Origin: a virus
IMG/VR virus record: IMGVR_UViG_3300029625_000019
Span: 1 to 27,801 of that record
Reading direction: 5' to 3' (one strand)
Length of the DNA stretch: 27,801 bases
Positions 1 through 27,801 of this stretch are shown piece after piece (the stretch's first letter is position 1; each line of letters opens with the position of its first letter). Below the pieces are notes generated by a model, which worked only from the letters and a program-made list of their open reading frames with translations, was not told the origin of the DNA and made no database searches. The translations under genes were made by a program, and so were the position numbers.

Positions 1-60
1 AATATTTTACTATATTTTATATTCCTTCTACTATTTTATAATATTTTACTATATTTTATA
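1..60. repeat. 21-bp direct repeat pair at the left edge
   Basis: Positions 1-21 and 40-60 are identical 21-mers, 39 bases apart. Between them lies a related AT-rich stretch. On the minus strand the unit contains TATAAAATATAGTAAAATATT-like half-sites. The same kind of sequence (GTATAAAATATTA) occurs just downstream of the promoters at 14744-14716 and 20181-20153 and nowhere else that I found. A role as an operator or activator site is inference. Confidence 0.6.
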
Positions 61-75
61 CGGAAGGGTTGTAAA
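48..75 (-). promoter_or_regulatory. Possible sigma-70-type promoter reading leftward out of the window
   Basis: On the minus strand TTTACA (75-70) is followed after 16 bases by TATAGT (53-48). This is weaker than the other two promoters in the window. It sits in the same setting: directly after a gene end and on top of the AT-rich repeat motif. It would serve genes to the left of this window. The region 1-113 holds no gene. Confidence 0.35.
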
Positions 76-113
76 GATTTGATATTTTTTTTATTTTAAA
101 ATACTTACTTATA

Positions 114-458
114 TTATATAAGTCCTGTCTCTTTTAATTGCATTTCCAGGTCCTTAACACTATCAACCAAAAAATAATAACCCCCAAACTCTTTTATATT
201 TCGCTCAAATTCCTTCTGCGATTCTGTTTGATTATTTTTTTTGCCTGTTGCTTTTACCTCAATCGCAATAAATTTCCCTGATTTTGTAAGCCCTATTATA
301 TCGGCAACACCTTTAAGCCCGTGAAAAATATACTTTCCTTTTTTGGCATTAAAAACGCCTGCGTTATTTTGTCGCCAAACAAAAAATTTACTTGAATATA
401 AATTTAAAAACGTCATTACATCTCTTTTAACGTCATTTTCTAAAATTATGTTTTTCAT
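114..458 (-). CDS. VRR-NUC-type phage nuclease
   Basis: This 114-residue protein matches the small stand-alone VRR-NUC / Holliday-junction-resolvase-like nucleases of phages, which cut branched or otherwise structured DNA. The fold's motifs are visible: an early acidic helix with E7, GVADIIG with D53, FIAIEVKA with E67 and K69, then Q81 in the SQKEF segment and a GGYYFLV strand near residues 92-98. The length is typical of the single-domain family. It is the last gene of the late operon, six bases after the YiiX-like gene. In other phages such nucleases resolve DNA before or during packaging; that role here is inference. It ends next to an all-AT palindrome at 107-123. Confidence 0.85.
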   Translation of the reverse strand: MKNIILENDVKRDVMTFLNLYSSKFFVWRQNNAGVFNAKKGKYIFHGLKGVADIIGLTKSGKFIAIEVKATGKKNNQTESQKEFERNIKEFGGYYFLVDSVKDLEMQLKETGLI

Positions 459-464
459 TTTTTA

Positions 465-1109
465 TCACATTAAATAAGTATCTTCTGCAATTTCAATTTC
501 AGGGCTTTTATATAACACATCAAAAAGATTTTCTGGTGTTCTATTTTCAATCGGTATTTCATCACTTTTTAAAACTTCTGAAATTCTCGGTATAGCATCA
601 AGCATTTTTGCCGTTGCTATACTACAATTCGGACTGTTAGGTTTATATCCAGGATTTCTTATTTTGCTTGCAAGCCAACTTAACCCTCCCCCAATCACAG
701 GAATATGTCTTAACAACCCCCAAACCCCAAACCAAAAATTTACTGCGTTATTGTATTGTTGTCCGACTTGGCTTTTTATTGCAACTTTTCCCATTTCTAA
801 CTCTTCCATTGTTAAATTTTTTATCCTTAATACAACAATTCGAACTTTTCCGTTTATTAGATTGTCAAAATAGTCCTCAATTAAATGATATGCTACGCTT
901 TTTCCATCAGCTTCAATTGTTTTTCCTTGTCCTTCGCCGATGTAAACGCCAACGTGGTTAGGGTCAAACGGTATATTATTATAACCTTTCCCGTCGCCTG
1001 TCCCAAACTGTACTAATTTAGCCACGAAGTCCTGCCCTTCTACAAAAAAACAATCAAGCATATGTAATTTTACTGCAAACTTAATACAATCTTCTCTTGT
1101 TTTAATCAT
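465..1109 (-). CDS. YiiX-like permuted papain-fold hydrolase (NlpC/P60 superfamily)
   Basis: This 214-residue protein has the circularly permuted papain arrangement. A D-x-FFVEGQDFVAKLVQ entry strand is followed by PNHVGVYIG with H52, an acidic E66 (TIEADG), and a late NCSIATAKML helix with C162. These would be the His, the polar residue and the nucleophile. Family members hydrolyse amide or ester bonds, often in the cell envelope. A hydrophobic stretch around 125-150 may be membrane-seeking. Its start overlaps the stop of the upstream 78-residue gene by one base (TAATG), so it is part of the lysis module. A peptidoglycan target is likely from context, but an inhibitor or acyl-transfer role cannot be excluded. 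Confidence 0.7.
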   Translation of the reverse strand: MIKTREDCIKFAVKLHMLDCFFVEGQDFVAKLVQFGTGDGKGYNNIPFDPNHVGVYIGEGQGKTIEADGKSVAYHLIEDYFDNLINGKVRIVVLRIKNLTMEELEMGKVAIKSQVGQQYNNAVNFWFGVWGLLRHIPVIGGGLSWLASKIRNPGYKPNSPNCSIATAKMLDAIPRISEVLKSDEIPIENRTPENLFDVLYKSPEIEIAEDTYLM

Positions 1110-1345
1110 TAATCGTCACACTCCTTTTCTATTTCGTCTTCATAAACCAAAATTTTTTGTTTTGTAAGATATATTTCAACTAAATAAACCTTTTCCCCTT
1201 TTTTATTAATATAAACATCTACAATTTTTGAAGGTTTATTTGTATAAGCAAGCGGACGTCTATTACTAAAGATATAAACCTTGTCCCCGATTACAAAAAT
1301 ACATAATAATAAAAATAATAACATAAAATTTTTAATATTTTGCAT
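1109..1345 (-). CDS. Small membrane-anchored or exported lysis-module protein
   Basis: I do not recognise this 78-residue protein. Residues about 6-22 are strongly hydrophobic (FMLLFLLLCIFVIG) after a short basic start, so it is a signal peptide or inner-membrane anchor. The remaining 55 residues are predicted strands rich in lysine, with alternating hydrophobic positions (VDVYINKKGEKVYLVEIYL) that look like a small beta domain, and an acidic tail. It overlaps the upstream transglycosylase gene by 14 bases and the downstream hydrolase gene by one. Its position suggests a spanin-like or accessory envelope role, but it has no lipobox or long coiled coil to support that. Confidence 0.6.
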   Translation of the reverse strand: MQNIKNFMLLFLLLCIFVIGDKVYIFSNRRPLAYTNKPSKIVDVYINKKGEKVYLVEIYLTKQKILVYEDEIEKECDD

Positions 1346-1814
1346 AATTCTTCCTTTCCAACATATTTTTTAATCTTAATACTCTTACATAATATTTTTT
1401 GTTATACTTTTTTCCTGTTTTCCAGTGCGAGCAGATTTCATAATAATTATTTTTATATTGCTTTTTCAGTATCTTAAAAAAACGTATAGCAACATCAATA
1501 TTATTTTCTGCATTTTCAAGCCATTTCCTATTTTTAATCCCAAATTCATCCCTTGCGGTATAATAAAGCACTTGAAAAGTCCCATAACTATAATCATTAT
1601 ATCTTTTTTCAAGTGTTTTTATATTTTTAAAATTTCCCTCGTCTTTTGCAAGAGCAAGTAAAAAGTTTCTGTCTTTATTATTTATTCCGTATTTTTCAAA
1701 ATTTTTGTAAATAATTTCAAGTGTTTTGCCAAATTCGCTATTAGGTGCTTGGCAATCTTTTGTATTTATAAATATTAAAACTATAAAAATTGTTAATAAT
1801 AATTTAAACTTCAT
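1332..1814 (-). CDS. Exported lytic transglycosylase-like protein (SLT fold)
   Basis: This is a 160-residue protein with an N-terminal signal sequence (about residues 3-17, LLLTIFIVLIF). The mature part resembles the SLT/lysozyme-like fold. The catalytic glutamate is probably E59 in LLALAKDEGNF. It is followed by SYGTFQVLYYTARDEFG, the equivalent of the usual GA-x-GLMQ-x-TA segment, and a C-terminal helix with HWKTGKKY. The cysteine at 21 lacks a proper lipobox, so lipoprotein processing is doubtful. It overlaps the M15 endolysin gene by 11 bases. It would cut the glycan strand while the neighbouring enzymes cut the peptides. Confidence 0.7.
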   Translation of the reverse strand: MKFKLLLTIFIVLIFINTKDCQAPNSEFGKTLEIIYKNFEKYGINNKDRNFLLALAKDEGNFKNIKTLEKRYNDYSYGTFQVLYYTARDEFGIKNRKWLENAENNIDVAIRFFKILKKQYKNNYYEICSHWKTGKKYNKKYYVRVLRLKNMLERKNYAKY

Positions 1815-2328
1815 AAAGTTCCTTATACCTGTTTATACAAGCATTTATATCATCAAAATATAAATAACCCCCGCTTGGTTTCCTGACCCAATAAATTTTT
1901 TTGCCCCTGTCTTTTATATCAACGTGAACAAAATCATTATAAATCCCAAGCCCTTTAAATATTTTTGCATTGTCAATAAACTTAAAAAACTCAATTAAAA
2001 AACTTCTTTTAAAATTTTCATCGCCTATTATATCTATAGGTTTTATATCAGCTGCAAGTGTAATTGGCAAGTGTGCTGACGTTTTACTTCCGCCGATTTC
2101 TGCATTATGGCTTTCACATCTACACCCGCTTGTAATGGTAAATTTATATTTTGTTTCGCATTTTTTTGTCAATAAATCTAACGCATCAATAAAATCAATA
2201 TCAATTTCATTCATACCGCAACACGGACAGGCTAACTCTCTTACTGTTATTAAAGATTCCTGCCCGTTTGATTTTACAAACCAACCATCTCTCGAATATG
2301 CTATTTTTTTTCCATCATTTCCATTCAT
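1804..2328 (-). CDS. Peptidase M15-family endolysin
   Basis: This 174-residue protein is a phage-type M15 D-alanyl-D-alanine carboxypeptidase/endolysin. An ACPCCG segment (33-38) precedes a helix. TITSGCRCESHNAEIGGS then leads into SAHLPITLAADI, with zinc ligands H86 and D94, and a late FVHVDI supplies H135. The spacing between H86 and D94 is one residue longer than in the common SxHxxGxAxD form, and the usual glycine is missing. The motif is otherwise intact. There is no signal peptide, so it depends on the adjacent holin-like protein (four bases upstream) for release. It would cleave the peptide part of peptidoglycan. Confidence 0.85.
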   Translation of the reverse strand: MNGNDGKKIAYSRDGWFVKSNGQESLITVRELACPCCGMNEIDIDFIDALDLLTKKCETKYKFTITSGCRCESHNAEIGGSKTSAHLPITLAADIKPIDIIGDENFKRSFLIEFFKFIDNAKIFKGLGIYNDFVHVDIKDRGKKIYWVRKPSGGYLYFDDINACINRYKELYEV

Positions 2329-2332
2329 TTTT

Positions 2333-2635
2333 TCACCTCAAAATTTTTAAAAAATCAAATAAATATTTCAAAATTGCTATTGCAACTGTTATTATTCCCG
2401 CAATAACAATCATTTTTGTTTGTTTTTTAAGTTCTTGCACTGGACATTCCCGTTGAATGCTTTCTATTTTTGCAACCCTGAAAATCATTCCATCTTCAAC
2501 CTTTCCGTTCCCGTTTAACATAAACAAAATCTTATCTACTTTTTTATCTATGTTTGACAATTTTTCGTCAATTAACGGTATTTGTTTTTCTAATTCTCTT
2601 ATTCTTGCGTCAATCTCATTTTCAGTATTGCTCAT
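2333..2635 (-). CDS. Holin-like protein (XhlA-type: coiled coil plus C-terminal membrane segment)
   Basis: This 100-residue protein has a charged heptad-like helix at about 5-40, a short linker, and one hydrophobic segment at about 75-96 (MIVIAGIITVAIAILKYLF) followed by a basic end. That layout matches hemolysin XhlA and similar one-segment phage membrane proteins that act with an endolysin. It lies between the big tail protein, which it overlaps by 14 bases, and the M15 endolysin. The assignment rests on topology and position, not on a diagnostic motif. Confidence 0.6.
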   Translation of the reverse strand: MSNTENEIDARIRELEKQIPLIDEKLSNIDKKVDKILFMLNGNGKVEDGMIFRVAKIESIQRECPVQELKKQTKMIVIAGIITVAIAILKYLFDFLKILR

Positions 2636-5600
2636 AACTTTGACTCCTTCCTTTCAAAATCATTTCATACGTTTGATTTATAATGTCAAAAGTCATTTCG
2701 TATTCATATACTTTATAATTTGTAATTCTATTTAAAATTTCGTCATAAATTTTTACATATTTCATTAAATCAACATCAAGATTTATATCAGTTGTTATTC
2801 CATCGCCTAAAATCTGTGTAGGTAAATTCAAAAATCTGTTGTATTTTAAATAAATCAATTGTAATAATGAGCTATCATTTATTTTTTTGTTGTCAATCTT
2901 TTTTTCTAATATTCCATATTTTTTTTGTGAGTTAAGCCAGTCGTAGATTTTATTTGTTTTTCCAACTTCGTGATATTGATATGCACTTATTTTAATTTCT
3001 TTTATTGTTCTTTGTATAGACGAGGCAGGATGTATTTTTACATATGCCCCAAGCCCGTAACTTCTATAAGTTATATACCAGTCAGGCGTTGCTTCGTATT
3101 GATTTTCACACGGTGAATATGTATATTCATAATCAACGCTTGCTATATTAACTTTAATATATAACTGTTGCGGTTTTGTCGTATCAATTAAATCATATTC
3201 AGCGTTTATTTCGTAATCAACGGTATAAATTATAAATTCCGTTTTATCGTCGTATAATTCATCTATCATGTCTTGTGTATTATATTTATATTGTGCTATA
3301 TTTAGTTTATTAAAAATAATGCTTTGCGTTAATGACTCAATAGTATTTTTATAAATCAACTGGCGTGGGTAAACTTGTATTATACCTCGTTCAATGTCTT
3401 CATAATTAAGTTGAAAATAATTTAATTTCAAACCCTGAGACATAAATAATAATATTTGACTCCAATTTACATTTACATTTGTTAATTGCCAATTATTCCA
3501 ATTACTTTTATCAATTGTGAAATTTACCTCTGTTGGGGAATCAAGCATTTGAAAATTTTTAGGCAAAAATATAACATTAAGCGTATTTCCAGCAACACTT
3601 TTAACAAGATTATTTACTACCTGAACTGGCGAGATATCATTATTGCTCTTTGTATATACTTCTATAAAACAGGTTTTGTCATAAATAACATTATAGTCAA
3701 GTGTATTATAACGTGTTGCGTTTGTTGTTGTTAATTGATATACAACAGATTGTTTATAATACGGCTGATTTTGTTCTCCTCTCAAAAACCCAAAACCTTT
3801 AAACTTTGTTTCCGTTCCATCTGGTGTTGTATGTATTTTAAACCAAATTTTTTGAAAAAATGTTAAATTTATTGTCCCTACCCAATCCCTTGAAATTATT
3901 GTTTTGTTTGTCTCGTCGTAATAAGTTCTATAAACTCTTGTATAGCCAGATGGCGTATCATAATAATTAAAAAATTCGTATACAACTCTTATTTGTTTAT
4001 TTGTAGTATCTACTTGTATTATTTGATTTGTTCCCTGCCAAGTTGGATAAATTAAAGTATAATCTACATAAAATTTTACTGTCCCTTGATTTTGTTCCAA
4101 AGAAAACTGAAAAACAGAATAATTTTCATAGCCAAATCTATGACTTATTGCTCCATTTACAAAATTTAAAATACCTGTATTTGCTGATAAACGTAACGCA
4201 TAATGATTTACATTCCCCATATTAATTATTGAAACATTTTGTAATGCATCAAAAATTCTTCCTTCTTTCCATTTATTCCAAATATCACTATAACTTTCTG
4301 CAATTGTAAATCCCCCGACTGGTGCTAATTTATCCCAAACAAGATTATAAACAAAATCATTTTGAAATTTACTACAACCAAATGCATTATTGTTATTATT
4401 ATCAACAAAATTACCCCAATAAATATCATTATCGTTTATATTAACAAAAGTCGGTGTTTCGCTTGTCCTTTGCCGTATCTTTAATAACCCGTCTGATACA
4501 GCTATATTCGCATCTCCTGCAAGTTCCAAAATTTTTGTTATCTCTTCCGCAATTATTCCTTGTTCTGGGAAATAATTAAACTGGCTAAAAAAAGTTATAT
4601 CAACCAAATCACGATGTATATTTGCGGTTAAAATAAGCCATTCAATTGCTTTTGCAATATCCATTGTCCCAGTTATTGCATTTCTACTAACTTTTACCAA
4701 TTCCAAATTTTTATAATTTGTTTCTAACGATAATGATAAAATTCTATCAGCAACATTTAGTTCGCTCGCTGTTACTTTTAATTGACCGAAATATTTTGTT
4801 TTCCCACGATATTTTACTTTTAAATAAGCGTTTCTGCCATATTCAATACCGTTAAAACAACTAAAATCACTGTCAATAATTTCTGCTGTTATTTCCATAC
4901 CGTTATAATTTAAATTTTCCACGTCTGCCCCGTCTGAAATTCTTATATTTGTTGGATTGATAAATAACAAGTCGCACGCTGTGATTTCAGTTATGCCTAA
5001 ATTTGTATTACTACTTATATTTAACTTATTTGTTGTTATTCCTGTTTTACTAAATATACTTACAATTCCAGCACTTTCGCAATAATATTTGGGAGCGTAA
5101 GTTGTATTAACATTTCCAATCCCTAAATAATTATTAAACGAGTCCCACATTAAATTTTGCCACGTTGAACCGTCCCAATATTGTATTGTAAATTGCGTCC
5201 CTGTATATGTTGTTTCTGAACCAAAATACGTTGACGCAACCGGCCAAAAATAAAAAGTTATTTTTTTTATTGTTTTTATCGTCCCAAAATCAATTGTAAA
5301 TGTATTATTGATTGGTGCTGTTGCAATTTGTTTTTGCCCTGTATCAACATTATAATGAGCATATATTCCGTCTTTACAATAACTACCATTGTTAATAGCC
5401 CCAGTTATCGTTGCATTTAGCATTACATTTTCTTTTTCAACAATTAACTCTGCTTCTGCAATTTCCTGCGTTGTCTGGGAGGAATAATCAACATACAAAT
5501 ACGCATTTGTTTTAGTATATTCGCCCCCGGTTGTAACTACTTTAACATCAACAAGTTTATCTTTTGTGCCTGCTGGCGTATAACAAGTCAAAGTATTGCT

Positions 5601-6347
5601 ATCAATATATGTTATATTAACTGCAAGATTGTTGTCAAAATAAACCTGTGCATTAGACGAAAAATTTTGCCCGTAAATTGTCACTAACGTCCCGCCGTTA
5701 AAATCGCCTTCATTTGGACTAACTTTTGCAATTGTAGGTATAACAAGTGGTTCAGTTGGTAATGTGTCTCGCACTATGTCGCTTAATACAACCCTGTCAA
5801 GATACATATTCCCTGCATACACACTCGTATAAAACATTGTATAACTGCTTTTGTAGAGCAAGTTATTATCGCTAAAATTTGTTCGCTCAATGTAAGTTTC
5901 GTCGCTTGCGCCTGTTGTATAAATTCGCCACGTGTAAGGGGCTGAACTTCCCTCAATTTTAACTGCATATCCATACCAAGTATTTAGGTTGTCAAAACCA
6001 GTTATACCTTTCCATGCCCCTGAAATTGCCCATTGAAAAGAATTTTTGCCTATAAAAGCGTTGTCGCATTGTAAAGCTGGTTGATATGGACCAAAAAAGT
6101 AATAATTTGTTATTAAACTTGTAAAATAAACTCGCATTTCAAGCGTGCGAATTGGCGAACCTAAATCAGGTATTGTAAAATAATTATATCTTGGGTCGGA
6201 AGTTGTTACAGAATAATCTCCGTATTTTTTTATTGTGTTGGAGTAAGTAAGCGTCCCTGTTGCTGTTGCGTTTTTGCCATAGTTTCCGCTATCGTTTAAG
6301 TTGTTCTCAAACTCATAAACTGCCAGACAATGCGAATCCCACGCCAT
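2622..6347 (-). CDS. Large mosaic tail tip / receptor-binding protein with LamG-like, IPT/TIG and discoidin-like modules
   Basis: At 1241 residues this is the largest protein of the window and lies just after the tape measure gene and one small gene, where tail-tip and fibre proteins sit. Residues about 1-200 look like a concanavalin/LamG jelly roll (starting AVYEFENNLNDSG). About 205-290 is an IPT/TIG domain (SPNEGDFNGGTLVTIYGQNF). About 300-430 resembles a discoidin/F5-8C sandwich (FTIDFGTIKTIKKITFYFW). About 450-680 is more like a tail hub or assembly domain (EITAEIIDSDFS, YRGKTKYFGQL). About 1150-1241 ends in beta strands with a DVDLMKYVKIYDEIL segment. Placing carbohydrate-binding modules in front of a hub-like core is unusual but seen in other phages. 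The ribosome site is AAGGTG, seven bases before ATG. Confidence 0.7.
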   Translation of the reverse strand: MAWDSHCLAVYEFENNLNDSGNYGKNATATGTLTYSNTIKKYGDYSVTTSDPRYNYFTIPDLGSPIRTLEMRVYFTSLITNYYFFGPYQPALQCDNAFIGKNSFQWAISGAWKGITGFDNLNTWYGYAVKIEGSSAPYTWRIYTTGASDETYIERTNFSDNNLLYKSSYTMFYTSVYAGNMYLDRVVLSDIVRDTLPTEPLVIPTIAKVSPNEGDFNGGTLVTIYGQNFSSNAQVYFDNNLAVNITYIDSNTLTCYTPAGTKDKLVDVKVVTTGGEYTKTNAYLYVDYSSQTTQEIAEAELIVEKENVMLNATITGAINNGSYCKDGIYAHYNVDTGQKQIATAPINNTFTIDFGTIKTIKKITFYFWPVASTYFGSETTYTGTQFTIQYWDGSTWQNLMWDSFNNYLGIGNVNTTYAPKYYCESAGIVSIFSKTGITTNKLNISSNTNLGITEITACDLLFINPTNIRISDGADVENLNYNGMEITAEIIDSDFSCFNGIEYGRNAYLKVKYRGKTKYFGQLKVTASELNVADRILSLSLETNYKNLELVKVSRNAITGTMDIAKAIEWLILTANIHRDLVDITFFSQFNYFPEQGIIAEEITKILELAGDANIAVSDGLLKIRQRTSETPTFVNINDNDIYWGNFVDNNNNNAFGCSKFQNDFVYNLVWDKLAPVGGFTIAESYSDIWNKWKEGRIFDALQNVSIINMGNVNHYALRLSANTGILNFVNGAISHRFGYENYSVFQFSLEQNQGTVKFYVDYTLIYPTWQGTNQIIQVDTTNKQIRVVYEFFNYYDTPSGYTRVYRTYYDETNKTIISRDWVGTINLTFFQKIWFKIHTTPDGTETKFKGFGFLRGEQNQPYYKQSVVYQLTTTNATRYNTLDYNVIYDKTCFIEVYTKSNNDISPVQVVNNLVKSVAGNTLNVIFLPKNFQMLDSPTEVNFTIDKSNWNNWQLTNVNVNWSQILLFMSQGLKLNYFQLNYEDIERGIIQVYPRQLIYKNTIESLTQSIIFNKLNIAQYKYNTQDMIDELYDDKTEFIIYTVDYEINAEYDLIDTTKPQQLYIKVNIASVDYEYTYSPCENQYEATPDWYITYRSYGLGAYVKIHPASSIQRTIKEIKISAYQYHEVGKTNKIYDWLNSQKKYGILEKKIDNKKINDSSLLQLIYLKYNRFLNLPTQILGDGITTDINLDVDLMKYVKIYDEILNRITNYKVYEYEMTFDIINQTYEMILKGRSQSYEQY

Positions 6348-6348
6348 T

Positions 6349-6687
6349 TTATTTCACCTTTTTTTGCTTTATTTTTTGTAACATTGTTTCTAACTCTGTT
6401 TTATGTTGCAAAATATTTTTTTCTGGCTTTTTAAATTTATTTATGTCGTCGTCAGTATCAATAAATTTGTATTTATTTATAAGCATATTTTTATTTTTTT
6501 TTGGCTCAACGTAAACTATTGCGTATTTTTCTGTCATATCAAGCGTATTTTTTAACGTTTCTAAATCATCATAAATTATTTCAATAACATCAAAATCGTT
6601 ATGCAAATCTTTAACATTTTCAAGGTTCAACTCAATTGGATGTTTCAAACTCACCCTGTTTTTAATTGGTAACTTTATAATCTCCAT
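6349..6687 (-). CDS. Hypothetical protein between tape measure and tail tip
   Basis: This 112-residue protein is not recognised. The N-terminal half looks like an alpha/beta unit (strand VIEIIYDD, helix LETLKNTLD, strand YAIVYVEP). The C-terminal half is lysine-rich and helical (LETMLQKIKQKKVK). There are no membrane segments. It begins three bases after the tape measure gene and ends one base before the tail-tip gene. By position it may be a distal-tail or assembly factor; nothing in the sequence proves this. Confidence 0.6.
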   Translation of the reverse strand: MEIIKLPIKNRVSLKHPIELNLENVKDLHNDFDVIEIIYDDLETLKNTLDMTEKYAIVYVEPKKNKNMLINKYKFIDTDDDINKFKKPEKNILQHKTELETMLQKIKQKKVK

Positions 6688-6690
6688 TTT

Positions 6691-8319
6691 TTAATGCATC
6701 TCCTTTTTTATGTAAGGTGCTATTTGATTTGCAATACGCTGTATTTGTATTTTATCAAGCGTTCGCAAATCAAAAGCATTAACGTTTAGATTTATACTAA
6801 CACTTTTATTGTCGTTCGTTACGCTACTTGTCTCCGGCGGAATAACTTTCTCCCCCTTATGCAAAACGTAAGCCCCTGTTGCTGGAACTTCTCCGCCTGT
6901 TTGAAACCCGCCAAGAAGTTCTTTAATTGCAAAACCGCCTATTGATCCTGTTCCACCTGAAATTAAATTCAATATTGAAAACATCGCCGCTCTTGCCGCC
7001 ATTTCAGCTGCCATTTTTATTAGCATATCTCTAAATGCTTGATAAATATCTGTAAATACTATTTTTAAATTCTCATCAGTTATTTTCCCATCTTCAATTA
7101 TTTTATGTGCTGCTTTTTCAAATCCGCCTGCAAGCGTTGATTCTACATCTTTCGCAATAGTTTTTGCCATTTTTTCATATTCGTTTTCAACTTCTTTAGC
7201 TGTTTCTTTTGCGTCTTTTTTTTGTTTTTTCCCTGCTTTTTCTTGTTTTTCAACTATAGTGTTAAGATGCACGTCGTGTGCTTTTTCAACTTCTTTTAAG
7301 TTCGCTTTTTGGTCTTTTGTTATATTATCCCACATCCCTTTTACTGATTTTTCTATATCAGACCCCATTTTAAAATATGCATTTTTCATTTCTTCTGAAT
7401 CTTTTACTGCCTCATCCCAATGTCCTCGTATTGCATTAAATACCGATTTCATTGCATTTATAATTACTTTTGCATAACCCAAAATACCAGTAATTGCAAT
7501 ATTAAACATTGTTGATAATATTAGAAAAGGAGTTTTTAAAAAACTAAGCAAATCTTTTAAAACTGGTATTAATTGCATCCCAATTGATTGCGTTAAATCA
7601 TCATAAATTTGTTTTAATTTTGATGTTTCTTTTGCTATTGATTGTTCATTTACAGATGCGTCTTTATACACATTTCCCAAATTTGTAATCATCTCGTTAA
7701 CATCTTTTCCTTTAACGCCTAACTTACCGAATTCAGTTGCTAACGCTCTAACGCCAATTGTCGGGTTTCTTAAAGCAATGTTAAATGTGTCCATTACTTG
7801 ATTAACATTTTTTCCGGTCCCTACAGCTACATCCATACTTATTTTTAATAATTTATACGCCCCCTCAACACTACCAGTTATTTTTAATGCCCTGTTAAAT
7901 GCGTCAAACGTTTCGTCTTTTGTAAATCTTGTAAGTGTTGACAAACTTTCTATTGCATTATCAATACTTTCTTTATATTTTTCATATTCAATCCCGAGTC
8001 CTTGTAAACTTGTTTTCAATTGTTTTTGTCTTAAAATTTCCGCTTGCGCATTTTCAACTGAGTCTTTAAGCACTTTGCCAACAGTAATTATTGCACTTGT
8101 CCAGCCAGTTATAAGTGGAATATTAACGCCTGTCGCTTCGCTTAATTTTTTTATTGCTTCGCCAAATTTATTATTTGAGTCCCCTGCTTTTTTTGCGTTC
8201 GCATCAGCAACTTTTATTTTTTCAGCTGTTCCTGCCAACTGCGTATTAACAATTTCAAGTTGTTTTGTTTCAGCATTAACTTTAACTTGTATCTCTAATT
8301 TTTGCAATTCGTCAGCCAT
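6691..8319 (-). CDS. Tail tape measure protein
   Basis: This 542-residue protein has the usual build. There is a helical N-terminus (KVNAETKQLEIVNTQLAGTA) and long alpha-helical stretches. A hydrophobic region lies around 260-295 (FLILSTMFNIAITGILGYA). A charged helical section follows. The C-terminal region has AAEMAARAAMFSILNLI and the diagnostic GGxVPxTGxYxLHKGEKVIP-like motif just before a short tail. Such proteins set tail length and help DNA entry. It is short for a siphovirus; by the usual rule of about 0.15 nm per residue it would predict a tail near 80 nm. The start has AAAGGAG in front. It lies downstream of the tail tube gene, with one small gene between. Confidence 0.9.
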   Translation of the reverse strand: MADELQKLEIQVKVNAETKQLEIVNTQLAGTAEKIKVADANAKKAGDSNNKFGEAIKKLSEATGVNIPLITGWTSAIITVGKVLKDSVENAQAEILRQKQLKTSLQGLGIEYEKYKESIDNAIESLSTLTRFTKDETFDAFNRALKITGSVEGAYKLLKISMDVAVGTGKNVNQVMDTFNIALRNPTIGVRALATEFGKLGVKGKDVNEMITNLGNVYKDASVNEQSIAKETSKLKQIYDDLTQSIGMQLIPVLKDLLSFLKTPFLILSTMFNIAITGILGYAKVIINAMKSVFNAIRGHWDEAVKDSEEMKNAYFKMGSDIEKSVKGMWDNITKDQKANLKEVEKAHDVHLNTIVEKQEKAGKKQKKDAKETAKEVENEYEKMAKTIAKDVESTLAGGFEKAAHKIIEDGKITDENLKIVFTDIYQAFRDMLIKMAAEMAARAAMFSILNLISGGTGSIGGFAIKELLGGFQTGGEVPATGAYVLHKGEKVIPPETSSVTNDNKSVSINLNVNAFDLRTLDKIQIQRIANQIAPYIKKEMH

Positions 8320-8347
8320 AAAAAACTCCTTTAAAATATAGCGTTTT

Positions 8348-8548
8348 TTACGTTATTCTTATATCTATAATTTGTTCATAATCATTGGCTATATTTTCAA
8401 TCTCAATTTCTGTTAAAATTGGGTTTTGTTTTTTAAGATAGGATTTTAATGCAAGCAAAATGAAATTTTTTATTGCCCGTTTTTTTGCGTTTTCGTCTTG
8501 CTCAATAAAAATCTGTTCATAGTTATGTAACTCTTTATCATCTATCAT
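8348..8548 (-). CDS. Small protein in the tail chaperone position
   Basis: This 66-residue helical, acidic protein lies between the tail tube and tape measure genes, where most long-tailed phages keep their tail assembly chaperones. Its start has AGAGGTG at a good distance. I see no second overlapping ORF and no slippery sequence for the G/GT-type frameshift. Either this phage uses a single short chaperone or the protein does something else. The assignment comes only from position. Confidence 0.6.
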   Translation of the reverse strand: MIDDKELHNYEQIFIEQDENAKKRAIKNFILLALKSYLKKQNPILTEIEIENIANDYEQIIDIRIT

Positions 8549-8571
8549 ATATCACCTCTCAACTATTTATT

Positions 8572-9531
8572 TTAATAGCCAGTTTCGGTGTTGATAAGAG
8601 TTACAGTGCTTGATTTTTGAGTTGTTAAATCATAAAAACCTTCAAACGTAACTGCTGCACCGAGCAAGCCGTCAACTTCGCCAAACGGGTATGCTGTATA
8701 TTTTGCCGCCGGAATTGTTATTTTAATTGTGTGTTTATATGTTGTTTCAATTGTATCGCCTTCGGCTTTTATTTCAATTGCTGTTATGTCGCCGTTTAAA
8801 AATTTTGTCCTTCTTGTTTCGTTCTCAAAATAAACTGTCATTCCTCCCGTTATATTTATTTTACCGATTGTCAGAATATCTTTGACATCTTGCGAATTAT
8901 TTAAAACTCTCTGATAAACGCTACCGTTATCAATCGTTACTGTCCAATCTTTTACTGTTTGCAAATCTGCCGTATTATCAAAACTTACTGTCGTTTGATA
9001 AAACATAAACGGTTTCATTTCAGACCAAGTTGGACTTAAATTAAATGATTCTGTATATTCTGACTTAAATAACATTGTACAATCTGCTGTTATTTTACCG
9101 TCAACTGTACCTTTTAATGCAATTGACTTTACGACCGACAAAGGATATAGCTTTTGCCCTATCCCTCTATTGATATGAATAGTATAACTCGGGTTTTGTA
9201 TTGTTGTATTGTTTTTTTCAAACACATGCTGATATGCGTTTGTAGAGCCAACAAGCGTTGACGTAACTTTTCCATAAAGCGAATTTAATAACTCGCCTAT
9301 GTTATTACTCATAACATCAATTCCGCTTATTTTAGCCGTTCCTTCTTTTGTTCCCGCATGTGAGGGGAAACGCTCAAAAATCCCACGCACCAACTCATCA
9401 GGAACTAAATTTAATTTGTATTCAAACTCTGTGTCTTTTAAAACGGGAATATATTTCGTTGGTGCAACTGCTGTCCCTCGTGTCGTTTCTTTACCTATTG
9501 CAAAATATTTTTGTTCAATTGCGTATGGCAT
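8572..9531 (-). CDS. Major tail tube protein
   Basis: This is a 319-residue beta-rich protein. It opens with YFAIGKETTRGTAVAPTKYI, an opening common to phage tail tube subunits, and has long strands with many Thr and Val, such as KINITGGMTVYFENETRR. I chose the second in-frame ATG at 9531 because the AGGAGG lies eight bases before it but only two to three bases before the ATG at 9537. It forms the rings of the tail shaft. It overlaps the end of the upstream 61-residue gene by 17 bases. It sits between head-tail joining genes and the tape measure, as expected. Confidence 0.8.
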   Translation of the reverse strand: MPYAIEQKYFAIGKETTRGTAVAPTKYIPVLKDTEFEYKLNLVPDELVRGIFERFPSHAGTKEGTAKISGIDVMSNNIGELLNSLYGKVTSTLVGSTNAYQHVFEKNNTTIQNPSYTIHINRGIGQKLYPLSVVKSIALKGTVDGKITADCTMLFKSEYTESFNLSPTWSEMKPFMFYQTTVSFDNTADLQTVKDWTVTIDNGSVYQRVLNNSQDVKDILTIGKINITGGMTVYFENETRRTKFLNGDITAIEIKAEGDTIETTYKHTIKITIPAAKYTAYPFGEVDGLLGAAVTFEGFYDLTTQKSSTVTLINTETGY

Positions 9532-9700
9532 TTTCATAACCTCCTTTTATTTTAATTTTTTGCTTCCGCAATATTTCATCTATTTTTTTATTATAATCGT
9601 ATGATTCAATCAACCATTTTTCTTTTATTATATCGCCTTTTTTTACAAATATAACTTCTTTGTCAGTTACAATAAACATATCTTTAGTCGCTTTAATCAT
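9515..9700 (-). CDS. Small hypothetical protein of the tail operon
   Basis: This is a 61-residue protein with a beta-hairpin-like start (MFIVTDKEVIFVKKGDII) and a very basic helical end. It is not recognised. It begins four bases after the tail terminator-like gene and its end overlaps the tail tube gene. Similar short genes of unknown role are common at this point in Mu-like phages. The start is preceded by GAGGTAAAAAA. Confidence 0.55.
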   Translation of the reverse strand: MIKATKDMFIVTDKEVIFVKKGDIIKEKWLIESYDYNKKIDEILRKQKIKIKGGYENAIRN

Positions 9701-9704
9701 TTTT

Positions 9705-10187
9705 TTACCTCGTGTCTTTTTGTGTTATAAATTCTATATTCATTGTAATTTCGCCAGCACGATAAGGGTATGTTTCAAAATAATATCGTGTATTTGCAAA
9801 ATTAAATTTAATTGCCTTACCGTTTAGGTCAGGATAAGTATTTAATTCATTTTTCACATCTGCAACAATATCAAAAATGCCTCTATTATCATCATAACGT
9901 CCGCCAGGTTTTACTTCGCCTATTATCTGCGTATTTGTATTATACGTTTCCATCCAGCAAGTTATTGTTATTTGTAATATAATTCTTTTATACATCGGGA
10001 TTGAGTATTCAGCTTCTGTCTCGTTTACTGGCTCTAAAATAATGCACGGAAACAAGGGCACATCTTCACGCACGCCTTCCAAAATCTCTTTAACATATAC
10101 CAATCTTTTTCCTGTTGCTTGCGCATTTTTTAATATTGTTACAATCTCTCGCCAAATATCTTCTGTTTTTGCAGGTATTACTGGCAT
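9705..10187 (-). CDS. Probable tail terminator / tail completion protein
   Basis: This 160-residue protein begins with a helix (DIWREIVTILKNAQ) and continues with alternating strands (CIILEPVNETE, IILQITITCWME, ITMNIEFITQKDTR). This resembles the alpha/beta fold of tail terminator and minor tail proteins. It follows the virion morphogenesis gene with a one-base TAATG overlap and precedes the tail tube genes, which is the standard position of a tail completion factor. No single motif is decisive. Confidence 0.55.
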   Translation of the reverse strand: MPVIPAKTEDIWREIVTILKNAQATGKRLVYVKEILEGVREDVPLFPCIILEPVNETEAEYSIPMYKRIILQITITCWMETYNTNTQIIGEVKPGGRYDDNRGIFDIVADVKNELNTYPDLNGKAIKFNFANTRYYFETYPYRAGEITMNIEFITQKDTR

Positions 10188-10738
10188 TATTTTTCCTTCC
10201 CTTTTTCAAAGAACCATTTTTTTGCAATTTCAATTATTGCTTTTTTGTTTTTGTCTCGTATTGTTAAAAACGGTCTGGCAGGTATTTTATGCCCGCCTTT
10301 TAAATGCATTACAAACCCACGCACTTTTGTTCCGTCTTTACGTTTATAAGGCGCTATAACTACTTCGCTTGCTTCACTAACTCCGCCAAATTGCATTTTT
10401 TTTGCATATTTTAAATTTGTGCTAACGCTTGCGTAATCTTCGCCTATTTCTGAATATATACTTTGCCGCAACATTCCCTTGTCTTGCAAAATTTTTATAA
10501 CGCCTTTTTTATTCGGGGCGTTTTGTCTATGTCTACGTATAAATTTAGTTATTAACGATAACGGCTCCCACTTTTCTTTGTCCGTTCCTTCTTCTCTAAA
10601 ATTTTGCATAACGCTTTGAAATAGTTGCACTGTCATTTGTTGTAAAGCAGTTTTTGGCTTTCGCATTATTTCAATCTGTCGTTCAATACGACTTTTAACT
10701 TCTGCTGTATTACTACTTATAGATATATTTTTAATCAT
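10187..10738 (-). CDS. Phage virion morphogenesis protein (Mu gpG / Phage_tail_S-like)
   Basis: This 183-residue protein shows the pattern of the Phage_tail_S / Mu gpG family. It has an N-terminal helix that includes MRKPKTALQQM, a helix FQSVMQNFREEGTDKEKWEPL, then KGMLRQSIYSEIG and YAKKMQFGG. These are the 'filled in W-x-P-L', 'L..TG.L..S' and 'YA..hQ.G' stations of the family. Members join head and tail. The extra segment around residues 125-150 (PYKRKDGTKVRGFVMHLKGG) and PARPFL near 153-158 are usual for the C-terminus. It overlaps the DUF1320-like gene by eight bases. Confidence 0.8.
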   Translation of the reverse strand: MIKNISISSNTAEVKSRIERQIEIMRKPKTALQQMTVQLFQSVMQNFREEGTDKEKWEPLSLITKFIRRHRQNAPNKKGVIKILQDKGMLRQSIYSEIGEDYASVSTNLKYAKKMQFGGVSEASEVVIAPYKRKDGTKVRGFVMHLKGGHKIPARPFLTIRDKNKKAIIEIAKKWFFEKGKEK

Positions 10739-11234
10739 TTTTTTGCCCTACAACATCTTCACTTGCATATGTTTTATCGTCAACTTGCCAAGTGCTTGTA
10801 TCAGCAATTTTAAATATGCGTTTTGTGTTTTCTGTTGTTATTTCTGTTTTATATCTTTTATCCCCGCCCAACGGTTTTATAACATTTCCGTCTGCATCAA
10901 TAAGTTTAATTTCGTTTTTGTCAATTGCATCAAGTATTTCATTAACGTTTGTTTGCCATTTTTCATAACGTTCACTACCGCCTTTTGACGGGCTTATCTG
11001 CGTATATATATCACGCAATACGCAATATCTTGCATAGTTAACGCAGAGGTTAAACACGAGAGAAGCAGTTTGTAGCTGCTCTCTCGTGTAACCTATTTTT
11101 AACAATCGGGACTCTATATAATTTTCCGCTTCGTCAATTGATGAATTAATGTCGGCATCTGTCCAACCAGCCCTTGTTAATGGCTCATTAACTGCTCTAC
11201 CTTTTACATCATCGGGCGTTATATAGTTTCCCAT
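10731..11234 (-). CDS. DUF1320-like head-tail connector (Mu gp36-like)
   Basis: This 167-residue protein matches DUF1320. It has the opening YITPDDVKGRAV, helical INSSIDEAENYIESRL in residues about 28-44, then a repeat of helices up to KWQTNVNEIL. In Mu the equivalent gene lies after the major capsid gene, as here (19 bases downstream). Such proteins form the connector ring under the portal. The coding sequence for residues about 47-63 folds on paper into a 19-bp hairpin at 11047-11094, described separately. The C-terminus (about residues 130-167) is polar and probably flexible. Confidence 0.75.
   Translation of the reverse strand: MGNYITPDDVKGRAVNEPLTRAGWTDADINSSIDEAENYIESRLLKIGYTREQLQTASLVFNLCVNYARYCVLRDIYTQISPSKGGSERYEKWQTNVNEILDAIDKNEIKLIDADGNVIKPLGGDKRYKTEITTENTKRIFKIADTSTWQVDDKTYASEDVVGQKND
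11047..11094. repeat. Long imperfect inverted repeat inside the DUF1320-like gene
   Basis: The left arm 11047-11068 and right arm 11076-11094 pair as AGGTT, a two-base bulge, ACACGAGAGA, a one-base bulge, then GCAG. That gives 19 base pairs around a seven-base loop. This is far longer than the short palindromes expected by chance in neighbouring structural genes. The sequence is open in the gene's frame and covers residues about 47-63. Whether it works as mRNA structure or is a relic of an inserted palindrome is unknown. Confidence 0.8.
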
Positions 11235-11252
11235 TGTTTTTTACCTTAAAAA

Positions 11253-12176
11253 TTAGGATAAAACGCTTGTAAATAAATATCCAGCATAAGGGTCAATAAT
11301 CTTGCAATCGTATTTGTCGCTTACTCTTAACCAATCGCTTCTTACTGCATCTTCTCTCCAGCGTTCAACTAACGGATAACCAGATTTTCTGAAAATATAG
11401 CCGAACGAAATCTGTTTTAAGCCCGGCGTTTTTGGAACGTAAAGTAATGCTGCCGTATCCGTCCAGATGTCAGACATACTCTGCGTTTTACCTTCCTGGG
11501 CTGCGTCGTAAGAGCTAACACCAACTAATAGATTTTCAACTTCAAAAACTTCTTTTAAAATGTCAACGCTTAATGTTCCGCCTCTGGTGTATTTGTAGTA
11601 TTCAAGTAATTTTGGATGCCTGCGAACAGTTAAATAAACGTCTTGCGGTAAAACTAACGTGTTAGGCAATTTCAAAACTGCTTTTCTTATTTTTTCTTTT
11701 GCTGTATCAATGTCTTTAAGTATATCGGCGTTCGGGTCATCCCATTTTGTTGTTGGTGAACCAGAATACCCTGAAGCATAATTTCCTGCCGTCTGCACTA
11801 TATTTGCAATTCTGCGTTCCAAATCTAATTTTAAAACATCAGTCGCAAATTCTGTGCTATCAGCATCGTATTTGATCGGGTCGTCGGCATTTTCCCTGAC
11901 TTCATCAATTAACTGCACTTCCGCCGCCCTTTCAGAAACAGAATAAGTCGGCGTGGAATCAATGTTCCATTCAACTTGCTTCGCCCTTGTCCCAGGTGCT
12001 CTATCAAGCGAATAAGATTTTAAACTTTGTTTCCCATAAACAAAATACTTATCGCTGTCCTTTTTTACGTTGATAACCGGAAATATTTTTTCTGCTATCA
12101 ACACATCGTTTTTATACGCAATTGAAACTTGCGTTAAAGCTGCATCTATATGAACATCTTTTGCAGTTGGTTGCAT
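11253..12176 (-). CDS. Major capsid protein
   Basis: This 307-residue protein follows the decoration protein gene. It has the character of the HK97-fold coat proteins of Mu-like and related phages. It opens with DVHIDAALTQVSIAYKND, has KIFPVINVKKDSDKYFVYGK and RAPGTRAKQVEWN, then a long helix DSTEFATDVLKLDLERRIA, and late TLVLPQDVYLTVRRHPKLLEY. The last motif, a 'peptide that locates a coat domain next to a fixed position', recurs in this coat family. Length is normal. Strong ribosome site GGAGGAA before ATG. It forms the icosahedral shell. Confidence 0.85.
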   Translation of the reverse strand: MQPTAKDVHIDAALTQVSIAYKNDVLIAEKIFPVINVKKDSDKYFVYGKQSLKSYSLDRAPGTRAKQVEWNIDSTPTYSVSERAAEVQLIDEVRENADDPIKYDADSTEFATDVLKLDLERRIANIVQTAGNYASGYSGSPTTKWDDPNADILKDIDTAKEKIRKAVLKLPNTLVLPQDVYLTVRRHPKLLEYYKYTRGGTLSVDILKEVFEVENLLVGVSSYDAAQEGKTQSMSDIWTDTAALLYVPKTPGLKQISFGYIFRKSGYPLVERWREDAVRSDWLRVSDKYDCKIIDPYAGYLFTSVLS

Positions 12177-12209
12177 AGTTAAATTCCTCCTTTTTCAAAT
12201 TATTTTAAA

Positions 12210-12572
12210 TTACATATAAAGCGGTCTAACTAAAACTTCAATAACAGAACCATCTGAACCAGCTTCAAGTGCAATGCCGAAAATATTATGTTCTGTTGTT
12301 CTTTTAATTCCTTTTCCGCTTGCATTAGAAACAATTAAATCACCAATTGCCACGTCTCCGCCAGCAACAACTTTAACAGTTTCACCGATTGCTATCGTTG
12401 CTGCTTCGCCCGATTTTGGTTTGTTTTGTAAAGAACCAATCACAACTGCGTCCGCTGTTGCCAATACAACATTACCATTAGTATCTAATTTTGTTAAATA
12501 ATATTGGCTTGAACTTAAATCGGCACCAGCATCAAAAGTTAACGTTCTGGAATTTACATTCATTTGACTCAT
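12210..12572 (-). CDS. Capsid decoration / stabilisation protein (DUF2190-like)
   Basis: This 120-residue beta-rich protein is built from short strands with many Gly, Ala and Val, such as VVIGSLQNKPKSGEAATIAI and VKVVAGGDVAIGDLIVSNAS. That arrangement is typical of DUF2190 and related head decoration proteins. It lies immediately before the major capsid gene and after the protease/scaffold gene, as in many Mu-like and lambda-like head modules. It would bind to the outer face of the shell. Confidence 0.8.
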   Translation of the reverse strand: MSQMNVNSRTLTFDAGADLSSSQYYLTKLDTNGNVVLATADAVVIGSLQNKPKSGEAATIAIGETVKVVAGGDVAIGDLIVSNASGKGIKRTTEHNIFGIALEAGSDGSVIEVLVRPLYM

Positions 12573-12592
12573 CGCTTGTTCCTCCTTTTGTT

Positions 12593-13933
12593 TTAATTTT
12601 CTTTGCCAAAAAGTTTTTTTGTAGCTTCAACAACAGCATCTCTCATAGAGAGTTTCCGAGTTTCAGCAATCTTTTTTGCTAATGTAGCGACATCAATATT
12701 GCTTACTTCCCTGCCGGCTGAAACTTCTGAAAACTTTTTAGCTAAGTTTTGTTTGTCTGTATCGTTTATCTCAATGTTTTCGCTTTCTGCTTTAAAATTT
12801 TTTGAAAGTTCAGAAAATATAACTGTTTTACTTTTAACAATGTCATTTAAAAATTTATAAAATAAATCAACTGCGTTAAAATCATTTTCACCAAACTTTA
12901 TAACTTTTTCTTCACTTAAAAATAACTCTGTAAATTTATTAATGTATTCATCAAATTTCGGGAGTAAAATCCCTCTATTTTTAGTCTTTAATTCGTTAAT
13001 TTTCTCTTTAATTTTTTCTTGCTCTAACTTTTTAATTTTTTCTTTTAATTCAATCACTTTTTTATCTTGCTCGCTTTCTTTTGATATTGCTTCTTTTTTT
13101 GATGCTGTACTTGTGCCGTGATACCAGACCCACCCACACAATTTTTCAGGCGTTGCTGTTTTCCCATTCACAGATGATATGCATTTATCCCACCACGCTT
13201 TTGGCGGTCTGCGATTTTCCGGCCAAGGAAAACCAACTACTCCTTCACTCTCTTTTGTTATCTCATCAATTGCTTTCCCTTTTGATAACATTTTGCCTAA
13301 TCCCCAACTTTTATATTCTGGGTTATTTTCAATTTCTTTTATACCGTCATCATCAGGTATTACTATGTTAACATCATCTTGTTTATTTGCTTCTGCTTCT
13401 TGTTTATCTGCTTCTTGTTTATCTGCTTCTTTTTTATTTTTTCTTGTGTATTTTAATATTTCTTTTAATTTCTTAACTTCTTCTGGCTTTAACTCTGCTT
13501 TTTTCTTTGCAAAAACTAATTCGGCGTATTCGTCTGTTATCTCATCGTCGCTTATCTCGTCCTCAATAATGTCTTTATCTTTTTTATTTTCGCCTTCTTT
13601 TGTTACTTCAACCGGAACGCATTTATTTAATTTTTCATCCCATTTATACCCTTTTGGACATATAATTTGTTCCGACGTTGTTTTATCATCCTGTTCTTCC
13701 TGTAATTTAACGCATTTCCCTTTTGCCTCATCCCATTTATATCCTTCCGGGCATTCAATTTTTTCTGCTTTATCTTGTTCCTCTTGCATTTTTGCTATTT
13801 TTACTTCTGTCACTATTGTTGCCAACTCATCTACTGTTAATACGTCTTTTTTGTTTGCTTCCAAAAATTTTTTTACTTCTTCTACGCAACAAGGCAAAAT
13901 ACTTTCAACTTCTTTTAATGTCCAAGTTCTCAT
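12593..13933 (-). CDS. Probable internally initiated scaffold protein (in frame with the protease)
   Basis: Within the protease gene the minus strand has AGGAGGT (13947-13941), then seven bases, then ATG at 13933, in frame, giving MRTWTLKEVES... and 446 residues. This is one of the best ribosome sites in the window. It falls exactly at the boundary between the protease-like part and the helical scaffold. Mu I/Z and lambda C/Nu3 use the same nested arrangement to make free scaffold. The product would keep the two cysteine units and the WWDKC segment. Synthesis is inference from the site. Confidence 0.65.
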   Translation of the reverse strand: MRTWTLKEVESILPCCVEEVKKFLEANKKDVLTVDELATIVTEVKIAKMQEEQDKAEKIECPEGYKWDEAKGKCVKLQEEQDDKTTSEQIICPKGYKWDEKLNKCVPVEVTKEGENKKDKDIIEDEISDDEITDEYAELVFAKKKAELKPEEVKKLKEILKYTRKNKKEADKQEADKQEAEANKQDDVNIVIPDDDGIKEIENNPEYKSWGLGKMLSKGKAIDEITKESEGVVGFPWPENRRPPKAWWDKCISSVNGKTATPEKLCGWVWYHGTSTASKKEAISKESEQDKKVIELKEKIKKLEQEKIKEKINELKTKNRGILLPKFDEYINKFTELFLSEEKVIKFGENDFNAVDLFYKFLNDIVKSKTVIFSELSKNFKAESENIEINDTDKQNLAKKFSEVSAGREVSNIDVATLAKKIAETRKLSMRDAVVEATKKLFGKEN

Positions 13934-14554
13934 TTGTGAAACCTCCTTAAAATTTTTTGTATCTTCTGCAAAACTTAATACGTTTGCAGTTTGTTTTTCT
14001 GAATTATATAATCTCGTTATGTCCCCGATACCCTTAACTTCTGGAATATCTGCACCCAAAAACGCAATTGCTCTCAACACATACCCTAAATTTTCTTGTG
14101 TTTCAGGATGCTTAAATTCTTGATATAACTCCGCCGATATTTTTGAATATGCTCTTTTTTCAATTAAATCTGCAATTTTTTTTGGCATATCTTTAACATC
14201 AGCAAAAATCTGATTTCCAACCCTGTAAACTTGCGTGACATAACCAGCTGCTGGGTATCCGTCAGATTGTAATAATGTTTGCTCCTCGTTATGTCCTAAT
14301 TTAACAGGCGGCTCTATAACTCCTGCTGTTATAAGTGCGTTTGTATTTTTTACAATTTCATCAAGCGTTGAAATATCAAAAACCAAATCGTCCTTCCAAA
14401 CGCCTGATTTAAAAATAGGAATACCTGACATATTAACAACGCCTTCATCATCGTTCATTTTCTTTTTCTTTTTGCCTAACGGTTGCGGTATATGAACATC
14501 AGACACGTCAGGGCTAATCATTTCTAATAACTGTTTTTGTTTATTATTTGCCAT
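12593..14554 (-). CDS. Prohead protease-scaffold fusion (Mu I-like) with cysteine repeats
   Basis: This is a 653-residue protein. Residues about 40-205 resemble the Mu gpI-type prohead protease: GIPIFKSGVWKDDL, VKLGHNEE with H88, AAGYVTQVY, and YSKISAELY (137-144), where a catalytic serine is expected. From about 208 on it is a helical, charged scaffold. Inside the scaffold are two near-identical cysteine units, CPEGYKWDEAKGKCV (268-282) and CPKGYKWDEKLNKCV (299-313). An acidic stretch and a lysine/glutamate stretch follow, with a 15-base tandem repeat at 13396-13425 (ADKQE). A compact WWDKC...CGWVWYHG segment lies at 454-480. An internal ribosome site at residue 208 is described separately. 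It follows a promoter and a long hairpin. Confidence 0.8.
   Translation of the reverse strand: MANNKQKQLLEMISPDVSDVHIPQPLGKKKKKMNDDEGVVNMSGIPIFKSGVWKDDLVFDISTLDEIVKNTNALITAGVIEPPVKLGHNEEQTLLQSDGYPAAGYVTQVYRVGNQIFADVKDMPKKIADLIEKRAYSKISAELYQEFKHPETQENLGYVLRAIAFLGADIPEVKGIGDITRLYNSEKQTANVLSFAEDTKNFKEVSQMRTWTLKEVESILPCCVEEVKKFLEANKKDVLTVDELATIVTEVKIAKMQEEQDKAEKIECPEGYKWDEAKGKCVKLQEEQDDKTTSEQIICPKGYKWDEKLNKCVPVEVTKEGENKKDKDIIEDEISDDEITDEYAELVFAKKKAELKPEEVKKLKEILKYTRKNKKEADKQEADKQEAEANKQDDVNIVIPDDDGIKEIENNPEYKSWGLGKMLSKGKAIDEITKESEGVVGFPWPENRRPPKAWWDKCISSVNGKTATPEKLCGWVWYHGTSTASKKEAISKESEQDKKVIELKEKIKKLEQEKIKEKINELKTKNRGILLPKFDEYINKFTELFLSEEKVIKFGENDFNAVDLFYKFLNDIVKSKTVIFSELSKNFKAESENIEINDTDKQNLAKKFSEVSAGREVSNIDVATLAKKIAETRKLSMRDAVVEATKKLFGKEN
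13396..13425. repeat. 15-bp tandem repeat in the scaffold coding region
   Basis: Two exact copies of a 15-base unit (13396-13410 and 13411-13425) and a partial third encode repeated EADKQ on the minus strand. The unit keeps the frame. It extends a charged flexible linker between residues about 375 and 392 of the scaffold. Confidence 0.8.
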
Positions 14555-14573
14555 TTAATCACCCCTATAAAAC

Positions 14574-14654
14574 AAAAAAGCCGAATACCTTAAATGAGAT
14601 TAAAAACGCAAAACTAATTACGTTTTCGCCATCCTCATAAAGGATATTCGGCTT
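14574..14654 (-). terminator. Three-tier hairpin with T-run in the leader of the capsid operon (terminator or attenuator)
   Basis: Outer stem: AAGCCGAATA plus CCT (14578-14590) pairs with AGG, a one-base bulge, then TATTCGGCTT (14641-14654). Middle stem: ATGAGAT (14594-14600) pairs with 14631-14638 around a single bulge. Inner stem: AAAACG (14603-14608) pairs with CGTTTT (14621-14626). On the minus strand six Ts (14579-14574) follow at once. It lies after the promoter at 14744-14716 and before the protease start at 14554. It can therefore end a short RNA of roughly 135 bases or work as an attenuator. Confidence 0.75.
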
Positions 14655-14660
14655 CTTTTT

Positions 14661-14696
14661 AATATTTTATAATATTTTATACTCTGTTATACTATT
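14661..14696. repeat. AT-rich motif downstream of the capsid-operon promoter
   Basis: On the minus strand this stretch reads AACAGAGTATAAAATATTA followed by a second TATAAAATATT. The stretch downstream of the promoter at 20181 has AACAAAGTATAAAATATTA, 18 of 19 bases identical. The left window edge carries a related double copy. Its place 20-50 bases after the -10 box suggests a site in early transcribed DNA where a regulator could bind. Confidence 0.65.
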
Positions 14697-14715
14697 TTCA
14701 AATATCGTTATATAA

Positions 14716-14744
14716 ATTATACACAATAAACTTTATTTTGTCAA
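14716..14744 (-). promoter_or_regulatory. Consensus sigma-70-type promoter of the capsid/tail operon
   Basis: Minus strand TTGACA (14744-14739), a 17-base spacer, and TATAAT (14721-14716): both boxes are perfect. The -35 is preceded by AAAAAACCC, also present at the terminase promoter. It lies 10 bases after the portal stop codon. Transcription would start near 14709 and pass through the AT-rich motif and the hairpin before the protease gene. Confidence 0.85.
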
Positions 14745-14753
14745 GGGTTTTTT

Positions 14754-16991
14754 TTACCCTACATGTCCTGGCTTTTCAAAACCAGCATCTGGTTTTACGC
14801 TTACAGGCGGCAGCGGGCTCTCTTCCCACTCATCATCTTGCGTAATTGGAATAAGTGTACATCTGCAATTATATCCATTACTTGGAGTCCAAATATCCCA
14901 TATCGGATTATTAACTGCATAAATTCTCCCGTCCATCGCTGCATGATTTGGTCTAACCCTATCGTCAAGTATTGCACTATACTGATACGCAACAACGTAT
15001 CCTTCTAATTCTGGGCTTTCAAAAAACATTTTCCGCCCCTCATTCATTGCGTCTGTGACATTTGTTCTTATAATCGTCTCTATACGATATCCCTTCATTG
15101 CCTCGTCTTCAACTTCACCTATTGTATAATATTCCTGCAAATCATCTTGTATTGCTTTAACTGTTTCTTTTAAAGTTGCCCCTGTTTTTATCGCACTAAA
15201 TAATCTTTGTTTAACTTGTTTCAATATATTTTCTTTTTCCACTCCTGCCATATCAAAACTTTTTGCATCAAAATACTTCAATGCTTCGTCGTAATTTATC
15301 CGCCTTAAATCAATGTCATACTGAAATTTTAAATACTCGCTCATCTTTTTTACTTTCTTTTTCTTACGTGCTATTTCGCCCCTTGCCTGATTATATGCTT
15401 TTTCAAATGCTTCTGTCAAAAATTGTTTAAACACTTCTTTTAAATCGCCTGTTGCTGGAAATACAATTCTATTTATTTCGTCAAAATTTTTTGTTTCAAT
15501 TATTTTTTTCTTTTGTATTTGCGAAACAATATCTAAAATTCCGTTCTGAATAATTTTACTTGCTTTAATAACGTATTTATCTTTTATATTTTCGTGTTCT
15601 GCTTTCATTTCTGCGAAATCAACAATACCATCTTCGTATTTCGTATATGTTCGCCTGCTAACGCCTGTAAAAATCTTTTCTGCAAACGTTTCTATTAACT
15701 GTAATTCTTCGTTTGCCTGTTCTTCTTGCGTTTGTTCTTTTTTCTGTTCCTCTAATTTATCTGTTAACGGTGGTAATTTTAGCCACTCTCTTATAAGTTT
15801 TTCGTCGCTTGCTTGATGCGTTATTATTTTTGCGCTTACTGCTTGAATATATTTATCTAAAATTTGTATTATGTCATCCTGAACCAACGGCTTAAATTCA
15901 AAAGTTGGATAATCTTCAAGATCACTAAAATTATAATCAACAATTCGCCTAATAATTTGATTGTTAATTGCTTTTGTCGTTACGTCTTTGCCAATTTGCT
16001 CTTCATAAAAAAGTAATATATCATAATGCACTTTACCTAACGCATAACTTCCAGGTCCGCCTGTTTCTGATGTCAATGTTTGACCTAAAATCGTTTTGCG
16101 TATCTGCTTATTTATAAAATCAATTGCTGTTTGATGTATACTTGCCCCTGCTGTGTTTGCTTGTGTTAATGTCAATTCTAAACCTTCTGGTAACATTATT
16201 CCTGTTTCTAATCGCAGTTGCCGCAACATATTTAACAAATTATTTTTTGTGTCGTCATCTAAATTAGGCGGATGTTTCAAAACCGGAAACGGATGACCGA
16301 ACTTCTCAAGATAAACACCCCACGCTTTTATAAAAACTTGTTTCAAAAACCATAAATCATACAACGCCCTTAACCTGCTTGTCCCCCAAATATTTTCAAA
16401 TTGCTTATTAAAACTGTATATAACAAATTTTTCAGTTGGGTATTGTTCCCCATAGCCAAACGCACTGATATTTACAATCCCGTTTTCCCGTATATTATCA
16501 AAATCATCTGTGTAAATATTAAAGTATTTTGGGTTTTTGCTTTTAATTGATTTCAAAACTATTTTACCTTTCCATCTGCCTTTTTCCTCTACGTCCCAAA
16601 CTAACTCATTTATACTTATTCCGTATTCAATCGCACTCATTATTTCCCGTAAATCATCATCAAAACTTCCCTCAACATTTTTTAAATTGTATTCAACAAA
16701 ATCAGCGATTTCTTTGTCTTTTGTATTATCACTTGCTGCTTTAATTTGCCAGCCTGTAGACAATCTTATCGTTTTTAATGTATTTATGCATTCCTCAATT
16801 TCGGCATCCTTCATCATACTTTCATAAATTTTAATTCCCTTTTTTGTTAAAAGGGCATCAGGCATATACGGAACTAATTTAAGTCGTTTATAAATAGCCG
16901 TTTCATCAATGCCAAATTCAACGCCTAAATACGGTTTAGTTGATTTTATAACCGTATCTTTTCTCCTAAATATTTGGTCAAAAAATGCCAT
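14754..16991 (-). CDS. Portal protein (Mu gp29/DUF935-like) fused to a MuF head-morphogenesis domain
   Basis: This is a 745-residue protein. Residues about 30-400 are the portal: RLSTGWQIKAAS, the helix SAIEYGISINELVWDV, PTEKFVIYSFN, WGTSRLRALYDLWFLKQ, LGQTLTSETGGPGSYALG. Residues about 600-730 are the MuF/SPP1 gp7-type domain: IIRTNVTDAMNEGRKM, AILDDRVRPNHAAMDG (674-688), WTPSNGYNCRC (702-711 region). In Mu these are separate genes 29 and 30 (F). Here they form one reading frame with a helical linker of about 200 residues. The portal makes the DNA gateway; MuF proteins are minor head proteins. Start ATG follows AAAGGAG. No toxin domain is appended to MuF. Confidence 0.85.
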   Translation of the reverse strand: MAFFDQIFRRKDTVIKSTKPYLGVEFGIDETAIYKRLKLVPYMPDALLTKKGIKIYESMMKDAEIEECINTLKTIRLSTGWQIKAASDNTKDKEIADFVEYNLKNVEGSFDDDLREIMSAIEYGISINELVWDVEEKGRWKGKIVLKSIKSKNPKYFNIYTDDFDNIRENGIVNISAFGYGEQYPTEKFVIYSFNKQFENIWGTSRLRALYDLWFLKQVFIKAWGVYLEKFGHPFPVLKHPPNLDDDTKNNLLNMLRQLRLETGIMLPEGLELTLTQANTAGASIHQTAIDFINKQIRKTILGQTLTSETGGPGSYALGKVHYDILLFYEEQIGKDVTTKAINNQIIRRIVDYNFSDLEDYPTFEFKPLVQDDIIQILDKYIQAVSAKIITHQASDEKLIREWLKLPPLTDKLEEQKKEQTQEEQANEELQLIETFAEKIFTGVSRRTYTKYEDGIVDFAEMKAEHENIKDKYVIKASKIIQNGILDIVSQIQKKKIIETKNFDEINRIVFPATGDLKEVFKQFLTEAFEKAYNQARGEIARKKKKVKKMSEYLKFQYDIDLRRINYDEALKYFDAKSFDMAGVEKENILKQVKQRLFSAIKTGATLKETVKAIQDDLQEYYTIGEVEDEAMKGYRIETIIRTNVTDAMNEGRKMFFESPELEGYVVAYQYSAILDDRVRPNHAAMDGRIYAVNNPIWDIWTPSNGYNCRCTLIPITQDDEWEESPLPPVSVKPDAGFEKPGHVG

Positions 16992-17008
16992 TGTTTTTTG
17001 CTCCTTTC

Positions 17009-18259
17009 TTAAAAGTCAATATTGTATTCTTTTTTTGCTTTTTCAATCTCTTCTTTTATTGCTATCAAACCTGATATATTTTTTTGTAAGCCAAATGCTT
17101 GTATTTGTTCAATGTTCGCTTTACACATTTCAATTGCGTTATCTAATGTATTACCAAACCCAAGCACAGAACAAACACTTGAAAAACCGGGCACTGCATA
17201 AAATTGATTATCGTATTTCATAACACGCCTAAATTTAATAAATTGCCTTAATTCTTGCGGGAACTGAATATTAAGCCAATGTTCATCCGCCCAATCACTA
17301 TCTAACGCAACTCCAACGCCGTATTGCCAGCGTGGTTTTAACTCAATCAAGTTTCCGTGTGCCGCTTCTTTTATCGCCTCGGCAAAATTGTCGTAAATTT
17401 CCATTTCAACAGCAGCCGGATTTGGAAGACCTGCCCTGATCGTCGCATCTATTAAATAACCCCTTTTATCTCGCTCATCAATTCTAACTTCAGTTGAAAA
17501 TAAAGTCCTTGCTTTTAACTTTTCAAAAAATATTGCCAATTTGTCATTTACCAAACGCACTTGTTCCGGAATGTTTTCATACTTCATAACTTTTGCAACA
17601 TAGCCGGCGCCCTTCATTTCATAAGCAAAAAGGCCGTAATTTGGATATCTACCGTCAACAATAAATAAGTCCGTCCCCGGTTCTATACCCGGTAAATAGT
17701 CCTCAACTATAAACTCAACTAATTCTTGCCTCAACCCAAGCACACTTGCGTAATAATCAAGTATTGTTTTGCTCGCTTCATAATTCTTACTGTAGTAACT
17801 TTCTAAGTCGCCTCTAAACATATTTATTTTAACAACAACGTCGTCATTGTTCTGTAAATATTGCCGTAAATTACTAACGCCTTTTATTTTAACTGTCCGC
17901 TGTGTCGGTAAACCAACTTTTTTTTGTAATTCTCTCCCAAACCATCTGTCATTTTCAAGCATCTCTGCATTTCCGCCACCAAATACATTATACCCTTTGC
18001 GTTTTAAATATTCCGCTATATCGCCAGTGTAAGTATCAAAAAAATATATTGCGTCAACTTCGTCAACGTATTCCCAAAACTCATTTATTCTTATAAGTCC
18101 TTCATCCTCAAACCCAGTTCCAATTAACGCCTTATCGGATTTTGGAAATGCATCTCGCCACTCGCAGTAATAATATACTTTGTTGTATACTTCGCATAAT
18201 TTTAATGACATCTCTACATTAAGACCAAAATCATAAACTAATGCTGTATTTTTTTTCAT
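17009..18259 (-). CDS. ATP-grasp enzyme resembling phosphoribosylamine-glycine ligase (PurD)
   Basis: This 416-residue protein has the full layout of a GAR synthetase-like ATP-grasp enzyme. An N-terminal alpha/beta domain ends in GYNVFGGGNAEMLENDRWFG (89-108). The ATP-grasp subdomains follow, with VVVKINMFRG (141-150, K144), VEFIVEDYLPGIEPGTD (181-197) and the strand YLIDATIRAGLPNP (268-281), where PurD has its metal ligands. A C-terminal part (VCSVLGFGNTLDNAIEMCKA) is also PurD-like. ATP-grasp enzymes join a carboxylate to an amine via acyl phosphate. Substrates are unknown. Its start overlaps the terminase stop (ATGA) and the portal follows, so it is made with packaging proteins rather than with nucleotide genes. 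Confidence 0.75.
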   Translation of the reverse strand: MKKNTALVYDFGLNVEMSLKLCEVYNKVYYYCEWRDAFPKSDKALIGTGFEDEGLIRINEFWEYVDEVDAIYFFDTYTGDIAEYLKRKGYNVFGGGNAEMLENDRWFGRELQKKVGLPTQRTVKIKGVSNLRQYLQNNDDVVVKINMFRGDLESYYSKNYEASKTILDYYASVLGLRQELVEFIVEDYLPGIEPGTDLFIVDGRYPNYGLFAYEMKGAGYVAKVMKYENIPEQVRLVNDKLAIFFEKLKARTLFSTEVRIDERDKRGYLIDATIRAGLPNPAAVEMEIYDNFAEAIKEAAHGNLIELKPRWQYGVGVALDSDWADEHWLNIQFPQELRQFIKFRRVMKYDNQFYAVPGFSSVCSVLGFGNTLDNAIEMCKANIEQIQAFGLQKNISGLIAIKEEIEKAKKEYNIDF

Positions 18260-19698
18260 AAATAGACCCCCAATTCTGAACTTTCAACTGTTCCGACTGT
18301 CTTTATTTCAGAAACACGCTTTTTAATTACCTCTATGTTTTGTTTTACTTTTGCTGACCATAATGACAATACAAAAGCGTCCATCTCATCTGGGCTTTCA
18401 AAACCCTGCATAAGTAATTCGTTCTTGCTTTGCATTTGTATTTTGCCAGCACTGTCAACTTTATATTTTGCAATCTTTAATTGCTCTTTTAGATTTTCGT
18501 TTAAATCTATTATCCCACCTGCTTTTACCCAGTCCCGCATTTTCCAATAATTTTCAGCTTTAAGGTTTATAAATGTTTCGTCATTGCTTTTGCTTCCCCA
18601 TTTCATTGCATTTACATTATAGCCCTGCTCTTTTAATCTGTCTGTAACTCCCGCACCAACCCCAGTATCATCTATCACTACGTTATATGCTTTTATGTTA
18701 TAATTTCGCATTGCGTCTATTATCAGACCAGTTATTGACATTAAATCAGGATTGTTGTTAACGTTTATAATCTTACTTTGCTTTGCGTTTGACACACATA
18801 ACACTGTATTGTTTCCACCTCTGCCAACATCAACGCCAAGAAAGTTTTCTTGCTTTAAATCAATCTCAACATTGCCAAATGCCTTTTCAATCTCTTCATC
18901 TGTCAATAAACGCATATAGCCTTTCTCGTCAATCGTGTCGCTTTCAGGAAACTTGCATTCGTAAAAAATGTCAAAAAACTTTTCTTTTCGCATTTCGTTA
19001 ATAAATTGTTCCGTAAAACGCCCTTCTTTCAACGCCGTTTTATAATCAATCCAAATTTTTTTAGTATCTTTATCGTGCATAGTTTTATAAAAATGATTTC
19101 TGCGAAGCGGGTTAGAAAGTTCAATAAGAAAGTTTTCTTTTTGTCCCCCTAACATACGCTTTATAAATGCATATAAATCATCATCACATAATACACTATC
19201 ATCAATACAGATGTTTTTGCTTCCTTCACCAAGCAAAATATCTCCAAGCCGTTTTTTGTTTCTGTATTCAGCCGACATTGTTCTTATATATCCACCGTTT
19301 CTAAAAGTCAAATATTCTTTTGTCCGTTCTCGTTTTAATTTTTCTAACATTCCCCCAGTTATTTGCAATTGCGTTAAAAAAATATCGTCATCAAACAAAT
19401 GCTTTATTACATATCGCCCTATTATCTTTGCTTTACTTTCCGTCCCACCGATTATTGTAAAACCCTCCCCAAATATAAATACACGCAAAATAATTCCTAA
19501 CGCAGTCGCTGTGCTTTTGCCATATTGTGTCGGACATATAACTCCAATTCTATTGATATCCTGCAACACAATTGATTTTATAATTTCTTTTTGCGTTTCA
19601 GTTAATTGTATCGGCTCCCCGTTGTCATCTTTAAATAACTTTAACAACTTTTCAAGTATTACCTCTTTCTTTTCTTTGCTTATTTTTTTTTGCTTCAT
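18256..19698 (-). CDS. Terminase large subunit
   Basis: This 480-residue protein is the packaging motor and nuclease. Walker A is CPTQYGKS (55-62). A hydrophobic Walker B strand, NICIDDSVL (162-170), ends in Asp-Asp rather than the usual Asp-Glu. A coupling motif ELSNP lies at 193-197. The RNase H-like nuclease has acidic residues in GVDVGRGG (D290), VIDDTG (D343/D344) and SPDEMDAF (D437/D440). All these are in the right order. Length is normal. It overlaps the small subunit gene (ATGA) and the ATP-grasp gene. Confidence 0.92.
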   Translation of the reverse strand: MKQKKISKEKKEVILEKLLKLFKDDNGEPIQLTETQKEIIKSIVLQDINRIGVICPTQYGKSTATALGIILRVFIFGEGFTIIGGTESKAKIIGRYVIKHLFDDDIFLTQLQITGGMLEKLKRERTKEYLTFRNGGYIRTMSAEYRNKKRLGDILLGEGSKNICIDDSVLCDDDLYAFIKRMLGGQKENFLIELSNPLRRNHFYKTMHDKDTKKIWIDYKTALKEGRFTEQFINEMRKEKFFDIFYECKFPESDTIDEKGYMRLLTDEEIEKAFGNVEIDLKQENFLGVDVGRGGNNTVLCVSNAKQSKIINVNNNPDLMSITGLIIDAMRNYNIKAYNVVIDDTGVGAGVTDRLKEQGYNVNAMKWGSKSNDETFINLKAENYWKMRDWVKAGGIIDLNENLKEQLKIAKYKVDSAGKIQMQSKNELLMQGFESPDEMDAFVLSLWSAKVKQNIEVIKKRVSEIKTVGTVESSELGVYL

Positions 19699-20093
19699 TT
19701 TTTAAACGCTTCTCTAACTTCTTTTATAAGTGTGTCAACTTTGCTTTCAATAGCCGGGGCGTTATGCTCAACCTTCTGAATATTTATCCATTTCCCGTTC
19801 CCTCTATTAACTAAATAAAATATTGTCGCTGTAACGTTACCGCTTATAACTTGCTTTAACAACTCCCCTTCTACAATTTCAAGAACATAATTATTTGTAT
19901 TGTTAACCTGCTCTGCAAACTTTTTATCCTTCTTCATCCAACGTTGATATGTAATCCTGTTTATTCCTATCTGCTCGCAAGTTTTGCTTATAAATCCAAG
20001 ATTTTTTTTAAACTGCTCCAAAAATAATTTTTTCTTAACTTGCGTTGATATTCGTTCTTTTTTTTGTATGCTTCCTTTTGATACTTCTTCCAT
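19695..20093 (-). CDS. Terminase small subunit
   Basis: This is a 132-residue protein. A helix-turn-helix is visible at about 38-66 (GFISKTCEQIGINRITYQRW) for recognising the packaging site. A helical oligomerisation part (VLEIVEGELLKQVISGNVTATIFYL) follows, and a C-terminal tail that would contact the large subunit. It is the first gene behind the promoter at 20181-20153 and overlaps the large subunit gene by four bases. Confidence 0.85.
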   Translation of the reverse strand: MEEVSKGSIQKKERISTQVKKKLFLEQFKKNLGFISKTCEQIGINRITYQRWMKKDKKFAEQVNNTNNYVLEIVEGELLKQVISGNVTATIFYLVNRGNGKWINIQKVEHNAPAIESKVDTLIKEVREAFKK

Positions 20094-20116
20094 TTATCCC
20101 TCTTTTAATTTTTTTT

Positions 20117-20150
20117 TAGTATAATCTAATATTTTATACTTTGTTATTAT
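20117..20150. repeat. AT-rich motif downstream of the terminase promoter
   Basis: On the minus strand this reads AACAAAGTATAAAATATTA and then GATTATAC. It shares 18 of 19 bases with the copy behind the capsid promoter (14661-14696) and half-sites with 1-60. It lies in the untranslated leader of the terminase operon. Confidence 0.65.
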
Positions 20151-20152
20151 AA

Positions 20153-20181
20153 TTTATACCTTATAAATTGATATTTGTCAA
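20153..20181 (-). promoter_or_regulatory. Near-consensus sigma-70-type promoter of the terminase/portal operon
   Basis: Minus strand TTGACA (20181-20176), 17-base spacer, TATAAA (20158-20153). AAAAAACCC precedes the -35 as at the capsid promoter. The -35 box and most of the spacer lie within the last codons of the upstream gene (20161-21123). The leader to the terminase start at 20093 is about 50 bases. Confidence 0.8.
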
Positions 20182-21123
20182 GGGTTTTTTCATAATATCA
20201 GTAAAAATTTTTTTTGCTTCTTTTTCAAACCTCTTTTTTTCTTCAATTGCATATTCTTTAAGTTTTCTTTGCTTTACAAGAAAATCTTTATAAAACTTCG
20301 CTTTTGCTTTTGCTTTCAAATCCTTTATGCTATCAATCCAAAAATCATCGTCAATTTTTACCCCGTATTTTTCAAACGTATTTTTACAATTTATATCATA
20401 AAACATAACTATATCATAAGATAATGCCTCATAAAATCTGTTAGCAGGAAAGTTATAATTTGTATGTGTAACTTTATCTTCAATGTAAAAAGTAAAATAA
20501 AAGTTTTTTAATATGCAACGTTCGCTCCCAATATTTTTAATTTGCTTTAAAAAACTAACATTTACACCAATTTTTTTAAATTTTGGTATGTTCTTTACAC
20601 TTGTTGACAAAAATATATCTTTATCAATTAAATACTTTTTAAAATAATCAATACGTCCACGTCTAAAAGTTCCCCAATAAATTGGGTTTTCATACTTTTT
20701 CTCTTTTGAAAAGTCCTTTTTCAAATCAAACATCGTCAAACAATTAACATTTAACATAATTCTTTGTCTAAAATTCTTGTTGTTAACAATTTCTCTTTCA
20801 TAATTTGTTATTAGATAGTCAACAGGTCTTTTTTCAAATATTTTTCTTAATGAGCCATTTTCGGACAAATTATATTCATTAAAAAATCTTATTATTATTG
20901 CTTCCGGATGATTTTCTATAAACTTACATTTTTCCGTTATATTATCTATAAGTTGAAATGCATAAGGTATTAAAATAAAATCTATTTTTTTATTATTAAA
21001 ATAATTTAATTGTTGTATTGAACAAATATCAATAAAATTAAAATTTAATTTTAAATAATCTAAAAAACGTAAATATGCTGGTATTCCTTTACTATATCGT
21101 AAATTTAATATTATATTATACAT
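20161..21123 (-). CDS. Putative GT-B fold glycosyltransferase
   Basis: This is a 320-residue protein. The N-terminal half looks like a Rossmann-type unit (FILIPYAFQLI, YLITNYEREIVNN). The C-terminal half holds the strand-loop PIYWGTFRRGRID near 148-160 and NFPANRFYEALSYDIVMFYD (223-242), which resembles the nucleotide-sugar site of GT-B enzymes (N/P-x-RFYEA). The last 50 residues are a lysine-rich helix. The gene is visibly more AT-rich than the head genes. It overlaps the ParB-like gene by eight bases. DNA glycosylation is possible from this pairing but not shown; host surface glycan modification is the main alternative. Confidence 0.5.
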   Translation of the reverse strand: MYNIILNLRYSKGIPAYLRFLDYLKLNFNFIDICSIQQLNYFNNKKIDFILIPYAFQLIDNITEKCKFIENHPEAIIIRFFNEYNLSENGSLRKIFEKRPVDYLITNYEREIVNNKNFRQRIMLNVNCLTMFDLKKDFSKEKKYENPIYWGTFRRGRIDYFKKYLIDKDIFLSTSVKNIPKFKKIGVNVSFLKQIKNIGSERCILKNFYFTFYIEDKVTHTNYNFPANRFYEALSYDIVMFYDINCKNTFEKYGVKIDDDFWIDSIKDLKAKAKAKFYKDFLVKQRKLKEYAIEEKKRFEKEAKKIFTDIMKKPLTNINL

Positions 21124-21697
21124 TTTTTTTATCCTCCTGTAATTTTAAAAATTCTTTTGCTTTAATACTCGGCTTTTTTATGCCTAAAATCTGCATTACT
21201 TTATTTTTTTCTGTCTCGGAAAAACATTTAATAACAACTGAATATTGATTTCGTAATTTCTCTTCATCAATAAAAAAATCATCTATATCATCATAAGTAA
21301 TATTACTTATTTCTTTATCTGAAAACCCCACATTTTTTAATAATTCCTCGTCAAAATTCGCCAATAAGTCATAGTCCCACTCGCCTAAATTTTTATTTAG
21401 TCGTAAATTTAATTCCTGCTCCTTTTTAATATCGCTTATTGTTATATATACAATCGGAACTTGTTTTATGCCGAGTTTTTTTGCAATGTAATATCTCTGG
21501 TGGCCACCGATTATTATATTCTCTCGCCCCTTTGCATTATTAACAATAATCGGGTCTACAAGCCCAAATTCTTTTATACTGTTCGTCAAGTCTTTTGCCT
21601 CTGCATCTGTTAGTTTCCTCGGGTTATACTCCGCCGGCTTTAATTCGTTTATTGATACATACTCAACTTTTATTTTGCCTTCGTTTAGTTTTTCCAT
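21116..21697 (-). CDS. ParB/Srx-like N-terminal domain protein
   Basis: This is a 193-residue protein. Residues about 8-100 form a ParB N-terminal fold: YVSINELKPAEYNPRKL, DLTNSIKEFGLVDPIIVN, and IIIGGHQRYYIAKKLG with the GxHRxx-type motif (GGHQR). The segment LNKNLGEWDYDLLANF resembles the link found in phage ParB-methyltransferase fusions, but no methyltransferase follows. I chose the ATG at 21697, six bases after AGGTG, instead of the upstream GTG. ParB folds bind CTP or act as nucleases or base-modification partners; the role here is unknown. Confidence 0.8.
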   Translation of the reverse strand: MEKLNEGKIKVEYVSINELKPAEYNPRKLTDAEAKDLTNSIKEFGLVDPIIVNNAKGRENIIIGGHQRYYIAKKLGIKQVPIVYITISDIKKEQELNLRLNKNLGEWDYDLLANFDEELLKNVGFSDKEISNITYDDIDDFFIDEEKLRNQYSVVIKCFSETEKNKVMQILGIKKPSIKAKEFLKLQEDKKNV

Positions 21698-21709
21698 TTT
21701 TTTCACCTC

Positions 21710-22663
21710 TCATAAACCATATCTTTTCATTAAATCATCAATTTTTTCAATATTTCCTATCTCATTTATAGTTTTTTTATCTTCTTCCTTTGGTTTTTCT
21801 TTTTCATCTCTATTGTCATATTTGCCTTCCAATATATACAAATATTTAGGACTTATTACAAAATCAAAATTCACTTTCCAATCCCCCTTTTTGCCAAGTA
21901 AAAAATCACTTTTCTTTATTTTGTTTAATATAGCGTCAAAATCAAATGTTTTTTCCTCTAATCTCGCCTTTAAATGGCTTTTTCTTTTGTCATTAAGCAT
22001 TAGAACTTGTGATAAGCCGTTTTCTTTCGCAAAAGTATTCCATTTTTCAATATAATTACTGTAATCAATGTCATTTTTTGCTTTTTTTTCAGACGTTGAC
22101 GTACATATATCTTTTTCTGTAGTACTCTTCTGTATGTTATCTTCTGTAGTATTCTTATGTATATAGTTTTTATCATTTTGATAATATCGTTCTTGTCTTT
22201 TTGATAATATCGTTTTTGTCTTTTTGATAATATCGTTTTTAGCGTTTGCTAAAATCGGGTTTTTATTTTCGCTTGATTTTACTATACTTTTTTTAATTTC
22301 GTTTTTATCAAAAAGCATTTTATCAAAAAGTTCTAAAAACCTTTCAGGATGAACAGTATAATAAACTGTTGGATTTCCATTGAATTTCTTAACTTTTGTA
22401 GTTATTAACCCTAAATCTTTTAATTTTTTTATTTTTCTTATAACTGTTACGATTGATACCCCGGTTTCTTGCGAAAGTTCATTATAAGTTTTTGCAAATT
22501 CGTAATGTTCTTTGTTTATACCTTTATCACACCAAAACAAAATTTGATTTAAAATAATTGCTAAAAATAAATCTCCAGCAAATAATTCAGTAAAAACTCT
22601 CGGGATTGTTAATGTTTGATGTTCGCCAATAAACTGTTTTAATCTTAAAAATTCATTGTTCAT
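21710..22663 (-). CDS. Phage replication initiator (winged helix plus DnaD-like C-terminus)
   Basis: This is a 317-residue protein. Residues about 25-105 form a winged-helix domain (TYNELSQETGVSIVTVIRKI, then GLITTKVKK). About 110-200 is a polar linker. About 200-285 is the C-terminal replication domain that ends in DWKVNFDFVISPKYLYILEG, the common 'W..dfdwl..p.n.lkileG.Y' sign. Such proteins bind the origin and load the helicase. The DNA for the linker holds three 23-bp iterons (22176-22240), a likely origin. Strong AAGGAGGT ribosome site. A small acidic C-terminal tail follows. Confidence 0.8.
   Translation of the reverse strand: MNNEFLRLKQFIGEHQTLTIPRVFTELFAGDLFLAIILNQILFWCDKGINKEHYEFAKTYNELSQETGVSIVTVIRKIKKLKDLGLITTKVKKFNGNPTVYYTVHPERFLELFDKMLFDKNEIKKSIVKSSENKNPILANAKNDIIKKTKTILSKRQERYYQNDKNYIHKNTTEDNIQKSTTEKDICTSTSEKKAKNDIDYSNYIEKWNTFAKENGLSQVLMLNDKRKSHLKARLEEKTFDFDAILNKIKKSDFLLGKKGDWKVNFDFVISPKYLYILEGKYDNRDEKEKPKEEDKKTINEIGNIEKIDDLMKRYGL
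22176..22240. repeat. Three iterons (23-bp period) in the replication gene: candidate origin
   Basis: The unit TTTTGATAATATCGTTTTTG starts at 22176, 22199 and 22222, with one mismatch in the first copy. Since 23 is not a multiple of three, the copies are read in three different frames (as DIIKK, TILSK and RYYQN on the minus strand). Selection must therefore act on the DNA and not on a protein repeat. Lambda gene O keeps its iterons in the same position within its initiator gene. Confidence 0.8.
22237..22254. repeat. Perfect inverted repeat beside the iterons
   Basis: TTTTAGC, four bases, GCTAAAA. It touches the third iteron and may be part of the same origin. Confidence 0.7.
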
Positions 22664-22741
22664 TTTATACCTCCTTCATTTATTTTTTTTTCTTGATTTT
22701 TTAGATTTTGCAACAGAATATTTTCAAAATCAGAATTATAA

Positions 22742-22930
22742 TTACATATATCTATATCTTTGACATTTTTTAGTAGAATTTTTATCTTTTGCAACTTGAA
22801 TAGTAGGATGTTTGGCTAACTGTTCATTACAAGGAACCCTCATATTCATCAACTTTATTACTGCCGCAGCGTCTAATTTCAACATTTCATTTAAAACTTC
22901 TACTGCTTCTTCTGGCGATACTTTTCTCAT
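22742..22930 (-). CDS. Small conserved phage protein (RVPCN...HPTIQV type)
   Basis: This is a 62-residue protein. An acidic helix (PEEAVEVLNEMLKLDAAAV) is followed by MRVPCNEQLAKHPTIQV. From memory this signature occurs in small proteins of many phages, where it is usually listed as hypothetical and lies near replication genes. The last 12 residues are polar and basic. Ribosome site AAGGAGGT. The role is unknown. The 78 bases after it (22664-22741) hold no gene. Confidence 0.7.
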   Translation of the reverse strand: MRKVSPEEAVEVLNEMLKLDAAAVIKLMNMRVPCNEQLAKHPTIQVAKDKNSTKKCQRYRYM

Positions 22931-23217
22931 TTTAAAACCTCCTTTTCTAAATTTATTTGTTTTCTATATAATTTAAATTTTACAATCAATAAAAAATCGG
23001 CTGGCGGGAAAAATATAGTTGTAAAAAGTTTTTTGGCGTGATTTAAGGAAGGGATTTCTCCGCCAGCCTGTAAGCAAAACGTTTTTATAAAAATTAAGAG
23101 GAGGTGTAAGGAATGAAAAACGTTTTGCCGTTTATTTTTAGCGGGATTTGGCAAGATAGGGAGGTGCAAAACTGTCTTGCCAATTAAATCCCGCCTGTTT
23201 TCCATTTTTTGCCTCAT
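22927..23217 (-). CDS. Doubtful ORF over the three-hairpin region
   Basis: A 96-residue ORF spans the interval between two real genes and starts in an ATGA overlap with the upstream stop. Its amino-acid make-up is not protein-like: mixed basic, proline and cysteine residues, and no recognisable fold. Three long inverted repeats take up two thirds of it. Either a real small gene was invaded by palindromes, or (more likely) the ORF is a by-product and the region works as structured RNA. Confidence 0.25.
   Translation of the reverse strand: MRQKMENRRDLIGKTVLHLPILPNPAKNKRQNVFHSLHLLLIFIKTFCLQAGGEIPSLNHAKKLFTTIFFPPADFLLIVKFKLYRKQINLEKEVLK
22999..23068. repeat. Inverted repeat A of the three-hairpin region
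   Basis: GGCTGGCGG (22999-23007) and CCGCCAGCC (23060-23068) pair perfectly over nine bases; the loop is 52 bases and holds AAGGAAGGGAT on the plus strand. On the minus strand the stem is followed by GATTTTTT, so a weak terminator function is possible. Confidence 0.75.
23074..23128. repeat. Inverted repeat B of the three-hairpin region
   Basis: GCAAAACGTTTTT (23074-23086) and AAAAACGTTTTGC (23116-23128) pair perfectly over 13 bases with a 29-base loop. The plus-strand loop contains AGGAGGT (23099-23105) and an ATG seven bases later, at 23113. On the minus strand the loop reads CACCTCCTC, like the anti-Shine-Dalgarno end of 16S rRNA. Confidence 0.85.
23141..23194. repeat. Inverted repeat C of the three-hairpin region
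   Basis: GCGGGATTT plus GGCAAGA (23141-23156) pairs with TCTTGCC (23175-23181) and AAATCCCGC (23186-23194), 16 base pairs with one four-base bulge. The 18-base loop contains GGGAGGTG on the plus strand and CACCTCCC on the minus strand. Confidence 0.85.
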
Positions 23218-23516
23218 TTTGTAAAAAAATATTCAAGATTAACAAATATATGTTTCAACGACTTTGCAAGCGTTAACAACCGCCTTAATTCTGCCGTCTC
23301 CGCCTTATAAATGCGTTCAACGTAATTAGTCGGTTTATCTTGCATGCCAGGACGCCTAACTATGTTGGCATATTCAATATCTAACTCGTATTGTATATCA
23401 GCAAGAATATTCGCCAAGTCAACGTTTGCAGTTATACACTCTTCATACGTGCGAAATTTGTTTTTTGCAAGTTCCTGCAACTCTATTATTTTTTTTGCCG
23501 TTTTTTCAATGTCCAT
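23214..23516 (-). CDS. Hypothetical helical protein
   Basis: This 100-residue protein is all-helical by appearance, with no membrane segment or motif I know. A long central helix (ANILADIQYELDIEYANIV) and a second one (KAETAELRRLLTLAKSLKH) suggest a small helical bundle. Its start overlaps the stop of the DUF1599-like gene by one base. Similar unnamed proteins occur in early regions of phages. No function can be given. Confidence 0.6.
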   Translation of the reverse strand: MDIEKTAKKIIELQELAKNKFRTYEECITANVDLANILADIQYELDIEYANIVRRPGMQDKPTNYVERIYKAETAELRRLLTLAKSLKHIFVNLEYFFTK

Positions 23517-23725
23517 TATTTCACCTCCAACAAAAAAATTAAATAGTTAATTAAATCTAAAACAGTGTCTTTGTTTATTCTATCATTTTTCAATTCACTT
23601 TCAAGCCTTTTTATTTTAATGTATATTCCGCTTTTAATATACAGTTTATCTTGCAAAAGTTCTGACCCATATTTTTTCCCACGCTCGGCTTTTATTTTGT
23701 TTAATTGTTTAATTATTTTTTTCAT
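23516..23725 (-). CDS. DUF1599 / Nmad1-like small protein
   Basis: This 69-residue protein has the short helical pattern of the nucleotide-modification-associated domain 1 family: KIKAERGKKYGSELLQDKLY, then IKIKRLESEL and a closing DTVLDLINYLIFLLE. The family is predicted to act on nucleotides or to go with DNA modification in phages. Here the N-terminal part is abbreviated. It is in an early operon with no obvious modification enzyme nearby other than the ParB/glycosyltransferase pair 1.8 kb downstream. Confidence 0.6.
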   Translation of the reverse strand: MKKIIKQLNKIKAERGKKYGSELLQDKLYIKSGIYIKIKRLESELKNDRINKDTVLDLINYLIFLLEVK

Positions 23726-23733
23726 TTTTCCTC

Positions 23734-24066
23734 CTAAAATTTTATCATTATTGATTTGTTTAAAAAAGTTAAAATTAAATTATTATCATCTAACTTTACA
23801 CTAAAATTAATATTTAAAATAGTTAATCTTAATAAAATTATATATTTCAAAACAAATCTTTCAATATAATCATACCAATAATTTACATAAAATATACGAT
23901 ATTTAAAAATTCTGAAAGATGAAAAAGAAAAATTAAAAAAAATTATTGTTAAATCTTTATCTTCAATATCTAAATGCAATCCTAAAATAATTATATTAAA
24001 AATTTCAAACCAAATAAGTATTGAAATGTTTTCATTTTTTATAACGGAGTTTATTTTTACTTTCAT
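23734..24066 (-). CDS. Very AT-rich hypothetical protein
   Basis: This 110-residue protein is rich in Ile, Phe, Asn and Lys. Hydrophobic stretches such as IWFEIFNIIILGLHL and FVLKYIILLRLTIL alternate with charged ones. It may be a beta-rich or membrane-associated protein. I start at the ATG at 24066, which has AAGGAGG upstream. It overlaps the next upstream gene by 35 bases. The DNA is more AT-rich than most of the window (24001-24060 has 12 of 60 G+C by my count), which suggests a separately acquired gene. Confidence 0.45.
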   Translation of the reverse strand: MKVKINSVIKNENISILIWFEIFNIIILGLHLDIEDKDLTIIFFNFSFSSFRIFKYRIFYVNYWYDYIERFVLKYIILLRLTILNINFSVKLDDNNLILTFLNKSIMIKF

Positions 24067-24238
24067 TTTCAACCTCCTTCTCCTGTTTTATTTTTACTTC
24101 AACTATTTTTGATTTTCTAACTTTCAAATTTGCAAATCCTATTTTTTTATTTTTTTTTCCTTTTGTAATCTTCATATTTCCAAAAGTATTTATTTTTACT
24201 AATGATATAATATTTGGCTTATGGTAAAGTTTATTCAT
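24032..24238 (-). CDS. Small lysine-rich hypothetical protein
   Basis: A 68-residue strongly basic protein (KITKGKKNKKIGFANLKVRK and a Lys/Glu-rich end). Nucleic-acid binding is possible. The ribosome site, AAGGCGG, is acceptable but weaker than most. The overlap of 35 bases with the next gene is large, so one of the two may be wrong. Confidence 0.45.
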   Translation of the reverse strand: MNKLYHKPNIISLVKINTFGNMKITKGKKNKKIGFANLKVRKSKIVEVKIKQEKEVENESKNKLRYKK

Positions 24239-24265
24239 TTTCCGCCTTCTGTTTTATTTTTTAAA

Positions 24266-24335
24266 TTTGCCGTTGTTTCGCCACGCTGGGACAACGGCAA
24301 AACCCTCGATAAGGTATTTACCGCTGGTAAAGACC
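24266..24335. repeat. Two strong hairpins in an intergenic gap
   Basis: The gap 24239-24343 holds no gene. TTTGCCGTTGT (24266-24276) pairs perfectly with ACAACGGCAAA (24291-24301), 11 bp and a 14-base loop with its own CCA/TGG pairing. AGGT, one mismatch, TTTACC (24312-24322) pairs with GGTAAA, one mismatch, ACCT (24326-24336) around the loop GCT. On the minus strand neither is followed by a T-run, so a structured leader or processing site is more likely than a terminator. Confidence 0.75.
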
Positions 24336-24343
24336 TAACAAAT

Positions 24344-24538
24344 TTATTTGTCATCATTTAATTTCTCGCCTGTATTCATATCGTAATACTTTTTTTCTTT
24401 TTTGTCAAATAATACATCCGCCCCTTCAATAATTTCAAAGTTTTTGTTTTTAATAATTAAATAACTTATTGCTTCTGCTATTCTTTTCCTTAATTCTTTG
24501 TCTTCTTTGTTTTTTTCTTCAAAAGTTAAGTTTACCAT
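24344..24538 (-). CDS. Small hypothetical protein
   Basis: A 64-residue charged protein. Helical N-terminus (FEEKNKEDKELRKRIAEAIS), then a beta hairpin (FEIIEGADVLFDKKEKKYYD). Ribosome site AAGGAGG. Overlaps the upstream gene by seven bases. Not recognised. Confidence 0.55.
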   Translation of the reverse strand: MVNLTFEEKNKEDKELRKRIAEAISYLIIKNKNFEIIEGADVLFDKKEKKYYDMNTGEKLNDDK

Positions 24539-24891
24539 ATCTTTGCCTCCTTATGTTCAATAAATTCATCAAATAAGGCGTTCTGTTCACGCCAGAACGC
24601 TTCCTCCAACTTTTTTATCTTATCAATCATAGTTTTTATTTTTGACCAATATTCCTCTTTGGCATCGTTCAAGTCCTTTATATTGCGAATAACAAAATAC
24701 CCCCTTTCGTTATTGCTCCCGATTAAAAATTTTGTCATAACCTCCTCTTTAATTGCTCGCATTTCCCTGTCAGTAATTTCGTATCCTTCGCTTTGCAAAA
24801 ATTTTAAAAGGTCTTTTCTTTTCGTGTCGCCCTTACCCGATAAAAATAACTGTATCTTACTACCGATTTCGTTTAAATCTAATTCGCCCAT
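24532..24891 (-). CDS. Winged-helix-like small protein
   Basis: This is a 119-residue protein. Residues about 15-75 have the order of a winged helix: helix KRKDLLKFLQSEGYEI, helix DREMRAIKEEVMTKFLIGSN, then a wing NERGYFVIRNIKDLNDA. A long helix (EYWSKIKTMIDKIKKLEEAF) follows, probably for dimerisation. Phage proteins of this shape are often found near replication or recombination genes. DNA binding is inferred; the target is unknown. Strong AAAGGAGGTG ribosome site. Confidence 0.6.
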   Translation of the reverse strand: MGELDLNEIGSKIQLFLSGKGDTKRKDLLKFLQSEGYEITDREMRAIKEEVMTKFLIGSNNERGYFVIRNIKDLNDAKEEYWSKIKTMIDKIKKLEEAFWREQNALFDEFIEHKEAKIW

Positions 24892-24989
24892 TTTAGCACC
24901 TCCTTTTCAATCTCTTTTACTTTTAATAAAAAATCTAACTTTCCTTCTTTGAAATTTATTATAGTTAATTTTTTTAATATGATAATCAT
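24879..24989 (-). CDS. Tiny ORF of 36 residues with strong ribosome site
   Basis: ATG at 24989 follows AAAGGAGG by about seven bases. The product begins MIIILKKLTIINFKEGK, which recalls the first strand of RecF/SMC-type ATPases but stops after 36 residues. It overlaps the downstream gene by 13 bases. It may be a real small gene or a device for translational coupling. Confidence 0.4.
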   Translation of the reverse strand: MIIILKKLTIINFKEGKLDFLLKVKEIEKEVLKWAN

Positions 24990-25006
24990 TTTTCGCCTCC
25001 TTTTAT

Positions 25007-25255
25007 TTAATTTAATTTCGGCGTATTGTTATTGTCGCCGTAAAACTTTTCAATAACAAACTTTATTATCTTGCGTAAAAACGTCGCAACTGGTAATCCC
25101 TCTTGCTCCGCAATCAACTTTATCTTGTCTGCGTCCTGTTTTTCCAACGCTAATGCCCGCACGAATGTGATTTTTCGCCCTGCCGGGCGACCCACCTTTG
25201 TTTTTGTTTTCGTAAACTTCTTTAAATAGCCATCTGGATTAAATTCTTTTGCCAT
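25007..25255 (-). CDS. Ribbon-helix-helix-like small protein
   Basis: This is an 82-residue protein. A basic arm (KVGRPAGRKITFVRAL, with an AT-hook-like GRPAGR) is followed by a strand and two helices (LEKQDADKIKLIAEQEGLPV, then ATFLRKIIKFVIEKFY) that look like a ribbon-helix-helix or Arc-type fold. It could be a regulator of this operon. Ribosome site AAGGAGGT. It overlaps the upstream gene by 17 bases. The region coding for the basic arm has the palindrome CGCCC TGCC GGGCG. Confidence 0.6.
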   Translation of the reverse strand: MAKEFNPDGYLKKFTKTKTKVGRPAGRKITFVRALALEKQDADKIKLIAEQEGLPVATFLRKIIKFVIEKFYGDNNNTPKLN

Positions 25256-25484
25256 TGTTCAAAACCTCCTTGTTAAATTTTTTAATAATGTCTTCATCAA
25301 CTAAATTATAGTATTTCCCATAAAAGTTTACATACCAAAAACCTTTTGCAGAATGTAAATAACTTTGCGAAAAATACGGTTCAAATTTATTTTCTACAAG
25401 TATAAACTGCAAAAAACTAATCAACTCGCTTTTGCTTTCAGAATATACTTGCTTTAATTTTTCATTTTGTTTAAAATAAATCAT
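25239..25484 (-). CDS. Small hypothetical protein
   Basis: An 81-residue protein. I place the start at 25484 (MIYFKQNEKLKQ), which has AAAGGAG seven bases before it, rather than the longer ORF. The middle (ISFLQFILVENKFEPYFSQS, then KGFWYVNFYGKYY) is rich in aromatic residues and looks like a small alpha/beta domain. Not recognised. Confidence 0.5.
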   Translation of the reverse strand: MIYFKQNEKLKQVYSESKSELISFLQFILVENKFEPYFSQSYLHSAKGFWYVNFYGKYYNLVDEDIIKKFNKEVLNNGKRI

Positions 25485-25485
25485 T

Positions 25486-26412
25486 TTACACTCCTTTTTC
25501 AAGTTCAGCAATTAACTTTTTTAAAAATTCAATACCTAAATTTTTAAGTGGTAATTCGGGTATTTCAAGGCGTTTTAGTGTCTCGTAATACGCCTTTTCC
25601 CTTTCCTCGCTACTCATATCTTTTGTTAATTTTTGTAATAATATCTTTACTTTGTTATATAGCGTTTCCCATTCTTTATTTTGCGTTTGCGTTTGCTGTT
25701 GCTGTTCATGTTGCGTTTCTTTTTCCCCGTTGTGTTCAAGTTTTTCGTCAATATCCTGCGTAAACAAGTCGCTAACGCCTGACACCGTCAGCGTAGCGTC
25801 AATATATGCACGTTTTTTTGCCATTTTTAATACTGTATTGTATTCGTCGGCAATGTCTGGGTTTTCAATTTTCCCAACAATTTGATTTGTTATTGCTGGG
25901 TCGTTTTCAGCAAACTGCTTACCACATCCGCCTTTTTTTGTCCAGCAATAAAAACCCCCGCCTTCTTTTTTGTCTTTAAAAATTTCTTTTCCGCATACAG
26001 GACATTTTCTATTTGCATCTCTCCATCTGTATTTTTTTTCCAACGTACTACACATCCCAACACCTTCGCCAAGTTTTTCCCCGTTTTGATTTAGCAACTC
26101 GCATTTGCAATTTACAACTAAATGCCCGTTCGGAAGCCATTCTTTTTCAACAATAAAATTCGGGCGAAGGCGAAACATAAACGTTATCTTTTCCGCTCCC
26201 GCCTTTAAAAGAGATGGTTTCCCACAACCTGGAATAACGCCGTAATCAACCCCTTCCTTCATTGCTTTTGAATATAATTCTTGAATAATGTTCACTTGCT
26301 CTAATACTGTCTGCACGCTCGCTTTCTCTACAATCTGCACGTCTTTTTTTACAACTGCTTTTGTTTCTGTTTCTTGCGTCGTTTCAGTTTCTTGTTTCTG
26401 TTTTCTACTCAT
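25486..26412 (-). CDS. Zinc-ribbon phage protein, possible Rad52/ERF-like annealing protein
   Basis: A 308-residue protein; start at 26412, after AGGAGGCGGAAA. Residues about 28-85 hold EGVDYGVIPGCGKPSLLKAG. A strand pair (LVVNCKCELLNQNG, GEGVGMCSTLEKKYRWR) precedes a zinc ribbon with Cys 137, 140, 156 and 163. Then TVLKMAKKRAYIDATLTVSG (193-212) and SDLFTQD. The last helix set resembles the KRA..DA segment of Rad52/ERF-type single-strand annealing proteins. The C-terminal quarter is a Gln/Thr linker and a helical domain. I have seen this gene kind in many phages as unnamed; the annealing role is inference. Confidence 0.5.
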   Translation of the reverse strand: MSRKQKQETETTQETETKAVVKKDVQIVEKASVQTVLEQVNIIQELYSKAMKEGVDYGVIPGCGKPSLLKAGAEKITFMFRLRPNFIVEKEWLPNGHLVVNCKCELLNQNGEKLGEGVGMCSTLEKKYRWRDANRKCPVCGKEIFKDKKEGGGFYCWTKKGGCGKQFAENDPAITNQIVGKIENPDIADEYNTVLKMAKKRAYIDATLTVSGVSDLFTQDIDEKLEHNGEKETQHEQQQQTQTQNKEWETLYNKVKILLQKLTKDMSSEEREKAYYETLKRLEIPELPLKNLGIEFLKKLIAELEKGV

Positions 26413-26560
26413 TTTCCGCCTCCTGTTTTTTTTCAAAAATTTTGTCAAGCATAAACTCAACCTTTTTGTTCACATAGTCGCCTTGCGTCTCTTCTTCCGC
26501 TTCCCGTTTTGCTTCTACTTTCAGCAACTCTAAAAACTGTTTTTCAAATTCCTCAAACAT
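26405..26560 (-). CDS. Small acidic protein of 51 residues
   Basis: ATG at 26560 follows AAGGAGGTG. The product (MFEEFEKQFLELLKVEAKRE...) is highly charged and helical, with an acidic surface. It ends eight bases into the next gene (ATGAGTAG). Probably a DNA mimic-like or partner protein of the following gene; unproven. Confidence 0.65.
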   Translation of the reverse strand: MFEEFEKQFLELLKVEAKREAEEETQGDYVNKKVEFMLDKIFEKKQEAENE

Positions 26561-26571
26561 GTCGCACCTCC

Positions 26572-26757
26572 TTAATCAATAAATTTTAACTTTTCAATCT
26601 TGTATTCATTGTTTTCAATTACTAACGCATTTGGATACCATCTTTTTTTGTTGTCAAATTTTCCTTCTTTGGGATAATACAAACTTTTGTTTTCAACTTC
26701 TTTTTTTAATTTTTCAATTTCTTCTTTAATTTCTTTTTCAATTTCTTTTTTATTCAT
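26572..26757 (-). CDS. Small charged coiled-coil protein
   Basis: A 61-residue protein; start at 26757 (GAGGTG four bases upstream). Residues 2-30 are a Lys/Glu coiled coil (KKEIEKEIKEEIEKLKKEVE). The rest has a beta-like end (ALVIENNEYKIEKLKFID). Not recognised. The gap to the next gene upstream holds two terminators. Confidence 0.55.
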   Translation of the reverse strand: MNKKEIEKEIKEEIEKLKKEVENKSLYYPKEGKFDNKKRWYPNALVIENNEYKIEKLKFID

Positions 26758-26789
26758 AACACACCTCAAAAAATTTTTAAAGTTTTAAT

Positions 26790-26835
26790 AAAAAAAAACG
26801 CCGGAGCCAAGCGTGTTTTGCTTAGCCCCGGCGTT
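26790..26835 (-). terminator. Intrinsic terminator with GC-rich stem
   Basis: AACGCCGG, GC and AAGC (26797-26812) pair with GCTT, GC and CCGGCGTT (26820-26835), 14 base pairs and two mismatches, with a seven-base loop. On the minus strand a run of Ts follows (26798-26790). Second of two terminators behind the gene at 26900-27529. Confidence 0.9.
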
Positions 26836-26885
26836 TGCGCCAGCCCCAGTCCCTTATTCAGGGTTGGGTTAGCTTAACAATGGGG

Positions 26886-26911
26886 AAAAAAGCGTTACTT
26901 CATAGTAACGC
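26886..26911 (-). terminator. Intrinsic terminator overlapping the stop codon of the palindrome-rich gene
   Basis: GCGTTACT (26892-26899) and AGTAACGC (26904-26911) pair perfectly around TCAT. On the minus strand six Ts follow (26891-26886). The stop codon TGA (26902-26900) is within the hairpin loop. Confidence 0.8.
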
Positions 26912-27529
26912 CTCCTCCTCAGGGGTTAATACACTAACCCCTGATTTCTCCACATACACATTGTATGTGTCTGGGGCGCCGTAAAGGCGTCCTGATATTT
27001 TTATTTGAAATTTGGCTGGTGGTGTAATTTGAAATACAAAGTGTTCACCAGCGCCCATCGCCCCAGCCAAGCCCTGGGCGATGATTCCCCTCGCCAGCAT
27101 TTTGACATTTGCTGGCATGGGTAATAAATTATATTTTTCAGTATCTTGCATGTATAGTTTATCACTATACAGCAAGAAATATTTTTTTTCTTCATAATAT
27201 ATAAAATGATCATTTTTCCCCCTGTGACCAATAGGGGTTCTAACGACAAGGACTATTGCCTCGTCGTTGTCCCCTTCGGCAGGAGTTTCAAAAAATTTGG
27301 GGGCCCCTTTCAGGGTTGTCCCAAGTTTTACATTTTTTACAATGCGATCCCCTTCCCCATCCCAGGGGGTAATTAATTGGACGGGGATAATACCTAACTG
27401 GCGACCCCGCCCCTCTTCCCCAACCTGCACGGTGTCTATTACGACACCGTTTGATAATGTTTTCTTTTCTACTTTTGCCCCTTCGCTTACGCTAAGGGGT
27501 AATTTTTCCTCAATAGTATAAATTTTCAT
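26900..27529 (-). CDS. Palindrome-rich, GC-richer gene of unknown function
   Basis: A 209-residue protein I do not recognise. Its sequence is protein-like: charged N-terminus, beta-rich middle (EAIVLVVRTPIGHRGKNDHF), an amphipathic helix (MLARGIIAQGLAGAMGAG) and a final strand set with KFQIKISGRLYGAP and an acidic end. The start follows AGGAGGAAAA. Base composition is clearly higher in G+C than its neighbours (35 of 60 at 27361-27420, against about 12 of 60 in AT-rich genes near 24000). The coding DNA contains about 14 inverted repeats, listed in a separate feature. Transfer from another genome and selection on RNA structure are both possible. Confidence 0.7.
   Translation of the reverse strand: MKIYTIEEKLPLSVSEGAKVEKKTLSNGVVIDTVQVGEEGRGRQLGIIPVQLITPWDGEGDRIVKNVKLGTTLKGAPKFFETPAEGDNDEAIVLVVRTPIGHRGKNDHFIYYEEKKYFLLYSDKLYMQDTEKYNLLPMPANVKMLARGIIAQGLAGAMGAGEHFVFQITPPAKFQIKISGRLYGAPDTYNVYVEKSGVSVLTPEEEALL
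26919..27499. repeat. Series of palindromes throughout the coding gene at 26900-27529
   Basis: Perfect or near-perfect inverted repeats at 26919-26944 (10 bp), 26951-26969 (8), 27015-27052 (7), 27056-27083 (8), 27093-27116 (7), 27145-27176 (13 with one bulge), 27203-27216 (14-base palindrome), 27219-27237 (5), 27242-27268 (9 with one mismatch), 27300-27307 (GGGGCCCC), 27429-27450 (8) and 27478-27499 (8 with one mismatch). Together with those on both flanks this is about one palindrome per 45 bases. Some other genes in the window have a single one. Confidence 0.85.
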
Positions 27530-27562
27530 TTTTCCTCCTAAAAAATTTACCTGCGTATTTTA

Positions 27563-27651
27563 TCCCCCGCAGGCGGGGGAAGTTTTTGCCTGTCATTTGT
27601 TAACGGGGTTTCAGGCGTTTTCCCCGGGGCTTTTAAGGGTTGCCCACCCTT
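27563..27651. repeat. Hairpins in the leader of the palindrome-rich gene
   Basis: The gap 27530-27672 holds no gene. TCCCCCGC/GCGGGGGA (27563-27580, 8 bp, two-base loop), GCCTG/CAGGC (27588-27616), CCCCGGGG (27622-27629) and AAGGGT/ACCCTT (27635-27651) lie in a row. The minus strand enters it through AAAAAAAGGAGGTG (27666-27653), a Shine-Dalgarno-like sequence with no long ORF behind it. Confidence 0.75.
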
Positions 27652-27672
27652 CGCACCTCCTTTTTTTATTTT

Positions 27673-27801
27673 TTAATATAAATCATTTTCAATTAGTTTT
27701 TTTGGAATATATATGCTAACATTTTTAAAATCATAATTTTCAGTCATATTCATTTCATCAAACGATACAACGCACTCGCCAAATTTTTTACTAAATCTTT
27801 C
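27673..27801 (-). CDS. C-terminal part of a gene cut by the right window edge
   Basis: The minus strand is open from 27801 to a TAA at 27675-27673, giving 42 residues (ERFSKKFGECVVSFDEMN and then NYDFKNVSIYIPKKLIENDL). The composition is protein-like and AT-rich as in the rest of the phage. The start lies outside, so no product can be named. Confidence 0.55.
   Translation of the reverse strand, partial: ERFSKKFGECVVSFDEMNMTENYDFKNVSIYIPKKLIENDLY

Follow-up and report, generated by a model that had tools for sequence, protein, structure and literature searches.

Locus organization

The window analysed here, a 27.8-kb IMG/VR virus record, carries tailed-phage genes, among them genes for a portal protein (match to phrog_113), a ParB-like protein and replication proteins; the search for tRNA genes found none. 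Its right end is occupied by a block rich in hairpins, in which a leader, a single gene (gene A) and a Rho-independent terminator follow the end of an upstream gene on the minus strand (Table 1). The open frame of gene A, described as intact by an earlier reading made from the sequence only, is so at its full length, with a ribosome-binding site 5 bases before its ATG. The same reading had called the block GC-richer than the phage, which agrees with a GC content of 41-44% against about 32%; gene A is the most GC-rich gene in the window.

Several other genes of the window were compared with a second genome, G002. The gene for a 416-aa protein (17009-18259) has its orthologue at L008:7987-10317 of G002, where an in-frame intein of about 360 residues follows residue 276 (LAGLIDADG_3, E 4e-6, and a weak Intein_splicing match). 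A ParB-like protein fused to an N6/N4 DNA methylase domain is encoded at L008:4148-5272; its counterpart at 21116-21706 of the window consists of the ParB part alone, and the 320-aa ORF that comes after it looks unrelated. One frame of 745 aa in the window, the portal-head fusion gene, is found as two frames in G002 (L008:10333-12558), due to a frameshift or an assembly error. We take the IMG data of J. G. Elkins, including metagenome 3300009503, to come from hot-spring samples. This metagenome is the source of G002, and a published listing names J. G. Elkins as the owner of the data (PMC9599585).

Table 1. Features of the hairpin block and its flanks (positions in the window)
Feature	Position	Strand	Description
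Upstream gene, 3' end	27673..27801	-	42 codons visible, truncated by the end of the window; stop codon 27673-27675
Leader	27541..27672 (~140 bases)	-	several hairpins, from the stop of the upstream gene to gene A
Leader palindrome TCCCCCGC-AG-GCGGGGGA (plus strand)	27563..27580		arms identical in 4 of 4 leader copies, spacer CT or AG
Ribosome-binding site of gene A, AGGAGG	27535..27540	-	5 bases before the ATG; from sequence
Gene A	26900..27529	-	209 codons, intact ORF; coding sequence forms successive local hairpins (codon-shuffle z)
Hairpin TTACCCCTTAGC/GCGAAGGGGCAA	27475..27502		close to the gene A start; loop GTAA in the mRNA
Hairpin ACGGTGTC/GACACCGT	27429..27450		perfect 8-bp stem
Hairpin	27242..27268		10-bp stem including one G-U pair
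Hairpin	27145..27176		14 pairs with a single bulge; the stretch is inserted relative to cyanophage homologues
Hairpin GCCAGCA/TGCTGGC	27093..27116		
Hairpin CATCGCCC/GGGCGATG	27056..27083		inside the conserved IAQGxAGxMG stretch of protein A
Hairpin CACATACA/TGTATGTG	26951..26969		perfect 8-bp stem
Hairpin TCAGGGGTTA/TAACCCCTGA	26919..26944		perfect 10-bp stem
Hairpin GCGTTACT/AGTAACGC	26892..26911		stop codon of gene A within and beside the loop
Rho-independent terminator	26796..26836	-	strong, 17-pair stem and T-run, ends the unit

Hairpins of the block

The sequence-only reading had claimed at least 18 inverted repeats, and a symmetric stem search over 880 bases returned 18 stems, of which about a dozen are strong and a few are weak runs of A/T. 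The examples that it had singled out at 26919-26944, 27429-27450 and 27563-27580 were recovered with the stem lengths given for them (10, 8 and 8 bp, the last with a 2-base spacer). The hairpin at 27145-27176 is also present, but the 13-bp stem ascribed to it consists of 8 perfect pairs (27151-27171), or of 14 reached via one bulge, and not of 13 contiguous ones; likewise, the GCCAGC/GCTGGC cores said to recur in the arms do occur, but in few arms only. Another stem lies in the stretch of gene A that codes for SGRLYGAP.

The view that this is not one element copied many times was borne out: arm sequences are not shared, and the direct repeats are merely A/T-rich or 8-10 bases long. An inserted palindromic repeat element was rejected as the source of the hairpins, because the arms are not repeated and, of all the hairpins, only 27145-27176 lies in sequence that the homologues lack. 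The description of the block as built almost entirely of palindromes proved slightly too strong, with about 52% of bases paired in the local fold against about 50% in codon shuffles. The paired fraction of gene A is ordinary; it is the strength, length and perfection of the stems that are exceptional.

Folding excess of gene A

When gene A was compared with shuffles keeping the protein and the codon counts, its folding energy in segments of 120 bases gave z -7.15, with 0 of 100 shuffles as extreme; the remaining 26 tested genes of the window ranged from +1.5 to -3.5 (mean -0.5), and the genes of a close relative described below were similar. Codon-shuffle z of gene A was about -7 to -10 across the tests: it was -6.95 when dinucleotides were preserved as well, and -6.5 to -10.7 for pairing spans of 20-600 bases, with or without G-U pairs and on either strand. 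Against dinucleotide shuffles, the whole block scored z -13.1 (minus strand) and -10.5 (plus strand). Gene A holds 5 perfect hairpins whose arms are at least 8 bp long, whereas 300 codon shuffles had a mean of 0.17 and a maximum of 3. The predicted folding is still present at 70-80 °C.

The sequence-only reading had itself named equally palindromic synonymous shuffles as a reason to give it up, and the excess is absent from shuffles of the same composition. A non-random origin of the hairpin structure of gene A is near certain.

Protein A and its homologues

Homologues of protein A were found in the Pseudanabaena phages Pam2 (Pam2_165) and PA-SR01 (QIW88589) and in one IMG/VR contig. The similarity to Pam2_165 and QIW88589 is full-length, with 41-42% identity and more than 70 invariant columns, and the IMG/VR contig is likewise at about 42% identity; gene A therefore encodes a real protein. 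Family searches matched it to no family, and AlphaFold2 models had mean pLDDT values of 34 and 37, too low for a fold search. Further relatives of gene A, gene B (see below) and the leader were sought in IMG/VR and GTDB contigs, which yielded one further homologue of gene A and no leader-bearing phage besides the close relative; no close orthologue of either gene that would serve a covariation test was found. There was also a weak match to a Thermus plasmid (E 8e-3).

Many stems lie over residues invariant in the family, for instance at IAQGxAGxM, whose codons let CATCGCCC pair with GGGCGATG; codon choice thus built most of the structure. At invariant residues 19.5% of bases lie in perfect arms (4.4% in shuffles), and at variable ones 23.5% (5.8% in shuffles); both are covered alike, and the protein constraint was therefore respected. 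Pairing seemed higher at invariant residues, but this preference shrinks against the shuffles, in which it is also seen (0.60 in gene A, 0.54 in shuffles).

The folding excess of the homologues is small (z -0.8 to -2.2). Homologues that keep the protein and lose the pairing had been named beforehand as evidence against the hairpin reading, and this family does keep the protein without the pairing; on the other side, an unrelated gene behind the same leader has hairpins of its own (see below). The structure belongs to the locus, not to the protein family.

Genes neighbouring the homologue show a mild excess of hairpins in PA-SR01 (L033:44200-50000, mean z -2.47 vs 0.0, p 2e-6) and in Pam2 (L032:34700-43000, -1.14 vs -0.06, p 4e-4), p values that are optimistic since the zones were picked after the first values had been seen. 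Both zones also hold perfect hairpins between genes.

Leader copies and gene B in a related phage

A close relative, IMGVR_UViG_3300032356_000008 (G001), is 31.9 kb long with overlapping ends. The overlap, of about 150 bases, is between L006:1-150 and L007:11798-11948; G001 therefore probably represents a complete genome of about 31.8 kb, either circular or circularly permuted. Gene A was not found in it. The leader, however, occurs there three times with 85-95% identity, ahead of three different genes, and two search patterns did not find it in other IMG/VR contigs. In the resulting four copies from the window and G001, the arms of the GC palindrome are constant and its CT/AG spacer varies. 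The best conserved part of all copies is 27563-27593, where on the plus strand the GC palindrome is followed by AGTTTTTGCC, a terminator-like site for antisense transcription. The consensus fold of the leader has compensatory changes in 0 of 15 pairs and gave no support to one that an alignment read by eye had seemed to show in the first leader hairpin.

Behind the longest leader copy of G001 lies gene B (L006:193-741, 182 aa), for which no homologues outside G001 were found in phage and IMG/VR searches, and whose protein has no similarity to protein A. Gene B was first noticed by eye as hairpin-rich while the surroundings of the leader were being read, and was scored afterwards: z was -8.4 and -7.8 with codon shuffles and -6.4 with dinucleotides kept. 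That an unrelated gene behind the same leader has the same construction suggests that the folding itself was selected. The leader alone does not impose folding, because the G001 genes behind the other two copies (L007:11147-11551 and 11656-11901) do not exceed the background in sense-strand folding. Just upstream of the G001 leader, a short gene (L006:919-1212) has z -4.8 to -6.1 and contains the perfect palindrome GTTAAATACTCATGAGTATTTAAC.

Gene B also bears on composition. A gene of high GC might, in an AT-rich phage, be hairpin-rich trivially or by chance, and gene A does top the genes of the window in GC. However, the shuffles keep protein, codon counts and GC, and in some tests dinucleotides too, and gene B shows the same excess at 35.5% GC, the ordinary value of the phage. 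The shuffle tests refute this explanation, and the probability that we leave to it is negligible.

Another possibility is that the transcript acts in addition as a structured functional RNA (a decoy, a binding scaffold or a packaged RNA) and that the protein is its second use. The folding of leader, gene and 3' end as one hairpin chain, to which the whole-block value above refers, would fit such an RNA. Nevertheless, the Rfam search gave 0 matches at the gathering threshold and only sub-threshold matches at a relaxed E-value (best E 0.07), genes A and B have no stem sequence or arrangement in common, and the protein is conserved elsewhere without the structure. We consider a functional RNA of this kind improbable.

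RNA, DNA or mutation

The sequence-only reading had proposed that the mRNA folds into a hairpin string. The computations support such folding; DNA-level or mutational causes of the same hairpins are possible. Under this alternative, hairpins or cruciforms would be selected in the DNA for protein binding, recombination or replication, or template-switching mutation would perfect near-palindromes that the protein tolerates. Several features are as this would have it. First, the arms are mostly perfect Watson-Crick duplexes, and with G-U pairs left out z of gene A is at least as strong. Second, both strands of genes A and B fold with equal excess; however, MS2 is certainly RNA and yet almost equally strand-symmetric, so symmetry does not decide between RNA and DNA. 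The comparison by Watson-Crick-only folding is uninformative for the same reason, MS2 giving a similar result. Third, the leader and the 3' flank are affected as the gene is. Finally, the arms of the leader palindrome are kept while the spacer changes between CT and AG, as inversion at the palindrome would do. The perfect pairing, the strand symmetry and the spacer swap are thus also compatible with selection on the DNA or with a mutational process that makes palindromes.

G-U pairs make up 4.7% of the confident pairs of gene A in sense and antisense alike, 9.5% (sense) and 4.9% (antisense) in gene B, and 7-10% in MS2; the low share in gene A is as expected of DNA palindromes or of a recent origin. 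A G..A first mismatch in the loop stabilises RNA hairpins, and such loops stand at 8:3, sense to antisense, in gene A and at 1:0 in gene B. At 60 °C the start-codon windows of both genes are among the 4% least paired; at 37 °C this is true of gene B only, the start of gene A not being spared. The asymmetries in loops, G-U pairs and start codons point to sense RNA as weak, partly post hoc hints. The codon register of the stems shows no clear preference.

Against a DNA-level origin stand the loop and start-codon asymmetries, which lean toward sense RNA, and the position of the stems on family-invariant residues, most of which are unchanged although blind mutation should break conserved residues; moreover, the locus has no link to a recombinase or to a repeat family. 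Overall, we regard selection or mutation at the DNA level as a somewhat unlikely explanation. If a mutational process did act, it would be a palindrome-making hotspot limited to one locus.

The start-codon data bear equally on the idea that the folded mRNA regulates or paces translation, slowing ribosomes or delaying the product until it is needed, and does not protect RNA. The stems span the whole coding sequence, one having the stop codon at its loop, the leader hairpins lie 5' of the ribosome site, and the genes headed by the leader are accessory genes, all of which would suit pacing. On the other hand, the mRNA has a strong ribosome site and, at 60 °C, an open start window, ribosomes unwind stems of 8-10 bp, and family searches recognised no toxin-like or regulatory family. 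Translational pacing is, in our estimate, unlikely.

Proposed role of the hairpin chain

The reading that we favour, tentatively, is selection on the folding of the transcript that runs from leader through gene to terminator, which would most likely limit the single-stranded RNA exposed to nucleases or to an RNA-targeting defence. Gene A would be an ordinary translated phage gene in a cassette position headed by the leader, whose codons were chosen, and in which some amino acids and one insertion were tolerated, so that stems run along the gene. The selected molecule would be the transcript, leader through terminator, and the selected form presumably its RNA and not the DNA. The chain of hairpins would avoid long single-stranded stretches and may in this way resist an RNA-targeting defence or nucleases; the ribosome site would still be usable. 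Protection from RNA decay or RNA-targeting immunity would amount to a counter-defence written in codon choice.

A more specific version assumes that some dsDNA phages have a cassette locus with a shared hairpin leader, where genes are recoded by codon choice into hairpin chains that shield the transcript from host RNA decay or RNA-targeting defence. It appears rather doubtful to us; if true, it would describe a protein-free shield transferable to unrelated genes. With two unrelated genes behind one leader, the question of why a transcript or a DNA stretch needs hairpins becomes testable.

Comparison with known systems

Rickettsia palindromic elements are palindromic repeats inserted in genes. 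Like them, gene A has palindromes within an open frame, and one of its hairpins lies in an insertion; unlike them, its arms differ, there is no repeat family, and most stems lie on residues shared with the homologues. GOLLD and ROOL are large structured phage RNAs, with which the gene A block shares hundreds of bases of stably folded sequence in phage DNA; it differs from them in having no Rfam match and in encoding a conserved protein with a ribosome site. In the part of the literature that we covered, we found no dsDNA phage described as having a single gene built as a hairpin chain.

Of 695 DNA-phage gene segments, gene A is the most extreme, at 6.5 SD from the remainder, and gene B the next, at 5.2 SD. 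The segments were taken from the window phage, G001, G002, lambda, T4, phiX174, Pam2, PA-SR01, Ma-LMM01, RM378, P23-45, GBK1 and three IMG/VR contigs by a mechanical ORF caller, and some of them are not genes. A survey of 650 dsDNA virus genomes, which used a measure of the same kind (folding energy against codon-shuffled genes), found structure reduced at start codons and interior windows of T7 not different from zero (PMC3072339). Gene A, by comparison, stands as far from other phage gene segments as given above.

The closest resemblance is to the genome-scale ordered RNA structure (GORS) of RNA viruses and to ssRNA phages such as MS2, where, as in gene A, the coding sequence folds far better than its synonymous shuffles. 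For pairs at most 60 bases apart, the excess is -10.3 kcal per 100 bases in gene A and -9.8 in gene B, against -7.8 to -10.9 in the MS2 replicase gene; an impression from short-range folding that gene A exceeds MS2 was dropped once longer pairs were allowed. The hairpin genes do not share the genome-wide spread of ordered structure in RNA viruses, because the excess is confined to single genes. The systems also differ in that GORS and MS2 concern RNA genomes, whereas here a dsDNA phage carries short local hairpins in single genes behind one leader, and single genes with a folding excess like that of RNA phages are not expected in dsDNA phages.
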